This document shows, piece after piece, positions 1-64,000 of a stretch of DNA of 64,000 bases (position 1 is its first letter; the number at the start of each line of letters is the position of its first letter). Both the position numbers and the translations under genes were made by a program. Source of the stretch: Mesorhizobium sp. C432A (GTDB lineage Bacteria > Pseudomonadota > Alphaproteobacteria > Rhizobiales > Rhizobiaceae); the NCBI RefSeq assembly GCF_030323145.1, contig NZ_CP100470.1, positions 4,195,001-4,259,000 on the forward strand, read 5' to 3'. The notes below the pieces were generated by a model. It saw only the letters and a program-made list of their open reading frames with translations. It was not told the origin of the DNA and made no database searches.

Positions 1-1369
1 CCACTACGGCCAGAACGGCGCGCTTGAGCCGGGACTTGCCACCAAATGGACTGTCGCGGACGATCAATTGTCAATCGCTTTCGATCTGCGTGAAGGCGTG
101 ACTTTCAGCGACGGCACACCGTTTGACTCGGCTGCGGCCGAATGGAACCTCAAGCGCTGGTTGGGGGTGAGCGACTTTTCATGGATCGGCATCTCCGACG
201 CTTTCGATAGCATCGTCACCGATGGACCGAACAAGTTGACGGTCAAGCTGAAGCGGCCAGTGCCGGCGGCACTGCTTGAACTCACCATCGTGCGGCCCGT
301 CCGTTTCCTGTCGCCCAAGGCGGTCGACAAGGATGGCAAGCAGACGGCGCCGATCGGCACCGGACCGTGGATCGTCGAAAAATACGATTCGAGCGGCACC
401 ACCCTCATTCGCAACGACAAATACTGGGGCGAGAAGCCGCTCTTCAGCCGCATGGAATTGAAGGTGGTTCCGGACGAACTCGCTCGCGCCAATGGTCTGC
501 GCTCAGGCGACCTCGATGTCATCGGTGGCGACTGGGTGGCGACGCTGTCGCCGCGCCGCGCTCGCGCACTGGAAAGCGACGGCATGAAGGTCGTGGCCGA
601 ACCGGGCACGGCGACGATGCTGCTCGGCTATTCGCCGAAGTCGAAGATCATCGCCGACAAGGCCGTCCGTGACGCCGTCTATGCATCGGTCGACCGGGCG
701 GCGATCGCCAAGGTGCTGTTCGAGGGCTTTGCCGACCCGGCCGCCGATCTGTTCCCGGCGAACGTGCCTTCCTCGGGCAAGCGGCATGACGTGCCGGTGC
801 GCGACGTGGCGGCGGCCAAGAAGATCCTTGCCGATGGCGGCTGGGTCGACAGCGGTGGTGCCTGGACCAAGGCCGGCTCTCCACTGACCATCGATTTTCT
901 CGTTTCCGAAGAGTCCCTGCCGGGATCGCGGCGCATCGCCGAAATGATCCAGGGTCAGTTGTCCGAGGTCGGTTTCCAGGTCCAGGTGTCCTCGGTGGAC
1001 AATGCCACCATGCATGAACGGCGTCCGGCCTTCAACTATGACCTGGCTTTATTCACCACCTACGGAGCGCCCTACGATCCGCACGGCACGCTGGGCAACG
1101 CCTTCGTCTCGACCGCCGACAGCGGCCCTGACGGCAAGATCTACGTCTCCGACGCGCTCGACGGCGTCGTCAAGGCTGCGCTCGAGGCGAGCGGCGCCGA
1201 ACGCGACCTGAAGATGCAGGCCCTCTACGACTGGCTCCACGACAACACCGCCATCTGTCCTCTCGTCGTCAGCCAGAGACTGTGGGCCCACAATCCGCGC
1301 GCGGAGAATTTCTCGCTCCCGGCGACCGACTATGATCTGCCGTTCAAGGCGATCACGCTGAAGGCCTGA
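1..1369 (+). CDS. NikA/Dpp-like ABC transporter substrate-binding protein, 5'-truncated
   Basis: Periplasmic binding protein of the SBP family 5 (nickel/peptide) type. The frame is open from base 2, so the signal peptide and N-terminus lie outside the window. Visible family signatures are FSDGTPFD, GTGPWI, YWGEKP, YGAPYDPH and the C-terminal DYDLPF. These closely follow E. coli NikA as I remember it, including the YDPH histidine (codon 1082-1084) that corresponds to the nickel-contacting His of NikA. It heads a five-gene operon with two permeases and two ATPases. Nickel, a nickel-ligand complex or a peptide are all possible substrates; NikA-clade membership is a pattern judgement, not a computed tree. 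Confidence 0.85.
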   Translation, partial: HYGQNGALEPGLATKWTVADDQLSIAFDLREGVTFSDGTPFDSAAAEWNLKRWLGVSDFSWIGISDAFDSIVTDGPNKLTVKLKRPVPAALLELTIVRPVRFLSPKAVDKDGKQTAPIGTGPWIVEKYDSSGTTLIRNDKYWGEKPLFSRMELKVVPDELARANGLRSGDLDVIGGDWVATLSPRRARALESDGMKVVAEPGTATMLLGYSPKSKIIADKAVRDAVYASVDRAAIAKVLFEGFADPAADLFPANVPSSGKRHDVPVRDVAAAKKILADGGWVDSGGAWTKAGSPLTIDFLVSEESLPGSRRIAEMIQGQLSEVGFQVQVSSVDNATMHERRPAFNYDLALFTTYGAPYDPHGTLGNAFVSTADSGPDGKIYVSDALDGVVKAALEASGAERDLKMQALYDWLHDNTAICPLVVSQRLWAHNPRAENFSLPATDYDLPFKAITLKA

Positions 1370-1397
1370 AGACTTCGAGCCCAAGCGAGGCCTGACG

Positions 1398-2339
1398 ATG
1401 AAACGCACGATCCTGCGACGGATGCTGCTTGCCTGCCTTTTGATCTTGGCGGCATCCGCGCTGACATTCGCCCTGGTTGCGGCGGCGCCGGGCAATGTTG
1501 CGGCGCTGATTGCCGAGCGTGCGGCGGGCCCCGGCGCGGACGCCGAAATGATCACCAGGATCGGCAACGAGCTTGGCCTTCATGACCCGCTGCCGACCCG
1601 CTATGGACGCTGGCTGGCCAGCGCGCTGGCCGGCGATTTCGGCATTTCGTTGCGAACGGGAAAGCCGATTTCTCAGGAGTTTGCCGCCCGCATTCCGATG
1701 ACGGCGGCGCTGCTTGCCGGCGGCGGTGTTCTCGCCTTCGTCCTGTCGATCACGCTTGGCATTGCCGGGGCCGTCAGCAATGGCGGCTTCATGGACAGGT
1801 TTCTGCACGCATTTTCCCTGATCGGCGCATCGACCCCGAACTTCTTCGTGGCGGCGCTGCTGGTCATCGTGTTTTCGGTGATGCTTGGCTGGGTGCCCAC
1901 CTTCGGCACCAGCGGCTTGACCTCATGGCTTCTGCCATGGGTGACGATCGCGCTGTTCCCAGCCTCCGTTCTCAGCCGCGTCGTTCGGGTCAACCTCCAG
2001 GAAGCGATGTCGCGGCCGTTTGCGACGACGGGCTTCGCCAAGGGCTACACGAGAACCCAGGTGCTGCTGCGCGAGGCGCTCCCCAATATCGCCATTCCGT
2101 TCCTGACGACGTTCGGAGCGCAGTTTACGCTGATGATCATCGGTTCGATCGTCGTCGAGACGGTATTTGCATTGCGTGGCGTCGGTGCCTTCTTCATCGA
2201 GGCGATACGCTTCCGCGACTTCATCGGCATGCAGTCGGTGCTGCTGCTGTTTGTCGTCTTCTTCGTCATGGTCAATTTCATCGTCGACATGATTTGCATC
2301 GTTGTGGATCCGCGAATGCGCCGGGCGCGGGGAGCATGA
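1398..2339 (+). CDS. ABC transporter permease, NikB/DppB type
   Basis: Inner-membrane permease of 313 aa, the usual length for NikB/DppB. It has an N-terminal transmembrane helix followed by the family sequence APGN at about residue 32. The C-terminal half carries the binding-protein-dependent transport domain with the EAA loop around RVNLQEAMSRPFATT, which contacts the ATPases. It starts 28 bases after the binding-protein gene and is followed at 2344 by its partner permease, so it belongs to one operon. It forms the heterodimeric channel with the next gene product. Nickel versus peptide specificity cannot be read from the permease. Confidence 0.9.
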   Translation: MKRTILRRMLLACLLILAASALTFALVAAAPGNVAALIAERAAGPGADAEMITRIGNELGLHDPLPTRYGRWLASALAGDFGISLRTGKPISQEFAARIPMTAALLAGGGVLAFVLSITLGIAGAVSNGGFMDRFLHAFSLIGASTPNFFVAALLVIVFSVMLGWVPTFGTSGLTSWLLPWVTIALFPASVLSRVVRVNLQEAMSRPFATTGFAKGYTRTQVLLREALPNIAIPFLTTFGAQFTLMIIGSIVVETVFALRGVGAFFIEAIRFRDFIGMQSVLLLFVVFFVMVNFIVDMICIVVDPRMRRARGA

Positions 2340-2343
2340 GGCG

Positions 2344-3255
2344 ATGAACATTTCCGCAATCAGGGATATCAAGGACTGGCCGTGGCTGGTGTTGCTCCCC
2401 GTCATCGGCTTTGTGCTGGTCGGCATCTTCGCTCCGGTGATCATGCCTTACGATCCAAGCGCGCAGGACTATTCGGCGACATTGGAGGGGCTGAGCTGGA
2501 GCCACTGGCTCGGCACCGACTATCTCGGCCGTGATGTCCTCAGCCGCATCATTGGCGGCGCCCGCATTTCCCTGGTGGCGATGGTGATCGTGCTCGTCGC
2601 CGCACTGGCGATCGGCGTGACGATCGGCTCCTTCGCTGGCTATGTCGGCGGCCGTGTCGAACTCGTCCTGATCAGCATCATCGATATTGCGCTGGCGCTT
2701 CCGAGCCTGGTGATCGCGCTGGCGCTGATCGGCATTCTGGGCACCGGCTACTGGTCGATGATCACGGCGCTCACCTTGGCGTGGTGGGCGAACTATGCCC
2801 GCATGAGCCGCGCAGTCGTCACGGCCGAGTTGCAGCAGCCTTATATCGAGGCGGCCAAGGTCATGGGCGCTGGCCATCTGTGGATATTTGTCCGCCATAT
2901 CCTGCCGCATGTACTTGCCCTGGTCGTCGTCTATGCAAGCGCCGACGCCGGCGCTCTTGTCCTGGCCATCGCTACGCTCAGCTTTCTTGGACTTGGCGTC
3001 GCGCCGCCAACGCCGGAGTGGGGCCAGATGCTCGTCGACGGCATGAGCTACATCGAGGAGGTTCCACGCCTTGTCGTGCTGCCAGGGCTCGCACTGACAC
3101 TTGTCGTCGTCAGCTTCAATCTGCTTGGCGAAGCCTTCGCGCTGCAAAAGGTGCCACGGCCAGTTCGCGGCAGAACGCTGCGTAAACGAAAACTGGCGCG
3201 CGCCCGTGAAGAGACGGAACGCAACGCCGTCGAAACCGGGACGACTTCAGCATGA
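2344..3255 (+). CDS. ABC transporter permease, NikC/DppC type
   Basis: Second inner-membrane permease, 303 aa from the ATG at 2344, chosen because it follows the previous stop by 4 bases; an in-frame upstream GTG would run into the preceding gene. It contains the OppC N-terminal segment with the motif HWLGTDYLGRD, typical of NikC/DppC proteins. The transport domain contains EAAKVMGA, the ATPase-coupling EAA loop. Its 3' end overlaps the next ATPase gene by four bases (ATGA), consistent with translational coupling. The C-terminal basic tail (about residues 275-295, rich in K and R) is slightly longer than usual. Confidence 0.9.
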   Translation: MNISAIRDIKDWPWLVLLPVIGFVLVGIFAPVIMPYDPSAQDYSATLEGLSWSHWLGTDYLGRDVLSRIIGGARISLVAMVIVLVAALAIGVTIGSFAGYVGGRVELVLISIIDIALALPSLVIALALIGILGTGYWSMITALTLAWWANYARMSRAVVTAELQQPYIEAAKVMGAGHLWIFVRHILPHVLALVVVYASADAGALVLAIATLSFLGLGVAPPTPEWGQMLVDGMSYIEEVPRLVVLPGLALTLVVVSFNLLGEAFALQKVPRPVRGRTLRKRKLARAREETERNAVETGTTSA

Positions 3256-4265
3256 GTGACAATCAGCCGCTCTATGCGATCGAAAATTTGGTCATCGATC
3301 TCTACGCCACGACCGTCTCGGTGCGGGCTGTGGATGGGGTGTCGTTCAACGTCCGTCCTGGAGAAACGGTCGCGGTCGTCGGCGAAAGCGGTTCGGGAAA
3401 AACCGTCATGACGCTCGGGCCGCTCGGTCTGCTGCCCGAGGGCGTGACGGTAAATATGAAGGGGTCGGCGCAAGCCGACGGAAGCGAGCTGCTCGCCATG
3501 GATTCCAGACAATTATCGGATCTTCGCGGGCGTTATTTCGGCGTGATTTTCCAGGATCCGATGAGCGCGCTCAATCCGATGCTGAAAATCGGCCCGCAAC
3601 TGGCGCGCCAGGCGCGCCGCTTCGCCGGCCTGTCGCGTGAGGCTGCGCGCAGGCAAGCGGTTTCGCTTCTGGCACGCTCTGGCATTCCGGACCCTGAGGA
3701 TCGCTACAACCGCTATCCGCACGAAATGTCGGGCGGCATGCTGCAACGCGCGATGATCGCGCTGGCGCTTGCGGCCCGGCCGCGCGTGCTGATTGCCGAC
3801 GAGCCGACTACGGCGCTGGACGCCACCGTCCAGGCGCAAATTCTGGAGCTCATTCGCCAGATCCAGCGCGAGGACGGCATCGCGGTCGTGCTGATCACGC
3901 ACGACATCGGCGTGGTTGCTTCCGTCGCCGACCGCGTCATCGTGCTTTACGCCGGACAGGTAGCGGAGGAGGGGACGGCGATGGATGTGCTGACCCAGCC
4001 GGTCCATCCCTATACGCGTGGGCTGCTCGCATCGGTGCCGGATTTTCGTGCTGACGACAATGTGGCTACGCGCGAGATACCGGGCCTGCCGCCAAGCCAG
4101 ATCAGGCTGGAGCCGGGTTGCCGTTTCGCCGACCGCTGCGAATTGGTCGAAGCCGGTTGCCGAAAACACCGACCTCCGCTTCAGACGATATCGATCTCGG
4201 CAAATCCGCATCGCGTGGCCTGCCCGGTCGTGCTTCGGCGGGAAGGGATTGCCGTTCATGTCTGA
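3252..4265 (+). CDS. ABC transporter ATP-binding protein, NikD/DppD type
   Basis: Cytoplasmic ATPase of 337 aa. Walker A is GESGSGKT (about residues 44-51), the ABC signature is MSGGML, and Walker B is [11 protein letters not shown] followed by the H-loop THD. The C-terminal oligopeptide/nickel extension ([14 protein letters not shown], then a cysteine-containing segment [12 protein letters not shown]) is present, as in NikD/DppD. It pairs with the following ATPase. Its start overlaps the permease stop (ATGA), and its end overlaps the next gene by 8 bases. Confidence 0.92.
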
Positions 4266-5241
4266 TGTCGCGGCGATCGAAGTCAGGGGATTGAAGGTGC
4301 ATTTCGCCAACCGCTCGGGCACCGGCGCGGTGAGGGCGGTCGACGGCATAGACCTGACCGTCGCGCGCGGAGCGTTCCACGGCATTGTCGGCGAGTCCGG
4401 TTGTGGCAAAACCACGCTGGCGCGCACCATCGTCGGCCTGCAGAAGGAGAGCGAGGGCACTGTCCTGATTGGGGGCAGAGATCGCGCCGAATGGCTGAAA
4501 TCGGACAGAAAGTCGTTCAGCCGCGAAGTCCAGTTCGTCTTCCAGGATCCGTTGGGGTCGATGAGCCGCCGCCAGAGCGTCTATCAGACGCTCGAGGAGC
4601 CGCTGCAGATCCATCGCTTCGGCTCATCAGTCGAGCGCCGCCGCCGCATCGCCGAGCTTCTGGACCTGGTGGCGCTGCCTGAGACCGTGCTCGACCGTCT
4701 CCCACGCTCGCTGTCAGGCGGCCAGCGCCAGCGTGTTTCGATTGCGCGCGCACTCGCCCTCAAACCATCCATATTGGTCTGCGACGAACCGCTGAGCGCG
4801 CTCGATGTTTCGATCAGGGCGCAGATCGTCAACCTGTTTACGTCGTTGCAAAAGCAGCTTGGTCTGACCATCGTCATTGTGGCGCATGACCTGGCGATCG
4901 TGCGCGAAGTCTGCTCGAACGTGACGGTGATGTATCTCGGCCGCATTTCGGAAGCTGGCGCGACCCGGCCGCTGTTTCGTCAGCCGGCCCATCCTTACAG
5001 TCAGGCGCTGCTGTCGGCTGTTCCTTCTCCCGATCCTCGCATCGAAGCCGGGCGCCGCCGGATCATTCTAGCCGGCGATCCGCCAAGTCCGAGCGCGCCA
5101 CCTCCGGGGTGCCGGTTCAACACGCGCTGTCCGGTGGCGATCGATGTCTGCCGGGTCGAGGAACCGTTGTTGCGATCCGTGCCGCATGGCGGCGTTGCCG
5201 CTTGTCACCTGGCCGATAGCGGCCGCCGGCCGGTCATCTGA
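4258..5241 (+). CDS. ABC transporter ATP-binding protein, NikE/DppF type
   Basis: Second ATPase of the importer, about 327 aa from the ATG at 4258. That start gives [16 protein letters not shown], the normal beginning for DppF-type proteins; the frame stays open upstream only inside the preceding gene. Walker A is GESGCGKTTLA, the signature is LSGGQRQR, and Walker B is LVCDEPLSALD. The C-terminal HPYSQALLSAVPSPDP and the CRFNTRCPVAIDVC cysteine segment are family-typical. It is the last gene of the operon. No terminator-like hairpin with a T-run was recognised in the 140 bases downstream. Confidence 0.92.
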   Translation: MSDVAAIEVRGLKVHFANRSGTGAVRAVDGIDLTVARGAFHGIVGESGCGKTTLARTIVGLQKESEGTVLIGGRDRAEWLKSDRKSFSREVQFVFQDPLGSMSRRQSVYQTLEEPLQIHRFGSSVERRRRIAELLDLVALPETVLDRLPRSLSGGQRQRVSIARALALKPSILVCDEPLSALDVSIRAQIVNLFTSLQKQLGLTIVIVAHDLAIVREVCSNVTVMYLGRISEAGATRPLFRQPAHPYSQALLSAVPSPDPRIEAGRRRIILAGDPPSPSAPPPGCRFNTRCPVAIDVCRVEEPLLRSVPHGGVAACHLADSGRRPVI

Positions 5242-5382
5242 AAAACAGGCGTTCAACTGCCGAGGCGGTCTTCGACCGTTCGATGCCGCGCAAGGACTGG
5301 GCTTCTTGACTGCGGTCGCGAAGGCACCATTTCCTGCTTGATGATTGGATTACCTCGTTTTCCAGCCCCGAGGTGCGGTTCA

Positions 5383-5910
5383 ATGCTGAAAGCTTATTTT
5401 TTCCTGATGCTTGCGAGCGGGTGCTTGGCATCACCCCTGGTGTATGCCGACAATGTCGATCTGGCGCTCGAAGCTTTTCACGAGACCTGTCTTGCGCATG
5501 GAGCCGACTTCGAACGAACCGCCGCCACCGCCAGAAAACGCGGCTGGACACCGTTGTCCGGTGAAGCTGGGCTTGCGCCGGTTGATGACGTCGATGCCTT
5601 CCAAGGCTGGGCCGTGACGGGCGGCGATCTACCAGCCGGAACCATGATCGCGGTGACCAAAGCCACCTTGGAAGGCAAGGCCGTGCAGACCTGCTCCATA
5701 AGGCTGTTCGGCGTCGACCGCACGGCATTCGAAGAGCGTTTCTTCGCCCGGACGGACGCCGAAAAAATCGGCGAGAACCGGAATGGAGATCAGGTCTCCA
5801 AACTCTACATATTGATTGCGGGCAATCGAAAACAGCTTGTCCATTTGACATCGCCGGTCGAAATGGGGCGATCGGATTCGATTATTGCAAGCTCGATAGC
5901 CGACGACTAG
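5383..5910 (+). CDS. secreted hypothetical protein
   Basis: Protein of about 175 aa from the ATG at 5383, preceded by a GAGGT ribosome-binding sequence; an in-frame ATG at 5338 would put an extra 15 residues before the signal peptide. The N-terminus LKAYFFLMLASGCLASPLVYA is a Sec signal peptide with a cleavable AxA-like site, so the product is probably periplasmic. The mature part has two cysteines (near CLAHG and QTCSI) that could form a disulfide. I do not recognise the family. Its stop abuts the end of the convergent TetR gene. Confidence 0.6.
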   Translation: MLKAYFFLMLASGCLASPLVYADNVDLALEAFHETCLAHGADFERTAATARKRGWTPLSGEAGLAPVDDVDAFQGWAVTGGDLPAGTMIAVTKATLEGKAVQTCSIRLFGVDRTAFEERFFARTDAEKIGENRNGDQVSKLYILIAGNRKQLVHLTSPVEMGRSDSIIASSIADD

Positions 5911-6498
5911 TCACACGCCGATGCCTTTTCCCGCCATCCTCTGGAACAGATCATCTGCCTGTGTCGGTGAAAGGTTTATGTCGGTGGCGACCCACCAGGC
6001 GAGGACCGCGAGAAATGCTCCGGCGATGAACTGAATGGCGAATTCGGCAGGCATGCCGCGATCGCCGATCCGTTTCTCGACGAGTTCTTCCCGGACGGCT
6101 CGCCGGATACGCTCGCGCAATTCGTCGTGGATCGTATCGCCGGTGCTTGCAAGCAATGCGTGGTGAAGCCGTCGGAATGCATGGGCGTGCTCGAACATGG
6201 GCAAGCTGAACTCGAACAGGCGGCTACCTGTTTCTTGACTTGCCGCCTCGCGCCTGCGGCCTATCGACCGCAGATGCGTCTCGATGGTCGCGCTGCGCAG
6301 AGCATCCTTGTCGGCATAGTGGGTATAGAAGGTCGACCTGCCAATATTTGCCCTCTGGCAAATGTCCTCGACCGTGATGGCCACATATCCCTGCTCCGGG
6401 ATCAAGGCTATGAGCGCGTCCTGCAGCAGGCCGCGCGTCCGCGCGACGCGTCGATCGATCGTGTTCCGCTCGCCCGCCCGTTCGATTTTCATGGCCAT
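5911..6498 (-). CDS. TetR/AcrR family transcriptional regulator
   Basis: Repressor-like protein of 195 aa with the N-terminal TetR helix-turn-helix (about residues 18-65: ITVEDICQRANIGRSTFYTHYADKDAL). The C-terminal ligand/dimer domain ends in a hydrophobic helix (FIAGAFLAVLAWWV), similar to the TetR_C_33 type. Two adjacent ATGs (6498 and 6492) are possible; the first has an AGAGGG ribosome-binding sequence. It is divergent from the methyltransferase at 6645, with two short palindromes in between, suggesting it controls itself and that gene. The ligand is unknown. Confidence 0.85.
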   Translation of the reverse strand: MAMKIERAGERNTIDRRVARTRGLLQDALIALIPEQGYVAITVEDICQRANIGRSTFYTHYADKDALRSATIETHLRSIGRRREAASQETGSRLFEFSLPMFEHAHAFRRLHHALLASTGDTIHDELRERIRRAVREELVEKRIGDRGMPAEFAIQFIAGAFLAVLAWWVATDINLSPTQADDLFQRMAGKGIGV

Positions 6499-6524
6499 GG
6501 CCCTCTACACTGCCCGGTTTCGGA

Positions 6525-6571
6525 CATTCGGAGCTCCGGTGTCTGACAACAGCATTTCCAGACATTGTGTC
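6525..6571. promoter_or_regulatory. candidate TetR operator region between the tetR-like gene and the methyltransferase
   Basis: The divergent intergenic region holds CGGAGCTCCG at 6529-6538, a perfect 10-bp palindrome flanked by GACA and TGTC, and a second palindrome GACATTGTGTC at 6561-6571. The repeated GACA/TGTC half-sites suggest an operator for the adjacent TetR protein. This is inference only. Confidence 0.35.
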
Positions 6572-6644
6572 CATTATGATACGCCAAGTCCAGGAGCTCA
6601 AATCGGGTTTGGGCACGCCGCAATGAAGCAGAAGGTCGCCAGAC

Positions 6645-7532
6645 ATGCACTCATCTGATCATCACGCCGGTAACGGATCGCATTCGCGCAAGAGGGTGAT
6701 AGCACTGGCCCTGCTTGCGAAGCTGTCGCTGGTCGCCGGCTTCCTCGTCCTGGCCAAATTGGGCATGGGCTATGTTCAGGCCGGCGCCTGGACGACGGCT
6801 TTCCACGGACTCGTCCTTGCGGCGATCGCGGGATTGGCGCTGTGGGGCAGCCTGCGTCACAGAGGGCTCGTCGGCAACGGCGCGCAAAGCGCGAGCGACA
6901 GGGGCATCGGCATCGTCCTGCACCGGGCGGCGGCCTATGATTTGCTTGCGCGTGTTCTGACCTTTGGCCGCGAGGGCCGCTTTCGCGAGTTCATGCTTCG
7001 CCCGGCAAAGCTCCAGCCCGGCGAAGCGATGCTCGATGTCGCCTGTGGAACGGGAACCCTTGCCATTGCCGCGAAGCGGCTGGTTGGTTCGGACGGAAGC
7101 GTCACCGGCGTCGATGCGTCGGCCGAAATGATCGAGAGGGCGCGCGCCAAGGCCGAGCGGTCCGGTCTCGATCTGACTTTCGTCAACGGGACGGCGCAGG
7201 AGCTTCCCTTCAAGGACGCGCAATTCGACATCGTCGTCGGCACGCTTATGCTGCATCATCTGTCGAAGCCCGTTCGATCGGCCTTCATCCGCGAGGCGGC
7301 ACGCGTCTTGAAGCCAGCAGGCCGGCTGTTGCTCATCGATTTCGGCAGGCCGGTGCGCAAGTCCAGATTGCCCGGGCTCCACAAACATGGTCATGTGGAA
7401 ATGCATTCGGTCGCCTCGCTGTTGACCGAGAGCGGATTCCAGGTCAGCGATATCGGCGCCGTCGGTACCAAGAACCTGAACTATATTCGCGCGACGACGA
7501 ACAAGGACCAACCGGAACGAGCGTCGCCGTGA
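6645..7532 (+). CDS. membrane-anchored class I SAM-dependent methyltransferase
   Basis: Protein of 295 aa. Residues about 20-70 form two hydrophobic helices (LALLAKLSLVAGFLVLAKLG and GLVLAAIAGLALWGSL), and the rest is a UbiE/Methyltransf_11 fold. Motif I is LDVACGTGTLAIAA; the acidic residue of motif II is in VTGVDASAEM; post-I motifs are LPFKDAQFDIVVG and LKPAGRLLLIDF. The membrane anchor suggests a lipid, quinone or membrane-embedded substrate. It is divergent from a TetR gene and upstream of DUF1007 and the NicO exporter, but 114 bases separate it from DUF1007, so co-transcription is uncertain. The substrate is not identifiable. Confidence 0.75.
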   Translation: MHSSDHHAGNGSHSRKRVIALALLAKLSLVAGFLVLAKLGMGYVQAGAWTTAFHGLVLAAIAGLALWGSLRHRGLVGNGAQSASDRGIGIVLHRAAAYDLLARVLTFGREGRFREFMLRPAKLQPGEAMLDVACGTGTLAIAAKRLVGSDGSVTGVDASAEMIERARAKAERSGLDLTFVNGTAQELPFKDAQFDIVVGTLMLHHLSKPVRSAFIREAARVLKPAGRLLLIDFGRPVRKSRLPGLHKHGHVEMHSVASLLTESGFQVSDIGAVGTKNLNYIRATTNKDQPERASP

Positions 7533-7646
7533 TCATGCTCAGACGCAGTTGCATGGCGACCTGTTCGGGCATGTCCCATTTCGGCCTGCTTGCAATGGCA
7601 GGTGTCCTGCCTGATGCGGAATCGACGAGCAAGATGTGAGCGAAAA

Positions 7647-8291
7647 ATGCGACTGACTGGCATGCTATCAGGCGCGGCGCTGTTGCTCGCTTCCGCGGCG
7701 GTGGCGAACGCCCATCCGCATGTGTTTGCCGAGGCGAAGCTGGACCTGACCGTCGGTCCAGACAGGACGGTCAAGTCGCTTCGGCACTCCTGGCGTTTCG
7801 ACGACCTCTTTTCCAGCACTGTGCTGATGGAATTCGACAAGAATTTCGACCTTGTCCTTGATGCCAAGGAACTCGATGAAGTCGCTCTCACCGTCCATGC
7901 GTCGCTGGCCGAGTACAACTACTTTCAGATGGTGACCTTGAATGGCAAGGACGTGGCTATGGCGCCACCGCCGAAATTTAGCGTCAGCTATGAAAACGAT
8001 CAACTCGTCGTCCAGTTCGAAACGCAGCCGAAGGACCCGTTGGCTCTTGCTGGAAAAGTCACCATCGGCGTCTACGACCCGACCTTTTACACGGCAATCG
8101 ATTTTACCGACGACGACAAGATTGCTGTGGCTGGCCTGCCTGAAGGCTGCTCGCGCGCGGTCGTGCGTCCAGATCCGGACACGGCCATCGCGCAGAACCA
8201 GAAGAGCCTGACGGATGCGTTCTTCAGTGACCCGACGGGGACCGATCTCGGCAAGATTTTCGCGACGCGCCTTGAATTGACGTGCGGCTGA
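7647..8291 (+). CDS. DUF1007 family periplasmic protein
   Basis: About 214 aa from the ATG at 7647; this start gives a clean signal peptide (LTGMLSGAALLLASAAVANAHPHVFAEAKL). The mature protein begins with HPHVF, the hallmark of DUF1007, whose N-terminal histidines could bind metal once the signal peptide is cleaved. DUF1007 genes are habitually linked to NicO/RcnA-type nickel-cobalt transporters, and here the NicO gene follows 15 bases downstream. Role: probably a periplasmic accessory of the exporter, inferred from linkage. Confidence 0.8.
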   Translation: MRLTGMLSGAALLLASAAVANAHPHVFAEAKLDLTVGPDRTVKSLRHSWRFDDLFSSTVLMEFDKNFDLVLDAKELDEVALTVHASLAEYNYFQMVTLNGKDVAMAPPPKFSVSYENDQLVVQFETQPKDPLALAGKVTIGVYDPTFYTAIDFTDDDKIAVAGLPEGCSRAVVRPDPDTAIAQNQKSLTDAFFSDPTGTDLGKIFATRLELTCG

Positions 8292-8306
8292 AGCGGAACC
8301 GTTTCG

Positions 8307-9026
8307 ATGGCCATGTTCCAGACGCTTGTCGAATTCCAGCGCACGATCTACCTGGCGCTGGCCGAGCAGATCAAGCTGCTTTCGGCCGGCGGCGGCTGGT
8401 TCGCCTTCATGGCCTTTCTGCCGATGGGCGTATTGTTCGGTGCGGCGCATGCCCTGACGCCGGGTCACAGCAAAGCCGTCCTGGCCACGTATTTGGCCGG
8501 TTCGGATGCAAAGGTTTCGCGCGGTCTTCTGGTGTCGCTGACGCTTTCCTTTACACATGTGACGATCGCGGTGCTGATCGCGGCGCTCTCGTTGCCGTTG
8601 GTATCGATTGCCTTGGGAAGTGTTGGCCGTGCGCCTCTACTGGAAGACGTCAGCCGCGGCTTGCTTGGCCTGATTGGTATCTGGATGCTCTGGCGCGCTC
8701 TGAGCCATGGTCATCACCACAAGCATGAAGGCGAGGCTGTGGGTGTGATGGCCGGCTTGATCCCATGCCCGCTGACACTTTTTGTGATGACCTTCGCAAT
8801 ATCCAGAGGTGTTCCGCTCGCCGGCATCCTGTTTGCAATTACCATGATGGTTGGCGTGGCGCTGACCCTGTCCTGCGTGGCGGTGTTATCGATCCTGTTT
8901 CGGGAACGGCTGGTGCATTTCTTCGACAGCCGGCCACGCCTGTTTGATATCATATCCAGGGCCATCGAAGGTATCGCCGGCCTCATTCTAGCTGGCGTAG
9001 CCGTGTGGCAGATCTCGTCGAACTAA
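8307..9026 (+). CDS. NicO-family nickel/cobalt transporter (RcnA-like)
   Basis: Polytopic membrane protein of 239 aa with about six hydrophobic helices. The helix-associated histidine motif GAAHALTPGHSK (about residues 46-57) is the conserved NicO/HoxN-like metal-coordinating sequence. A His-rich loop (SHGHHHKHEGE, about residues 132-142) lies in the middle of the protein as in RcnA efflux proteins. It is paired with the DUF1007 gene upstream. Direction of transport (efflux versus uptake) is inferred as efflux from the RcnA-like layout. Its 3' end overlaps the convergent beta-propeller gene by 44 bases. Confidence 0.85.
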   Translation: MAMFQTLVEFQRTIYLALAEQIKLLSAGGGWFAFMAFLPMGVLFGAAHALTPGHSKAVLATYLAGSDAKVSRGLLVSLTLSFTHVTIAVLIAALSLPLVSIALGSVGRAPLLEDVSRGLLGLIGIWMLWRALSHGHHHKHEGEAVGVMAGLIPCPLTLFVMTFAISRGVPLAGILFAITMMVGVALTLSCVAVLSILFRERLVHFFDSRPRLFDIISRAIEGIAGLILAGVAVWQISSN

Positions 9027-10065
9027 GAGGTTTTTGACTTGGGCGACCGATGCCTGATCGACATGATGGCGAAGGGCGGAATTCGAGAATAGCGGCCCCG
9101 GATCCAAGCCATCCGGCACGCGCGGCAACAAAGAGGCGATCGAGTTCCGGTGCGAAGAGCGAGGTCCGGGCTCCGCTGGAAGTTGCTACACGTTCGACCG
9201 GCACGAGCCCTTTTGGGCTGCGCTGGACAACGTCGATCACGCCGTCTCCGCAGCTCACATAGATTCGATCGCGCTTGCCGTCGAAGAAAACATCGTCAGC
9301 ATCGCCGCAGGTATCGAGGCTCGCTGTCACCGCACCAGTTGCCGCATCCAGCAAGGCAAGCTTTGCCGGACTGCGGAACACAACTGCAAGCCGGCCCCCC
9401 GCGCTGTCGACCGCCATCGGAAAATTCGCCGCCAAGCCTGGTATTTTCCAGGTAGCCACCTGCTTGCGCGATTTGAGGTCGATGACGGCGATCTGCCCGG
9501 CGTCCGGCACGTTCGCGAACACCTGGCCCGTTTTCGCGTCGAGCTGAAAGCTTTCGGGATGACCGGCCAGCGTTATGTCTTCAAGCTTGGCATGGGTCAC
9601 AGGATCGAGGATGGCCAATCCGCCATCACCATATCCGACAAAAGCATGGCCGGAAGACGGATCGATGCGGACATTGTCCGCATCGTTGCCCAGAGCAGTG
9701 GTCCCCAGCGAGGACATATCTCCTGCATGAAAGAAACGAACGGACCCGTCGCCGCCATTGGCAACGACGATCACGTCCTGATCGGCAAGATATGCGACGC
9801 CCTGCGGCTCCTTCAGGCCGGTGATCCTGTGGAGGATCTTACCGGTCTGAAGGTCGACAACATCGACGCTGTCGTTGCCGAGTTCGGCGACGAACAGTCG
9901 CCCTCCAGCACGATCGATCGCCATGTGATCGATGCGGCCCGAGACGGTTTCGAGCGGGATTGTTCGCTCGAGGATCAGAGGCGGCTCCGCCGCAGCCGGG
10001 CCGACGGAGCATACGGTCAGGGGGATCGTGGCGATAAGCCCAAGGGCCACACTGGCGGCGCGCAC
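8983..10065 (-). CDS. YncE-like beta-propeller protein, secreted
   Basis: Protein of 360 aa from a GTG start 11 bases after the upstream DUF1259 stop. A signal peptide (ALGLIATIPLTVCSVGPAAAEP) is followed by repeated blades such as RIDHMAIDRAGGRLFVAELG, VDLQTGKILHRI and VDSAGGRLAVVF, typical of the YVTN/YncE family. It is probably periplasmic. The propeller seems complete at about residue 330 (GAAILEFRPSP); the last 28 residues are Ser/Arg-rich and overlap the convergent NicO gene, so they may be a recent 3' extension or reflect a lost stop. Function unknown. Confidence 0.75.
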   Translation of the reverse strand: MRAASVALGLIATIPLTVCSVGPAAAEPPLILERTIPLETVSGRIDHMAIDRAGGRLFVAELGNDSVDVVDLQTGKILHRITGLKEPQGVAYLADQDVIVVANGGDGSVRFFHAGDMSSLGTTALGNDADNVRIDPSSGHAFVGYGDGGLAILDPVTHAKLEDITLAGHPESFQLDAKTGQVFANVPDAGQIAVIDLKSRKQVATWKIPGLAANFPMAVDSAGGRLAVVFRSPAKLALLDAATGAVTASLDTCGDADDVFFDGKRDRIYVSCGDGVIDVVQRSPKGLVPVERVATSSGARTSLFAPELDRLFVAARAGWLGSGAAILEFRPSPSCRSGIGRPSQKPLSSTRSATRLRQLE

Positions 10066-10076
10066 TGGACCCGACC

Positions 10077-10979
10077 CTAGCTGTTCGCGAGGTTCATCTT
10101 GTCGAGAGCCGCCTTGAGGCCGCGCGCAAGCTTGGCGGCGTCGTCATTCGCCCAGAAATGCATGAAGAAGAGCCGCGGCTGCTCATCGATCATGTGGCTA
10201 TGCAGTGCCGTGATCTCGATGCCGCTGTCTTGCAAGGCTTTGATGACTGGATTGACCTCCGATGAGATCAGTACAAAATCGCCCGTGATCGCCGCCTTGC
10301 CTCCTCCGGTCGGTTGGAAGTTGATGCCAATGGCGGTACCCATCGACGCTGGTACCGTCATGCCGCCGTCGGTGATCGTTTCGGCTCGTGGGATGGTGAA
10401 CTGATAAACGCCGCCATTGGCCTTGCCTTTATGACCAATAGCCTTGTCGACGGCCGCCGTGTCGAACTCGATCTGCTGGGTGGCGGGTTGCGGCTGTGCG
10501 GCACCGGACGCGGCAGTCTCCATCGGTGTCTTGCTCAGCGCCAACCCGGCATGAAGCGCTGTGGCCAGCATGGCCGGGTCGCCCTGGCCGAAGACGTGCA
10601 TGAAGAGGGTCATTGGCTCCGCGCGCAGCAAATGGTTGTGCAATGCAGTGATCTCGATCCCACCTTCTTGAAGCTTCTTCATGACCGGGTTCACCTCGTC
10701 CTGCGTGAGAACGATGTCACCCATGACCATTGCCTGATTCCCCATTGGTTCGAACGCTATCCAGCCTCCGAGGGCAAATCCTGGCTTCAGCGATACGCCA
10801 TCGAGCGAAACTTTCAGGTCGGTTCGTGGCAAGCCAACTCTATAGACGCCGTCGGCCTGCGTGGTTCCTCCTTTGCCCAGCGCCTTTCCGACTTGACTCC
10901 AATCGGGATTGGCGGCGAACGAGGGGGTGACGAGAGTTGCGGCGGCAATGAGAACTGCCAGGCGGGTAAGTAGTGTCAT
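10077..10979 (-). CDS. DUF1259 (LppY/LpqO-like) tandem-domain secreted protein
   Basis: Protein of 300 aa with a Sec signal peptide (LLTRLAVLIAAATLVTPSFA). Two related halves follow, each with the DUF1259 signatures: first GGWIAFEPMGNQAMVMGDIVLTQDEVNPVMKKL...ITALHNH, then GINFQPTGGGKAAITGDFVLISSEVNPVIKAL...ITALHSH. The conserved HNH/HSH histidines and MHVFG/MHFWA motifs are present in both. It is preceded by a GAGGA ribosome-binding sequence and followed directly by the beta-propeller gene, forming a two-gene operon. Biochemical role not established. Confidence 0.8.
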   Translation of the reverse strand: MTLLTRLAVLIAAATLVTPSFAANPDWSQVGKALGKGGTTQADGVYRVGLPRTDLKVSLDGVSLKPGFALGGWIAFEPMGNQAMVMGDIVLTQDEVNPVMKKLQEGGIEITALHNHLLRAEPMTLFMHVFGQGDPAMLATALHAGLALSKTPMETAASGAAQPQPATQQIEFDTAAVDKAIGHKGKANGGVYQFTIPRAETITDGGMTVPASMGTAIGINFQPTGGGKAAITGDFVLISSEVNPVIKALQDSGIEITALHSHMIDEQPRLFFMHFWANDDAAKLARGLKAALDKMNLANS

Positions 10980-11098
10980 AGCGGTATTCCTCTTTCTTCA
11001 CTGTGAATCGATCAGTCGGCCGTGATCCTCGGCATTTGGGTTGGTTTCGCCGTCGCCGTGCCACTAGGGACAGGTGCGGTACTCGACGGCTGGATTGG

Positions 11099-12379
11099 TT
11101 ACGGCGTATCCGCCATCACCTGCGCTGTGGCAGGATGCGGGCCACCCTTCGGCAGGACTGCCGAGACGATGCTGGTCGGGAGCGGCAGCGGCCGCTCGAA
11201 AATGCCGAGGAACGGCATCACGACCAGGAAGTGGAAGAAGTAATAGAACGTGCCAACGCGGCCGATGAGAACGAAAAGGCCTTCCGGCTTGTTGGCGCCG
11301 ACCCAGCCCAAAACGATGACGTCGATGACCAGGAGCCAGAAGATCCATTTGTATATTGGCCGGAAGCGGGCACTGCGGACCTTCGATGTATCCAGCCAGG
11401 GTAGGATGAAGAGGACAGCCACGGCCGAGAACATAGCGATGACGCCGGCAAGCTTGTTCGGGATCGAGCGCAAGATTGCGTAGAACGGCAGGAAATACCA
11501 TTGCGGCACGACCTCGGCGGGCGTTTGCAGTGGATTGGCCGGGATGAAGGCGTCGGTGGAATTCAGATAATTCGGCAGGTAGAAGACGAAGAAGGCGAAT
11601 ACCAGCAGGAACGCCGCCAAGCCGAGCAGGTCTTTGACCGTGTAATAGGGGTGGAAGGGGATGCTATCTCCCGGCCCGTTGCGGTCGATGCCGAGCGGAT
11701 TGTTGGAACCGTGCCGATGCAATGCGACGAGATGCAGCATTACGACGCCGACGATGACGAACGGCAGGAGGTAGTGCAGGGCATAGAAGCGCTGCAGCGT
11801 CGGATTGTCGACGGAGAAGCCGCCCCAAAGCCACGTGACGATGCTCTCTCCGACTACCGGAATTGCGGAGAACAGGTTGGTGATCACCGTTGCGCCCCAA
11901 AACCCCATCTGGCTCCATGGCAGGACATAGCCAAAGAAGGCGGTCGCCATCATCAGCAGCAGGATGACTACCCCCAGCATCCACAACAGCTCGCGCGGTG
12001 CCTTGTACGAGCCGTAATAGAGGCCGCGAAAGATATGGATGTACGTTGCGATGAAGAAGAACGATGCGCCGTTCAGGTGGATGTAGCGGATCATCCATCC
12101 GTAGTTTACGTCGCGCATGATGTGCTCGACGGAGCCGAAGGCGAGCTTCGAATCCGCTGTGTAGTGCATTGCGAGCACCACGCCGGTGAAGATCATGACG
12201 ACCAGCATGAACCCGGCGAGCGAACCGAAATTCCACAAATAGTTCAGATTTCTTGGCGTCGGATAGTCGTTCAATTCATGATTGACGAAGGTGAAAACCG
12301 GCAGTCGGTGGTCAATCCACTGAACCACGCGGCTGCTTGGCTGACGTCCTGTGACGCCCTCATTCGATTGGTCCACCAT
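11099..12379 (-). CDS. stand-alone cytochrome b (bc1-type) with altered Qo motif
   Basis: Membrane protein of 426 aa resembling cytochrome b of the bc1 complex. Helix B carries the haem histidines in RYIHLNG and TYIHIFRG, and helix D those in LHYLLPF and [11 protein letters not shown], with 13 residues between members of each pair. The Qo-site loop reads VVPQWYF instead of the near-universal PEWY (Gln codon at 11501-11503). No Rieske or cytochrome c1 gene is adjacent; instead it lies at the end of a chromate-associated operon with ChrB-C and SOD-rhodanese genes, 14 bases after the former. It may pass electrons from quinol in Cr(VI) response; that is inference. It is unlikely to be the housekeeping fbc gene. 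Confidence 0.85.
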
Positions 12380-12393
12380 TTCGCATGCTCCGC

Positions 12394-12864
12394 TCAGGCG
12401 GCCGCCGGCTTCGTCGCGGGAGGCCAGCTGTGCGTCTCTGCTTTGCGGCCCGAAGCCCAGGCGTAGAGCGCGTCGTAAATGACGAAGCCGTGCTTGAGCA
12501 CCTCGTGGTCGTCGGGCGTCACGTCCCGCAGTCCCATGGAGATCGCCAGCAGCCCTGCCGACTGCGGCGTGAGATCGTGCCGATCCGTGTCGGCGCCGCG
12601 CACGATCGCGGCAATGGTCACGATGGCCGGGTCGCCCTCGAGACCGTGTTTGGAAACGAAGGTATCGAAGCTGCAGCCGTCGCCGATATGGGTGAATTCG
12701 ACACCAGGCACGTCGTAGGGCGTCGCGCCTGTATCTTGGGCAACACGCATCACCTGATCGGTCGGCACAAAGAGAAACTCAGGTTGCTTGTCGATGAAGC
12801 GCGCAATCAGCCAGGGGCAGGCAATGCGGTCGATGACCGGACGTTCACGGGTAACCCATTTCAT
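12394..12864 (-). CDS. ChrB C-terminal-domain-only protein (chromate resistance)
   Basis: Protein of 156 aa made up solely of the ChrB C-terminal domain: [22 protein letters not shown] matches VTRRDVYVDRIACSWLIRRFID in full-length ChrB encoded at 13945. The shared HIGDGCSFD / HEGDRCSFE segment contains a conserved His and Cys. It lacks the N-terminal DNA-binding half, so a sensory or enzymatic rather than regulatory role is plausible. Its start overlaps the stop of the SOD-rhodanese gene (ATGA) and the cytochrome b gene follows closely, so all three form one operon. Confidence 0.85.
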
Positions 12865-13835
12865 GACGCAATCCTTTCTTCGCTCATCACCAGCGGGACG
12901 GTTGGCGCGCCGATCGCATGCCAGGCGGCGATGCCGCCGGAAAGCGCACTTGCATCGATGCCGCGGCGACGCAGTTCGGCGACGGCGTCACCGCTGACCT
13001 GGAAGCCGTAGACGCAATAAACGATGACCGGTCTGTCCCTCGGCAGTTCATCCGCCCAATCGGCGATCTTCTCGGGCGCGCGGACCTTGGCCCCCGGCAA
13101 CATATCGCTGCGTTTTGCCAGATCCTCAGCGAGGCAGACGTCGAGCACGACGAGATCGTCTCCGTGATCGAGACGCGCCCGCAACTCCTCTGGCGCGACC
13201 GTTTGAATGCCGTCATCAGAAACTGGGGGCGCCCAACGGTCCCGTAGAGCGACTGCTCGCTGGTGGCGAGTAGCAACCCGCTCCCAATGGATGTTCTTCA
13301 TGAAGGCGTCGACATAGGCGCCGGCCTTGGCGCCGAAATCGAGGTGGTAGGCATGTTCGTACATGTCGAGCGCGAGGATCGGGACGCCGCCGGCGAGACA
13401 GTTGGTATGGTCCGCTGCCCATTGGATCGTCAGCCGATCGCGGCGCTCCGACCAGGTCAGCAAGGTCCATCCCGAACCGCCGGCTTGCGCCTTCGCACAA
13501 GCCATGAACTTGGTGCGCCATGCTGCCACGCTGCCGAAGTCGCGCTCAAGAGCAGCAGCGAGATCGCCTCCGGCATCGCCTGAGCCTCCGAGCCCATCGA
13601 AATAGATTTCGTGCAGGATCGCTGAATTGGCGGCGACCAATTCTTCGCGCTTCAGCCCGTTGATGTCGAAGACGGGTGCTGCGCTCCAATCGAGTTCGTC
13701 GAGCCGCCGTTCGATGGCGTTGAGACGACGAACGGCACCGCCGTAATTGTTTTCGTAGTGGCTTGCCAACAGCCGCTCGGATAGGCCGACGAGGCGAGGC
13801 GGCTTGAACGGCAGCGGCATGATCTGGTGTGGCAT
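12861..13835 (-). CDS. Fe/Mn superoxide dismutase fused to a rhodanese domain (ChrC-ChrE-like)
   Basis: About 324 aa from the ATG at 13835; the frame is open further upstream to 13916, but the SOD fold starts with LPFKPPRLVGLSERLLASHYENNYGG. Residues about 1-200 are an Fe/Mn SOD with the metal ligands expected at H in SHYENNY, H in AILHEIYF, and D/H in LALDMYEHAYHLDFG. Residues about 225-320 are a rhodanese domain with catalytic-loop YCVYGFQVS (Cys present). In Cupriavidus chr loci, ChrC (SOD) and ChrE (rhodanese) are separate genes; here they are fused. It leads the left arm of the divergent chromate locus and would detoxify superoxide from Cr(VI) cycling. Confidence 0.88.
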   Translation of the reverse strand: MPHQIMPLPFKPPRLVGLSERLLASHYENNYGGAVRRLNAIERRLDELDWSAAPVFDINGLKREELVAANSAILHEIYFDGLGGSGDAGGDLAAALERDFGSVAAWRTKFMACAKAQAGGSGWTLLTWSERRDRLTIQWAADHTNCLAGGVPILALDMYEHAYHLDFGAKAGAYVDAFMKNIHWERVATRHQRAVALRDRWAPPVSDDGIQTVAPEELRARLDHGDDLVVLDVCLAEDLAKRSDMLPGAKVRAPEKIADWADELPRDRPVIVYCVYGFQVSGDAVAELRRRGIDASALSGGIAAWHAIGAPTVPLVMSEERIAS

Positions 13836-13896
13836 CGGTTTCCCCACTCTGCGGCACGGCCCATCCGTGAGGAGGCGAACGCTATGCCTGAATGTA

Positions 13897-13918
13897 AAAT
13901 GATACAAGTGTTGCATTT
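13897..13918. promoter_or_regulatory. 22-bp palindrome, candidate ChrB operator
   Basis: Between the divergent SOD-rhodanese and chrB genes lies a palindrome with blocks AAATG, ACA, TGT and CATTT separated by two-base gaps, symmetric about 13907/13908. It ends 26 bases before the chrB ATG and starts about 61 bases upstream of the SOD start. Its position fits an operator through which the ChrB-type regulator represses both arms. The assignment to ChrB is inference. Confidence 0.6.
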
Positions 13919-13944
13919 GGCCTTGTTCGTGATACGGTTCACTT

Positions 13945-14922
13945 ATGAGTGAGGGGCAATCGCAGGAGCAGCGCTGGCTGCTGCTGATCCATCAACTGCC
14001 AAGCAAGCCCGCCTACTTCCGGGTGAAGATCTGGCGACGGTTGCAAGGCATCGGCGCGGTCGCAGTCAAAAGCACCGTTTACGCCCTGCCGGCCAATGCC
14101 GAGATGCAGGAGGATTTCGAATGGCTTCTCAAGGAGATCGTCGCTGGCGGCGGCGAAGCGATGATGTGCGAGGCGCGCCTCGTCGATGGTTTGTCCGACA
14201 CCCAGGTCCGGGCGCTCTTCGACGCCTCCCGTGACGCCGATTATGCAGAGATCGTCGAGGAAGCGCGCGCTCTGGCCGCAGCAATCAAGACCGACGCGAC
14301 AGCGGAAAAATATGCGGAAGCGCGTCCGCAACTCGGCCGCTTGCGCAAGCGGCTCGCGGACGTCGTGACGATCGACTTCTTCGGCGCCAACGGCCGTCTC
14401 GCCAGCGAGGGACTGATCGCCGAGCTCGAGGCACAGCTTATAGAGGACAAGGCCATGACCAAGGAACCGAAGAAGGCGTCCGAGCCGAGCGAGCTCAAGG
14501 GCCGGATTTGGGTCACGCGCCGGGACGTGTACGTCGACCGGATCGCCTGCAGCTGGCTGATCCGTCGCTTTATCGATGCCGATGCGATCATTCGCTTCGT
14601 GGCGGGCAAGGGATACGTGCCGAACGAGGGGGAATTGCGCTTCGACATGTTCGAGGGCGAAATCACCCATGAAGGCGACCGCTGCAGCTTTGAGGTGCTG
14701 CTTACCCGGGCCGGAATGAACGATCCGGCACTGCAGGCCATCGCCGAAATCGTCCATGACATCGACCTCAAGGACGGGAAGTTCGGCCGCGAGGAGGCAA
14801 CGGGCATTGCCAGCCTGATCGCCGGCATCGCCATGGCGAACGAGAGCGACGAGCAACGGATCGCGCAGGGCGCTCCTGTCTTCGACAACCTCTATCAGTA
14901 TTTCCGCAAGAAACGCGGATGA
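13945..14922 (+). CDS. chrB: chromate resistance regulator ChrB
   Basis: Protein of 325 aa with the two-part ChrB architecture. The N-terminal half (about 1-160) begins RWLLLIHQLPSKPAYFRVKIWRRLQGIGAV, the typical winged-helix-like ChrB N-terminus. The C-terminal half (about 185-325) is the ChrB-C domain with RIACSWLIRRF and HEGDRCSFE. In other alphaproteobacteria ChrB is a chromate-responsive repressor of chrA; that role is assumed here. It overlaps chrA by four bases (ATGA) and is divergent from the SOD-rhodanese operon. Confidence 0.92.
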   Translation: MSEGQSQEQRWLLLIHQLPSKPAYFRVKIWRRLQGIGAVAVKSTVYALPANAEMQEDFEWLLKEIVAGGGEAMMCEARLVDGLSDTQVRALFDASRDADYAEIVEEARALAAAIKTDATAEKYAEARPQLGRLRKRLADVVTIDFFGANGRLASEGLIAELEAQLIEDKAMTKEPKKASEPSELKGRIWVTRRDVYVDRIACSWLIRRFIDADAIIRFVAGKGYVPNEGELRFDMFEGEITHEGDRCSFEVLLTRAGMNDPALQAIAEIVHDIDLKDGKFGREEATGIASLIAGIAMANESDEQRIAQGAPVFDNLYQYFRKKRG

Positions 14923-16355
14923 CCGTCAGGACCCAAGCAATGGCCGATCTAGCGCAGCCCATCGCGACCCAGCCGCAGTCGGCCGAAACCCACGACCATG
15001 GCATTTCGTTTGCCGCCGCCATGCGGGTGTGGGCTCGCGTGGCAATGCTCAGTTTCGGCGGCCCGGCCGGCCAGATCGCCATGATGCACAGGATCATCGT
15101 GGAAGAAAAACGCTGGATCGGCGAGACCAGATTCCTGCATGCGCTCAACTACTGCACCCTGCTGCCCGGTCCGGAGGCGCAGCAATTGGCCATCTATATC
15201 GGCTGGCTTATGCACAAGACCAAAGGTGGTCTCGTCGCCGGAATCTTGTTCGTGCTTCCAGGCGCGATCGCCATCATGGCGCTCAGCTGGATTTACGCAA
15301 TCATCGGCAACGTCGGCGCCGTCCCGGCGCTCTTCTTCGGCCTGAAGGCTGCAGTTCTGGCCATCGTTCTCGAAGCGGTCCTGCGGATCGGCAGGCGGGC
15401 GCTCAGGAACAACGTGATGGTAGGCCTCGCTGCAGCAGCCTTCATTGCCTTGTTCTTCTTCCAGGCGCCGTTTCCGCTGGTCATCCTGGTCGCGGCTGTG
15501 ATCGGTTACGCCGGCGGCAAGATGGGTTGGGCTGCATTCCAGACAGGCAACGGACACGGCAAGCTTGGCGGCACCCAGGTTAATGATGCCGACTCGGCAC
15601 TTGGCGAAGGGGTGCCGGCTCATGCACGGCCATCCGCCCGGTGGTGGTTCGAGGTCGCCGGGGTGGGATTGCTGCTGTGGTTGGTCCCGGTCCTCGGGCT
15701 GCTTGTATTCCTTGGGCAAGGCAACGTCTTCACCGACATCGCGATCTTCTTTTCCAAGATGGCAGTGGTCACCTTTGGCGGTGCCTATGCGGTGCTTGCC
15801 TATGTCGCCCAGCAAGGCGTTGAACATTATGGCTGGCTCAAGCCGGGGGAGATGCTGGACGGCCTCGGCATGGCAGAAACGACACCCGGTCCGCTGATCA
15901 TGGTCACCCAGTTTGTCGGTTTCATGGGAGCTTACCGGGCACCGGGCGTGCTTAATTCGTTGGTCGCCGGAACGCTCGGCGGCCTTCTGACGACGTGGGT
16001 GACCTTCGTCCCGTGTTTTCTCTGGATCTTTCTCGGCGCGCCGTACATAGAGTCGATGCGCAGCAACAAGGCCTTGTCAGCGGCGCTGTCGACCATCACG
16101 GCAGCGGTGGTTGGAGTGATCTTGAACCTGGCGGTGTGGTTCGCGCTTCACGTGCTGTTCCGCGAGCTGCGTGAGGTCAGCTGGCTGGGCATGACGCTGG
16201 ACGTTCCCGTGTTCAACTCCATCAACCTGCCGTCTCTGGTGCTGACGCTCGGGGCGCTGCTGGCGGTATTCCGTTTCAAGATCGGTATGATCCCAGTGCT
16301 CGCCGCATGCTCGATCCTCGGCTTACTGTACGGGGTGGCCAGCGGATCGATTTAA
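14919..16355 (+). CDS. chrA: chromate efflux transporter ChrA
   Basis: Inner-membrane protein of 478 aa, the size of long-chain CHR proteins, with two CHR domains. The first domain shows LSFGGPAGQIAMMH and the LLPGPEAQQLAIYIG motif. The second shows VTFGGAYAVLAYV and ETTPGPLIMVTQFVGF. ChrA exports chromate from the cytoplasm. The ATG overlaps the chrB stop; an internal ATG at 14940 is a possible alternative start. It is followed 38 bases later by an MFS gene that probably belongs to the same operon. Confidence 0.94.
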   Translation: MTVRTQAMADLAQPIATQPQSAETHDHGISFAAAMRVWARVAMLSFGGPAGQIAMMHRIIVEEKRWIGETRFLHALNYCTLLPGPEAQQLAIYIGWLMHKTKGGLVAGILFVLPGAIAIMALSWIYAIIGNVGAVPALFFGLKAAVLAIVLEAVLRIGRRALRNNVMVGLAAAAFIALFFFQAPFPLVILVAAVIGYAGGKMGWAAFQTGNGHGKLGGTQVNDADSALGEGVPAHARPSARWWFEVAGVGLLLWLVPVLGLLVFLGQGNVFTDIAIFFSKMAVVTFGGAYAVLAYVAQQGVEHYGWLKPGEMLDGLGMAETTPGPLIMVTQFVGFMGAYRAPGVLNSLVAGTLGGLLTTWVTFVPCFLWIFLGAPYIESMRSNKALSAALSTITAAVVGVILNLAVWFALHVLFRELREVSWLGMTLDVPVFNSINLPSLVLTLGALLAVFRFKIGMIPVLAACSILGLLYGVASGSI

Positions 16356-16393
16356 GCTGTGCGGTCGGCGTAATCATTCACCGGGAGGCATTC

Positions 16394-17671
16394 TTGACAG
16401 CCCAAAGGCCGATGCATGCTTTGCGCGAACCGGCTGCAAGACGGCGGTTTGCACTCCTGCCTTCCGGTGCCGGGCCGGCAGCCACGTACCTGCTGACTTC
16501 GAGGGGGTTACGGGCGTTCGGTGATGGACTGGTCAGTCTCCTGCTTCCCGCCTATTTGGCCGCGCTCGGCTTCAACGCTTTCGAGATCGGGACACTCGCA
16601 ACGGCGACGCTCGCGGGTTCGGCGGCGCTCACCTTGGCAGTCGGGTTTGTCGCGCACCATTTCTCCCGCCGCTCTCTGCTGATTGCAGCCGCCGTCCTGA
16701 TGGTCGTCACGGGGATCGCCTTCGCGTTGGTTCACGATTTCTGGCCGCTGCTCCTTATCGCATTCGTCGGAACGCTGAACCCATCCTCGGGCGACGTCAG
16801 TGTGTTTCTGCCGCTGGAGCACGCGCAACTCGCTCACAGCGTCACTGATCGCGACCGCACCGCGCTCTTTGCACGCTACAGTCTCGTCGGTTCACTTGTT
16901 GGGGCCGTCGGGGCTCTGGCGGCTGGCGTCCCCGACCTACTCCGCCAGATTGTCGACCTGGACATCAAGCAAGCTCTCCAGATCGCCTTCCTGCTTTATG
17001 CCTTTCTGGGAGTAGGAGCGCTGCTCCTTTATCGGCAACTGCCGGACGAGCCGCTCGATGCTGGTGCGGTACCGGCAGAGCCATTGCGCAAGTCTCGAGC
17101 CATCGTCCTCACGCTCGCTGCGCTCTTCAGCCTTGATGCCTTTGCGGGAGGCTTCGTGGTCCAGTCATTGTTGGCTCTGTGGCTTTTCCAACAGTTCGGC
17201 CTATCACTCGCTGCCACGGGTGCGATCTTCTTCTTGACGGGCATCCTGTCGGCCGGGTCGTATCTGGTGGCAGTGCAAATCTCCAAACGGATCGGGCTCG
17301 TAAACACCATGGTGTTTACGCACCTGCCGTCCAGTCTTTGCCTTTTGCTCATTCCCTTCATGCCGAGCCTGGGGCCGGTCATTGTCCTTCTGCTGATCAG
17401 GAGCGCGTTGTCGCAGATGGATGTACCGACCCGCACCTCCTACGTCATGGCTGTGGTGACGCCGGGTGAGCGAGCCGCGGCGGCGAGTGTCACCGCTGTG
17501 CCTCGCAGCCTCGCGGCGGCCGCCAGTCCGATGCTTGCCGGCTCGCTACTCGCAATTTCCGGTTTCGGTTGGCCGCTGCTCATCGCGGGCGCCTTGAAAA
17601 TTGTCTACGACATCCTTCTGCTTACAATGTTCCGTAAGGTTCGTCCGCCAGAGGAACGTCGGGATGGTTAG
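16394..17671 (+). CDS. MFS transporter linked to chrBA
   Basis: Major facilitator of about 425 aa with 12 predicted hydrophobic segments (for example LLTSRGLRAFGDGLVSLLLPAYLAAL near the N-terminus). The TTG at 16394 is chosen because GGGAGG lies 5 bases upstream; an ATG at 16412 is an alternative, and the frame is open further upstream into the end of chrA. The loop after helix 4 contains LNPSSGDVSVFLPLEHAQL, as in a family of MFS proteins often found with chromate genes. Substrate unknown; co-transcription with chrA is likely from spacing. Confidence 0.8.
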   Translation: MTAQRPMHALREPAARRRFALLPSGAGPAATYLLTSRGLRAFGDGLVSLLLPAYLAALGFNAFEIGTLATATLAGSAALTLAVGFVAHHFSRRSLLIAAAVLMVVTGIAFALVHDFWPLLLIAFVGTLNPSSGDVSVFLPLEHAQLAHSVTDRDRTALFARYSLVGSLVGAVGALAAGVPDLLRQIVDLDIKQALQIAFLLYAFLGVGALLLYRQLPDEPLDAGAVPAEPLRKSRAIVLTLAALFSLDAFAGGFVVQSLLALWLFQQFGLSLAATGAIFFLTGILSAGSYLVAVQISKRIGLVNTMVFTHLPSSLCLLLIPFMPSLGPVIVLLLIRSALSQMDVPTRTSYVMAVVTPGERAAAASVTAVPRSLAAAASPMLAGSLLAISGFGWPLLIAGALKIVYDILLLTMFRKVRPPEERRDG

Positions 17672-17764
17672 TAGCCGCCGCCGCAAGTGCCTTGCCTGAC
17701 TTGGCAACGACAAGCGAAATGATGACCGTGCGCTGCCCGTGAGGATGTCGGCCTCAGTCGAGAA

Positions 17765-17980
17765 TTAGGCCTGCCACGGCCACTTTGCGCATTCCTTCCG
17801 AACCTGCGCAGGGCTCAGACCCAAGTCTGCCAGCTGATGATCTTCAAGTTCGGCCAGTTGTGCCCGTTGGCGACGGATTTCGATCCAGCGCGCCACCGAT
17901 GCCATCGAGCGCACTAAATTTTCCATGACGCGATAGGCACTTGCCTGTGGCGATGAACGCCTCGGCGTCTCAATCAACAT
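17765..17980 (-). CDS. DUF1127 small protein
   Basis: Protein of 71 aa; residues about 33-68 form the DUF1127 domain (RRQRAQLAELEDHQLADLGLSPAQV), with the acidic-hydrophobic helix pair characteristic of this rhizobial family. An AAGGA ribosome-binding sequence precedes the ATG. Short DUF1127 proteins in Agrobacterium have been tied to RNA turnover and phosphate/carbon control; the role of this one is unknown. It is divergent from a GcvA-type LysR gene, a common arrangement. Confidence 0.82.
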   Translation of the reverse strand: MLIETPRRSSPQASAYRVMENLVRSMASVARWIEIRRQRAQLAELEDHQLADLGLSPAQVRKECAKWPWQA

Positions 17981-17989
17981 TTCTCATCC

Positions 17990-18023
17990 TTCCGCAGTGC
18001 ACTGGTTGACGTCTGCTGCGGAA
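17990..18023. promoter_or_regulatory. inverted repeat between DUF1127 and LysR genes
   Basis: TTCCGCAG (17990-17997) and CTGCGGAA (18016-18023) form a perfect 8-bp inverted repeat with an 18-base spacer. It starts 10 bases upstream of the DUF1127 ATG. LysR regulators bind interrupted dyads, so this may be the site of the divergent regulator. Confidence 0.4.
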
Positions 18024-18099
18024 ATGCTCCAATCTGCCCACGGGCGCAAAGCATGGTTTCTCGTGCTTGACCCAATTTTTCTCATGACATGGTGTAAAA

Positions 18100-19005
18100 T
18101 TGGCCCGCCGACTGCCATCACTCAACGCCCTCAAAGCCTTCGAGGCGGCGGCGCGCCACGAGAGCTTTACCAGGGCGGCGGACGAACTTTCCGTGACGCA
18201 GGGTGCGGTGAGCCATCAGGTGAAGGCGCTGGAGCTCGAATTGGGCATCAGGCTGTTCGATCGCGAACGTCAAAAGCTGAGCATCACGCGGGCCGGCCTG
18301 TCCTATCTGGAGGTGGTGCGCGATGCCTTCGACCGTATAGCTCTCGGCACGCAACGCATCCAGCATCTATCCCGGGCCGGAGCGTTGACGGTCAGCACGT
18401 CGCCCGACTTTCCCGCCAAGTGGTTGGTAAACCGCCTTGGCAGGTTTGCCGAGACGCATCCGGACATCGATCTCAGGATTTCCGCAACCATGCATCACGT
18501 CGACTTCGCTAGAGAGGACGTCGATCTTGCCGTGCGGCATGGCGATGGCAATTGGGCGGGGCATGATGTTGTCCGCCTGTGCTCCGAGCAACTGTTCGTG
18601 GTCTGCAGTCCCAAACTTCACCAGCGGATGCGCGAGCCGTCCGATGTGCTGAACTTTCCGTTGCTGCATCTTGATGACCGAAAGGACTGGTCGGAATGGC
18701 TCGAGGCCGCTGGCGTGGTCGAGGCCGAACTCTCCCACGGACCGGTCTTGAACCGCGCCAGCATGGTCATAGACGCCGCTGTCGACGGCCAGGGTGTCGC
18801 ACTCGCCCGCACCACGCTTGCGGCTTGGGACCTCATCAACGGGCGCCTCGTAAGGCCGTTCGCCACGGCTCTGCGATTGTCCAAGACCTACTGGATCGTC
18901 TGCCCCAAGGCGACGTCGACGCTGCCCAAAATCACGACGTTCCGCGACTGGCTGTTGGCTGAGACCGCCGATGACGTGCATCGCCTCAAGACGCTCGGTC
19001 CATAG
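18100..19005 (+). CDS. LysR-family regulator, GcvA type
   Basis: Protein of 301 aa from a TTG start at 18100 giving the GcvA-like N-terminus ARRLPSLNALKAFEAAARHESFTRAADELSVTQGAVSHQVKALE. The winged helix-turn-helix covers about residues 5-65 and the LysR substrate domain about 90-295. No in-frame ATG lies near the domain start. It is divergent from a DUF1127 gene, its likely target together with itself. The effector is unknown. Confidence 0.88.
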   Translation: MARRLPSLNALKAFEAAARHESFTRAADELSVTQGAVSHQVKALELELGIRLFDRERQKLSITRAGLSYLEVVRDAFDRIALGTQRIQHLSRAGALTVSTSPDFPAKWLVNRLGRFAETHPDIDLRISATMHHVDFAREDVDLAVRHGDGNWAGHDVVRLCSEQLFVVCSPKLHQRMREPSDVLNFPLLHLDDRKDWSEWLEAAGVVEAELSHGPVLNRASMVIDAAVDGQGVALARTTLAAWDLINGRLVRPFATALRLSKTYWIVCPKATSTLPKITTFRDWLLAETADDVHRLKTLGP

Positions 19006-19288
19006 GCGTAAGATCGAATCGTGAAGGTCAAGCAGTCGGAAAAGGTACTCGAAGGGCTCAATTGTTCAACGGGCTTCTGCGACGGGCGAACTCCGGTTAC
19101 CGGCCGCGAGAACTAATTCGGACGAACGGCGATAAACGCAGATAAGAGTCCGCTAGCGCGCCAGCGCGACCTTCAGCATGGTGAGCCGCGATGTCCGGGG
19201 TGGCTATTCATACTGAGTTCAACCGCAGTCGGCGAGACCGGATGCTGGCTCGCACCAGGCCCTATGGTGCGCCTCGGGAGATGATAAG

Positions 19289-19429
19289 ATGACCGATCTT
19301 CAGAAGATCATTTGGATGATAGTGCTGGCGATCCTCGCCGGGATCGCGGTTATTTTACTAAATCACTGGATCAAAGGCGACCTGTCCGCAGCGCTGCCAT
19401 TGACCTTGATCACCGAGAAGCCAGTTTGA
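19289..19429 (+). CDS. small membrane protein, 46 aa
   Basis: Short open frame MTDLQKIIWMIVLAI... with a single hydrophobic helix (about residues 8-24) and a short polar C-terminus. GGGAG lies 8 bases upstream of the ATG, and the frame has a clear one-helix pattern, supporting a real gene. No family was recognised. It is isolated between the LysR gene and the CorC-like gene. Confidence 0.5.
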   Translation: MTDLQKIIWMIVLAILAGIAVILLNHWIKGDLSAALPLTLITEKPV

Positions 19430-19595
19430 GCTCGGCCGTCTGCGGAGAGGATTTGGTCATTCTGCCACTCATTGACCGGCAGTCAACGACGCTACCGTGA
19501 TAGCTCCGCAATGATGCTCAAGGCCGAACGGCGGTTGCGCGATAGCGGCAAATACGCTTCAGAGACGACCGTAGCTTTTTCATACAGAGGAAATC

Positions 19596-20939
19596 ATGCC
19601 GGCGGACGATGGTAGCCTACGCGACATTCTTGGAATTTTGTTGGTTCTCGTACTCGTAGGCGCAAACGGCTTCTTTGTCGCCGCCGAGTTTGCCCTGGTA
19701 GCGGTTAGACGCAGCCGCGTCGACGAGCTTGCGGCTGCCGGGCGCTTGAACGCCGGTCGGCTTCAAAAAGCCTTGGTCAATCTCGATGCCAATCTGGCCG
19801 CGACCCAACTCGGCATCACCATTTCATCGCTGGCGCTCGGCTGGGTCGGTGAACCCGCACTTGCCCATCTGATCGAGCCACTCCTCTTGGGAGTAATGGG
19901 GTCCCTGGCCACGGCAGCTTCGCACACGATCGCCGTCGTAATCGCTTTCATCATCATCACCGCTCTTCACATCGTCCTGGGCGAATTGGCGCCGAAAAGC
20001 CTGGCGCTTCAACGCAGCGAAGGCACGGCACTCTGGGTCGTACGCCCGCTCGGCCTGTTTCTGTTTCTGCTGAGACCAGCGATCCTCGCTCTGAACGGTC
20101 TCGGCAATCTAGTGCTGCGTCTCTGCGGTCTGCGCCCGGGCACAGGGGAGGAGTCCTTGCATTCGCCTGACGAGCTGAAGCTGCTCGTGGCGGCAAGCCA
20201 GGAGGCAGGATTGCTTCACCAAACTCAGCAGGAACTTGTCGAGCGTGTCTTCAACATCGGAGATCGGCGCATCGCGGATATCATGACACCGCGACGCGAT
20301 ATCGACTGGATCGACGCTGACGACAGCCCAGACGAGATTCTGCGCACCATCCGCGAATGTCGTCATGAGCAGCTTCTGGTCGGCCGTGGCGGGATTGCCG
20401 AACCGCTCGGCATGATCCTGAAGAAGGATCTCCTTGACCAGGCGCTCGATGGAAAAACGCTCGATCCGATGGCGGTTATCCGCGAACCCGTGATCGTCCA
20501 CGAAGGAACGCAAATCTTCCGCGTGCTCGATCAGTTCAAGCGGGCGCCGGTGCGCCTGGCGATCGTCATCGACGAATATGGCGCTCTGGAGGGGATCGTC
20601 ACCCAGACCGATCTGCTCGAAGCCATCGCAGGCGACCTTCCGGACCTGGATGGTGAAGACCCCGATGTCGTCGAGCGTGATGACGGTTCCCTGCTGATCG
20701 ACGGGATGATGCTGGCGCACGATGCCTTCGCTCGCCTGGGCTTTCGATCAGGGGCGGCAGAGGGTGATTTTCATACGATCGCCGGGTTCGCCTTGTCCCA
20801 GCTAGGTCACCTTCCGGAAGCTGGTGAGCACTTTGACTATGAAGGCTGGCGCTTCGAGATCCTCGATATGGACGGGAGGCGGATCGACAAGCTGCTCGCA
20901 CGCCGTGAACTGCCTACATCCAAGCCTGCAGCCATTTGA
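19596..20939 (+). CDS. CNNM/CorC-type hemolysin-family protein (DUF21-CBS-CorC_HlyC)
   Basis: Protein of 447 aa with the standard architecture: DUF21/CNNM membrane domain (about 1-200, beginning LGILLVLVLVGANGFFVAAEFALVAVRRSRVDEL), two CBS motifs (about 215-340, with ADIMTPRRDIDWID and LAIVIDEYGALEGIVTQTDLLEAI), and the CorC_HlyC C-terminal domain. Related proteins take part in Mg/Co export or resistance. CorA lies downstream on the opposite strand, giving a small divalent-cation neighbourhood. Its 3' end overlaps the convergent DedA gene by 26 bases. Confidence 0.9.
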   Translation: MPADDGSLRDILGILLVLVLVGANGFFVAAEFALVAVRRSRVDELAAAGRLNAGRLQKALVNLDANLAATQLGITISSLALGWVGEPALAHLIEPLLLGVMGSLATAASHTIAVVIAFIIITALHIVLGELAPKSLALQRSEGTALWVVRPLGLFLFLLRPAILALNGLGNLVLRLCGLRPGTGEESLHSPDELKLLVAASQEAGLLHQTQQELVERVFNIGDRRIADIMTPRRDIDWIDADDSPDEILRTIRECRHEQLLVGRGGIAEPLGMILKKDLLDQALDGKTLDPMAVIREPVIVHEGTQIFRVLDQFKRAPVRLAIVIDEYGALEGIVTQTDLLEAIAGDLPDLDGEDPDVVERDDGSLLIDGMMLAHDAFARLGFRSGAAEGDFHTIAGFALSQLGHLPEAGEHFDYEGWRFEILDMDGRRIDKLLARRELPTSKPAAI

Positions 20940-21441
20940 GACCGAACGCACCTGGCGCGAGTATGCCTGTCGCCCACAGCAAGGCCGAGGTGACGTTGGC
21001 GATCTGAAACGTCAAAGCAGGCATCTCACAGACGCCCGCAACCAATGGAACGGAGGCGCGCAACGGACCTGAGAAGCGCCCGATGAACACCCCCAGCCCA
21101 CCCCAGCGTTCGAAGAAGGCGCGGCCACGGGGCATCAGGTCCGGATACCGCTTCAGCGGCCAGTAGTGCGATACCCTGTCGCCCAAGCGAGTGCCGATCC
21201 AGAAGGACAGCCAGTCGCCCAGCACAGCGCCGACGATGGCGGCCAGCCATAAGGGCCAGAACGCGATTCCGCTTTCGCCGATCAGGAAACCGACGCCAAC
21301 AAGGATTACGGTTGCGGGAAGCAGCATCGAAATGAACGCCAGCGATTCCCCGAAGGCCAGCATGGCCACCAGCGGAATGCCCCATGCCTCATGCGCGCGG
21401 ATAAAAGCGATCGTCGCTTGAGTGATCTCGTCGAGGCTCAT
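20914..21441 (-). CDS. DedA/SNARE-associated family membrane protein
   Basis: Protein of 175 aa, about 4-5 hydrophobic helices. It shows the DedA signatures FGESLAFISMLLPATVILVGVGFL, the GAVLGDWLSFWIGTRLG segment and FIGRFSGPLRASVPLVAGV with the conserved R. DedA proteins are implicated in membrane homeostasis and undecaprenyl/phospholipid scrambling or transport. It overlaps the CorC-like gene tail-to-tail and follows corA in the same direction 50 bases downstream, so it may be co-transcribed with corA. Confidence 0.88.
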   Translation of the reverse strand: MSLDEITQATIAFIRAHEAWGIPLVAMLAFGESLAFISMLLPATVILVGVGFLIGESGIAFWPLWLAAIVGAVLGDWLSFWIGTRLGDRVSHYWPLKRYPDLMPRGRAFFERWGGLGVFIGRFSGPLRASVPLVAGVCEMPALTFQIANVTSALLWATGILAPGAFGLKWLQAWM

Positions 21442-21491
21442 TCGCTGATTCCCGCTTCACCCCTGCAAAAGGGGCGCATCCCGATGCTTAG

Positions 21492-22448
21492 CTAGAACCA
21501 TCCCCGCCACTTGAACCACGCCAGTGGAACAATGGCGCTGAGGCCGATCATCGCCAGCCCATAGGGGTAGCCGAAGGCCCAGTCGTATTCGGGCATGGAC
21601 TTGAAATTCATGCCGTAGATCCCCGCGATCAGCGTTGGGGGAATGCCGACGATCGAGACGATGGTGAGGATCTTGAAGATGTCGTTCTGGGCGATGCCGA
21701 TCAGCCCGACCATGGCATCGAGCAGGAATTGCACCTTGTCGGAGAGATGGACCTCATAGTCGTCCAGCGAAGCCACATCTTGCTTCAGGCCGTTCATTCG
21801 CGACGCGATTTGCACGTCGCCCCAGTCAGCGGTCATCCCGCGCGCGAAATCGATGGCGCGCCCAAGGCCCAGTAACGCATCGCGCTTTTCCGAAAGATAG
21901 TCACCCAGCCGGCCGACATGGCGCAACTGGGCGCGAATGACCTTGTTTGAGCGGATCGCCTTGCGACCCTGGCTGTCCGGGACATGGAAGGCGGTGACAG
22001 ACAGGGTGCGCAGGTCAGTCGCCGCCTGCTCAAGGCCGTCGGCGAGGCGGTCGATGAGTTCGTCACAGAGATCGACGAACACCTCCAGGCTCGATGTCGG
22101 GCGCCCGTCGGAATCGGTGAAGCGACTGGCGACCGCGTCAAAGGCCGGCAAAGCCGCGAAGCGAACGGTGACTAGGCGCTCGCGCGACAGCACGAACCCG
22201 ACCGGCGCGACTTGCGGTACGCCACCTTCGACATGCGTGACCATCGGTACACTCATGGAAAGCACGCCGTCACGGGCTTTGAGCCGGCTCGAGCTTTCGA
22301 TCTCGCTGAGATCTTCGCGGCTCGGTACGGCGACCGCGGCTAATTCCTCTACCTCAGCGAGTTCAGCCGGATTTGGGTCGCAAAGATCAAGCCAGATCGC
22401 CTTTGCCTTCGCTTTTGAAACGGTGCATTGCGGAAAGATGCTCAACAT
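21492..22448 (-). CDS. corA: magnesium/cobalt transporter CorA
   Basis: Protein of 318 aa. The long N-terminal cytoplasmic domain is rich in acidic residues and ends in a helix leading to two C-terminal transmembrane segments (IFKILTIVSIVGIPPTLIAGIYG and YGLAMIGLSAIVPLAWF). The selectivity motif GMN (YGMNFKSMPE) is intact, and the protein ends in the basic KWRGWF, as in CorA. The CorA pentamer is an Mg/Co channel. Confidence 0.93.
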   Translation of the reverse strand: MLSIFPQCTVSKAKAKAIWLDLCDPNPAELAEVEELAAVAVPSREDLSEIESSSRLKARDGVLSMSVPMVTHVEGGVPQVAPVGFVLSRERLVTVRFAALPAFDAVASRFTDSDGRPTSSLEVFVDLCDELIDRLADGLEQAATDLRTLSVTAFHVPDSQGRKAIRSNKVIRAQLRHVGRLGDYLSEKRDALLGLGRAIDFARGMTADWGDVQIASRMNGLKQDVASLDDYEVHLSDKVQFLLDAMVGLIGIAQNDIFKILTIVSIVGIPPTLIAGIYGMNFKSMPEYDWAFGYPYGLAMIGLSAIVPLAWFKWRGWF

Positions 22449-22684
22449 TGCGGGGCATGGCGCCTAAAGGGAAAAGTTCGGCGTCCTTACCATGCCATGG
22501 CGCCATGGGCGAGTAGGCCGGATTGTCGAAGCATCCCCCCTTGAACGCTACTAGCGTTGATTAAGCGCGCCAACCATTTGTCGGGATTCGTTGAGCGGGA
22601 CCCGTTCAGTCGAGCGCCGATCCGCTTTTCATCGTGCCCTCGATAGCCCTACTGTAAACAGGTCACCCAGGTCCGGAGCCTTCC

Positions 22685-23278
22685 ATGTGCAACGACTACG
22701 AACAGCATGTACTTTGGGCTGAATATTGCCGGATGATGGCGTCACTGGCGCTCAAAATCCCGAGCCATCAAACCGAACTTGATCTGCCCCAGGCGGGCGA
22801 CGTCCGCATCAATGACCCGGCGCCAATAATGCGCGCCGTTGATGACGCTATCGAACTGGCATCGATGACGTTCGGATTTCCACCGACCGGACCAAAAGGC
22901 GGCCCTGTGTTCAACTTCCGCTCCGAAGGCCGGCAATTCGGGAATAGCAAACGCTGTCTCGTTCCTGCGTCGGCGTTCTTCGAATTCACAGGCACGAAAT
23001 ATCCGAAGGCGAAACATCGCTTCACACTCAACGGTTCTCCGTTCATGGCCATCGCGGGGCTTTGGCGCGAAGCTGCCGGCAACAAGCCACCCACGTTCAC
23101 CATGCTGACGACCGATCCCGGACCGGACGTCGCGCCGTATCACAATCGACAGGTCGTGGTGCTTCAGCCCGAAAGTTGGGCGGCCTGGATCAACCTGACG
23201 AAGCCCGAGGCTGAGCTCTTGCGGCCGCTTCCGGCCGGATCGCTTTCGGTGGAGACAGTTCGTCCCGAAAGCCCGTGA
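22685..23278 (+). CDS. SOS response-associated peptidase family protein (SRAP/YedK/HMCES)
   Basis: Protein of 197 aa starting MCNDY; Cys2 is the catalytic residue that forms a covalent adduct with abasic sites in ssDNA. Other SRAP features are the Asn in VFNFRSE, the Glu in AFFEF and the His in APYHNRQVVVL. The length and order fit YedK-like proteins. It acts in protection of abasic sites. Its neighbours include LigD and two uncharacterised genes, suggesting a DNA-repair cluster. Confidence 0.9.
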   Translation: MCNDYEQHVLWAEYCRMMASLALKIPSHQTELDLPQAGDVRINDPAPIMRAVDDAIELASMTFGFPPTGPKGGPVFNFRSEGRQFGNSKRCLVPASAFFEFTGTKYPKAKHRFTLNGSPFMAIAGLWREAAGNKPPTFTMLTTDPGPDVAPYHNRQVVVLQPESWAAWINLTKPEAELLRPLPAGSLSVETVRPESP

Positions 23279-23279
23279 C

Positions 23280-23660
23280 TTAGCTGCGCAAGATCTCCGG
23301 TACTCTGAGCGGACCGAGATCGAGAACCGGCGCGTATTCGCCCGTGCGGCGCCAGACGCCCCGGACCTTTCCATTCTCCCGATCCCGCCTTGGATCGAAC
23401 ATCAGCCCCTCGAAGTGATCAAGGAACGCCTCTGCGGATGCGGCATCGCCGAAGCAATGAAGCCGATAGGTTTCATATTTGCCGTTCGGCCATATCGCCT
23501 GCACATGCCGCGTCTGGTGCTTAAGTCCTCGCTCCTGGCAGAACTTTGCAATCATGGTGAAGTTCCGGTCGGTGCAAAGGTCGTCCGGCAATGCAACCTG
23601 GTGTGGCCAGTCACGGTCGATCACCGATGGCGTTGGTGAGCCCCGACTGCGCTTGACCAC
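23280..23660 (-). CDS. hypothetical protein
   Basis: Protein of 126 aa with a GTG start that shares one base with the stop of the upstream gene (TAGTG), so the two are probably translationally coupled. It contains two cysteines and a compact alpha/beta-looking pattern (RHVQAIWPNGKYETYRLHCFGDAASAEAFLDHF). No family was recognised. It ends two bases from the convergent SRAP gene, so it may belong to the same repair neighbourhood. Confidence 0.6.
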   Translation of the reverse strand: MVKRSRGSPTPSVIDRDWPHQVALPDDLCTDRNFTMIAKFCQERGLKHQTRHVQAIWPNGKYETYRLHCFGDAASAEAFLDHFEGLMFDPRRDRENGKVRGVWRRTGEYAPVLDLGPLRVPEILRS

Positions 23661-24414
23661 TATTCGAAATGCATTGACTGGCCGCGCATCATTGCCAGCG
23701 TGAGCGCGATTGCAGGGTTTGCCGGCGGCCTTTCCATATGCAAGGAGCCGTCGAAATCACGCCATGCCGCCATGCGCAACTCATCATCGCCATCGCTGGC
23801 CGAGGGATCGAATACGTGGGCATCACAGGGATCTCGATCGATCTCGATTGTCCAGTCCTTGAGCGCCTTGCGAGCCATCTCTTCGACCTGGGAAAGGTCG
23901 CTGGTGAAGAAGGGGATACGGTCTCCATCCTCCGAAAGCGGCTCAACCCGATCGAGCGTTGGCCGCTCGGGACCCAGCCGAGAACGAAGGCAATATCGAA
24001 ATCGATCTGGCGGTCCGGGCCGGTCGTGATCTCCAGCCGCTTGACGACGTCAGGATAGAGTTGCTTCCGTTCTGGCCAGGTGTCTGGAATCGCTTCGGCT
24101 TGCAACTTCGTGCGGGGAACGTCGATCAGTTCCATGACCTGATGGTGCGGAACTTTTTCCTCTGGCCAGCCCGCACAACATGCCGCCGCCGCAGCCTTGT
24201 CGGCTTCCAGCCAAACAGTGGCAGCCTGATCCTCGTCCTCGGTAGGCTTGTCGTCTTCTGGAAAGCCCTTGATGTCCCAGCCCTCCAACGCGAACAGTCC
24301 TTCCGCGCCCTGCAAGGCCGTAATGCCGGCGCGTGCAAACACCGCTTCGGCTGCCGCGATGCCGCGGCCCAGCTCTTGGGGTGTCGCCCCTTCAATGTTC
24401 AAGCGAAGTTCCAT
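23660..24414 (-). pseudogene. frameshifted hypothetical gene
   Basis: The ATG at 24414 follows AGGAGG by 6 bases. The first part (about 148 codons: ELRLNIEGATPQELGRGIAAAEAVF...DFDIAFVLGW) is coding-like but becomes scrambled after about 23973. From there the next frame reads PERPTLDRVEPLSEDGDRIPFF, continues through FTSDLSQVEEMARKALKDWTI, and runs to the stop at 23660 without interruption. One base appears to be missing near 23972/23973. Joined, the product would be about 250 aa. Either a real inactivating deletion or a sequencing error. No family was recognised; it overlaps the next gene by one base. Confidence 0.65.
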
Positions 24415-24571
24415 GGTTCGCCTCCTATGGCTATTTCCGCCAATAGTGAACAAAAAGAGAACACAGAGTCCAGCATGCCCTTGACGAGTGAGGAATATGT
24501 TCCTTATTTCAGCGTGATCTGAGCAGCAAAGGGACCATGGTTCGGCGTGAGACGCGCTGGCCGGCGAAGCT

Positions 24572-25033
24572 ATGGCAAAAACCGCGGAAGACAATTTTCG
24601 GATCGAGGTTTGGGATCGCGACGAGCAGGCCCTATCCGAAACCATTTCGCGTTCCCCTGATTCTACGGTGAGTCAGGCGGCCTGGCAAGCTGCCATCCGG
24701 CGCCGGCCGGGCATGTTACTCATCCACTACAACAGTCGGCATGTGATGGAGAAAATCCTGACACCAGGCGAGGTCAAGATCCCGCCGCAGGCTATCATCG
24801 ATGGCAGCGTCCACGCCGGCCTCGATGTGGCGCTCGGCGATCTTCGCGAGTGGCATGTGTTGCGGGCTTGGTGCAGATCCTGTTCGCACCATGCAACGGT
24901 GAAGCCTGCCGGCCTCATTGAGCGCTATGGGAAAGGCGCTCTGTTCAGTTCGGTCGAGCGAGCGCTATTCTGCACAAGTTGTGACAGGGGAGGGCCTGTC
25001 AGGTTGGAAATTCACAAGCTGCCACGCAATTGA
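24572..25033 (+). CDS. hypothetical protein with two CxxC motifs
   Basis: Protein of 153 aa. The N-terminal half is acidic and helical; the C-terminal third has CRSC (about residues 100-103) and CTSC (about 138-141), spaced like a zinc ribbon. This suggests metal or nucleic-acid binding. It lies between a frameshifted gene and ligD in a cluster with the SRAP gene. The family is not recognised. Confidence 0.55.
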   Translation: MAKTAEDNFRIEVWDRDEQALSETISRSPDSTVSQAAWQAAIRRRPGMLLIHYNSRHVMEKILTPGEVKIPPQAIIDGSVHAGLDVALGDLREWHVLRAWCRSCSHHATVKPAGLIERYGKGALFSSVERALFCTSCDRGGPVRLEIHKLPRN

Positions 25034-25457
25034 GGGGTGAAGATGCAAGACCTCATCGATTTCGTCCAGGCCAACTCGGCGCTGGGTTGGACAATCCTAT
25101 CGAATCATCGACCATCAGCGGCCAGACCGTCGAGATCCGGAAATGCGCACGATCTCGGCCGGTCGGCTTCGACGCAAAACATGCGGACCACCGCAGACGG
25201 GGACAGTCGGTCCCGCGTCCCGTCCTGCGGCCGGCGCTATGCTGACGCTCCTACGGCTGTCCTGTTCACCGCCCGCGGCGGGGGCGAATTTCCTCCGTCC
25301 TACGCGCGGCAATTGTCCGCTGTTGCGGACGCGCGCAGGACTGCGTTTTATACGCCGTCCTTCCTTTGGGCGCCGACGGTCGCCGGCGCGGGGACGGGTG
25401 GGCATGGAACCGAATCCGAGGCAGGGTATTGAATCGGACTATGTATCCGAGTTCCGC
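25034..25457. other. 424-base stretch without a supported gene
   Basis: Open frames exist on both strands here but their translations are Arg/Pro/Ser/Gly-rich and show no domain. A short coding-like start (MQDLIDFVQANSALGW, from 25043) loses its character after about 20 codons and may be a decayed remnant. No LigD phosphoesterase motif was seen. Confidence 0.4.
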
Positions 25458-27395
25458 ATGTCGGCTGTAGACGGCACCCTCAGTAAAAGGCGCACACGGC
25501 CCAGAGACTCAGAATCTGTCCCTACAAATCGGCTCCCGCGGTTTCGTCCCTTCCAGCTATGCACGCTGACAGACCACATACCGGTCGGCGGGGATTGGCT
25601 TTTCGAGATGAAGTTCGACGGCTATCGTGCCCAAGTCGCCATCTCCGGCTCGAACGTCGTTGTCTATACCCGCAATGGCCACGACTGGACCCGACAGTTC
25701 AAGGTCATCCTACCGCCGCTTCAGAGACTAACCAAAGGCGCGGTGCTGATCGATGGTGAGATCGTCGCCATCGACAGTCAGGGCCGCACGAACTTCTCCA
25801 TGCTGAAAACCGGCATCGCCGCGGGTATGCCCCTCAAGTTCTACGCCTTCGATCTGCTTGAATTCGATGGCGAAGATCTGTCGACCCTGCCGCTCCTTGA
25901 GCGCAAGGCGCGACTTGAGTCCCTGCTGGGCGCGCGCCGCCCTGACGACAGCCTGCAATTCTCCAGCCACATCGTCGACCAGGGCAGAAGGGTGTTCGAC
26001 GCCATGTGCGAGGGCGGCCACGAAGGCGTCATCGCCAAGCGCGCCGACAGCTCCTACGTCGGCGACCGCACCGGGAGTTGGCTCAAGATCAAGTGCACGA
26101 AGCGACAGGAATTCGTCGTCGGCGGCTACCGCCCAAGTGACACAGGACGTGGCATGGCATCGTTGATCCTCGGCACTTACGAGAATGGCAAGCTCATCTA
26201 TCGCGGCCGAGTCGGCACGGGGTTCACCGCGGCGATGCGCAAGGACATCCTCGCGAAGCTCGAGAAACGCCGTGTTGAGAAACCGGCTTTCGTCTCCGTT
26301 CCGAGAGACATTGCCCGCCGTGCCCGGTGGGTGAAGCCCGAGCTAGTTGCCGAAGTCACCTATGCCGAAGTGACACCGGACGGCAGCTTGCGACATCCAA
26401 GCTTTGAGGGCATGCGCGAAGATAAGCGAGCCGACCAAGTGGTAATGGAAATGCCGAAGACGCCGGCAACTCGTGGCTCCGCCAATCTCGATCCCGGAAT
26501 CGGCAAGGAGATCGCCGCTGCTGTCGGCGTCAAGCTGACGCATCCAGACAAGGTCATGTATCCCGGGACCAAGGTGACCAAGGCCACGCTCGCCGCCTAC
26601 TACGCCGTGGTCGCCGAGAAGATGCTGCCGCACATCCAGGATCGACCGCTGTCGCTGGTGCGCGATACCGATGGCGACCTGCAGCAGACCTTCTTTCAGA
26701 AGCACAGACTGCCCGGCATGCCCAAGGCCATCCATGACGGCCAGTTGGAGAAGATGTCCGGGAAGGAAAGCCGCATCTTGTGGGTCGATGACCTGGCTGG
26801 GCTGATCGCAGGCGTCCAGATGAACGTGCTCGAATTCCACATCTGGGGAAGCCTGCGCCAGCAGCCGGATCTGCCGCATCGCATGATCTTCGACATCGAC
26901 CCCGACGAAGGCTTGGGCTTCACTGCCGTCAAGCAGGCAGCCCTCGACATTCGAGGCATTCTGGAAGCGCTTGGACTGCAGTCGTGGCCGTTGCTGTCCG
27001 GCGGCAAGGGCGTTCATGTGGTCGTGCCGCTCGTCCCCGAGGCAGACTGGGACGAGGTCAAGAGCTTCTGCCAAGACTTCGCCGAACTACTGGCCCGTAC
27101 AGATCCGTCGCGCTTCCTCGCCAACATGAGCAGGGCGAAGCGCAAGGGCCGAATATTTCTCGATTACCTGCGCAATGGCCAGGGCTCCACTGCAATCTGT
27201 CCCTGGTCCACTCGGGCACGCGCGGGGGCGGCGTGCGCGGTGCCCGTCAGTTGGAAGGAGTTGCCCTCCTGCGAAAGCGCCAACGGTTTCGATGTTTTCG
27301 CCGCCGCCGCGCGGGCTCAGTTGCCCGAAGCCTGGGAGGGCTATTTCGACGTCGAACAAACGCTTACCGATCGCATCCGCCACGCAGTCCGGTAG
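25458..27395 (+). CDS. ligD: ATP-dependent DNA ligase LigD (ligase + polymerase domains, no PE domain)
   Basis: About 645 aa from the ATG at 25458 (an in-frame ATG at 25404 is possible). The ligase domain (about 35-330) has nucleotidyl-transferase motif I EMKFDGYRAQ with Lys52, IDGEIVAID and GVIAKRADS. The OB-fold region follows. The polymerase/primase domain (about 360-640) has IFDIDPDEG with the catalytic Asp pair and SGGKGVHVVVP. The N-terminal 3'-phosphoesterase domain of classical LigD is absent and no Ku gene is in the window. LigD performs non-homologous end joining with Ku. The order LIG-POL matches rhizobial LigD paralogues. Confidence 0.92.
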   Translation: MSAVDGTLSKRRTRPRDSESVPTNRLPRFRPFQLCTLTDHIPVGGDWLFEMKFDGYRAQVAISGSNVVVYTRNGHDWTRQFKVILPPLQRLTKGAVLIDGEIVAIDSQGRTNFSMLKTGIAAGMPLKFYAFDLLEFDGEDLSTLPLLERKARLESLLGARRPDDSLQFSSHIVDQGRRVFDAMCEGGHEGVIAKRADSSYVGDRTGSWLKIKCTKRQEFVVGGYRPSDTGRGMASLILGTYENGKLIYRGRVGTGFTAAMRKDILAKLEKRRVEKPAFVSVPRDIARRARWVKPELVAEVTYAEVTPDGSLRHPSFEGMREDKRADQVVMEMPKTPATRGSANLDPGIGKEIAAAVGVKLTHPDKVMYPGTKVTKATLAAYYAVVAEKMLPHIQDRPLSLVRDTDGDLQQTFFQKHRLPGMPKAIHDGQLEKMSGKESRILWVDDLAGLIAGVQMNVLEFHIWGSLRQQPDLPHRMIFDIDPDEGLGFTAVKQAALDIRGILEALGLQSWPLLSGGKGVHVVVPLVPEADWDEVKSFCQDFAELLARTDPSRFLANMSRAKRKGRIFLDYLRNGQGSTAICPWSTRARAGAACAVPVSWKELPSCESANGFDVFAAAARAQLPEAWEGYFDVEQTLTDRIRHAVR

Positions 27396-27499
27396 CAATA
27401 ACCAAACCAGATGGTTAGCGACATTTGATTTGGCGCGGACCGCCTTTGCCCAAATTCGAGAGCGTCCCCCTTCTACGGGAGGTCCCCGCAACGCCGTCT

Positions 27500-27580
27500 A
27501 GAGTGAGAGTACGGACCGGTTTGCCGTGACGGGTTGAGGGCTGGAGGAGAGGCCTCCGGCGCCCGTCGCGGAGAACCGCG
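27500..27580 (+). ncRNA. structured leader upstream of ardC (copy A)
   Basis: From AGAGTGAGAG (27500-27509) to the ardC ATG. Outer stem GACGGG (27528-27533) pairs with CCCGTC (27562-27567). Inner stem CTGGAGG (27541-27547) pairs with CCTCCGG (27553-27559), with a 5-base loop. The outer stem ends two bases before the GGAG ribosome-binding sequence at 27570-27573. The parB leader at 29009-29090 has the same architecture with different inner-stem bases. It may regulate translation or transcription; the mechanism is inference. Confidence 0.6.
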
Positions 27581-28552
27581 ATGTCCAGACATTACGCTCG
27601 CGCCGGCGCCGACCGGACAAGCCTCTATGACGATATCACCAACAAGATCATCGCGGAGCTGGAAGCCGGCCGCTTCCCCTGGGTGCAGCCCTGGGGAACG
27701 ACGGCGGGGCAAGCGCCCCTCGCCATGCCGGCCAATGCCACGACTGGCCGCGCCTATTCCGGGATCAACGTGCTGATCCTGTGGGGTGCGGTCGTAGAGC
27801 ATGGCTTTCCGGTCCAAAGCTGGCTGACTTTCCGCCAGGCGCTATCGCTGGGCGGCAATGTCCGCAAGGGCGAACACGGGACCACCGTCGTCTATGCTGA
27901 CCGCTTCATTCCTGACGACGAGAAGCATCGCGCGCGGGAAACCGGCGAGGCAGCACAGGCCATACCGTTCCTTAAGCGCTTCACCGTGTTCAACGTCGCG
28001 CAATGCGAAAATCTGCCAGACGATCTGGCCGCGGCTCCGCCTGCACCGGAACCCGGACTGATCGAGCCTACAGTCGAGGCGCTGATCAAGGCGACAGGTA
28101 TCGATTTCCGCATCGGTGGCAGCAGTGCCTATTATGTGTCGGCGCAGGACTACGTGCGGGTGCCGCCCCCGCAGGCCTATTTCGAGACCATCGACTGGCA
28201 CCGCACCGCCCTGCACGAGCTTGGCCATGCGACCGGCCATCCCTCCCGCGTCGGCCGTGACCTCGGCGGCGCCTTCGGCACCAAGAGATATGCTTTCGAG
28301 GAACTGGTCGCAGAGATGAACGCAGCCTTCTGCTGCGCCTCGCTTGGCATCGTGCCAACCGTGCGCCACGCCGACTACCTGGCCTCCTGGCTCAAGGTCC
28401 TGCGCGAAGACAACCGCGCCATCGTGCGCGCCGCCTCCCAGGCCAGCAAGGCGGCCGACTGGCTGCTCGCCTTCCTGCCGCAACCTGACGGTGCAGCCAG
28501 GGCAGGCCCGGCCGACGTCGATGAGGCCGAGATCGAGAGGAGGGCGGCATGA
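27581..28552 (+). CDS. ArdC-family antirestriction/ssDNA-binding protein with zincin-like domain
   Basis: Protein of 323 aa. The N-terminal ArdC/DUF1738 ssDNA-binding domain (about 15-135) has YDDITNKIIAELEAGRFPWVQPW and GRAYSGINVLILW. The C-terminal metallopeptidase-like domain has HELGHATGH (His-Glu-x2-His, third His two residues on) near residues 211-219. ArdC proteins travel with plasmids and ICEs and protect incoming ssDNA or block restriction. It is preceded by a structured leader and followed by DUF2958 with a four-base overlap. Confidence 0.92.
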   Translation: MSRHYARAGADRTSLYDDITNKIIAELEAGRFPWVQPWGTTAGQAPLAMPANATTGRAYSGINVLILWGAVVEHGFPVQSWLTFRQALSLGGNVRKGEHGTTVVYADRFIPDDEKHRARETGEAAQAIPFLKRFTVFNVAQCENLPDDLAAAPPAPEPGLIEPTVEALIKATGIDFRIGGSSAYYVSAQDYVRVPPPQAYFETIDWHRTALHELGHATGHPSRVGRDLGGAFGTKRYAFEELVAEMNAAFCCASLGIVPTVRHADYLASWLKVLREDNRAIVRAASQASKAADWLLAFLPQPDGAARAGPADVDEAEIERRAA

Positions 28553-28915
28553 TCCTCCTCACCGACGAACTGCGCAAACGCCTGCTGGCCAATGGCCGCA
28601 ACGCCGATCACGTACCGGTCGTGAAGCTCTTCAATCCGCTCGACGAAGGAACCTGGCTCGCAACCGAGCTGAGTGCCGATGGTGACACCATGTTCGGTCT
28701 CGCCGGTCTCGGATATCCCGAGCAGGGCAGTTTCTCGCTCTTCGAGATGACGTCGGTCCGGCTGCCTATCCGCATGGGCATCGAGCGCGATATCCTCTTT
28801 ACCACCGACCTACCGATTTCGGTCTGGGCAGAGGCCGCCCGCCGGGCCGGAAAGCCTTCGCGACGCGGAACGCATCCTCTACCACGCCGCCCAGTCTGGC
28901 CGAGACGGCGCGTGA
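28549..28915 (+). pseudogene. DUF2958 domain protein, probable 3' frameshift
   Basis: The start overlaps the ardC stop (ATGA). Residues 1-100 (ILLTDELRKRLLANGRNADHVPVVKLFNP...LPISVWAEAARRAG) follow DUF2958 proteins, which accompany ArdC and ParB on rhizobial plasmids and ICEs. After about 28850 the frame becomes Arg/Pro-rich and continues to 29160, overlapping parB. The +1 frame instead gives SLRDAERILYHAAQSGRDGA and a stop at 28913-28915, which looks coding. I infer a single-base indel near 28850. The main domain is probably intact, so the protein may still function. Confidence 0.55.
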
Positions 28916-29008
28916 GATCTCAGCTTGAAATCCCCAATGCCGCAGGTGCGCAAAGTCGTGTCTGCGGCCCTGTCGCCCTCCGGATTTTCGGTGTGCGGCG
29001 CAGTCCTC

Positions 29009-29090
29009 AGAGTGAGAGGGCTGCGCCCGTTTCTTTTGACGGGTTTGGAGGTCGAGAGAGTCTCGGCCGCCCGTCGCGGAGACAGTCCAC
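29009..29090 (+). ncRNA. structured leader upstream of parB (copy B)
   Basis: From AGAGTGAGAG (29009-29018) to the parB ATG. Outer stem GACGGG (29038-29043) pairs with CCCGTC (29070-29075). Inner stem GTCGAGA (29051-29057) pairs with TCTCGGC (29061-29067), with a 3-base loop. The 7-base spacer between the 5' arms and the CG between the 3' arms match the ardC leader. GGAG at 29078-29081 follows directly. Confidence 0.6.
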
Positions 29091-29459
29091 ATGGCTACGC
29101 CCAAGCAGAAGATCACCCTCAACGCTTCACGTGACATCCCCTTCAACAAGCTGGTGCTGAGCCAGGCCAATGTCCGGCGCATCAAGCGCGGGGAAACGAT
29201 AGAGGACCTCGCCGCCTCGATCGCACGACGCGGCCTCTTGCAGAGTCTCAACGTCCGGCCAGTGCTGGATGGCGAGGGCAATGAGACCGGCATGTTTGAG
29301 GTGCCGGCTGGTGGGCGCCGCTATCGCGCGCTGGAACTGCTGGTCATGCAGAAGCGCATGATCAAGACCGAGCCAGTTCCCTGCGTCGTCAGCGACGCCC
29401 ACAGCGCGGTCCCGATCGAGGAGGATTCGCTGGCCGAGAATTTTCAGCGCGAAGATTAG
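29091..29459 (+). pseudogene. ParB-like nuclease domain protein, truncated
   Basis: Only 122 codons. The N-terminal ParB domain is present (DIPFNKLVLSQANVRRIKRGETIEDLAASIARRGLLQSLNVRPV and VPAGGRRYRALELL), ending at the first part of the ENxQR motif (LAENFQRED). Rhizobial plasmid/ICE ParB proteins of this type are several hundred residues longer. The frame stops exactly where an unrelated permease gene on the other strand also ends abruptly. This marks a deletion or recombination junction. It has the shared leader upstream. It is unlikely to be functional in segregation. Confidence 0.8.
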
Positions 29460-29743
29460 AAAGGATCCCGCAGGATAACCCAGAAGATGCTGGCTCGCAC
29501 CGCCTCGATCTGAGCGAGGCCGTAGTAGAGCAGGAAGAGCTGAACGAGCATCGGCGTCCCGCGGATCACATAGGTGTATGCGAGCACCGAGAGCGAGAAG
29601 CCGGGGCGTCCAAACGCGCGGATGAAGGCCAGCGGGACCGACAGAAGAAACCCGGCCGTCAGCGACAAGACCGTCAGGGCCAATGTGAGACCAACGCCCG
29701 AAGGCAGGACAACCATTGCGTCGAACATCAAGCCGAGGTTCAT
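29456..29743 (-). pseudogene. amino-acid ABC permease (HisM type), 3'-truncated
   Basis: 95 residues beginning NLGLMFDAMVVLPSGVGLTLALTVLSLTAGFLLSVPLAF, with the VIRGTPMLVQLFLLYYGL motif typical of polar amino-acid permeases. It ends at VILRDPF, about 125 residues short of a full permease, missing the EAA loop. The break coincides with the truncated parB end at 29459. It is 13 bases downstream of the partner permease. The product cannot form a working channel. Confidence 0.85.
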
Positions 29744-29756
29744 GTGTCGCTCCCTC

Positions 29757-30416
29757 CTACCGGCCGAGTGCCGGATAGCGCCGCTCGGCCAGCCGGATCG
29801 ACAGCAGCGTGACGGTGGTCAGCGAGAGATAGAGAGCGGAGGCCGCAAGGTAGAAGGTCAACGGAGCGCGCAAGGATCCGGCCCCCACATACGCAACGCG
29901 CATGATGTCGGTCAGGCCGACGATCGAACCCAGCGCGGTATCCTTGAACAGCGAAATCCAGAGATTGCCATAGGCAGGCAGCGCCAGCCGCAGCATCTGC
30001 GGTCCGATGACGAACATCCAGCGCTGCCAGGCATTCAGCCCAAGCGACTTTGCCGCTTCGGTTTGACCCGCTGGCACAGCCGCAATGGCGCCCCGAAACA
30101 CTTCGGTCGCATAACCGCTGAAAACGACCGAGAGCGCGATAACGCCTGCGGTGAATGCGTTCACCTCGACATACCGGCCGGCGATCTTGCTGGCGAGCGT
30201 CGTTCCGCCGAAGTAGATGAGCAGGATAATGAGAAGTTCTGGTACACCACGGACAACCGTCGTGTAGGCCGTCACGACACGGGTGAGGTGCGTTTGTGCC
30301 GTGCCCTTCGAAATAGCCAAGAACAACCCAAATGCCGTACCAAGGCAGCCGCTGACAAGGGCCAGGCTTATGGTCACGGAGAGTGCGACAGCAAACTGAT
30401 TAGTAAAACCACCCAT
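29757..30416 (-). CDS. amino-acid ABC transporter permease (HisQ type)
   Basis: Complete permease of 219 aa, with five hydrophobic helices. It has VVRGVPELLIILLIYFGG (N-terminal family motif) and the EAA loop TEAAKSLGLNAWQRWMFVIGPQMLRLALPAYGN. It would pair with the now truncated HisM-type gene downstream. No binding protein or ATPase gene is adjacent, so the operon is probably non-functional after the rearrangement. It is divergent from the LysR gene at 30690. Confidence 0.88.
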   Translation of the reverse strand: MGGFTNQFAVALSVTISLALVSGCLGTAFGLFLAISKGTAQTHLTRVVTAYTTVVRGVPELLIILLIYFGGTTLASKIAGRYVEVNAFTAGVIALSVVFSGYATEVFRGAIAAVPAGQTEAAKSLGLNAWQRWMFVIGPQMLRLALPAYGNLWISLFKDTALGSIVGLTDIMRVAYVGAGSLRAPLTFYLAASALYLSLTTVTLLSIRLAERRYPALGR

Positions 30417-30689
30417 GGGGCGCTTTCCTCGACTCGCAATTACCGCAGATTACGTCGGTCTTTCTCGCCAAAACCGAGAGGTATAACCCAAGGTTGCGAA
30501 TTGTTATATTTGTAATTTGGAGTTACTTTGAGGTATTGGCTAATTCTATCGCTCAAAATTATACACTCAATCTATAATTTTTATTATTTGATCTATAACC
30601 CACCGTTATATACTGAGGCGGTTCGTTGCTCCCGCAGGTTGGCGTTATCCGCTTCCCGGGTAGCGTTGTCGGGGAAAGGTGCGCAGGGA
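30417..30689. promoter_or_regulatory. AT-rich divergent promoter region
   Basis: Intergenic stretch between the permease and LysR genes. About 30500-30615 is strikingly AT-rich for this genome, with runs such as TTATATTTGTAATTTGG and CTATAATTTTTATTATTTG. It probably contains promoters and may reflect horizontally acquired DNA. No clear single operator was resolved. Confidence 0.4.
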
Positions 30690-31625
30690 ATGGAGCTGCT
30701 GCAAAGCGACCTCAAGCTCCGTCAGCTGAAGGTCTTCCGGGAAGTGTTGCGGGCCGGTTCGACACGGCGGGCGGCGGCTGCGCTCGGGATAAGCCAGCCG
30801 GCCGTCAGTCAACATGTGAAGCAGCTCGAGACCACGCTCGGCATCACACTCTTCAAGAGATCAGCCAACCGCATCGTTCCCTTGCAGGAAGCCTGGGAAC
30901 TCCTGCGAAACGTAGAACTTGCCCTGACGTCGCTGGATCGCCTGGAAGCGTCGATCTTCGCGATGAAGAACGAGGAAAAGCAGCGGATCGCGATTGCCGC
31001 GCCTTCTGTGTTCAGTTTCGTGACCTTGCCCAAGGTCGTGGCGATCATCCATTCAAAGACCGCTTCGAATGTCCGGTCGATTTCGGGAAGCTACGAGCAA
31101 ATCGGCGAGCACATCCTGGCAGGGCGGGCGGATCTCGGAATTTCGAGATTGCCCCTGGATCCACGTCTGTTTGAATGGGCGCCGCTCGGGTCGGCACGAA
31201 ACGTATGCATCTTTCATCCCGACCACCGCTTCTCAAAACAGACCTGTATCGAGGCTCAAGACCTGGCAGGCGAAACGATCGTCGATATCGATCCGCAGTT
31301 CGCCGCTCACCAGATGAACTTCAATGCCTTGCGCTTCGCCGGCGTTGAGCCAGACATACTGGTGGAATTCGATTGCAACGGTCACGAAGCCGGATACGTC
31401 TCGGCTGGCCTGGGCATTTCGATAACCAATGAGATCATCGCCCGTGAATACGCGGCGTTTAACCTCGAAGCAAAACCGGTGGAACCGTCCGCGCTTTATC
31501 ACTACGTTGCGATTTGGCAGAAGGGACGGACCTTTTCCAACGCATTGAATGTATCGCTTGAGGCGATCATCGCCGCGTTTTCCCAGATGCCGTCCGCTAG
31601 AGGGGGATCATCCCTTGAGGGCTGA
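30690..31625 (+). CDS. LysR-family transcriptional regulator
   Basis: Protein of about 311 aa from the ATG at 30690, which precedes the helix-turn-helix (LKLRQLKVFREVLRAGSTRRAAAALGISQPAVSQHVKQLETTLG) by the normal distance; the frame is open upstream only through the AT-rich region. The C-terminal domain is an LTTR substrate-binding fold. It is divergent from the amino-acid permease operon remnant, its likely former target. NocR/OccR-like regulators of amino-acid or opine uptake have this arrangement; the specific effector is not known. Confidence 0.88.
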   Translation: MELLQSDLKLRQLKVFREVLRAGSTRRAAAALGISQPAVSQHVKQLETTLGITLFKRSANRIVPLQEAWELLRNVELALTSLDRLEASIFAMKNEEKQRIAIAAPSVFSFVTLPKVVAIIHSKTASNVRSISGSYEQIGEHILAGRADLGISRLPLDPRLFEWAPLGSARNVCIFHPDHRFSKQTCIEAQDLAGETIVDIDPQFAAHQMNFNALRFAGVEPDILVEFDCNGHEAGYVSAGLGISITNEIIAREYAAFNLEAKPVEPSALYHYVAIWQKGRTFSNALNVSLEAIIAAFSQMPSARGGSSLEG

Positions 31626-31735
31626 TATCCTCGGCAGCCGCTGCCCTTGAACAAGAGGCAGGGGTTCTTTCTGACGGAGCAATCGGCCCGCGTCCTTGAA
31701 CAGAATCCGGGCTTTTGTGCAAAATAGCCCCGATG

Positions 31736-32209
31736 TCAGGTTGTCTTGATGCCGATCTTGCGGCGCTTGGCCGGCGCCGGCAACGTTACGGGTTCAGGCG
31801 CTACGGCCTTCCGTCCCAGGCCGATCGCCTTTGCCATCGCGGATCGCACCGCGGCATAGTTCGGCGCAACCATTGGGTAATCGGAGGGCAGGCCCCATTT
31901 CGCCCGGTACGCATCCGGCGAAAGATCGTAGTGAGTGCCAAGGTGCCGTCTGAGCGATTTGAACTTCTTGCCGTCTTCCAGGCAGATTATGAAATCGGGC
32001 GTCACCGATTTCTTGATCGGGACTGCGGGTGTAGGCTTCTCTTCCGCTTTGGGTGGGAGTGCTCCCTGCAGCTTGCTGATCGCTCCATAGGTATCGGCAA
32101 TTACCCGGGCGAGTTCTGCGACTGGAACCGGGTTGTTGCTGACATAGGCGGAAACGATGTCAGCTGTCATCTCCAGCAATTCCGCGTCGGAGTTAAGATC
32201 TTCAGGCAT
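31736..32209 (-). CDS. MucR/Ros-family transcriptional regulator
   Basis: Protein of 157 aa. The zinc-finger region ICLEDGKKFKSLRRHLGTHYDLSPDAYRAKWGLPSDYPMVAPNYA (about residues 75-120) carries the C-x(n)-H-x3-4-H arrangement of Ros/MucR. Only one early Cys is visible in the motif, as in several rhizobial MucR paralogues. MucR proteins repress exopolysaccharide, motility and symbiotic genes by binding AT-rich DNA. This copy lies in an accessory region and has a long basic C-terminal tail (KRRKIGIKTT), so it may be an element-borne paralogue. Confidence 0.9.
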   Translation of the reverse strand: MPEDLNSDAELLEMTADIVSAYVSNNPVPVAELARVIADTYGAISKLQGALPPKAEEKPTPAVPIKKSVTPDFIICLEDGKKFKSLRRHLGTHYDLSPDAYRAKWGLPSDYPMVAPNYAAVRSAMAKAIGLGRKAVAPEPVTLPAPAKRRKIGIKTT

Positions 32210-32439
32210 TTGGCCAACCCTTCATTTGCTCTTCAGTTGCCGTAGCCCCGATCTACGTCAGCAGCCTCGCTACAGCAAAGCGCACCGGGTGCACAAGACG
32301 AGAAGTTGCAAAGAGAGACGTGGCGGGGGCATGGGTCACTAAACTCTGCATGAAGCAGCTCAGTCGAGGCACCGCTCAGCAATGAAGGTGGAAGTGCAAT
32401 TGGGCGGGAGGGCGGAAGTTGGTTTTTGAGCGAGCCTTG

Positions 32440-32803
32440 TTATGCGGCCGGCTGCATGGCTGCCCTCACTAGCATGCCGAACAGATCTCGCGGCTCGTCG
32501 GGATCGGCGAGCTCCTCGTAGAGGCCGGTCGCTTGTGGCTGGCGCGCACGTATCGCAGCGCCGAAAAATCCTCGATGGCGAAGCCGACGGAATCGAACAG
32601 CGTGATCTGCTGACCTCCCGGCGGCCTTGCGCCCTGGCGTCCCGGAATTCGGTCACCGAGGGACAGTTGGAGTCCAGCTGCTGGATCTCGCACTCGATGG
32701 GTGTCTGTGGTGGGAATTCGACGAAAATGTCGGAGCCCAGCAGGATATCGCGGTGCAGTTCAGTCTGACCGAAACCTTAAGCTTCGACGTTGATCGCGCT
32801 CAT
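32440..32803 (-). pseudogene. decayed ornithine cyclodeaminase / ketimine reductase gene
   Basis: The C-terminal part of an ornithine cyclodeaminase-like protein is recognisable in pieces across frames: ELHRDILLGSDIFVEFPPQTP, then QQITLFDSVGFAIEDFSALRYV, then GLYEELADPDEPRDLFGMLVRAA ending at the TAA at 32440. At least two frame changes separate them (near 32610 and 32545). An ATG at 32803, directly after the LysR stop, starts only a 9-codon frame. The bulk of the gene, including the NAD-binding domain, is missing. It is non-functional. Confidence 0.75.
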
Positions 32804-33688
32804 CTACGCCCCGGAGGACCCCTTCAACAGCTCTTCTATAAAATCAGCCACAATTGTCGAAGGCTCCCTTTGAGGCGGAAGCAACAGAAGCGTCCGAAAG
32901 TGAATTGCTGGCTCGAACGGCACGATCATCATTCCCCGTCCGAGGAAGGGGTCCGCCGTAATCGGATTGACCATGCCGCAGCCAAGACCAGCCTCGACCA
33001 TCGCCGCGATCGTCGTCGAATAAGGGGTCTCCAAGACAATTTTTGGCTTCACCCCATGCTCCGCGAAGATCGCCTCCGCCTCTCGCCTTGTCGTGTCCTC
33101 CGGCGCGAGTGCGACGAAGTTTTCATCGTGGAGGTCTCTTGGATAGATAACTGCTCTGCCCTGCAAACGGTGGCCCGGAGGCAGGGCAATGGCAACCTGA
33201 TAGCTGGCAAAGGGCCGAGCGATGACGCCCGCGAGATCGATCTCGTCCGCCGCCACACCGACGTCGAACTGGCCGGAAGCAACCAACTCCTTGACCGAGG
33301 ACGACATCCGCGCTTGGAACGTTATAGCCACCTGCGGGTGGCGCTTCTGGAACGAGCGCATGACTTTTGGCATGACGTTAGTGCTTAACGCCGACAGGCT
33401 TGCCACTCTTATTTCGCCCGACCCAAAGTCTCTTATACGCGCAGCCGCACTCTTGAGATGGATCAGGCCGGAAAACGAGGTTTCAACCTCTCGGAAGAAG
33501 AGCCGCCCTTCCGCAGTTGGGCTCATGCGCCCCTTAGCGCGATTGAACAGCGCAAAACCAACGGTGCGCTCCAGCTCCTGAACAGCCTTGCTCACGGCCG
33601 GCTGTGAGATGCGCAGGACCTCGGCCGCACGTGTCGTCGTGCCGTTTGTCATCAGGGCGTGGAAGACTTCGATCTGCCTCAGGTTCAT
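32804..33688 (-). CDS. LysR-family transcriptional regulator
   Basis: Protein of 294 aa. The HTH is LRQIEVFHALMTNGTTTRAAEVLRISQPAVSKAVQELERTVG; the effector domain follows (about 90-290, with RVASLSALSTNVMPKVMRSF and VDEIDLAGV-like sequence). It is divergent from the MetC-like gene that heads the seven-gene transport operon, with about 100 bases between, so it is the probable regulator of that operon. The decayed ornithine cyclodeaminase gene directly follows its stop. Confidence 0.9.
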   Translation of the reverse strand: MNLRQIEVFHALMTNGTTTRAAEVLRISQPAVSKAVQELERTVGFALFNRAKGRMSPTAEGRLFFREVETSFSGLIHLKSAAARIRDFGSGEIRVASLSALSTNVMPKVMRSFQKRHPQVAITFQARMSSSVKELVASGQFDVGVAADEIDLAGVIARPFASYQVAIALPPGHRLQGRAVIYPRDLHDENFVALAPEDTTRREAEAIFAEHGVKPKIVLETPYSTTIAAMVEAGLGCGMVNPITADPFLGRGMMIVPFEPAIHFRTLLLLPPQREPSTIVADFIEELLKGSSGA

Positions 33689-33791
33689 CTGACCCTATAA
33701 CCTCCGCGAATAGTAAACCGTAATCTTGATATTAGACCGCATAGTGAGGAGTGTGCTTAAACAATCGCCATGTCCAGGGGGTGGCGAGAGA

Positions 33792-35000
33792 ATGAACGAC
33801 TTTACTGAAGTGGTGCTGACCCCGAAGGTTAGGAATGAGGGCTTCGATCCGCTTGGAACTGCGGTCCACAGAGCCTCGACAATCGTGTTCGAGAATGCGG
33901 AGGCATACGCCAACCGCGCGCAGCGCGGGCCTGAAGGATATTCCTACGGCTTGTACGGCACGCCGACGACGCGCACGCTCGAACAAAAGCTTACCAAGCT
34001 CGAAGGAGGCGTCCGGACGTTCCTCGCCCCTTCTGGCCAAGCGGCCAACTCGGTAGCGATGCTTTCTTTCCTGAAGGCTGGCGACAACATCCTCGTTGTA
34101 GACACGTCCTACCCGCCCGTCAGGGACTTCGCTAACCAGGACCTGGCACGCTTCCAGATAGAGACGAGGTACTTCGATCCATCCACGATCGATGATCTCG
34201 AAAGCAAGATCGACGAGCGCACCGCGATTATCTGGTGCGAGTCTCCTGGTTCGACGAGCATGGACGTCCAGGACATACCAGCCATTGTGGCGGTGGCCCG
34301 GCGCCGCGGCATTCTCGTCGGATGCGACAACACTTGGGCGACGCCGCTGAACTTCAAGCCGATCCTGCACGGCGTCGATATCGTCACAGAGGCGTTGACC
34401 AAATACATCTCCGGGCACTCCGACATACTGATGGGATCGGTTACGATCGCCCATCCCGAACACGAGGCTGTGGTCAAGGGTTTCATGGGACGCTTTGGGA
34501 TAGGCGTCTCGCCGGACGACGCGGCCCTCGTCCTGCGCGGCATGGAGACACTCGGCATCCGGATGCAGCGCTCGTTCGAAAGCGCGCGGACCTTGGTCGA
34601 ACAGATCGAAGGGCATTCGTTGGTAGACCGCGTGCTGTGGCCGCCACTCGCCCATTCGCCTGGTCATGAGTTCTGGAAACGCGACTTCGTTGGAGCGAGC
34701 GGGGTATTCGGCGTGCTATTCAAGGACGCCTGCACCGCACATGTCTCACCGGCGCTCGACGTCTTGACGACATTCGCCATCGGCGCCTCCTGGGGAGGTA
34801 CCCGCAGTCTCGTCGCGCCGATGCCCGTCCGGCAGAACAGAACGGCGACAGAATGGCTCGCGTCCGACCTCGTGCTGCGCATCAGTGTCGGGATCGAGGC
34901 GCTTGAGGACTTGCAGGCGGACGTCGCCCGCCTGCTCGAAGACATATCTGTACGGACCGCACAAGATCGGTCCGGCACGGGAGCTCGCTCCTACGGGTAA
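33792..35000 (+). CDS. PLP-dependent C-S lyase, cystathionine beta-lyase (MetC) type
   Basis: Protein of about 402 aa from the ATG at 33792. It belongs to the Cys/Met metabolism PLP family. The lysine for PLP is in EALTKYISGHSDILMG (about residue 214), the phosphate-binding region is APSGQAANSVAML, and the Asp ring contact is in GCDNTWATP. MetC-like enzymes cleave C-S bonds of cystathionine or related thioethers. It heads an operon with an ABC importer and an amidase, pointing to uptake and degradation of a sulfur-containing or amidated amino acid. The true substrate is unknown. Confidence 0.85.
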   Translation: MNDFTEVVLTPKVRNEGFDPLGTAVHRASTIVFENAEAYANRAQRGPEGYSYGLYGTPTTRTLEQKLTKLEGGVRTFLAPSGQAANSVAMLSFLKAGDNILVVDTSYPPVRDFANQDLARFQIETRYFDPSTIDDLESKIDERTAIIWCESPGSTSMDVQDIPAIVAVARRRGILVGCDNTWATPLNFKPILHGVDIVTEALTKYISGHSDILMGSVTIAHPEHEAVVKGFMGRFGIGVSPDDAALVLRGMETLGIRMQRSFESARTLVEQIEGHSLVDRVLWPPLAHSPGHEFWKRDFVGASGVFGVLFKDACTAHVSPALDVLTTFAIGASWGGTRSLVAPMPVRQNRTATEWLASDLVLRISVGIEALEDLQADVARLLEDISVRTAQDRSGTGARSYG

Positions 35001-35027
35001 TCAAATCAAAAACAAGGGGAATGGAAC

Positions 35028-36623
35028 ATGGACAGCAGCAAATTCATAACAATTCACAGACGGTCGTTTCTGACAGGATTGTCCGGCATGATTGGCATCG
35101 CCGCCGGCGGCTCCCTTTTTCCGAGCATGGTCGCGGCCGCGGCTGATAATGATACGCTTAGGATCGCCATCTCTGTGGCCCCCGGCGACCTGGACCCTCA
35201 CAAATTCAAGGGGCTCTACGCGGTCCAGGACATGGTGTTCGAACCACTCGTCACGTACTCCTATGACGGAAAAATTGAACCTGGACTGGCGACCGCTTGG
35301 TCGATCGAGAATGAGGGCAAGCTCCTGCGCCTGACGCTCAGAGAGCAAGTTGTCTTCCATGACGGGACACCATTCGACGCCACCGCCGCCAAGTGGAACC
35401 TGGGGCGCTGGATGGGGCAGGCTGACAACAACTGGATGAACTGCTCCAGGCTCTTCGTGGACGCCACTGTCGTCGATGACAATCATATCGATATCCGCTT
35501 CAAGGAGCCTGTTCTTGGGCTGCTGCAGGAATTGGCCTATGTCCGCCCCGGTCGATTCCTCAGCCCGAAATCGGTCGCAGCTGACGGGAGCTACAAGGCT
35601 CCGGTCGGGACCGGCCCATGGCGTGAAATCAGCGCGGATAACTCGGGCAGCGTCTTCGAGCGGTTCGACCGCTATTGGGGCGAGAAGCCCAAGTTCTCGA
35701 AAGTCCAGTTGAAGGTGCTCCCCGACTCTCGTGGCCGTATGGCTGCCCTCCGAGCCGGCGATATCGACCTAATGGGCGGGGCCTTCGTATCGCCGATCAC
35801 CGCGATCGAGGCCCAGACCTTGAAGCAGGCGGGGCTAGACGTCGTTGTGGAACCCGGTTCGACGACGATGATCATGGCATTCAATCCCGACCGGGCTCCA
35901 GCTCTCAAGGAAGTCGCAGTCCGGAAGGCCATCGATATCGGCATCGACCGGGCAGCAATTTCAAAGGTACTTTATCGCGGGATGGCAGCGACGTCGGCCA
36001 ATCTCTTCGCCGAATCCGTGCCACTGGCCGGAAAGCGCTATGAGGTTCCCCAGATCGACGTCGAAGGTGCTAAGGCGCTTTTGGAAAAGGCAGGATGGGT
36101 CGGCAGTCCTGTGAGAGAGAAGGATGGCTCTCCGCTCGCTCTCGAAATCGTCGTCAGTGAAGAACAAATTCCCGGATCGAGATCCGTCGCCGAGGTGCTT
36201 CAGGCGGAACTGCAGGAGATCGGCATTCAGCTTACGATCCGCTCGGTGGACCATGCCTCGCGACACAGCGATATTCCCGAACGCAAGTTCGATCTTGCTT
36301 TCTTCCAGACATACGGCGCTCCGTACGAGCCTTTCGCCACAATCGTCGGTCTTTTCCTGTCTACCTACGACAACGGCGTCGACGGTAAGCTGTTCGTCGA
36401 CGCTGAGCGGCTCGATCCGCTCGTGACCGCGACGATGTCGGCGTTGGATCCAAACATGGAAGCCAACGTCCAGAAGGTTTACGATTGGCTGCACGATAAC
36501 GTCGCCATCGCTCCACTGCTTTACGTGCCAGGTATCTGGGCGCACTCCAGCCGCGTCAAAGATTTCAAGGCCCCGGCAACGGAGTACGATATGCCTTACG
36601 AAAACATCAGCCTGAGCGAATAG
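35028..36623 (+). CDS. NikA/Dpp-like substrate-binding protein with Tat signal
   Basis: Protein of 531 aa. The N-terminus contains HRRSFLTG followed by a hydrophobic stretch, a twin-arginine export signal. The body shows FHDGTPFDATAAKWN, GTGPWREI, YWGEKP and the C-terminal EYDMPYENI, closely parallel to the binding protein at 1-1369. Where that one has YDPH (nickel-contacting His in NikA), this one has YEPF (Phe codon 36333-36335). Loss of the His argues for a non-metal or different-complex substrate. It follows the MetC-like gene by 27 bases. Confidence 0.9.
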   Translation: MDSSKFITIHRRSFLTGLSGMIGIAAGGSLFPSMVAAAADNDTLRIAISVAPGDLDPHKFKGLYAVQDMVFEPLVTYSYDGKIEPGLATAWSIENEGKLLRLTLREQVVFHDGTPFDATAAKWNLGRWMGQADNNWMNCSRLFVDATVVDDNHIDIRFKEPVLGLLQELAYVRPGRFLSPKSVAADGSYKAPVGTGPWREISADNSGSVFERFDRYWGEKPKFSKVQLKVLPDSRGRMAALRAGDIDLMGGAFVSPITAIEAQTLKQAGLDVVVEPGSTTMIMAFNPDRAPALKEVAVRKAIDIGIDRAAISKVLYRGMAATSANLFAESVPLAGKRYEVPQIDVEGAKALLEKAGWVGSPVREKDGSPLALEIVVSEEQIPGSRSVAEVLQAELQEIGIQLTIRSVDHASRHSDIPERKFDLAFFQTYGAPYEPFATIVGLFLSTYDNGVDGKLFVDAERLDPLVTATMSALDPNMEANVQKVYDWLHDNVAIAPLLYVPGIWAHSSRVKDFKAPATEYDMPYENISLSE

Positions 36624-36631
36624 GAGACGCC

Positions 36632-37573
36632 GTGTTCTTCTTCATCGCAAAGAGAGCCCGGAACGCGCTCGTTCTGCTTTTTCTGGCTTCGGTGTTGTGC
36701 TTTTCCCTGGTGGTGTCAGCCCCAGGCAACGTCGCCATCTTGATTGCGGAGCTTCGCACTCCAACGGCGACCAAGGCGGACATTGCCAAGGTCGCGGAGG
36801 AAATCGGCCTGAACAAGCCATTGCTCATTCGATACACGGACTGGCTTGGCAATGCCGCTCACGGCAACTTCGGCATCTCCTACAAGACTGGGGAGGACGT
36901 TGGAAACGCTCTTCGGAGCCGGTTATCGGTTACTGCGACGCTGGTCGCCGGCGGAGCCGTGGTCGCCCTCGTCTTGAGTTTGCTCATAGGATTTCTAGGG
37001 GCGCTGTGGGCACACAGAATGCCCGACCACATTGCACGCGGACTGGCGTTGTTCGGTGCATCCACGCCCTCGTTCTTCGTCGGTGCGCTTCTGGTCTATG
37101 CTTTCTCGGTGTCGTTCAAGATATTTCCGACATTCGGCTACGACGGTTTTCGCAGCTTCATATTGCCATGGCTCACAATAGCGATGCTGCCTGCCGCTGT
37201 CCTCAGCCGCGTCGTCCGAGTCGGCCTTGAGGAGGCCATGGCGCGTCCGTTCGTCCTCACCGCGATGAGCAAGGGCTTCAAACGTGAGCGGATACTTATG
37301 CGCGACGCTTTGCCCAACATTGCGCCGACCTACCTGAATGCGCTCGGAACTCAGATAGGTCTCATGGTCGTCGGCGCCGTCGTGGTGGAGCCGCTGTTCG
37401 CCTGGCAGGGGGTCGCAGAGCTGTTCCTGACCGGGGTCCGGTTCCGCGACTTCATGGTGGTGCAGGCCTGTCTGCTGATCTTCATAACCTTCTTCATTAT
37501 CTTGAATGTGATCGTGGACGTCCTGATGATGCTCACCGATCCGCGCATGCGCCGGCAAAGGAGCGGATCATGA
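36632..37573 (+). CDS. ABC transporter permease, NikB/DppB type
   Basis: Permease of 313 aa from a GTG start with AGGAG just upstream. It has an N-terminal helix and the SAPGNVAILIAELR segment, very similar to the permease at 1398. The EAA loop is VGLEEAMARPFVLTAMSKG. Its last four bases overlap the next permease (ATGA). It is part of the second NikA-like importer operon. Confidence 0.9.
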   Translation: MFFFIAKRARNALVLLFLASVLCFSLVVSAPGNVAILIAELRTPTATKADIAKVAEEIGLNKPLLIRYTDWLGNAAHGNFGISYKTGEDVGNALRSRLSVTATLVAGGAVVALVLSLLIGFLGALWAHRMPDHIARGLALFGASTPSFFVGALLVYAFSVSFKIFPTFGYDGFRSFILPWLTIAMLPAAVLSRVVRVGLEEAMARPFVLTAMSKGFKRERILMRDALPNIAPTYLNALGTQIGLMVVGAVVVEPLFAWQGVAELFLTGVRFRDFMVVQACLLIFITFFIILNVIVDVLMMLTDPRMRRQRSGS

Positions 37574-38460
37574 ACATAGTAGGCAAATTGGCAGACCCGA
37601 TAGGAAAACTGCCGCGCGCATCCGTCATCACCATTGGCGCTTTCGTATTCATCGGCGTGTTCGCACCGCTGCTCACACCTCACGCACCGAACACCCAGAA
37701 TCTGCTGCTCGCAGGCGAAGGGCCAACCATGACACACTGGCTGGGCGCCGACCACCTTGGCAGGGACACGCTCAGCAGGCTGATAACCGCTGCCCGGACC
37801 TCACTTGTCGGCGTCTGTCTCGTGCTCGTCATCGCCCACACGATAGGAACCACCATCGGAACGGTCGCCGGATATCGACGCGGCTGGACGGACGAGATCC
37901 TCATGCGCATTGTCGACGTCGGTCTCGCTATCCCAAGCCTTATCATTTCGCTGGCGGTTATCGGCGTATTCGGGGCCAGCTACTGGAACATGATCCTGGC
38001 CTTGGCGCTGGCTTGGTGGCCGGGTAGCGCTCGCGTCAGCCGCGCGGTGGCCGTGAGCGTCATGAACAAGCCTGAGATGGAGGCGCTGCGCGTCCTTGGT
38101 GCTAGCCCTATGCGGATCTACTTCGTCCATCTTCTTCCAACGACGCTCGGCGCCGTCCTTGTCTATGCCACGGCAGACGCGGGCGCAGTAGCTCTGGCGA
38201 TTGCCACTCTGAGCTTTCTCGGCCTCGGTATCCAACCGCCGACCCCGGAATGGGGGCAGATGCTGGTCGATGCGCTTCCCTATCTGGAAACCGATCCACG
38301 GCAGGTCGTTCTCCCGGGTCTTGCCCTTACGTTGGCCGTGATTGGATTCAATATCCTAGGGGAAGCAGTCGCGCTGAACCGCGTGCCGACCCCGCTCACG
38401 AACAAGATGCTTGTCGCCCGTCGCCGCGCCACGGCGCTCTGGGCAAAGGAGTCGATCTGA
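37570..38460 (+). CDS. ABC transporter permease, NikC/DppC type
   Basis: Permease of 296 aa with the OppC N-terminal motif HWLGADHLGRD and EAA loop PEMEALRVLGASPMRIYFVHLLP. Same length class and order as the permease at 2344. Overlaps both neighbours by one to four bases, indicating tight co-translation. Confidence 0.9.
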   Translation: MNIVGKLADPIGKLPRASVITIGAFVFIGVFAPLLTPHAPNTQNLLLAGEGPTMTHWLGADHLGRDTLSRLITAARTSLVGVCLVLVIAHTIGTTIGTVAGYRRGWTDEILMRIVDVGLAIPSLIISLAVIGVFGASYWNMILALALAWWPGSARVSRAVAVSVMNKPEMEALRVLGASPMRIYFVHLLPTTLGAVLVYATADAGAVALAIATLSFLGLGIQPPTPEWGQMLVDALPYLETDPRQVVLPGLALTLAVIGFNILGEAVALNRVPTPLTNKMLVARRRATALWAKESI

Positions 38461-39461
38461 TGCCCGCTGAAACCGTACTGGACGTGAGAAACCTGACGGT
38501 CGATCTCCTAACTCGCCATGGGGCGGTCCGTCCGGTCGATGGCGTCAGTTACTCGATACGACGCGGGGAGACGTTGGCTGTCGTAGGCGAGAGCGGCAGC
38601 GGCAAGACCGTGATGAACTTCGCTCCTCTCGGTCTGATGCCGCTTGGTGTAAAAGCGGACGTTTCGGGCTCAGTGGTCTTCGACGGCACCGAACTGGTTG
38701 GAGCCTCGGAGGATAAAATCAGACACTTCCGTGGAAAGTCGATAGGCTTCATTTTTCAGGACCCGATGAGTGCACTGAACCCCGCAAGGAGGGTGGGGCG
38801 GCAAATCGCGGAGATGGCTGAATTCCACTTGGGCATGTCGGCAACTGCCGCCGAAGCAAGGGCGCTAGACCTTCTTAAATTGGTCGACATATCCGACCCG
38901 GCGGCGCGACTAAGGCAGTATCCTCACGAACTGTCCGGTGGCCTCAGGCAGCGCGTGATGATTGCAATTGCCATCGCGGCCGAACCCAAGCTCTTGATTG
39001 CGGACGAGCCGACCACCGCGCTCGACGTCACCGTTCAGGCCCAGATCCTGCGCCTGCTCAAGAACATTCAGTCAAAGCTTAAAATGGCGATGGTTCTCAT
39101 TACTCACGACATGGGCGTCGTCGCAGGATCGGCAGACCGAGTGGTCGTCATGTACGCAGGCCGGAACGCGGAAACTGGTCCCGTCGAAAAGGTTCTGGTT
39201 TCGCCGCATCATCCCTACACAATGGGGCTGATCGACGCCATCCCGCGACGTGAAGACGCGGTCGGGGCACCCTTCCGGGGACTCCCCGGCGTGCCGCCTA
39301 TACTCGCGGCGCCCATTGTCGGGTGTGCTTTTGAGCCGCGCTGCGTTCATTCGGTCCAAAGCTGCAAATCGCATCGGCCCAGGCTCGTCGAGACGCTCGA
39401 TCCTTCGGTCTTTGCCGCATGTCCTGTGATCAACAACCACCTCTTGGAGAGAGTAAGCTGA
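38460..39461 (+). CDS. ABC transporter ATP-binding protein, NikD/DppD type
   Basis: About 333 aa from the ATG at 38460, which shares its A with the previous stop (TGATG). Walker [12 protein letters not shown], signature LSGGLRQR, Walker [18 protein letters not shown]-loop ITHDMG. The C-terminal HPYTMGLIDAIPRR and CAFEPRCVHSVQSCKSH segments are family-typical. Cytoplasmic; it powers the importer with the next gene product. Confidence 0.92.
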   Translation: MPAETVLDVRNLTVDLLTRHGAVRPVDGVSYSIRRGETLAVVGESGSGKTVMNFAPLGLMPLGVKADVSGSVVFDGTELVGASEDKIRHFRGKSIGFIFQDPMSALNPARRVGRQIAEMAEFHLGMSATAAEARALDLLKLVDISDPAARLRQYPHELSGGLRQRVMIAIAIAAEPKLLIADEPTTALDVTVQAQILRLLKNIQSKLKMAMVLITHDMGVVAGSADRVVVMYAGRNAETGPVEKVLVSPHHPYTMGLIDAIPRREDAVGAPFRGLPGVPPILAAPIVGCAFEPRCVHSVQSCKSHRPRLVETLDPSVFAACPVINNHLLERVS

Positions 39462-40507
39462 TGGCTGTTCTCGAAGTCGAAAACCTTGTGACGAGCTATC
39501 CCAGCGCGATGAGGGGCAAGACCATCAAGGCCGTAAATGACGTGTCAATCACGTTGAACGCGGGCGAAATCGTCGGCCTCGTCGGCGAGTCTGGCTGCGG
39601 CAAGTCGACACTTGGCCGATCCATCGTGGGGCTGGAGAAACCTCAGTCGGGTAGAGTGATCTTCGACGGCGTCGATCTCGGATCCCTCTCGGGCGGACGC
39701 CTTAGGGAAGTGCGCCGTGCCGTCCAATACGTGTTCCAGGACCCCTACGCCTCGTTGAACGATCGACAGACCGTTGGCGAAGCAATCGCAGAGGCTCTGA
39801 TCATCAAAGGGATGCGCTCGAAGGAACAACGGGCGGCGCGTACGACGGAGCTGTTGGACCAGGTCGGACTGGCGACCCAGGTCAGGGACCGGTTCACCCG
39901 AGAGCTGTCCGGTGGTCAGCGTCAACGTGTGGCAATCGCGAGGTCACTTGCCGTGGAGCCGCGGGTGCTGATCTGCGACGAGCCCGTTAGCGCGCTCGAC
40001 CTTTCGATCAGGGCGCAAGTGATGAATTTGTTCATGGGACTGCGCAGGGACCTTGGCGTCGCCTGTCTGTTCATCGCTCACGACCTCGGCCTCGTTCGAC
40101 AGGCTTCGTCGCGTGTTTACGTCATGTACCTTGGTCGGATCGTCGAGATGGGAACGTCTGAGGACGTCTACAACCATCCGAGCCACCCCTACACCCAGTT
40201 GCTGCTGGCATCGGTTCCAGCAGCCGATCCCATTGAGGAGAGAAATCGGAAGGTCCCGCTGCTCGTGGGAGAAATACCGAGCCCGACCAATCCTCCGTCG
40301 GGATGCGCGTTTCGGACGCGTTGTCCACTAGCTGTCGCCGACTGTGCGACAGCACTCCCGCCTCAGATCGAGGTCAGTGCCGGTCACCGGGCGGCGTGCG
40401 TGCTCGCGGAAAAGGTCTTCCGTGGAGAACGCAGTGCTCTCGACGTCCCGCCTGAATCCGGAAGAATGCCCGGGCAAGTGCGTCTGATGACTGCCGCCGC
40501 CCTCTGA
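39461..40507 (+). CDS. ABC transporter ATP-binding protein, NikE/DppF type
   Basis: About 348 aa from the ATG at 39461, which again overlaps the previous stop by one base. Walker [12 protein letters not shown], signature LSGGQRQR, Walker [17 protein letters not shown]-terminal [16 protein letters not shown] and [14 protein letters not shown] are present. A short tail ([19 protein letters not shown]) is longer than in the paralogue at 4258. It is followed by the amidase gene 31 bases on. Confidence 0.92.
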
Positions 40508-40538
40508 AATTAATCATTCAAGATCGAGTCGCACCTGC

Positions 40539-41954
40539 ATGAGTCTGTCATCGGACATCGCCCTGCTGTCGCTTGCGGAACTGTCCCGCAGACTTCGCGC
40601 GAAGGAAATATCTCCCCTTGAACTCACGAAGACGTACCTCGACAGAATCGCTGGGCTGGATCAGAGACTTCACAGCTTCAACTCGCTGCGAGCTGAAAGC
40701 GCGTTGCAGGAGGCATCTGCGGCGGAGCAGGCGCTCGTGCGCGGGGAGTGGCTAGGCCCTCTGCACGGCGTGCCCATTGGCATCAAGGACCTGATCGATG
40801 TCGCGGGACTGCCGACCACGGCGCAGGCTGTTCATCGGCGCGACGCGATCGCCAGCGAGGATGCAGGCGTCGTCGCATCCTTGAAGCGGGCCGGCGCGAT
40901 TATCCTCGGGAAGCAAGCAACCACCGAATACGCAGTCTCCGGAACGCAGTTCGATCTTGGCTGGCCGCCCGCCCGCAACCCGTGGAACCTCGATCTCGAC
41001 CCATCGTCGTCATCGAGCGGCTCGGCGATTGCGGTTGCGGCGGGTTTGTGCGCCGGGTCGGTGGGGACGGAGACCGCAGGCTCGATACGAGATCCTGCCG
41101 CGTGGTGTGGGGTCGCAGGTCTAAAGCCGACCGACGCGCTGGTAAGCCGAAAGGGCGTACTTCCGCTGTCACGATCAATGGATTGCGTCGGTCCGCTAGC
41201 CTGGACGGTCGAGGACTGCGCCCTGATGATAGCGTCGATGGTGTCGACGGATACTGACGATATTTTGCTTAGAGGTTTCAAGAGCCCCGATATCTCAAGG
41301 ATAGGAGAAGGCATCCGAGGTCTGCGTGTCGGCGTCATAAGGCAATTCTACGAGGGCGATCCCGACGTCGATCAGGACGTGCTCGACGCGATGGAGAATA
41401 CGCTCGCCGTCGTGCAGGAGCTTGGCGGCCGTGTTTCCTCCGTGAGATTGGCGGATTTCGGCCTATACGGTTCCGTCGCAAGAAACATCACCTGGCCGGA
41501 GGAATACGCCGAACACCGGGCGGAGCTCGATGCCTATCCAGAACGGTTTCATCCTGTCAGCCGCTCCCGCCTGCAGGACGGGAAAACCGTTTCGGCGGCT
41601 GACTATATTGATGCCCGCCTTCGGCAGGCGGCGCTGACTGAAGAACTCGCCGACGTTATGGAGGACGTCGACGTCCTTGTCCTGCCGACGATGAAGACGC
41701 CCGCTCAGATCCTCGGTTATGAGATGACGGAGATGGGCGAGATCGAACTTTCGCTCAGCCGTCCTTTCAACCTTACTGGTAGCCCGGCGCTTGCGATCTG
41801 TAACGGCTTTACCGCGACGGGACTTCCGATCTCGATGCAGATCGTGGGCCGCAAGTTTGAGGACGACACAGTGCTGAGGGCGGGACACTCCGTGGAGCAG
41901 GCGCTGGGACTTCGATCCAGGAGGCCGGTGGTGGCGACAGAAAATCCCGGGTGA
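40539..41954 (+). CDS. amidase signature family protein
   Basis: Protein of 471 aa with the amidase-signature Ser-cisSer-Lys triad: Lys in GIKDLIDVAG (about residue 81), Ser in SSSSSGSAIAVAAG (about 157) and the nucleophile Ser in GTETAGSIRDPAAWCGVAGLKPT (about 181). Such enzymes hydrolyse carboxamides or aryl amides; GatA lineage is also in this family, but there is no GatC or GatB context. As last gene of the lyase-importer operon it may hydrolyse the imported compound. Substrate unknown. Confidence 0.88.
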   Translation: MSLSSDIALLSLAELSRRLRAKEISPLELTKTYLDRIAGLDQRLHSFNSLRAESALQEASAAEQALVRGEWLGPLHGVPIGIKDLIDVAGLPTTAQAVHRRDAIASEDAGVVASLKRAGAIILGKQATTEYAVSGTQFDLGWPPARNPWNLDLDPSSSSSGSAIAVAAGLCAGSVGTETAGSIRDPAAWCGVAGLKPTDALVSRKGVLPLSRSMDCVGPLAWTVEDCALMIASMVSTDTDDILLRGFKSPDISRIGEGIRGLRVGVIRQFYEGDPDVDQDVLDAMENTLAVVQELGGRVSSVRLADFGLYGSVARNITWPEEYAEHRAELDAYPERFHPVSRSRLQDGKTVSAADYIDARLRQAALTEELADVMEDVDVLVLPTMKTPAQILGYEMTEMGEIELSLSRPFNLTGSPALAICNGFTATGLPISMQIVGRKFEDDTVLRAGHSVEQALGLRSRRPVVATENPG

Positions 41955-42121
41955 GACCCGCCAAAGCGCAGCCAGCCGAAACGCGTCGATCTCATGGCGC
42001 CTTCGGACCTATGTGCAGAGCAATCTCCCAAAGGAGGTGCACTCGGTCAATGCCACGCTCGTTTTCGAAGACCTTGCAAGGCAAACGCCTGGCGGAGATG
42101 CCAGTCAACCTGAGCCGCCAA

Positions 42122-43183
42122 CTACGCTGCCCTCGCCGCTTGGATAGTGTGCAGCATTTCCGGCTTGAGATGCGTATACCGCCGCAACATCTTCCAATCC
42201 TTGTGACCCGTGACCAGAGCTACCTGTTCGATCGTGAATCCAGCTTCGAAGAGGCGGCTTGTTCCTTCATGCCGCAAGTCGTGAAAATGAAGGTCGTGGA
42301 TGTCCAGGTCAGCGCACCCTAGACGGAAGGCGGTGCCGACTGACCTATGATTGAATGGGAAAATTCGATCATCGTCATTGCTTCGCTTGGCCAGTCGGTC
42401 CTCGACAATGGCCCATGCGTCGTACCCAGTTGCCGCGAACAAGGGTATGCGTTGATTGTTCCCGTTTTTGTTTCGCGGGTCTTTCCGGTCACGGATGAGA
42501 AGCATCCGCGTGCGGGCGTCCATGTCGGACCACCGCGCCTTGCAGATTTCCTCCTGGCGCATCGCCGTTGCGACGGCGAAACGTATTATCTGACCAACCG
42601 GCGCTATTTGACGAGGATTTGCATCGAAGTGGGCGATGAGCCTGTCGAGTTCATCCTGGGTCGGCCTCCTGTCGCGCTGATTGCCCTTACCAACGAGGCC
42701 AAGCCTCTTTAGGGCAATACGCGCGAGATCAACCGGTTCGACCTTGACGGGCAGGCCGTGCACCGCAGCGGCATGAGCCAGTATGAGTTTTACAAAGCCG
42801 ATGTCGATGCCGAGCGTCATCGGTCCGGCACCTTGGGCGGCCCGGTCGCGCCCAAAACGAATGAGCCGTTCGCGATCGAGAGCCGCGATGTTGCACTTCC
42901 CCAGATGTCTTTGGAGCATATCGAGAGCCGCAGCCTTGGAGCGGCGAGGGGACTTGCCTACATCACACATGTCGTCGATATGAAGGTCGATGAGTTCACC
43001 GAAAGTCTTCAGGCGGGCCAAACGGGACTTGGTCGGCGTCTCACCACGATCGACTTGGCGCTCGGCTTCGGTTGCCCAGCGCCGTGCGTCGTCTCGGCGC
43101 AGGAAGGTCTCGCTGACGTAGCGACCCTTGCGACGGACTTGGACGCGCCAGGAACCGGACGAGAGTTTTGTGTAGGTGGCCAT
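42122..43183 (-). CDS. tyrosine recombinase / phage-type integrase
   Basis: Protein of 353 aa. The N-terminal SAM-like core-binding domain (about 50-150) is followed by the catalytic domain. Catalytic residues are all visible: Arg in ATAMRQEEICKARW, Lys in DRKDPRNKNG, His-x2-Arg in HDLRHEGTSR, His in TGHKDW, and Tyr in RRYTHL near the C-terminus. It therefore looks intact. It lies directly upstream of dusA and is transcribed away from it, the arrangement of dusA-targeting integrative elements. It is the strongest mobile-element signal in the window. Confidence 0.92.
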   Translation of the reverse strand: MATYTKLSSGSWRVQVRRKGRYVSETFLRRDDARRWATEAERQVDRGETPTKSRLARLKTFGELIDLHIDDMCDVGKSPRRSKAAALDMLQRHLGKCNIAALDRERLIRFGRDRAAQGAGPMTLGIDIGFVKLILAHAAAVHGLPVKVEPVDLARIALKRLGLVGKGNQRDRRPTQDELDRLIAHFDANPRQIAPVGQIIRFAVATAMRQEEICKARWSDMDARTRMLLIRDRKDPRNKNGNNQRIPLFAATGYDAWAIVEDRLAKRSNDDDRIFPFNHRSVGTAFRLGCADLDIHDLHFHDLRHEGTSRLFEAGFTIEQVALVTGHKDWKMLRRYTHLKPEMLHTIQAARAA

Positions 43184-43188
43184 TTTTT

Positions 43189-43264
43189 CGTGTGCGCTCC
43201 GTGTGCACTGAGAGATCGAAATGTGGCGAAAAGGGTCGTATTCTGGCGTAAATTCGTGTGCACT
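43189..43264 (+). repeat. three direct repeats CGTGTGC(G/A)CT between integrase and dusA
   Basis: Copies at 43189-43198 (CGTGTGCGCT), 43200-43209 and 43255-43264 (both CGTGTGCACT). Start-to-start distances are 11 and 55 bases, multiples of a helical turn. They lie between the integrase start and dusA and are good candidates for integrase arm-type binding sites or a regulator site. Confidence 0.5.
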
Positions 43265-43298
43265 CGGTAGGTTCTAACGATTTGATGTTAAAGAAAAA

Positions 43299-44294
43299 AT
43301 GCTGAAAAATCAAGAGCATAGACTGGCTATTGCACCCATGATGGACTGGACCGACCGGCATTGCCGGTTCTTCCACCGCCAGTTGACGCAGCGTGCGCTG
43401 CTCTACACCGAAATGGTGGTGGCGGACGCTGTCATCCATGGTGCGCGCGAGCGGCTGCTTGGTTTTGACGAGACCGAACATCCGGTGGCACTGCAGCTCG
43501 GCGGCTCCGATCCGCAAAAGCTGGCCGAGGCGGCGCGCATCGGCGAGGGCTTCGGCTACGACGAGATCAATCTCAATGTCGGCTGTCCGTCCGACCGCGT
43601 CCAGTCCGGCACGTTCGGCGCCTGCCTGATGAAAGTGCCTGACCTCGTCGCCGATTGTGTGGCGGCGATGAAGGCGGCGGTGAAAATCCCGGTGACGGTC
43701 AAATGCCGCATCGGCGTCGACGAGCAGGATCCGGAGCCCGCGCTCGACGCGCTGGCCGACGGCGTTTTCGCGGCCGGCGCCGACGCGCTGTGGGTGCATG
43801 CGCGCAAGGCTTGGCTGGAGGGTCTGAGCCCGAAGGAAAATCGCGACATCCCGCCGCTCGACTATGACAGGGTCTATCGCCTCAAAGCGGGAAAATCGAA
43901 CAAATTCATCGGCATCAACGGCGGCGTTCAATCGCTCGAAGAGGCGGCTCGCCACCTCGATCATGTCGATGGCGCCATGCTTGGCCGCGCCGCCTACCAC
44001 ACGCCAGGCATCCTGGCCGGCGTCGACGCGGCATTCTACGGCGACAAGGCCGGCGCCTACGATTTTGCCGCGCTGATCGACACGATGGCCGACTACGCCG
44101 CGCGGCATATCGAGCAGGGCGGGCGGCTCGGCCACGTCACCCGCCACATGGTCGGGCTGTTCCACGGCCTGCCGGGCGCGCGCCGCTTCCGGCAGATACT
44201 GTCCACCGACGCGACGAAACCCGGCGCCGGACCGGATGTGCTGAAGGCAGCGTTCGCTGCCGTCGATTTCGACCGTGTTGAAAAGGCCGCTTAA
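43299..44294 (+). CDS. dusA: tRNA-dihydrouridine synthase DusA
   Basis: Flavoprotein of 331 aa that reduces uridine to dihydrouridine in tRNA D-loops (U20/20a). Motifs: APMMDWTDRHCRFF near the N-terminus, NLNVGCPSDRVQSGTFGACLM with the catalytic Cys, and KCRIGVDEQDPEPAL. The first codons (AT-rich, 43270-43320) differ in composition from the rest, as expected if an integrated element replaced the original 5' end. The region around codons 12-20 (about 43335-43360) is the known attachment segment used by dusA-targeting integrases. Confidence 0.95.
   Translation: MLKNQEHRLAIAPMMDWTDRHCRFFHRQLTQRALLYTEMVVADAVIHGARERLLGFDETEHPVALQLGGSDPQKLAEAARIGEGFGYDEINLNVGCPSDRVQSGTFGACLMKVPDLVADCVAAMKAAVKIPVTVKCRIGVDEQDPEPALDALADGVFAAGADALWVHARKAWLEGLSPKENRDIPPLDYDRVYRLKAGKSNKFIGINGGVQSLEEAARHLDHVDGAMLGRAAYHTPGILAGVDAAFYGDKAGAYDFAALIDTMADYAARHIEQGGRLGHVTRHMVGLFHGLPGARRFRQILSTDATKPGAGPDVLKAAFAAVDFDRVEKAA
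43330..43362 (+). mobile_element. predicted integration junction within the 5' end of dusA
   Basis: Integrative elements with DusA-type integrases insert into a conserved segment near the start of dusA encoding APMMDWTDRH. The integrase gene sits at 42122-43183 and dusA is intact downstream, so the junction should lie here. A second copy of this segment was not recognised elsewhere in the window, so the other end is probably outside it. Exact core bases are not determined. Confidence 0.5.
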
Positions 44295-44299
44295 GCAGT

Positions 44300-45004
44300 T
44301 CAGTCGCGCAGAATCATCCGGTCGCCGCGCACGTCGAAACCCGACAGGGAACCGATGAAGTTCATGCCGAGCAGGCTCTGGCTGAGCGCGCCGGGCGCGG
44401 CGACCATCACCTGCATGTTCTTGCGCACGATGCCGCCGATCGCCAGTTCGTCGGTGCGCACCGAAGCGGCGCGTGCCATGCCATTGGCGGTCGAGACCGG
44501 GACGGTGAAGCTCAGCGCGGCCGGATTGAAGCCGGCCGCCTGCGCGTCTTCGGCGGTGAGCACTGTACTGGTCGCGCCGGTATCGACGACGGTGCGGATC
44601 GGCGCGCCGTTGATCGTGATGCGGGCCTCGAAATGGCCGCTGCCGGCCTTGTCCAGGGTCACGGTGGCATGGCCGTCCTCGACGCCGAGCGCCAGCGGGC
44701 TGCCGGGAACGAGGCCCGCCGTCACCCGGCTGGCGAAATCCTGCAACTCGTAGCGGTACTGGTAGCCGGCGACGAGCGCCAGCACGATCAGGGCCCACGT
44801 GCCGAGATTGCGGGCCATGACGCCCAGCGGCCTGCCGGACCGGACAAGGCCGGCGCTGACCAGCAAGCCGATCGCCCCCAGCCAGACCAGACGGCTGAAA
44901 TCGTAATTCTCGATGCCGAACGTGCTGCCGGCGTTGTTGTTGATCATCAGCAGCATCAGCCCGAGGCCGATTGCCGCCATCACGATCCAGAACAGTCGGT
45001 TCAT
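44300..45004 (-). CDS. retropepsin-like aspartic protease, TIGR02281 type
   Basis: Protein of 234 aa with N-terminal membrane helices (LFWIVMAAIGLGLMLLM, then LVWLGAIGLLVSAGLV and ALIVLALVAGYQY). The periplasmic C-terminal domain has the aspartic-protease motif VVDTGATSTVLT with a single catalytic Asp, as in clan AA proteins that dimerise. The family is widespread in alphaproteobacteria. It is 13 bases downstream of a DUF1289 gene and convergent with dusA. Confidence 0.85.
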   Translation of the reverse strand: MNRLFWIVMAAIGLGLMLLMINNNAGSTFGIENYDFSRLVWLGAIGLLVSAGLVRSGRPLGVMARNLGTWALIVLALVAGYQYRYELQDFASRVTAGLVPGSPLALGVEDGHATVTLDKAGSGHFEARITINGAPIRTVVDTGATSTVLTAEDAQAAGFNPAALSFTVPVSTANGMARAASVRTDELAIGGIVRKNMQVMVAAPGALSQSLLGMNFIGSLSGFDVRGDRMILRD

Positions 45005-45017
45005 TGGACCTGCCGCC

Positions 45018-45251
45018 TCAAGAGAGGACGTCGCGCTCGCGCGCCATGCGGCTGCGGCGTGTTTCCCGGCGCGGCCGGCGCTCGACCGTTTCCAATCGGG
45101 CCGGCAACTCGGCCATGACGCTGCGGCGTACCTCCGGCGTCATCCCCATCCAGGCGCCGATTTCATCGCGCGTGCGGCCACAGCCGAAGCAGAAGCCGGT
45201 TTTCATGTCGATCGAACAGACCAGGATGCACGGGGATTCGATGGCCGTCAT
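45018..45251 (-). CDS. DUF1289 domain protein
   Basis: Protein of 77 aa. The conserved DUF1289 pattern ESPCILVCSIDMKTGFCFGCGRTRDEIGAW places four cysteines in the first 25 residues, probably a metal site. Family members are small, cytoplasmic and often next to the TIGR02281 protease, as here. Its ATG is divergent from cobT. Confidence 0.85.
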   Translation of the reverse strand: MTAIESPCILVCSIDMKTGFCFGCGRTRDEIGAWMGMTPEVRRSVMAELPARLETVERRPRRETRRSRMARERDVLS

Positions 45252-45438
45252 GACTTTCTCTTGAAGGTTCCGTCCGGAATCCCTCGTTCCATCTCCACAT
45301 GGTGCAACGGCAAAGCCAATGCAAGCCCTTCGGAATGCGGCGCGGGCAACCGCTTTCGCGCCAATGTCGAGGGGAGTTGTGCCGGCCGGGCAAGGCGGTT
45401 ATGCCGCTGATCAACCACAGGGAATGATCAGGACCGAC

Positions 45439-46437
45439 ATGACCAGCGCGCTGCCCTTCGACGACTTTCGCAATCTGCTGGCGAGCCTGCCGCCTGCCGA
45501 TACAGTCGCGGAAAACAGGGTGCGCACCCTGTTTTCCAAGGCCGACAAGCCGAAAGCCTCGCTTGGCCGCATTGAGGACATCGCCGCCTGGCTTGCTGCC
45601 TGGAGCGGGCGCGCCCCGCCGGCGGTAAACCGGCCCCTGGTGGCGATCTTCGCCGGTAACCATGGCGTGACCCGCCACGGCATCTCGCCGCGCCCTGTCG
45701 CTGAGACCGCAAACGCCGTTGAGCTGTGCGCCGCCGGCGGTGCGGCAATCAACCAGATTTGCGTCGCCAACAATCTTGGCCTCAAGGTGTTCGACCTGGC
45801 GCTGCACATTGCGACCGCCGACATCACCGAGGACGCCGCCCTCGACGAACGCGGCTGCGCCGCCACCATGGCCTTCGGCATGGAAGCCATTGCCGGTGGC
45901 TCCGATCTGATTTGCCTCGGCGATCTCGGCGTCGGCAACTCCACCGTTGCGGCGGCTTTGTGCGCCGCCCTGTTCGGCGGCAGCGGCGCCGACTGGGTCG
46001 GCCCCGGCTCCGGTGCCGACGCGGCCATGCAGGCGCGCAAGGCTGATGTAGTCGATGCAGCCGTCGCCTTCCATGGTGCGGCTCTGAAGGACCCCCTGGA
46101 AGCACTGCGCCGGGTCGGCGGCCGCGAATTCGCGGCCATTGCCGGCGCTATCCTCGCCGCCCGGATGCAGAAAATCCGGGTGCTGCTCGACGGCTTCGCC
46201 GCGACCGCCGCCGCTGCCGTGCTGCACGCCGCCAACCCGGGTGCGCTCGACCATTGCCTGCTGGCCAGTCTGTCGCCGGAGTCCGGCCAAAGGCTTGCCG
46301 CCGAGCGGCTCGGCCTCAGGCCGCTGTTCGATCTCGGCATCAGCCACGGCGAAGGGGTAGGGGCCGCCCTTGCCGCCGGTCTGGTCAAGGCGGCGGCGCT
46401 TACCAGTTCGGGCATGGCGGCGGCGGTCAAAGCCTAG
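45439..46437 (+). CDS. cobT: nicotinate-nucleotide-dimethylbenzimidazole phosphoribosyltransferase CobT
   Basis: About 332 aa from the ATG at 45439 (45424 is an alternative start); the open frame begins earlier without coding-like sequence. It transfers phosphoribose from nicotinate mononucleotide to dimethylbenzimidazole in cobalamin nucleotide-loop assembly. Motifs include PLVAIFAGNHGVTRHGIS, GDLGVGNSTVAAAL and the C-terminal catalytic Glu in ISHGEGVGAALA. No cobalamin riboswitch was recognised upstream. It is divergent from the DUF1289 gene. Confidence 0.93.
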   Translation: MTSALPFDDFRNLLASLPPADTVAENRVRTLFSKADKPKASLGRIEDIAAWLAAWSGRAPPAVNRPLVAIFAGNHGVTRHGISPRPVAETANAVELCAAGGAAINQICVANNLGLKVFDLALHIATADITEDAALDERGCAATMAFGMEAIAGGSDLICLGDLGVGNSTVAAALCAALFGGSGADWVGPGSGADAAMQARKADVVDAAVAFHGAALKDPLEALRRVGGREFAAIAGAILAARMQKIRVLLDGFAATAAAAVLHAANPGALDHCLLASLSPESGQRLAAERLGLRPLFDLGISHGEGVGAALAAGLVKAAALTSSGMAAAVKA

Positions 46438-46446
46438 AACAAGCTG

Positions 46447-47970
46447 TCAACGTCGGCGGGCCGCCGCCACGGTCTTGGTTGGCAGCGCCGGCAGTTCCTC
46501 CATCACTCGGGCGAGCGGGAAGATGGCGATTGCCTCGGTGCCTTCGCGCAATTTCGACTGAAGTTCGAATTCGCCGCCATGCATGGCGAGCAGGCCCTGC
46601 ACAATCGGCAGTCCGAGCCCGGTGCCCTGTTCGGCGCTCTTGATGGCGATCGAGCCCTGGCCGAAGGCGGACAGCACGATCGGGATTTCGTCTTCCGGTA
46701 TGCCCGGCCCATTGTCCTTGACCGAAATGTACTGGCCACCGCCCGCCGTCCAGCCGACGCGCACGCGAACTTCGCCGCCGGTGGCGGTGAATTTGATGGC
46801 GTTGGACAGGAGGTTGAGCGTGATCTGCCGCACCGCGCGCTCGTCGGCGAACAGCCGCGGCAGGGCACTTTCGAAATCCTGGACGATGCGGATGTCCTTG
46901 TTGCGCGCCTTCAATTCCATCATGTGGCAGCAATCTTCGGCGATGTTGAGCAGCATTACCGGCTCTTCGTTGAGCTGATAGCGGCCGGCCTCGATGCGCG
47001 ACAGATCGAGGATTTCGTTGATCAGGTCGAGCAGATGCTGGCCGGAATCGTGCACGTCGCGGGCGTAGTCGCGATAGGTCGGGTTGCTCATCGGCCCGAG
47101 CACCTCATTGGCCATCACCTCGGAAAAACCGAGAATGGCGTTGAGGGGCGTCCTGAGCTCATGGCTCATAGAAGCAAGGAAGCGCGACTTCGCCAGATTG
47201 GCGTCTTCGGCCCGCCGACGAGCTTCGTCCGACATCGATTTCGCGGTCTCCACCTCGGCGAGCAGCGCATCCTTTTCGGAGCGGAAGGACAGAAGTATCA
47301 GCGACGAGCGGTTGAGATGGCGCGCGATATAGGCAAAGAACGGCAATGCCGCGACCAGCAGGGCGACCATGATCGTCCCGACCGGCACCCAAAATTTCGT
47401 TTCAGCATAGGCATAGACCGCCACCGGAACGACGAAGGTGGCAAGCAGCGAGCCGCGCAAGGACGACGCCATGATAGCGGTCGTCGCCATGGCCAGCAGT
47501 AGCACCATCGCCTTGGCCACCTGGAACTGGTCGATCTGGCAGGTGGCGCAGCCGAGCCAGGCGAACCACGCCCAGCCGAGGCCGCACAGCGAATGGCCGA
47601 TCAGGAAATCCCTGCGGGTGCGAACAGGGTTGAGCTCGGCGGCTTCGGTGCGGCCGACGCGCCGCGCCATGAAGGCGACGATCGAATAGCAGATCAGGGT
47701 GAACAGCGCCCAGACGCTGATCTGTTTGTCCACACCGGCCAGCAGCCCGGCCGCCGCGACCGCCAACACCAGCAGTGGGATGACGGCTGCGCCGCCCACC
47801 ATGGTCCCGGCGTGCAGCTTCAGCAGCTCGCGGTCGAAGTCGAGATTGCCGACCTGCTGCGAAAGACGGTCGCGCGTCTTGCGCACCGCGCGCGCCACAT
47901 CGCTGTTGCGGTGCGGTTTCCGGCGGTCCACAATGAATTTATCCGCTGTGTTCGAGCGTAGCAGAGGCAT
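46447..47970 (-). CDS. sensor histidine kinase, PleC/PdhS-like
   Basis: Protein of 507 aa. Residues about 55-215 are hydrophobic (six helices), followed by a coiled coil (EKDALLAEVETAKSMSDEARRRAEDANLAKS) and HisKA with His270 in SMSHELRTPLNAILGFSEVM. HATPase motifs: N box NLLSNAIKFT, G1 VKDNGPGI, G2 GTGLGLPI. The HisKA sequence matches the PleC/PdhS group that phosphorylates DivK in alphaproteobacteria. No response regulator gene is adjacent, also typical of that group. Signal unknown. Confidence 0.88.
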   Translation of the reverse strand: MPLLRSNTADKFIVDRRKPHRNSDVARAVRKTRDRLSQQVGNLDFDRELLKLHAGTMVGGAAVIPLLVLAVAAAGLLAGVDKQISVWALFTLICYSIVAFMARRVGRTEAAELNPVRTRRDFLIGHSLCGLGWAWFAWLGCATCQIDQFQVAKAMVLLLAMATTAIMASSLRGSLLATFVVPVAVYAYAETKFWVPVGTIMVALLVAALPFFAYIARHLNRSSLILLSFRSEKDALLAEVETAKSMSDEARRRAEDANLAKSRFLASMSHELRTPLNAILGFSEVMANEVLGPMSNPTYRDYARDVHDSGQHLLDLINEILDLSRIEAGRYQLNEEPVMLLNIAEDCCHMMELKARNKDIRIVQDFESALPRLFADERAVRQITLNLLSNAIKFTATGGEVRVRVGWTAGGGQYISVKDNGPGIPEDEIPIVLSAFGQGSIAIKSAEQGTGLGLPIVQGLLAMHGGEFELQSKLREGTEAIAIFPLARVMEELPALPTKTVAAARRR

Positions 47971-48045
47971 GGAAACTTCGATTTATGCGCGCAGCGATCT
48001 CAATTCGTTAAGCTACGTTCGAATGATTAAGAGACTGTTTGCCAT

Positions 48046-48669
48046 ATGAGCCGTTCGTGGTCGCCAAGGCCGCGCCGGCGATACTATCCGCCGCCGCCGC
48101 GAAGCCTGTGGCGCAAGCTGCTGGATTACGCGCTGACGTTCATTCTGCTCGGCCTGCTGATCCTGCTCGCCGCACGCCTCGACCGTTTCGAGACGCGCAA
48201 GGCGCAAGGGGCGGCGATCGTCAACGATGGCGATTCACTCACTCTTGGCACCGAACGTATCCGCATGCGCGGCATCGACGCTCCGGAATACCAGCAGATC
48301 TGCCGTAGGGATGGCGCAGACTACGCCTGCGGCAGGCTGGCGCGCCAGGCGCTGGTGCAGCTGATATCAGGCAATCCGGTGACCTGCAGCGGCTGGCAGC
48401 GCGACCGCTACGGCCGCCTGCTCGGCGATTGCAAGGCCGGCGGCAAGGATCTCAACCGGGCCCAGGTCGAGGCCGGCTGGGCCATTGCCTATGGCGATTT
48501 CGACACCGAGCAGGGCATTGCCCGCGCCGGCAAGGTTGGCATCTGGGCCGGCACGTTCGATGAGCCGCAAGACTGGCGCGAAAGCCACCACGGCGGCCCG
48601 CTCGAAAGAAAGCACGGCACGCTGGCTTCGGTCGGTGACGCCTTGCGAGAGATGTTTCGCTTCTGGTGA
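48046..48669 (+). CDS. thermonuclease (SNase-like) family protein
   Basis: Protein of 207 aa. A basic N-terminus (residues 1-25) leads into a membrane helix (LLDYALTFILLGLLILLAA), probably a signal anchor. The SNase domain follows: GDSLTLGTERIRMRGIDAPEYQQ contains the catalytic Arg and Glu, and RDRYGRLLG the second Arg. Predicted to be a secreted or membrane-anchored nuclease. It is divergent from the kinase gene with about 75 bases between. Confidence 0.85.
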   Translation: MSRSWSPRPRRRYYPPPPRSLWRKLLDYALTFILLGLLILLAARLDRFETRKAQGAAIVNDGDSLTLGTERIRMRGIDAPEYQQICRRDGADYACGRLARQALVQLISGNPVTCSGWQRDRYGRLLGDCKAGGKDLNRAQVEAGWAIAYGDFDTEQGIARAGKVGIWAGTFDEPQDWRESHHGGPLERKHGTLASVGDALREMFRFW

Positions 48670-48707
48670 CGAGCACTATAGTTGAAGGACCATATCGGGA
48701 GGAAAGC

Positions 48708-49319
48708 ATGAAACTGTTCGATGGCGGCCGCGCCCCCAATCCGCGGCGCGTGCGGGTTTTCCTCGCCGAGAAGGGCATCGCAGTACCACTGGTGCCGGTC
48801 GATATGGGTGCGATGGGGCACAAGCAGGAGCCGGTCAGGTCGCGCAACCCGCTGCAGCGGCTGCCGGTGCTCGAGCTCGACGACGGTACCATCCTCACCG
48901 AATCCGTCGCCATCTGCCGCTATTTCGAGGAACTGCATCCCGAACCCGCGCTGTTCGGGCAAGGCGCGCTCGGCAAGGCCAAGGTCGAGATGTGGCAAAG
49001 GCGCATGGAGTTCAATCTGCTCAGCTGCGTCGCCCAGGCTTTTCGCCACATCCATCCGGCGATGAAGGAATGGGAAATTCCGCAGATCCCCGAATGGGGC
49101 GAGGCCAACAAGGCGAAAGCGGTCGAATTCCTGAAACTGCTCGACCCCGAACTGGCAAACCGCGAATTCGCCGCCGGTGACGCCTATTCGATCGCCGATA
49201 TCACCGGCATGATCGCCATGGATTTCATGAAACCGGCGCGCATCAAAGTGCCGGACGAGTGCACAAACGTGCTGCGCTGGTACAGCGCCGTCTCCAGCCG
49301 TCCGAGCGCTTCCGCCTGA
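48708..49319 (+). CDS. glutathione S-transferase family protein
   Basis: About 203 aa from the ATG at 48708, preceded by GGGAGGAAAGC. Thioredoxin-like N-terminal domain (KLFDGGRAPNPRRVRVFLAEKGI), with LPVLELDDGTILTESVAICRYFEEL as the cis-Pro/glutathione segment. The helical C-terminal domain includes FAAGDAYSIADITGMIAMDF. Cytosolic. Its stop overlaps the start of the UDG gene (TGATG), so the two are co-translated. Confidence 0.9.
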   Translation: MKLFDGGRAPNPRRVRVFLAEKGIAVPLVPVDMGAMGHKQEPVRSRNPLQRLPVLELDDGTILTESVAICRYFEELHPEPALFGQGALGKAKVEMWQRRMEFNLLSCVAQAFRHIHPAMKEWEIPQIPEWGEANKAKAVEFLKLLDPELANREFAAGDAYSIADITGMIAMDFMKPARIKVPDECTNVLRWYSAVSSRPSASA

Positions 49320-49936
49320 TGGAGGCGGAACTCGAACGCTTGACGGCAAAGGTCCGCGCCTGCCGCATCTGCGTCGACACTCCGGTCGGCAGGCCACTGC
49401 CGCACGAGCCGCGCCCGGTGCTGCTGCCATCATCCAGCGCCCGCATCCTGCTCGCCGGCCAGGCGCCAGGCACAAAGGTGCATTCGTCTGGCATGCCGTT
49501 CACCGACGCGTCCGGCGACCGGCTGCGAAGCTGGCTGGGCGTAACCAGCGAGGAATTCTACGACACGGAAAAATTCGCCATCGTGCCGATGGGCTTTTGC
49601 TTCCCCGGCCAGGACGCCAAGGGCGGCGACCTGCCGCCGCGCCGAGAATGCGCGCTGGCCTGGCGCGCGCCGCTGATGGCGCTGATGCCGCAGATCGACC
49701 TCGTTTTGACAATCGGCTCCTACGCGCAATCCTGGCATATGGGCGCCACGCGCCGGCCGTCGCTGACCGAAACCGTGAAGGACTGGCGCACCATCTGGGA
49801 TGCGCCGGCCAGCCTGAAAGTGCTGCCGCTGCCACACCCGTCATGGCGCAACTCAGGATGGCTGAAGCAGAATCCATGGTTTGAAATGGATTTGCTGCCG
49901 TTTCTGAGATCGGAAATCCGCTATCGCATAGATTAG
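49319..49936 (+). CDS. uracil-DNA glycosylase family protein (Fe-S family 4/5-like)
   Basis: About 205 aa from the ATG at 49319, overlapping the GST stop by one base. UDG motif A is GQAPG (about residues 47-51) and motif B is LPHPSWRN. Cysteines at about 15, 18, 94 and 111 have the spacing used for the 4Fe-4S cluster of family 4/5 UDGs. It would remove uracil from DNA at the start of base excision repair. Confidence 0.85.
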   Translation: MEAELERLTAKVRACRICVDTPVGRPLPHEPRPVLLPSSSARILLAGQAPGTKVHSSGMPFTDASGDRLRSWLGVTSEEFYDTEKFAIVPMGFCFPGQDAKGGDLPPRRECALAWRAPLMALMPQIDLVLTIGSYAQSWHMGATRRPSLTETVKDWRTIWDAPASLKVLPLPHPSWRNSGWLKQNPWFEMDLLPFLRSEIRYRID

Positions 49937-50079
49937 ACTTTAAGCAAGATATCACTCGCTTTTGTGCCATCCGGCAGAATTTCTTTCTTGTGAAAGGTCG
50001 AAATAAGAGGGAGTATAGCCAATCTATTCCCAAAGCGCGTCGCGCCCGAGGGAACGCGGCCTGCACCAGGAGCACCTCA

Positions 50080-50571
50080 ATGGATCGCCTCGACAGAAAA
50101 ATTCTCCGCCTCCTGCAGGAGGACGCGACGCTCGCGGTTGCCGATGTCGCCAAGAAAGTCGGCCTGTCGACGACGCCGTGCTGGCGCCGCATCCAGAAGC
50201 TGGAGGAAGAGGGAGTCATCAAGCGGCGGGTCGCCATCCTCGACCACGAAAAGGTCAATGTGCGCGTCACCGTCTTCGTGTCGATCCGCACCAATTCGCA
50301 CAGCCATGAATGGCTGCGGCGTTTCTCGGAAGTCATCCAGGAATTTCCCGAAGTTGTCGAATTCTACCGCATGAGCGGCGACGTCGACTATCTCCTGCGC
50401 GTCGTGGTGCCCGATATCGCCGCCTATGACGCCTTCTACAAGCGGCTGATCGCCAAGATCGAGATCCGCGACGTGTCGTCGTCCTTCGCCATGGAGCAGA
50501 TCAAGTACACGACCGAAATGCCGCTCGACTACATGCTGCTGGACAAGGAATCCGGCGCCAACGCGGCCTGA
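50080..50571 (+). CDS. Lrp/AsnC-family transcriptional regulator
   Basis: About 163 aa from the ATG at 50080, with CAGGAG upstream; longer in-frame starts lack coding character. The N-terminal HTH (LDRKILRLLQEDATLAVADVAKKVGLSTTPCWRRIQKLEEEGVI) is followed by the RAM ligand domain (VTVFVSIRTNSHSHEWLRRFSEVIQEFPEVVEFYRMSGDVDYLLRV). It probably responds to an amino acid. Convergent with the DUF3299 gene. Confidence 0.92.
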   Translation: MDRLDRKILRLLQEDATLAVADVAKKVGLSTTPCWRRIQKLEEEGVIKRRVAILDHEKVNVRVTVFVSIRTNSHSHEWLRRFSEVIQEFPEVVEFYRMSGDVDYLLRVVVPDIAAYDAFYKRLIAKIEIRDVSSSFAMEQIKYTTEMPLDYMLLDKESGANAA

Positions 50572-50619
50572 GCGCGGTTGTCCGTGACTGGGTGGTGACG
50601 CTGCACAAGCAGGCGGCGC

Positions 50620-51189
50620 TTAGTTTTTCTTTTTGTTGAGGAAACTCCAGGGCGAGTTGACCGGCAGCGTGATCGTGTCCGGCACCGTGTCGACTGCCAC
50701 CACATCGGCTTTGCGTACGGTGTAGCCGGACTGGATGATGCTGACGCCGTCGAGAATGAACAACTGGCTCTTCTCCAAGCCGGGCCGCAAGGCGCCGGTC
50801 ACGGCAACCGACTCATAGGCCTGCGACATCTTGTAGGGACGGGCCGGCGTCACCAGCACGATCTGGTTGGGCGGCGGCGTCGGCATGTGGCTGCAAGCGC
50901 CTGTCCACGGCACCAGCAGGAACTGGTAGACGAGATCGCCATCACGGTCGACCGGCAATGCATAGCCGGCTAATTGTACCGTCTTGTCCTGCAGGTTGAG
51001 CGACAATGTCTCGCCACGATCGGGCAGTTTTGCCGCAATCATCGGCAGGCCGGCATCTTCGGCCACCGCCTGCGTCGCCGGGCGGAGATCCTTCCAAAAG
51101 ATATGCGCGGTTTGCGCTGAGGCGTCGAAGGTACCGGCTGTCAACAACGCGGCTGCAAGCGCGAGGGTCGATTGGAGATGTTTGGTCAT
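50620..51189 (-). CDS. DUF3299 periplasmic protein
   Basis: Protein of 189 aa with a signal peptide (LQSTLALAAALLTAGTFDASAQ). The DUF3299 core shows VQLAGYALPVDRDGDLVYQFLLVPWTGACSHMPTPPPNQIVLV, with a Cys-His pair (CSH) that could bind metal. Some members are linked to metal or ABC-type export systems; none is adjacent here. Function unknown. Confidence 0.8.
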   Translation of the reverse strand: MTKHLQSTLALAAALLTAGTFDASAQTAHIFWKDLRPATQAVAEDAGLPMIAAKLPDRGETLSLNLQDKTVQLAGYALPVDRDGDLVYQFLLVPWTGACSHMPTPPPNQIVLVTPARPYKMSQAYESVAVTGALRPGLEKSQLFILDGVSIIQSGYTVRKADVVAVDTVPDTITLPVNSPWSFLNKKKN

Positions 51190-51291
51190 AGGCCGAGTAA
51201 AGACGTCCTGGCCAATTGCGTCAACGCTTGAGCCGCATCATATGTCTGCGAGAGCCGGCGGCCAGGTTGCGTCGGCAAACGGGTTGCCAGG

Positions 51292-51996
51292 TCAGCCTTT
51301 TCTGGCGGCGATCCGCTCGATGATCTTGGCATTGGTGAGTTCCCGTACGGCGTCCTTGCCAATCCAGCGCGCCGTCTTGTCGGCCGACTGGGCCAGTCGT
51401 TCGGCGACGGCAAGGGCAGCGCCGTGCATCTCCAACGATCGCTTTCCGATCGAACGAAGCGCCCAGTTTACCGCCTTCTTCACGAAATTGCGGCTGTCGG
51501 TGGCATGCGCTTCGATGATCGGCAGGAAGCCGAGGAAAGTCGCCACCGGCTCCTGCTTCCGGTGCACGACGGACCACGCCATCATCGCAAAGGCCGTGCG
51601 TCGAACAAACTCGTGCTCGTCCGCCGCGAACTCTTCGATCAGCTCCTTCCAGGCGTTCGTGTCGACGAAGAGATCGGAGACGCCGTCGACGATATCCCAG
51701 GAATCGAAGGCCGCGGCCCATTGTCGTGCATCCGCGGCTGAGAAGCGCTTCGGGTCGGCCGTGACGGAAGCGATGAACTGCGCCTCCATGATGCCGGTCT
51801 GCCAAAGCTCGAAAGCACGCTCGTGGTTGCGCTTGATCTTTTTGGCGACCTGCCGCTGCACGCCATGCGAGATGCCGAGCGCGCGCTCGGTCTTGATACC
51901 GTAGCGCAACATGCCGCGGCGATTGTCCTCCGAGCCGATCGAGCGCAAATGGGCGACGATCTCATCGGCGCTCGATTGGGGCGAAAGCTCGGCCAT
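51292..51996 (-). CDS. DNA alkylation repair protein (AlkD-like HEAT repeats)
   Basis: Protein of 234 aa, all-helical. The sequence follows AlkD-like glycosylases: MAELSPQSSADEIVAHLRSIGSEDNRRGMLRYGI, the helix GVQRQVAKKIKRNHERAFELW, and SWDIVDGVSDLFVDTNAW. AlkD proteins excise bulky or positively charged alkylated bases. It is 9 bases upstream of the dehydrogenase gene boundary, in the same orientation. Confidence 0.85.
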   Translation of the reverse strand: MAELSPQSSADEIVAHLRSIGSEDNRRGMLRYGIKTERALGISHGVQRQVAKKIKRNHERAFELWQTGIMEAQFIASVTADPKRFSAADARQWAAAFDSWDIVDGVSDLFVDTNAWKELIEEFAADEHEFVRRTAFAMMAWSVVHRKQEPVATFLGFLPIIEAHATDSRNFVKKAVNWALRSIGKRSLEMHGAALAVAERLAQSADKTARWIGKDAVRELTNAKIIERIAARKG

Positions 51997-52005
51997 TGCG
52001 AACGC

Positions 52006-52875
52006 CTATTTTTCCAGGCGCGCCAGCAGGGACGAGGTGTCCCAGCGCTTGCCGCCCATCGCCTGCACATCCTTGTAGAACTGGTCGACAAGGGCGGTCA
52101 CCGGCAGTCTGGCGCCATTGCGGTCGGCTTCATCGAGGCAGATGCCGAGATCCTTGCGCATCCAGTCGACGGCAAAGCCGAAATCATATTTACCGGCGTT
52201 CATCGTCTTGTGTCGGTTCTCCATCTGCCATGACCCGGCAGCGCCCTTGGAAATCACCTCGATGACCTTCTCGATGTCGAGCCCGGCCTTCTTGCCGAAA
52301 TGGATGCCTTCGGCCAGTCCCTGAACCAGCCCGGCAATGGTGATCTGATTGATCATCTTCGTGAGCTGGCCGGCGCCCGACGGACCCATCAGCCCGACCA
52401 TGCGGGCAAAGGCGTCGATGACCGGCCTGGCCTTGTCGAAGGCAGCCTGCTCGCCGCCGACCATCACCGTCAGCACGCCGTTCTCGGCGCCCGCCTGGCC
52501 GCCGGAAACCGGCGCGTCGAGGAAGGAAAAGCCAGCCTTTTCAGCGGCGTCGGCCAGTTCGCGCGCGACTTCGGCCGAAGCGGTGGTGTTGTCGATGAAG
52601 ACGGAGCCTTTTTTCATCGCGGCGAAGGCGCCATCGGCCCCGGTCGTCACCGAGCGCAGATCGTCGTCATTGCCGACGCAGGAGAAGACGAAATCCTGGC
52701 CCTCTGCGGCGTCCGCCGGCGTCAAAGCAAGCTTGCCGCCATGCTGGGCCACCCATTGTTCCGCCTTCGCCGCGGTGCGGTTGTAGACGGTGACGTCGTG
52801 GCCGCCTTTGTTCCTGAGGTGCCCGGCCATGGGATAGCCCATCACGCCAAGACCGAGAAATGCCACAGATGCCAT
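52006..52875 (-). CDS. NAD(P)-dependent beta-hydroxyacid dehydrogenase (3-hydroxyisobutyrate dehydrogenase family)
   Basis: Protein of 289 aa with the Rossmann motif VAFLGLGVMGYPMAGHL at the N-terminus, substrate motif DAPVSGGQAGAENGVLTVMVGG and catalytic Lys in GAGQLTKMINQ. It could be HIBADH, tartronate semialdehyde reductase or a succinic semialdehyde reductase; context does not decide. Same strand as the AlkD gene. Confidence 0.85.
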   Translation of the reverse strand: MASVAFLGLGVMGYPMAGHLRNKGGHDVTVYNRTAAKAEQWVAQHGGKLALTPADAAEGQDFVFSCVGNDDDLRSVTTGADGAFAAMKKGSVFIDNTTASAEVARELADAAEKAGFSFLDAPVSGGQAGAENGVLTVMVGGEQAAFDKARPVIDAFARMVGLMGPSGAGQLTKMINQITIAGLVQGLAEGIHFGKKAGLDIEKVIEVISKGAAGSWQMENRHKTMNAGKYDFGFAVDWMRKDLGICLDEADRNGARLPVTALVDQFYKDVQAMGGKRWDTSSLLARLEK

Positions 52876-52978
52876 GGGTTTGCCCTTCAGACGGAACGGA
52901 GTTGTCTTGGACAGCTCTAGGCTCTACGCGCCATTCGTCAAGACGCGCATGAGCCGATCGACTGGTACAGCCGAACGC

Positions 52979-53809
52979 TCAGCGGATCAGATGAATGGTG
53001 ATCCGCCGCTCGATCCATTCGACGCCGTGGCGCAGGATCTCGACCATCACCAGATAGACGATGGCGACCCAGACATAGGCCTGGAAGTCGAAGGACTTGG
53101 CGTAGGCCAGCTTCGCGTTGCCCATCAAATCATAGACGGTGATGATGGCAACGATGGCGGAGGCCTTGATCATCAGGACGAGTTCGTTGCCATAGGGCCG
53201 GAGCGCGACGATAAACGCCTGCGGCAGGATGACGTTGCGCAGCGTCTGCAATTTGTGCAGGCCGAGCGAAGCAGCGCCCTCCCATTGGCCTCTCGGCACG
53301 CTCTCGATGGCGCCGCGCAGGATTTCGGCCTGGTAGGCGGCGGTGTTGAGCGCGAAGGCGAACACACCGCAATTGAAGGCGTCGCGGAAGAACCACCACA
53401 GTCCGACGGATTCGAGCTGCACCCGGAATGAGCCCAGGCCGTAATAGACGAGATAGACCTGGACCAGCAGCGGCGTGCCGCGGAAGAAATAGACATAGCA
53501 ATAGGCCAGGACGGACAGATAGCGGTTCTTCGACATGCGGGCATAGGTGACGGGCAGCGAAAACAGCGCGCCGAGCACCATCGAGATAGCCACCAGCGCA
53601 AGCGTGGTTCCCAAGCCCTGCAGATAGGCAGGCGCGTATCTGGCGAAGAATTCGCCATTCCAGGCGTAAACCAGATAGACGGCGATGCCGATGCCGAACA
53701 GGATCCAGAAGCCGACCAGCGCGTAGCCGACGACACGGGCCCGCGGCCAGCCCCGCGCCCGTGGTGGTGGCTTCTCGATGTCGACGGCGGCGCGCGTCAC
53801 GACGCTCAT
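52979..53809 (-). CDS. polar amino-acid ABC transporter permease (HisM type)
   Basis: Permease of 276 aa with a cytoplasmic N-terminus (about 1-35, Arg/Pro-rich) and 5 helices. It shows YFFRGTPLLVQVYLVYYGLGSF and the EAA loop GQWEGAASLGLHKLQTLRNVILPQAFIVALRPYGNE. It partners with the HisQ-type permease upstream (4-base overlap). Substrate likely basic amino acid by similarity of the binding protein. Confidence 0.9.
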   Translation of the reverse strand: MSVVTRAAVDIEKPPPRARGWPRARVVGYALVGFWILFGIGIAVYLVYAWNGEFFARYAPAYLQGLGTTLALVAISMVLGALFSLPVTYARMSKNRYLSVLAYCYVYFFRGTPLLVQVYLVYYGLGSFRVQLESVGLWWFFRDAFNCGVFAFALNTAAYQAEILRGAIESVPRGQWEGAASLGLHKLQTLRNVILPQAFIVALRPYGNELVLMIKASAIVAIITVYDLMGNAKLAYAKSFDFQAYVWVAIVYLVMVEILRHGVEWIERRITIHLIR

Positions 53810-54522
53810 CGTGCCTCCCTCCTCCCGAGCGAACGCAGGATGAAGCCGGTGGCGATCGACGACAGGATGGCAAGGATAAGGAACACCATCGCCGCGACGC
53901 TGTAGAACAGGAAGGAATGTTTGGTGACACGGGCCGCCACGCCGGCGTTGCGCAAGGTTTCAGCCAGGTTGACGACCGACACCAGGGCCGTGTCCTTGAG
54001 CAGGCTCAGCCAGCAATTCTCAAGGCCGGGGAAGGCGATGCGCAGCAGCTGCGGCAGGATCACCTTGCGCATCGTCTGCCATTTCGACAGCCCGATCGCA
54101 TAGCCGCCCTCATACTGGCCCTTCGGAATGGCGCGAAAGGCCGACAGGAAGACTTCGCTGGAATAGGACGAAAAGATCAGCGACAGCACGATCATGCCGG
54201 CGAAGAAGCTGTCGACATCGACCGTCGCTTCCGGCCTGAACAGACGGATGACATACTGCAAGAGGATCGGCATGCCGAAGAAGAACAGGAAAAGCGTCAC
54301 CAGTTCCGGCAGTCCGCGAAACACCGTGGTGTAGATGTTGGCAGCCACGCGAAGCGACGGCTCTTCGGATTGTTTCGCCCAGGCGACGAAAAAACCGATC
54401 GTCAGGCCGATCGGCAGTGTCGCCAGCGCGAGCGCAATGGTGACCAGTGCGCCATAGGCAATATCGTCAATCCAGCCATCGGGTCCCCAAGTGAGAAGTA
54501 TCCATATGTTCTGGCTTGGCAT
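53806..54522 (-). CDS. polar amino-acid ABC transporter permease (HisQ type)
   Basis: Permease of 238 aa. FRGLPELVTLFLFFFGMPILL is the N-terminal family motif and EGGYAIGLSKWQTMRKVILPQLLRIAFPGLENCW the EAA loop. It overlaps the next permease by ATGA. It is 75 bases downstream of the binding-protein gene. Confidence 0.9.
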   Translation of the reverse strand: MPSQNIWILLTWGPDGWIDDIAYGALVTIALALATLPIGLTIGFFVAWAKQSEEPSLRVAANIYTTVFRGLPELVTLFLFFFGMPILLQYVIRLFRPEATVDVDSFFAGMIVLSLIFSSYSSEVFLSAFRAIPKGQYEGGYAIGLSKWQTMRKVILPQLLRIAFPGLENCWLSLLKDTALVSVVNLAETLRNAGVAARVTKHSFLFYSVAAMVFLILAILSSIATGFILRSLGRREAR

Positions 54523-54597
54523 TGACGGGTCTTGTCTCCACTTCTGTCAGGCCAAGGCGGCAGCAGGAAACTTCCCCTGCCGCCTTGTTTCAGACGT

Positions 54598-55383
54598 TCA
54601 GGACTCGGCGCCGAAGACGTCGAACTTGAAGTACTTGTCGTTGATTTCCTTGTACTTTCCGTTAGCGCGGATTGCGTCGATGGCGCTGTTCAACTTGTTG
54701 ACCAGATCCGTCTCGCCCTTGCGCACGGCGATGCCGGCGCCCGGTCCAAAGATATCGACCGGCTGCGGCGAGGGCTGGCCGAGAATCTTGCAGCAGGCGC
54801 CATCAGGCGAATCCAGGAACTGCTGCAACACGACGATATCGTCCTCGATCGCGTCGAGACGGCCATTGGCGAGATCGGCCTGCTCTTCGGGGCTGCTCGG
54901 ATAGCCCTTGACCGTGCTGTCCGTATAGGTTTTCGAGGCGTAATTGAAATGCGTCGTCGTGGTTGCGACGCCGATGGTCTTGCCGGCCAGGTCTTCCTTG
55001 GTCACGCCCTTGAGGGTCGAATCCTTGGGTACCGCGATCGCCGACGGCGTGTTGTAGTATTTGTGGGTGAAGTCGACCTTCTCGGCGCGCTCCGGCGTGA
55101 TCGACATCGAGGCGACGATGGCGTCGAACTTGCCGGCCTGCAGGGCGGGAATGATGCCGTCCCAATCCTGGGCGACGAAGGTGCACTTGACCTTCATCTC
55201 GTCGCAGAGCGCCTTGGCGATGTCGATGTCGAAGCCGACGAGCTGGCCGTCGGAGGTCAGGTTGTTGAATGGGGGGTAGGCGCCTTCGGTGCCGATTCTC
55301 AGGGTCGTTTCCTGAGCCTGGGCGACGCCGAGCGTCAGCAGCGCAGCCGATGCGGCGAGCGCGATACGCAGTGCAATACGCAT
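54598..55383 (-). CDS. lysine/arginine/ornithine-type ABC substrate-binding protein
   Basis: About 261 aa from the ATG at 55383, which has AGAGGA upstream; the frame is open much further upstream through repeat DNA. A signal peptide (RIALRIALAASAALLTLGVAQAQ) is followed by the SBP family 3 fold: TLRIGTEGAYPPFNNL, GFDIDIAKALCDEMKVKCTFVAQDWDGIIPAL and IVASMSITPERAEKVDFTHKYY. Close to HisJ/ArgT-like proteins. Its cluster has two permeases but no ATPase gene. Confidence 0.9.
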   Translation of the reverse strand: MRIALRIALAASAALLTLGVAQAQETTLRIGTEGAYPPFNNLTSDGQLVGFDIDIAKALCDEMKVKCTFVAQDWDGIIPALQAGKFDAIVASMSITPERAEKVDFTHKYYNTPSAIAVPKDSTLKGVTKEDLAGKTIGVATTTTHFNYASKTYTDSTVKGYPSSPEEQADLANGRLDAIEDDIVVLQQFLDSPDGACCKILGQPSPQPVDIFGPGAGIAVRKGETDLVNKLNSAIDAIRANGKYKEINDKYFKFDVFGAES

Positions 55384-55549
55384 GATAGTCCTCTCTTTAT
55401 GGCTCCCGGCCGTCGTTCCGGAACGGCTCTGTGGGGCGGTGCTTTTGACCGCCCGCTGGCGCGATACTCCCACTGTTTTCGGGAGAAAAGCAACTGTAAA
55501 ACCGTTGCTTGCGGGATTTGCGGGTCCAGCCAATGCCGACGCCGGGTTA

Positions 55550-55651
55550 ATGCATGTCGCCCAAAAGTGCGCAGCGGTTTTGGGACGACGACATGCATAA
55601 ATAAAACAACCTGAAGCGCGTCGCATGAGGCCGTTCAGGCGCGACGCGCTT
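55550..55651. repeat. composite palindromic rhizobial intergenic repeat (RIME-like)
   Basis: Two consecutive palindromes: ATGCATGTCG (55550-55559) with CGACATGCAT (55589-55598), then AAGCGCGTCGC (55614-55624) with GCGACGCGCTT (55641-55651). From memory, this modular pair is a recurrent intergenic element in Mesorhizobium and relatives. It sits in the 319-base gap between mobB's 3' end and the binding-protein gene, and may act as an RNA hairpin/terminator after mobB. Confidence 0.7.
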
Positions 55652-55702
55652 AGACAATGCAACGGCGGAAGAGGGCGGCTGACCCGGGCGAGGGCAGGGG
55701 CC

Positions 55703-56206
55703 TCAAGGTTTGAGCCCGGTCATGCTCTCGATGAAGTCGGCTATCCCTCCCGTGTCGTCGAGATCGAACACAGGCAGGCTTTCGCCGGTAACCGCGAAGT
55801 CGGCGGCAATCGCCACGATATGTCCGTCGTTCGCCGACAGCGGCGAGCGGTCCTTGGCCTCCCGCCGCCGGGTCTCGATCTTTTTGTGCGCCTCGCGCTT
55901 GTAGCCTTCGACCAGCACGATGTCGCACGGGGCCAACCGCGACAGGACCGTCTCCAGCGTCGGCTCGTCCTCACCGCGCAATTCATGCATCAGCGCCCAG
56001 CGTTTGCCCGACACCACCGCGACTTCGGTGGCGCCCGCCTGGCGGTGACGAAAGCTGTCGGCGCCAGGCTTGTCGATGTCGAACTCATGATGGGCGTGTT
56101 TGACCGTCGACACTGTCCAGCCGCGCCGGACGAGCTCTGTGACCAGCTTCTCGGTCAGTGTGGTCTTGCCGGAATTCTTCCAGCCGGTGATGCCGAAGAT
56201 GTTCAT
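55703..56206 (-). CDS. mobB: molybdopterin-guanine dinucleotide biosynthesis protein B
   Basis: Protein of 167 aa. Walker A is GWKNSGKTTLTEKL near the N-terminus; LVEGYKREAHKKIE is the family's substrate-region motif. MobB is a GTP-binding partner of MobA in attaching GMP to molybdopterin. Its start overlaps the mobA stop (ATGA), so the pair is co-translated. Confidence 0.93.
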   Translation of the reverse strand: MNIFGITGWKNSGKTTLTEKLVTELVRRGWTVSTVKHAHHEFDIDKPGADSFRHRQAGATEVAVVSGKRWALMHELRGEDEPTLETVLSRLAPCDIVLVEGYKREAHKKIETRRREAKDRSPLSANDGHIVAIAADFAVTGESLPVFDLDDTGGIADFIESMTGLKP

Positions 56207-56835
56207 GGGCCGATGCTCTGCAACAGACGCTCGGCCACCGCAAGGTCGTGCGGTGTGTTGATGTTGAAGAACGGGTCGATCTCGTCACTGCCGTGGGTCA
56301 GCAACGGAAATTCCACTTCGACACAGTCGTGCCGCTCGATGAAGGCGGAGACGCGCCTGTTGTCCTCGTCGATCAGGAAATGACGCAAGGCCTCACGCAG
56401 CCCGAGCGGCCACAGCGCGAAGGTCGGATGCTGCCGGCCGCCGGAACTGGCAACCGCCATCGAGCCCGGCCGACTGGTCGCGGCAGCGGCCAGCTTTGCC
56501 ACCAGATCCACCGGCAGGAACGGCGTGTCGCCGGCGGCCGTCGCCAATGCCTTGAAAGCGGTATTCGCTGCCGCCCATTCGAGGCCGGTGAGGATTCCGG
56601 CAAGCGGTCCGGCATAGCCTTCGACCGTATCGGCGAGAACCGGAAGACCGGCCGCGGCGAAGCGCGCCGGGTCACCATTGGCGCTGACCGCCAGCGATCC
56701 GACCTGCGGCGCCAGGCGGGCAACGACATGGTCGAGAAGCGGACGCCCGCCAAGCCCCAGCAAAGTCTTGTCGCCGCCGCCCATGCGCCGTGACAGGCCT
56801 CCGGCGAGGATAATTCCTGCAATGTCTTGGCTCAT
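56203..56835 (-). CDS. mobA: molybdenum cofactor guanylyltransferase MobA
   Basis: About 210 aa from the ATG at 56835 (a TTG two codons earlier is possible). The nucleotidyltransferase signature is GIILAGGLSRRMGGGDKTLL; ATAAGDTPFLPVDLV carries the metal-binding Asp. It transfers GMP to molybdopterin to form MGD for molybdoenzymes. It is followed by mobB and preceded by a DMT transporter gene in the same orientation. Confidence 0.93.
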   Translation of the reverse strand: MSQDIAGIILAGGLSRRMGGGDKTLLGLGGRPLLDHVVARLAPQVGSLAVSANGDPARFAAAGLPVLADTVEGYAGPLAGILTGLEWAAANTAFKALATAAGDTPFLPVDLVAKLAAAATSRPGSMAVASSGGRQHPTFALWPLGLREALRHFLIDEDNRRVSAFIERHDCVEVEFPLLTHGSDEIDPFFNINTPHDLAVAERLLQSIGP

Positions 56836-56842
56836 GGCCAAA

Positions 56843-57763
56843 CTATATGCCGTCCGGCGCCATGTCGGGTCCAGCGCTTTCGGCTGCGGGTTTTTGCCGG
56901 CCGGCGACCCGCTCGCGATAGAGCGCGTAGAGGCCGGAGCCGATGATGATGGCGGAGCCGAAGATCATCGGCAGGTCGGGAACATCGCCGAAGATGATGA
57001 GGCCAAGCAGCATCGACCAAAAGAGGGCGGTGTAGCGGAATGGCGCAATGAAGGAGATGTCGCCGGCCCGCATTGCCATGATGATGAACTGGTAGCCGAT
57101 CAGCACCAGCACCGCCGCCAATGCCAACAGTGCCGTGCCTTTGCCGGACATCGGCGTCCAGCCACCCATCGGCGACAGCAGCACGGCGCCAACGATGGTC
57201 ATGGCGATTGCCGTTGCCGTCGACACCAGCAAGGTCGGGATAGCCCTCGGGATGCGCTTGGTGGCGAGGTCACGTACTGCGCAACAGGCGACGCTGACGA
57301 GTGCGTACAGCGAATAGACGCTGAAGCCTTCGAAGCCTGGTCGCACGATGATCAGCACGCCGCCGAAGCCGACGGCGATCGCCAGCCAGCGCCGCCAGCC
57401 GACCGCTTCGCTGAATACGAGTGCCGCCCCCATCGTCACCGCCAGCGGCAGCGCCTGCAGCACCGCGGAGACATTGGCGATCGGCAGATGCGCCAATGCG
57501 ACAAGGAAGGCGACGGTGGCGCCGGCCTCGGCGATCACGCGCAATGCCACCAGCGGCTGCAGCATCGAGCCCGGCCGTGCGAGCGCGCCTTGCTGCCAGG
57601 CGAGCAGGCCGACGAGCAGCGACGCAAAGGCGCCGCGCACCAGCATGACTTGCGCCATGTTCATCGATTCCGACGAGAACTTGGTAATGGCGTCGTTGAG
57701 GGTGAAGCCGATCATGGCCACCATCATGCACAGCGCGCCGCGAATGTTTGGGGAAAGAGGCAA
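56843..57763 (-). CDS. EamA/DMT-family transporter
   Basis: About 306 aa from a TTG at 57763 giving PLSPNIRGALCMMVAMIGFTLNDAI; the frame stays open to 57931 through repeat DNA, so the start is uncertain. Ten hydrophobic helices arranged as two EamA repeats (first VAMIGFTLNDAITKFSSESM..., second starting near the middle). Substrate unknown. It ends 7 bases before the mobA start and may be co-transcribed with it. Confidence 0.8.
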   Translation of the reverse strand: MPLSPNIRGALCMMVAMIGFTLNDAITKFSSESMNMAQVMLVRGAFASLLVGLLAWQQGALARPGSMLQPLVALRVIAEAGATVAFLVALAHLPIANVSAVLQALPLAVTMGAALVFSEAVGWRRWLAIAVGFGGVLIIVRPGFEGFSVYSLYALVSVACCAVRDLATKRIPRAIPTLLVSTATAIAMTIVGAVLLSPMGGWTPMSGKGTALLALAAVLVLIGYQFIIMAMRAGDISFIAPFRYTALFWSMLLGLIIFGDVPDLPMIFGSAIIIGSGLYALYRERVAGRQKPAAESAGPDMAPDGI

Positions 57764-57784
57764 GGGCGTTACCGGTTTGCAAGA

Positions 57785-57879
57785 GCAATTCCAGGAAAAG
57801 TGTGAAACTGTTTTCCGTCCGGAATTGCGTGAAAACAAAGAACAAAGCGGTTCGACGTTTCGGCGAAACGGTGAACCGC
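57785..57879. repeat. composite palindromic rhizobial intergenic repeat (RIME-like)
   Basis: GCAATTCC (57785-57792) pairs with GGAATTGC (57821-57828). Next, GCGGTTC-GAC-GTTTC (57847-57861) mirrors GAAAC-GGT-GAACCGC (57865-57879) with a 3-base loop. The first module, with its internal GTTTTCCGTCCGG segment, is a sequence I recognise as very common between genes in Mesorhizobium. It lies just upstream of the DMT transporter gene. Confidence 0.7.
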
Positions 57880-57915
57880 TCAAGCCTGTAGCAGCCGGCG
57901 GCAAGACAGCAACGT

Positions 57916-57949
57916 CAAAGAAATAGGCCACGGATGCTCACCCGTGGCC
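57916..57949 (-). terminator. rho-independent terminator after the gene at 57991
   Basis: GGCCACGG (57926-57933) pairs with CCGTGGCC (57942-57949), an 8-bp perfect stem with an 8-base loop. Read on the minus strand the hairpin is followed by TATTTCTTT. Its location 41 bases after the stop of the secreted-protein gene fits a terminator. Confidence 0.75.
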
Positions 57950-57990
57950 CCTAGAAATCCCTGAGAGGGCTGGCCGGATGACCGGCAGCC

Positions 57991-58347
57991 TTATTTCGGC
58001 GTCAGCACCTCGGTGCCGCTGCCGTTCTTGCCGGCGATCGTCCACAGGCCGTGCAGCGAGCCATCATCTTCTACCTTGTAGACGACGAGACCGATTTCCT
58101 TGCCCATGACATAGCCGGCGGAGAAGGCATCGTCGTTGCGCATGCAGATGCCGTCCGACGATGATCCGCCCGTCTCCCAATGGATGGTACAGGTGGTCTC
58201 GCTGGTCAGCGTGATGGTGGCTTCGCCGCCATATTTCGAGCCGTCGAAATTGGTGCCCGCGACGGTGTAGCTGCCACCGATGGACTGTGCTGCTGCCGGC
58301 GCGGCGGCAAACCCAAGCATTGCAAGAGAAAGTAAGAATGTGCGCAT
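57991..58347 (-). CDS. small secreted hypothetical protein
   Basis: About 118 aa from the ATG at 58347, preceded by GGGGGA. Signal peptide RTFLLSLAMLGFAAAPAAAQ; the mature part is beta-rich and Gly/Ser/Thr-rich (GSYTVAGTNFDGSKYGGEATITL) with two cysteines. Probably a small periplasmic beta-barrel-like protein. Family not recognised. A terminator follows it. Confidence 0.65.
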   Translation of the reverse strand: MRTFLLSLAMLGFAAAPAAAQSIGGSYTVAGTNFDGSKYGGEATITLTSETTCTIHWETGGSSSDGICMRNDDAFSAGYVMGKEIGLVVYKVEDDGSLHGLWTIAGKNGSGTEVLTPK

Positions 58348-58443
58348 GTCGTATTCCCCCAAACCGAGCGACGAGCCGCTATAGGCCGAAATTTAGGGCG
58401 GAACGCGATGGCGGTAAATCGGGTTTGCAGCGTCGAGAGCGAT

Positions 58444-58944
58444 TTATTCCCAGTGTTGCTCAGCCCCATGCAGGCTGTCGCCGATAGCGCCGACCAGTGG
58501 GTCGTACTTGGCCTTGAGCGAGGCGGGATTTTCGATCCAGACTGTATGGATTGCATCCTCTTTTTCGAAGACGATTCGGGTATAGAAGATCTTGTCGCCT
58601 TTGGTGCTTGAGACCACTGCCCAGTTCTTACCGGTTTTGCTGTAAGTGACCTTTTCCCCAGAGTCAGGGTCGGCTTTTTCCTTTTCAACCAGACTGTCGG
58701 GCGTATCTTCCGTCAGCTTGTATCCGCCGTAACAGGACAAGCTCGCACCATCGGGGCTAAGCCATTTTCGACCGTCGCCATTGAGGGACTCAGGCATCGG
58801 CTTGCTGAAAATCTGGCTCGGGAACGTGCACACCGTGCCATAGCGCGCATTGATGTAGGTGAACGGCTTTGCGAGCGCCACTGTGGTCGCCAATGATAGG
58901 GCCACGACCAGCGCTGACAGCCCGGTTTGGCAAACACGCTGCAT
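58444..58944 (-). CDS. secreted hypothetical protein
   Basis: About 166 aa from the ATG at 58944, with GGGGG upstream. Signal peptide QRVCQTGLSALVVALSLATTVALA; the mature protein has two Cys (TVCTF and LSCYGGY) and a mixed polar pattern ending in HGAEQHWE. I do not recognise the family. It lies between moaA and another secreted protein on the same strand. Confidence 0.6.
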   Translation of the reverse strand: MQRVCQTGLSALVVALSLATTVALAKPFTYINARYGTVCTFPSQIFSKPMPESLNGDGRKWLSPDGASLSCYGGYKLTEDTPDSLVEKEKADPDSGEKVTYSKTGKNWAVVSSTKGDKIFYTRIVFEKEDAIHTVWIENPASLKAKYDPLVGAIGDSLHGAEQHWE

Positions 58945-58996
58945 GGAAATCCCCCTCGCTTCCAACGGAAGCATTCTGCACCAATCGCGGAGAAAA

Positions 58997-59992
58997 TCAG
59001 CCGCCGGTGACGCTCATATGTCTCGACACCGACGGGCGGCTGGTGCGGCGGTCGATGATGAAATCATGGCCCTTCGGCTTGCGGCCGATCGCTTCGTCGA
59101 TGGCAGCAGCGACCAGCTCGTTGCCTTCGGAGGCACGCAACGGCGCGCGCAGGTCGGCGGCATCCTCCTGACCCAGGCACATATAGAGCGTGCCGGTGCA
59201 GGTCAGCCGCACGCGGTTGCAGCTTTCGCAGAAATTATGCGTCATCGGCGTGATGAAGCCCAGCCTGCCGCCGGTCTCTGCGACATGGACGTAGCGGGCC
59301 GGACCGCCGGTCTTGTAGGGGATGTCGCTCAGCGTGAACTGGCGCTCGAGCGAAGCGCGCAGCAGCGACAGCGGCAGATACTGGTCGGTGCGGTCGGCGT
59401 CGATCTCGCCCATCGGCATGGTTTCGATGACGGTCAAGTCCATGCCGCGGCCATGCGCCCAGCGCATCATCTCCGGCAGCTCGACGTCGTTGAAGTCTTT
59501 CAGCGCAACGGCGTTGAGCTTCACCTTCAGCCCCGCCGCCTGCGCGGCATCGATGCCTTGCATGACCTTGTCGAGATGGCCCCAGCGGGTGATGGCGTGG
59601 AACTTGTCGGCATCGAGCGTGTCGAGCGAGACATTGATGCGCTCGACACCGCAATCGGCAAGCTCGGCGGCAAAGCGCGACAGCTGCGAGCCATTGGTGG
59701 TCAGCGTCAACTCTTCCAGCGCGCCGCTCTTCAAGTGCCGCGACAGCTGGCGCACCAGATGCATGATGTTCTTGCGCACCAGCGGCTCGCCGCCGGTGAG
59801 GCGCAGTCTGCGCACGCCCTTTTCGATGAAGACGGTGCAGAGCCGGTCGAGTTCCTCGAGCGACAGCAGGTCCTTCTTGGGCAGGAACGCCATGTCCTCG
59901 GCCATGCAATAGGTGCAGCGGAAATCGCAGCGGTCGGTGACCGACACGCGCAAGTAGCTGATCGTGCGACCGAAGGGATCGATCATGTCCAT
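58997..59992 (-). CDS. moaA: GTP 3',8-cyclase MoaA
   Basis: About 331 aa from the ATG at 59992 (59986 is equally possible). A radical-SAM CxxxCxxC motif is present in [22 protein letters not shown] follows, and the C-terminal second cluster motif is [18 protein letters not shown]. It ends with SVTGG, the C-terminal double Gly needed for MoaA activity. It converts GTP in the first step of molybdenum cofactor synthesis; mobA/mobB are about 2 kb away. Confidence 0.96.
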
Positions 59993-60097
59993 GCGTTCAA
60001 GCGTTTCCAATGCTGTGAGTGGTGCCGTTATATACGGCTATGTGATACGATCCAACCCGCCATTCAAGATAGCCGCTCTCGATCTTTGGTGACATTC

Positions 60098-60124
60098 CCC
60101 GGCCGACATCCGATGTCGGCCGGG
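60098..60124. terminator. strong perfect hairpin in the moaA / DUF971 divergent region
   Basis: CCCGGCCGACAT (60098-60109) pairs with ATGTCGGCCGGG (60113-60124) with a 3-base loop. No T-run follows on either strand, so it is not a standard terminator; it may be a regulatory palindrome or RNA structure in the divergent leader. Confidence 0.4.
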
Positions 60125-60192
60125 TCCAAATGGCCTTTTCCGCTCGCGCGAAGCAGCGTAGGGAAGGGCGGATCGATGCGGGATGCAGAACA

Positions 60193-60546
60193 ATGACGGC
60201 GCCGAAGGAACTCAGGGTCTCGAAGGACAGAAAACTGCTGTCCGTCACCTTTCCCGATCATCGGCCGTTCGAGCTGCCGGCCGAACTGCTGCGCGTCGCT
60301 TCACCCTCGGCCGAGGTGCAGGGCCATTCGCCGGACCAGCGGGTGACGGTTCCCGGCAAGCGTAACGTTGCTATCCTGAAGATCGAGCCGGTCGGCAACT
60401 ACGCCGTGCGCATCACCTTCGACGATTTTCACGACACCGGCATCTTCACCTGGAATTACCTGCACACGCTTGGCCACGAAAAGGACGCGCGCTGGAATGC
60501 CTATCTCGCCGAGCTCCAGGAGAAGGGACTGAGCCGCGACCGCTAG
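60193..60546 (+). CDS. DUF971 domain protein
   Basis: About 117 aa from the ATG at 60193. The DUF971 (gamma-butyrobetaine hydroxylase-like N-terminal) fold is marked by the pattern LRVSKDRKLLSVTFPDHRPFELPAELLRVASPSAEVQGH and FDDFHDTGIFTWNYLHTLG. It may bind a metal or Fe-S cluster; function unestablished. It is divergent from moaA, often seen with Moco or Fe-S genes. Confidence 0.85.
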   Translation: MTAPKELRVSKDRKLLSVTFPDHRPFELPAELLRVASPSAEVQGHSPDQRVTVPGKRNVAILKIEPVGNYAVRITFDDFHDTGIFTWNYLHTLGHEKDARWNAYLAELQEKGLSRDR

Positions 60547-60610
60547 TCGGCACTGTCCGCAAAACGTCATTGACTGGGGGTAACGCCGGCAAAGGTTCGG
60601 AGACGGGAAA

Positions 60611-61222
60611 ATGTCTGACATCACCACGGTCGAACAGCTCGAAGCCCTCTACGGCCTGCCCGGCGAAGCGTCGACGATCAAGGAACTCGACCACGTCATT
60701 CCCGAATATGCCGCCTTCATCGAAGCCTCGCCTTTTGTCGCCCTGGCGACGAGCGGGCCGGAAGGGCTGGACTGTTCGCCGCGCGGCGATCTCGCCGGCT
60801 TTGTGCGCATGCATGACCCGAGAACGCTGATGATGCCGGACAGGCGCGGCAACAACCGCGCCGATTCGCTTAAGAACATCATCCGCGATCCGCGCGTCGG
60901 GCTGCTGTTTCTTGTGCCGGGTTCGGGCACGACGCTGCGCGTCAACGGCCGCGCCCGCATCACCACCGACGCCGCGCTTTGCGCCTCCTTCGCCGTCGAA
61001 GGCAAGCCGGCGCGCTCGGTCACCGTGGTCGACGTCGATTCGGCCTATTTCCAGTGCGCCCGCGCCATCGTTCGCTCGGAGCTGTGGAACCCGGCAAAGC
61101 ACGTCGACCCGAAATCGCTGCCGACACCCGGAACAATCCTGGAAGTCACCAGCCGCAAGAATATCGATGCCGGTACTTACGACAAGGAATGGCCGGAGCG
61201 GGCGAAGAAGACGATGTGGTGA
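60611..61222 (+). CDS. pyridoxamine 5'-phosphate oxidase family protein (FMN-binding split barrel)
   Basis: Protein of 203 aa. The PPOX-like barrel is seen in PFVALATSGPEGLDCSPRGDLAGFVRMHDPRTLMMPDRRGNNRADSLKNIIRDPRVGLLFLVPGSGTTLRVNGRARI. The MSMEG_1061-type family shares the NNRADSLKNI stretch. It likely binds FMN; substrate unknown. It follows the DUF971 gene. Confidence 0.85.
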   Translation: MSDITTVEQLEALYGLPGEASTIKELDHVIPEYAAFIEASPFVALATSGPEGLDCSPRGDLAGFVRMHDPRTLMMPDRRGNNRADSLKNIIRDPRVGLLFLVPGSGTTLRVNGRARITTDAALCASFAVEGKPARSVTVVDVDSAYFQCARAIVRSELWNPAKHVDPKSLPTPGTILEVTSRKNIDAGTYDKEWPERAKKTMW

Positions 61223-61248
61223 GGTGGGAGGCGCGTGGATCGAACGGC

Positions 61249-61701
61249 TCAGGTATCCTTCAGCACGTCATAGATCTTGCGCATCTGTTCGCCGATCATG
61301 TCGCACTGTTCCGCTGTCGACTGGCTCATCGCCTTTTCGATCAGCGCCATATGCACCTTCAGCGCTTTCATCAGGAGCTCCGTGCCGGCCTCGGTAAGCG
61401 TCAGCCGCAGCACGCGCTTGTCCTTCTCGTCGCCTTCGCGGCGCAGCAGGCCGCGCGCCTCGAGCTGCGGCAACAGCATGGTGATGTTGGAGCGGCCGAC
61501 CAGCAGTTTGCGGGCGAGATCGTGCTGCGACATGCCGGGATGGCGATAGAGGTTCATCAGCACGTCGAGCTGCGCCGGCTTGAGATCCAGCGGCGCCAGC
61601 TTTACCGCCAGCGTACGCTCCAGCACATGGCAGGCGCGCGCCACCGCGACCCAGTTGCGAAAGCGCGGGTTGTCCCAGGGCAGCTCTTGTTTAATGTTCA
61701 T
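61249..61701 (-). CDS. MarR-family transcriptional regulator
   Basis: Protein of 150 aa with a winged helix (PAQLDVLMNLYRHPGMSQHDLARKLLVGRSNITMLLPQLEARGLLRREGDEKDKRVLRLTLTEAG). It is divergent from an alpha/beta-hydrolase gene, and two matching palindromes cover its start codon and the intergenic region, so autoregulation and control of the hydrolase are likely. Ligand unknown. Confidence 0.93.
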   Translation of the reverse strand: MNIKQELPWDNPRFRNWVAVARACHVLERTLAVKLAPLDLKPAQLDVLMNLYRHPGMSQHDLARKLLVGRSNITMLLPQLEARGLLRREGDEKDKRVLRLTLTEAGTELLMKALKVHMALIEKAMSQSTAEQCDMIGEQMRKIYDVLKDT

Positions 61702-61729
61702 GTTTGAACTATTATGTTCATGCTTGAAC
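61696..61729. promoter_or_regulatory. tandem palindromic operators for the MarR regulator
   Basis: GTTCATGTTTGAAC (61696-61709) and GTTCATGCTTGAAC (61716-61729) are nearly identical 14-bp palindromes with centres 20 bases apart, two turns of helix. The first overlaps the regulator's start codon, the second lies just upstream of the hydrolase ATG. Confidence 0.75.
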
Positions 61730-61749
61730 GGAATGGATGGATCGCCACT

Positions 61750-62658
61750 ATGGCATCATTTGGACTGAAGGTCATCCGGGGCGTGTTCCGCGCCGCCGAG
61801 CATGTGGCGCCCCGCCTGAGCGGGCGCGCCGCCTTCGAACTGTTCTGCCGCACGCCGAGCGTGAAGGCGCTCAGTGACGGCGAGCGGCGTGCGGTCGACC
61901 GCGCCGCCGGCTTCATGGCCGAGGCGCGCCATCATCGGCTTACGACCAAGGCCGGCTGCGTCATGGTGCACGAATTCCGGCCCGAGCCGGGCAGGGCGTC
62001 CGCCGGCACGGTGCTGGTCGTCCATGGCTGGCGTTCGCGCACGGAATATATGCGCGCTCTGATCGAAGGTTTTCGCGATGCGGGCTACCGGGTCGCCTCG
62101 CTTGACCTGCCGGGCCACGGCCAGTCGCTGGGCCGGCATCTCAACATGGTCAATGCGGTCGAGGCGGTCAGGGTCGCCGGCGAATGGTTCGGTCCGTTCA
62201 AGGCGATCGTCGGCCATTCCTTCGGTGGCGCCGTCGCCGCCAATGCCATTGCCGGTTCGATCAGGGGTATCCACCCAGTGGCGGCCGAGCGGCTGGTGCT
62301 GGTGGCCGCGCCAAGTTCCCTGCCGGCGATCTTCGCCGACTTCAGCCGCATGCTCAACGTCGGCCCGCGTTCGCAGGTTTCCATGGCCGATCAGGTGAAA
62401 AAGTTGTCGGGCCGGCCGCTGCACGAATTCACCGGCGATCGCCAGCTGGCCGAAGCGCCGGTGCCGACTCTGGTCATCCACGCGCCGGACGACCGCGAAG
62501 TCCCCGCCGATCATGCCACACGTTATGCCGGCGCCGGCAGCCATGTGCGGCTGCACTGGGCCGATGGGCTCGGCCACCGTCGCATTCTCGCCGACAAAGG
62601 TGTCATCGAACGCGCTGTGACCTTTGTCAAAAACGAGCGCGAGCCGATACTGCATTGA
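61750..62658 (+). CDS. alpha/beta hydrolase
   Basis: About 302 aa from the ATG at 61750; starts at 61714 or 61720 are in frame but overlap the MarR operator. The alpha/beta fold shows the oxyanion strand VLVVHGWRSRTEYM, nucleophile elbow GHSFGGAVAAN, Asp in HAPDDREVPADHA, and catalytic His in DGLGHRRIL. Probably an esterase or lipase; substrate unknown. It is likely repressed by the divergent MarR protein. Confidence 0.85.
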   Translation: MASFGLKVIRGVFRAAEHVAPRLSGRAAFELFCRTPSVKALSDGERRAVDRAAGFMAEARHHRLTTKAGCVMVHEFRPEPGRASAGTVLVVHGWRSRTEYMRALIEGFRDAGYRVASLDLPGHGQSLGRHLNMVNAVEAVRVAGEWFGPFKAIVGHSFGGAVAANAIAGSIRGIHPVAAERLVLVAAPSSLPAIFADFSRMLNVGPRSQVSMADQVKKLSGRPLHEFTGDRQLAEAPVPTLVIHAPDDREVPADHATRYAGAGSHVRLHWADGLGHRRILADKGVIERAVTFVKNEREPILH

Positions 62659-62698
62659 TTCCAATCGGTGTATTGTCCGACAACGCCGGAGCGGTGAG

Positions 62699-63097
62699 CT
62701 AGCCCTTCTTCTTGCCGCCCGGCTGGACGGGCAATCCGGCCGCCTTCCAGGCGGTATAGCCGCCAAGGATGTGCTTGACCGGCGACAGCCCCATATCCTG
62801 CGCCGTCTTGGTGGCCAGCGCCGAGCGCCAGCCGCCCGCGCAAAAGAAGACAAAGCTCTTGCCCGAGGCGAAGAACGGCTTGTGGTAGGGGCTTTCGGGA
62901 TCGATCCAGAATTCCAGCATGCCGCGAGTGGCATGTTTGGCGCCGGGGATCTGGCCGTCCCGCTCGATCTCGCGTGGATCGCGCAGGTCGACGAAGATGG
63001 TGTCCTCGTCGTCGAGCAGCCCGGCCGCTTCCTCGGGCGAGACCACCTCGATATCGGCATTGGCCTCGTCGAGCAACTCGCGATACCCTTTTTTCAC
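62699..63097 (-). CDS. rhodanese-like domain protein
   Basis: About 132 aa from the GTG at 63097, chosen because GGGAGG lies 7-8 bases upstream; an ATG at 63118 is in frame. The rhodanese fold contains SPEEAAGLLDDEDTIFVDLRDPREIERDGQIPGAKHATRGMLEFW and active-site loop FFCAGGWRSA with the catalytic Cys. Sulfur transfer or thiol chemistry is likely. Convergent with the hydrolase. Confidence 0.85.
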   Translation of the reverse strand: MKKGYRELLDEANADIEVVSPEEAAGLLDDEDTIFVDLRDPREIERDGQIPGAKHATRGMLEFWIDPESPYHKPFFASGKSFVFFCAGGWRSALATKTAQDMGLSPVKHILGGYTAWKAAGLPVQPGGKKKG

Positions 63098-63159
63098 GGA
63101 TGATCCCTCCCGGCGCATTTCGCCGCCGACTGGATTTCCAGCACAAGCTCCGCGCTTTG

Positions 63160-63768
63160 TCACGCTGTTCCGACCAGCCCCTGCCACGCCGCCATCGCTC
63201 CGGCCACTGTGGCCATCAGCGCTTCGCACGAGGCGCCGTCGCGGGCCTGGATCGACATGCCGTGCTGGACCGTCGCATAGAAGGTCGCCGCCGCGTTGCT
63301 GTCGAAGCCCGCCGGCAATTCGCCTTTCGCCACACCGCGTTCCAGCCGTCTCAGCAAGAGGGTGTGGTTTTCGGCGCGGCGGCGGCGCAAATCATCGCAG
63401 ATCGCGCCGCTGCTTGAATCCTGGTGCAGTGCGCCCAGCGCGATGAGACAGCCCTGCGGGCGGTCGTCCTGAGAGTACGCTTTTGCCGTCTGGCGCAGAA
63501 AATTCTCGATCGCCTGGCATGCCGTCGGCGCTTCGTCCAGCGCGCTCCAGATCTCGGTGCCTTCGTTGCGGGTGTAATACTCGGTCGCTTCCAGAAACAG
63601 CGCCTCCTTGCTGCCGAAGGCGGCATAGAGGCTGGGCGAGCTGATCCCCATCGCCGCGGTCAGGTCGGCGATCGAGGTGCCCTCATAGCCTTTGGCCCAG
63701 AACAGCTCCATCGCCTGCCGCAAGGCGACGGTTCGATCGAAGGTGCGGGGACGGCCTCTTTCCGGCAT
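63160..63768 (-). CDS. TetR/AcrR family regulator
   Basis: About 202 aa from the ATG at 63768 (a GTG at 63804 is in frame but overlaps an operator-like sequence). HTH: GRPRTFDRTVALRQAMELFWAKGYEGTSIADLTAAMGISSPSLYAAFGSKEALF. The C-terminal domain follows the TetR_C type found with SDR genes. It is divergent from an SDR oxidoreductase gene, the probable target. Confidence 0.9.
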   Translation of the reverse strand: MPERGRPRTFDRTVALRQAMELFWAKGYEGTSIADLTAAMGISSPSLYAAFGSKEALFLEATEYYTRNEGTEIWSALDEAPTACQAIENFLRQTAKAYSQDDRPQGCLIALGALHQDSSSGAICDDLRRRRAENHTLLLRRLERGVAKGELPAGFDSNAAATFYATVQHGMSIQARDGASCEALMATVAGAMAAWQGLVGTA

Positions 63769-63786
63769 GACGATCTTTTCTGTGTT

Positions 63787-63856
63787 GATCGATACATAAT
63801 TCACTTGACGTCGCCAGGCAAGGTTGCCAGATATTTATGTATCGATCGTTACATAA
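63787..63856. promoter_or_regulatory. TetR-type operators in the tetR/SDR divergent region
   Basis: A 22-bp near-perfect palindrome at 63835-63856 begins TTATGTATCGATC and ends TTACATAA. The 13-base sequence TTATGTATCGATC recurs inverted at 63799-63787, next to the regulator gene. The pair fits binding sites for the divergent TetR protein. Confidence 0.65.
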
Positions 63857-63867
63857 CGGAGCATGAC

Positions 63868-64000
63868 ATGTCAGCGAACGGATTGAACGGCAAGGCAGCA
63901 CTGGTCACCGGCGGCAGCCGCGGCATAGGTGCTGCGATAGCAAAACGGCTTGCGGCCGATGGCGCCGACGTCGCCATCACCTACGTCAACAGCTCGGCGC
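63868..64000 (+). CDS. SDR-family oxidoreductase, partial (3' end beyond window)
   Basis: 44 codons from the ATG at 63868 before the window ends. The N-terminus AALVTGGSRGIGAAIAKRLAADGADVAITY is the SDR cofactor-binding motif TGxxxGIG. It is probably a classical short-chain dehydrogenase, often a 3-oxoacyl reductase-like enzyme. It is divergent from and likely regulated by the TetR gene at 63160. Confidence 0.9.
   Translation, partial: MSANGLNGKAALVTGGSRGIGAAIAKRLAADGADVAITYVNSSA

Follow-up and report, generated by a model that had tools for sequence, protein, structure and literature searches.

The window, the whole 64,000-nt stretch of Mesorhizobium sp. C432A that was analysed, carries ardC, a DUF2958 gene and a truncated parB in one direction, with a structured leader before ardC and a second before parB (Table 1). 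Both leaders, which the initial annotation had placed at 27500-27580 and 29009-29090 with an outer and an inner stem, a CG spacer and a GGAG, were recovered by direct reading. The successive parts of the ardC leader are GACGGG (27528-27533), TTGAGGG, CTGGAGG (27541-27547), AGAGG, CCTCCGG (27553-27559), CG and CCCGTC (27562-27567), and those of the parB leader are GACGGG (29038-29043), TTTGGAG, GTCGAGA (29051-29057), GAG, TCTCGGC (29061-29067), CG and CCCGTC (29070-29075). The annotated outer stem GACGGG/CCCGTC is present but forms only part of a longer one: the four bases 5' of GACGGG pair with the GCGG after CCCGTC, giving a foot of ten pairs that reaches the ribosome-binding sequence. Likewise, the bases described as a 7-base spacer are there, but in the predicted folds they mostly form a 5-nt one-sided bulge.

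Table 1. Features of the ardC-parB locus, in window coordinates.
Feature	Coordinates	Strand	Description and basis
Module A remnant (last of three hairpins)	27465..27496	+	CCCCCTTCTACGGGAGGTCCCCGCAACGCC; by-eye comparison with 51 distinct modules
Purine box of ardC leader	27500..27509	+	AGAGTGAGAG; 5' boundary of the conserved leader; read directly
ardC-leader hairpin	27524..27571	+	10-bp foot CCGTGACGGG/CCCGTCGCGG, 5-nt bulge TTGAG, 8-bp upper stem, loop AGAGG; folding and alignment
Shine-Dalgarno GGAG of ardC	27570..27573	+	predicted pairing per base 1.00, 0.99, 0.00, 0.72
ardC	27581..28552	+	323 aa; ArdcN and MPTase-PolyVal domains; ATG at 27581
DUF2958 gene	28549..28914	+	overlaps the 3' end of ardC; homology to relative ends at residue 104 of 131
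Purine box of parB leader	29009..29018	+	AGAGTGAGAG; read directly
parB-leader hairpin	29034..29079	+	foot TTTTGACGGG/CCCGTCGCGG with one U.C mismatch; 8-bp upper stem G-GTCGAGA/TCTCGGC-C; loop GAG; folding and alignment
Shine-Dalgarno GGAG of parB	29078..29081	+	read directly
parB, truncated	29091..29459	+	122 aa, residues 1-120 of a 703-aa relative; ATG at 29091

The hairpin cores were predicted to fold with -30.8 kcal/mol (z -4.68) for ardC and -23.8 kcal/mol (z -4.34) for parB, and folding of the whole leaders gave z-scores of -4.71 and -2.81, respectively. The annotated differences between the copies, three double changes among seven inner-stem pairs and one U-G kept in place, are right in the register in which they were described. 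These two window leaders alone would not have sufficed to establish a conserved RNA structure. Around the leaders, opposite-strand frames directly after parB resemble ABC-transporter permeases by eye, and the truncated parB, the shortened DUF2958 homology and these frames may together mark the broken edge of an integrated mobile element. The 750-aa open reading frame just upstream of ardC (25143-27395) looks by eye like a LigD-like DNA ligase; on plasmid pRCCGE531a, ligD is annotated close to a leader-bearing parB.

The exact motif TGACGGGTT-N10-40-CCCGTCGCGGAG occurred only twice in the 6.02-Mb genome, both times as the window leaders, and not at all in the reversed control, indicating that the pair exceeds chance. 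Across the order, 40 of 297 genomes contained the same motif (reversed control, 0), which was also present in at least 119 stretches of genome contigs and in four viral contigs, two of these with the purine box. When the leader and the start of parB were compared with PLSDB by blastn, 376 plasmids were matched, 202 of which are typed as conjugative. The covariance-model search that the initial annotation had suggested was run with a model, R1, made from 60 aligned leaders (alignment A1, both window copies included) and comprising 85 positions and 18 pairs. At E<=0.001, R1 matched 20 of 289 genomes of the class, taken to be Alphaproteobacteria from the named leader loci (weakest E among the matches listed, 8.4e-6), and 21 of 249 genomes of the phylum, every one of them inside the class (weakest among the matches listed, 1.1e-7). 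Over the collected loci it gave 168 matches in 100 sources and then 134 in 88 sources. Most titled loci with the exact motif, among the matches listed, bear alphaproteobacterial names, and we take their genera to belong to Rhizobiales, Rhodobacterales, Sphingomonadales, Caulobacterales, Acetobacterales and Rhodospirillales. Loci from Actinomycetota and others (L058, L112, L113, L115, L145, L158 and L159) look like chance matches and are without the purine box; L112 is a false positive, although R1 gave it an E of 4.1e-5. L027 and L084 are real leaders with AAAG in the box, and L101 is a weaker member of the family. The chromosomal leader loci look like relics or integrated relatives of conjugative plasmids.

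All of these leaders are built to one plan, in which a 5' AGAG-NN-AGAG box is followed, about 24 nt from the box start (22-25 nt to the foot), by a hairpin that has a foot of 10 bp, a one-sided bulge of 5 nt (mostly UUGRR), a variable 8-bp upper stem and a near-constant AGAGG loop. Within A1, the parB copy of the window has a 4-nt gap at the loop and its register is shifted relative to the ardC copy; from ardC to parB, columns 51/70 change from C-G to U-G and columns 53/69 from U-G to C-G, and double changes lie at 55/67, 56/66 and 57/65. Because the training leaders of R1 all contained the exact GACGGGTT and CCCGTCGCGGAG, it is a selection effect that the outer 6 bp do not vary in A1. We therefore turn to alignment A2, which also includes R1 matches without the exact motif and holds 143 distinct rows fitted to the structure, from 150 of the 168 R1 matches; the outer six pairs are still nearly invariant in it. 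Pairing was kept in 96.9% of the 2566 cells of A2, against 92.3% after column shuffling and at most 55.5% when the partner strand was slid by 1-3 columns, the slid control being the safer one, as kinship of the sequences alone can beat the shuffle control. Double changes occurred in 11 of the 18 pairs, all eight upper-stem pairs among them, and none of 500 shuffles reached the observed value on any of five covariation measures. Even in the foot, column pair 30/85 (UG in 111 rows, UA in 19 and CG in 9 of 143) and column pair 29/86 (GC in 117, GU in 18 and AU in 4) vary with pairing kept. The loop AGAGG had every base kept in 120-141 of the 143 rows, and the purine box is nearly constant, with columns 3, 4 and 11 invariant. 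Thus the conserved RNA structure proposed in the initial annotation is borne out by covariation among homologues beyond both controls, and it is nearly certain that the ardC and parB leaders of the window share this structure as members of one unnamed RNA family.

Operators often take the form of inverted repeats ahead of a gene, and the element could in principle be a double-stranded operator bound by a transcription regulator common to the genes. However, the sequence of the upper stem varies while its pairing is kept, it is the loop and not the upper arms that is constant, wobble pairs are common, and the element is tied to a Shine-Dalgarno sequence and a start codon; we consider an operator extremely unlikely.

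The homologous leaders were found before many other ardC and parB genes, as the initial annotation had anticipated, and the leader reaches beyond the two co-mobile genes named there: it is set in a fixed position before the start codons of at least four gene families. We aligned 284 of the 302 R1 matches, thinned them to 260 distinct leaders and classed the genes behind them by blastp clusters: 114 encode ParB, 90 ArdC, 36 a DUF932-like protein and 11 an unknown 185-aa protein, which leaves nine singletons (L078 and L160 with two other short proteins, one apparent broken ardC, five genes cut by locus ends and one false match). The DUF932-like proteins, of about 398 aa, show weak similarity to DUF932 below the Pfam cut-off in the two members scanned, and PLSDB labels relatives of the leader-bearing protein as DUF932. 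The two members of the 185-aa family that were scanned gave no Pfam match (family members include L144:6906-7460 and L127:6795-7349), and we regard this family as a candidate establishment or anti-defence gene. One ardC frame behind a leader, at L073:1190, is 969 aa long and may represent ArdC fused to another protein. An ATG or GTG lay 4-9 nt after the GGAG in 164 of 164 distinct boxed leaders with the exact motif, which does not itself require a start codon; as background, GGAG sequences in general, taken from the window and from part of the collected loci, were followed by ATG or GTG at 4-12 nt in 860 of 3605 cases (24%). For ParB, a search of 190 genomes of the class gave 23 homologues at E<=1e-30, spread over 18 genomes, and 15 of the 23 have the leader. 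It was present in all 14 with at least 49% identity (two of them partial, one of these being the window's own) and in one of nine below this value, indicating that the leader goes with one ParB clade. The second ParB of this genome (C1:108203-110119), nearly full-length and 46% identical, is without it.

The 3' strand of the foot runs into the GGAG of the following gene. Pairing probabilities, computed for 248 leaders that were each extended by 40 nt of coding sequence, gave the first two G of this GGAG a mean predicted pairing of 0.97-0.99 in all four gene classes, compared with 0.76-0.83 and 0.65-0.78 in controls with a shuffled 5' part, which are themselves high because the DNA is GC-rich. 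For the A and the last G, the predicted values were 0.92 and 0.82 in parB, 0.62 and 0.77 in ardC and 0.61 and 0.77 in the DUF932-like class (controls, 0.27-0.43 and 0.26-0.45). The 185-aa class, at 0.26 and 0.29, was more open than its own control (0.41 and 0.45), and the A is also open in the ardC leader of the window, indicating that full occlusion of GGAG is not universal. In two ardC leaders folded whole, a further helix of the GGUU/AACC type encloses the ribosome-binding site. Judging from these predicted folds, translation is probably gated by occlusion of the Shine-Dalgarno sequence, with differences between gene classes, and from the same models we infer that the leader controls the expression of ardC and parB, as had been proposed.

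A bulged 18-bp helix of this kind before each of several co-directional genes would also suit an RNA-processing or stability element, in which an RNase III-type hairpin before each gene cuts a long early transcript and leaves a 5' stem-loop. An arrangement of this type is found in the early genes of phage T7, where an antirestriction protein is likewise the first product. The upstream sequences are in keeping with a shared transcript. In an alignment of 74 parB leaders anchored on the box, all columns 5' of it stayed below 0.5 bit, with no conserved column block that could represent a shared promoter directly 5' of the box, and the 50-160 nt 5' of the box showed no promoter-like signal by information content or by eye, so that one transcript may cover the genes. 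In ardC leaders the only conserved block upstream of the box is module A, described below; the DUF932-like (9 rows) and 185-aa (6 rows) upstream sets are too small for a promoter call. RNase III, however, is not known to need either the constant AGAGG loop or the AGAG box, and a mere cutting site would not require a foot paired into the Shine-Dalgarno sequence, and we therefore judge a processing site unlikely. A role of the purine box in pairing with a coding-region CTCT was also considered and rejected: such a CTCT lies early in some ardC and parB genes, is absent in the 185-aa class and is not confined to the gene start.

We also scanned 19 PLSDB records whole, chosen among the 40 matches listed for the leader and the parB start; as all carry leaders by choice, they say nothing about prevalence, and several have segments in common. 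Where a record had two or more leaders, these were all on one strand in 13 of 14 cases, the exception being W08, with leader groups on both strands, two of which have their own relaxase gene on the same strand. Relaxases identified with PF03432 and PF03389 gave 19 array-relaxase pairs on 18 records (W14, typed MOBF by PLSDB and without a match to either profile, and a third group of W08 with no relaxase nearby were left out, and weak PF03389 matches in W01, W03, W12 and W16 were not used). Array and relaxase lay on the same strand in 17 of the 19 pairs, and in 16 of the 19 the array was co-oriented with the relaxase gene and 12-47 kb upstream of it; in W05 and W11 the relaxase is on the opposite strand, and in W12, which shares a segment with W11, it is on the same strand but upstream. 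On pAMI8, for example, one strand carries the DUF932-like gene, radC, ParB, a 187-aa leader-bearing gene, an antirestriction gene, helicase, toprim, DUF2493, mobC and the relaxase, and the other carries integrases, bioB and others; on pYP1 of K. vulgare, ardC, DUF2958, parB, a strawberry-notch helicase, toprim, repA and parA run in one direction. Genes of the leading region generally have a set direction relative to oriT. By relaxase position and strand, the arrays have the geometry expected of leading-region genes transcribed towards oriT, and this rule of gene direction is also given in PMC11541004.

Such an orientation would also suit a single-stranded DNA element of the transferred strand, comparable to Frpo or ssi, that would start transcription or priming; on other plasmids, leading regions with promoters of this type contain anti-defence genes (PMC11541004). 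However, the leader fits the sense strand better. Its stems contain 348 G.U and 47 A.C cells in A2, and the template strand would turn the majority pair U30-G85 (111 of 143 rows) into an A.C mismatch; part of the G.U excess is due to composition, as column shuffles of the upper stem already gave 217 G.U and 110 A.C, where 149 and 38 were observed. In addition, the stem is GC-rich with no -10-like sequence by eye, and a Shine-Dalgarno sequence and start codon lie at its foot. The wobble bias lends moderate support to folding in RNA, that is, in the sense strand. A single-stranded DNA role for the leader is very improbable, and the element is very likely an mRNA leader rather than a DNA element.

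These objections concern the leader and do not cover module A, a separate block that precedes the first gene of many arrays. Its three hairpins are GGGGAAAG-CC-TTCCCC, a middle one that varies and a last one, CCCC/GGGG, that ends in GCAACGCCC; the block has a sharp 5' border at GGGGAAAG and was found at 58 places in 51 distinct versions (for example L061:1393-1471 and L069:752-832). Its 3' end precedes 50 of 82 ardC leaders and 12 of 31 DUF932-like leaders, compared with 1 of 113 for parB, 0 of 11 for the 185-aa class and 1 of 8 others. Read in the sense strand, the middle hairpin showed 194 Watson-Crick, 10 A.C, 2 G.U and 26 other cells over 29 distinct arm pairs (50 modules used, one dropped), a wobble bias opposite to that of the leader, in small numbers and with arm borders picked by best pairing. 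In L036, L074 and L089 module A is followed by other sequence without a purine box, indicating that it can stand apart from the leader. Module A may work as a DNA fold of the transferred strand, for example as a start for priming or transcription. In the window only its last hairpin was seen, as a remnant, and the first two were not.

This remnant raises the question of whether the window copy is a decaying relic of a plasmid or integrative element, in which the structure is real and its role has been lost. The parB stops after 122 of about 703 aa, the DUF2958 match covers 104 of 131 residues, the parB leader has a mismatch in its foot and a 4-nt gap at the loop, and a single module A hairpin is left; as parB is truncated, the second leader copy here is maybe a relic. 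Against this, the ardC frame is uninterrupted over 323 aa and has both domains, its leader scored 93.4 bits with the covariance model, fourth of 168 (being itself among the 60 training rows), and the near relative in Mesorhizobium sp. AR02 is 92.9% identical in DNA to the leader plus parB start, with 99% of the query covered. Loss of the role at this locus as a whole appears quite improbable.

With the family, its covariation-based structure, its place before start codons and its orientation relative to the relaxase gene shown, we propose, as the probable reading, a family of cis-acting mRNA leaders of alphaproteobacterial conjugative plasmids that gates the translation of establishment genes. 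As the predicted occlusion suggests, the folded leader would hide the ribosome-binding site; the constant purine box and loop would be the site of a trans factor, a protein or a small RNA, and this putative factor would set how open the leader is. The ardC, parB, DUF932-like and 185-aa genes would then be translated as one group upon establishment of the plasmid in a new cell. For R388, ArdC is described as needed in the recipient and not in the donor (PMC7213743). A bolder and rather doubtful extension is a single RNA regulon for plasmid entry, in which the putative trans factor, a zygotic burst of translation and a DNA-strand start at module A act together. This single factor, absent from a naive recipient and present in an established one, would hold down the translation of all four or more unrelated genes behind the leader, and a burst of ArdC, ParB and their partners would occur only after entry, amounting to zygotic induction at the level of translation; the array would thereby combine a DNA-strand start (module A) with RNA gates (the leaders).

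Soon after entering a cell, a plasmid needs antirestriction and establishment proteins, whose production must later be restrained, and our results suggest that one RNA switch is common to the genes that serve a plasmid while it settles in its new host. The shared leader can also be used to search for establishment genes, the unnamed 185-aa and DUF932-like families among them, and would add a covariance model to an RNA catalogue that has no match at these loci. We found no description of this leader in the open-licence literature, nor, for alphaproteobacteria (rhizobia, agrobacteria, paracocci and sphingomonads), an account of how establishment genes are controlled; in the main text of an S. 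meliloti sRNA survey (PMC2873474), ParB, antirestriction and ArdC have no occurrence.

The initial annotation knew of no named family for this leader, and in agreement with this, a search with all families of Rfam 15 gave no match in 27300-29300 at E<=5, and at the gathering score the whole window and 15 homologous loci gave only two tRNAs, with no match at the leaders; L061:1300-1700 had no match at E<=2 either. Genes preceded by the radC RNA motif include radC and antirestriction genes. The motif was reported as a structured element of Proteobacteria among 104 candidate RNAs (PMC2864571). As an identity for the leader it was rejected: its model (RF01754) spans 149 positions, compared with 85 in R1, and stayed below its 40-bit gathering cut-off at the leaders; its 8 weak matches in the window's own genome all lay outside the leaders, no match above cut-off was found in 142 genomes of the class or 15 leader-bearing loci, and seven true radC loci of another class scored at most 8.6 bits (E 1) with R1. 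STAXI (RF01728), the comparison proposed in the initial annotation, likewise gave no match in the window or the 15 homologous loci. Like the leader, it is found near antirestriction genes, along with those for single-stranded-DNA-binding proteins, topoisomerases and integrases (PMC2864571); it is, however, a pseudoknot present in at least two and usually three repeats in Enterobacteriales (PMC2864571), whereas the leader is a single bulged hairpin abutting the Shine-Dalgarno sequence. Frpo and ssi elements, which fold in single-stranded plasmid DNA, carry -35 and -10 sequences and precede leading-region genes (PMC11541004), are similar in being folded elements before such genes, but the leader shows its better pairing in the sense strand and lies directly against the ribosome-binding site. 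The early RNase III sites of T7 share with the leader the placing of one bulged hairpin just before each early gene. The leader differs from them in its constant loop, purine box and Shine-Dalgarno pairing, none of which is, to our knowledge, a family feature of the T7 sites. With compensatory changes in its stem and a fixed place before the start codons of defined genes, the leader has the general features of a structured cis-acting mRNA leader.
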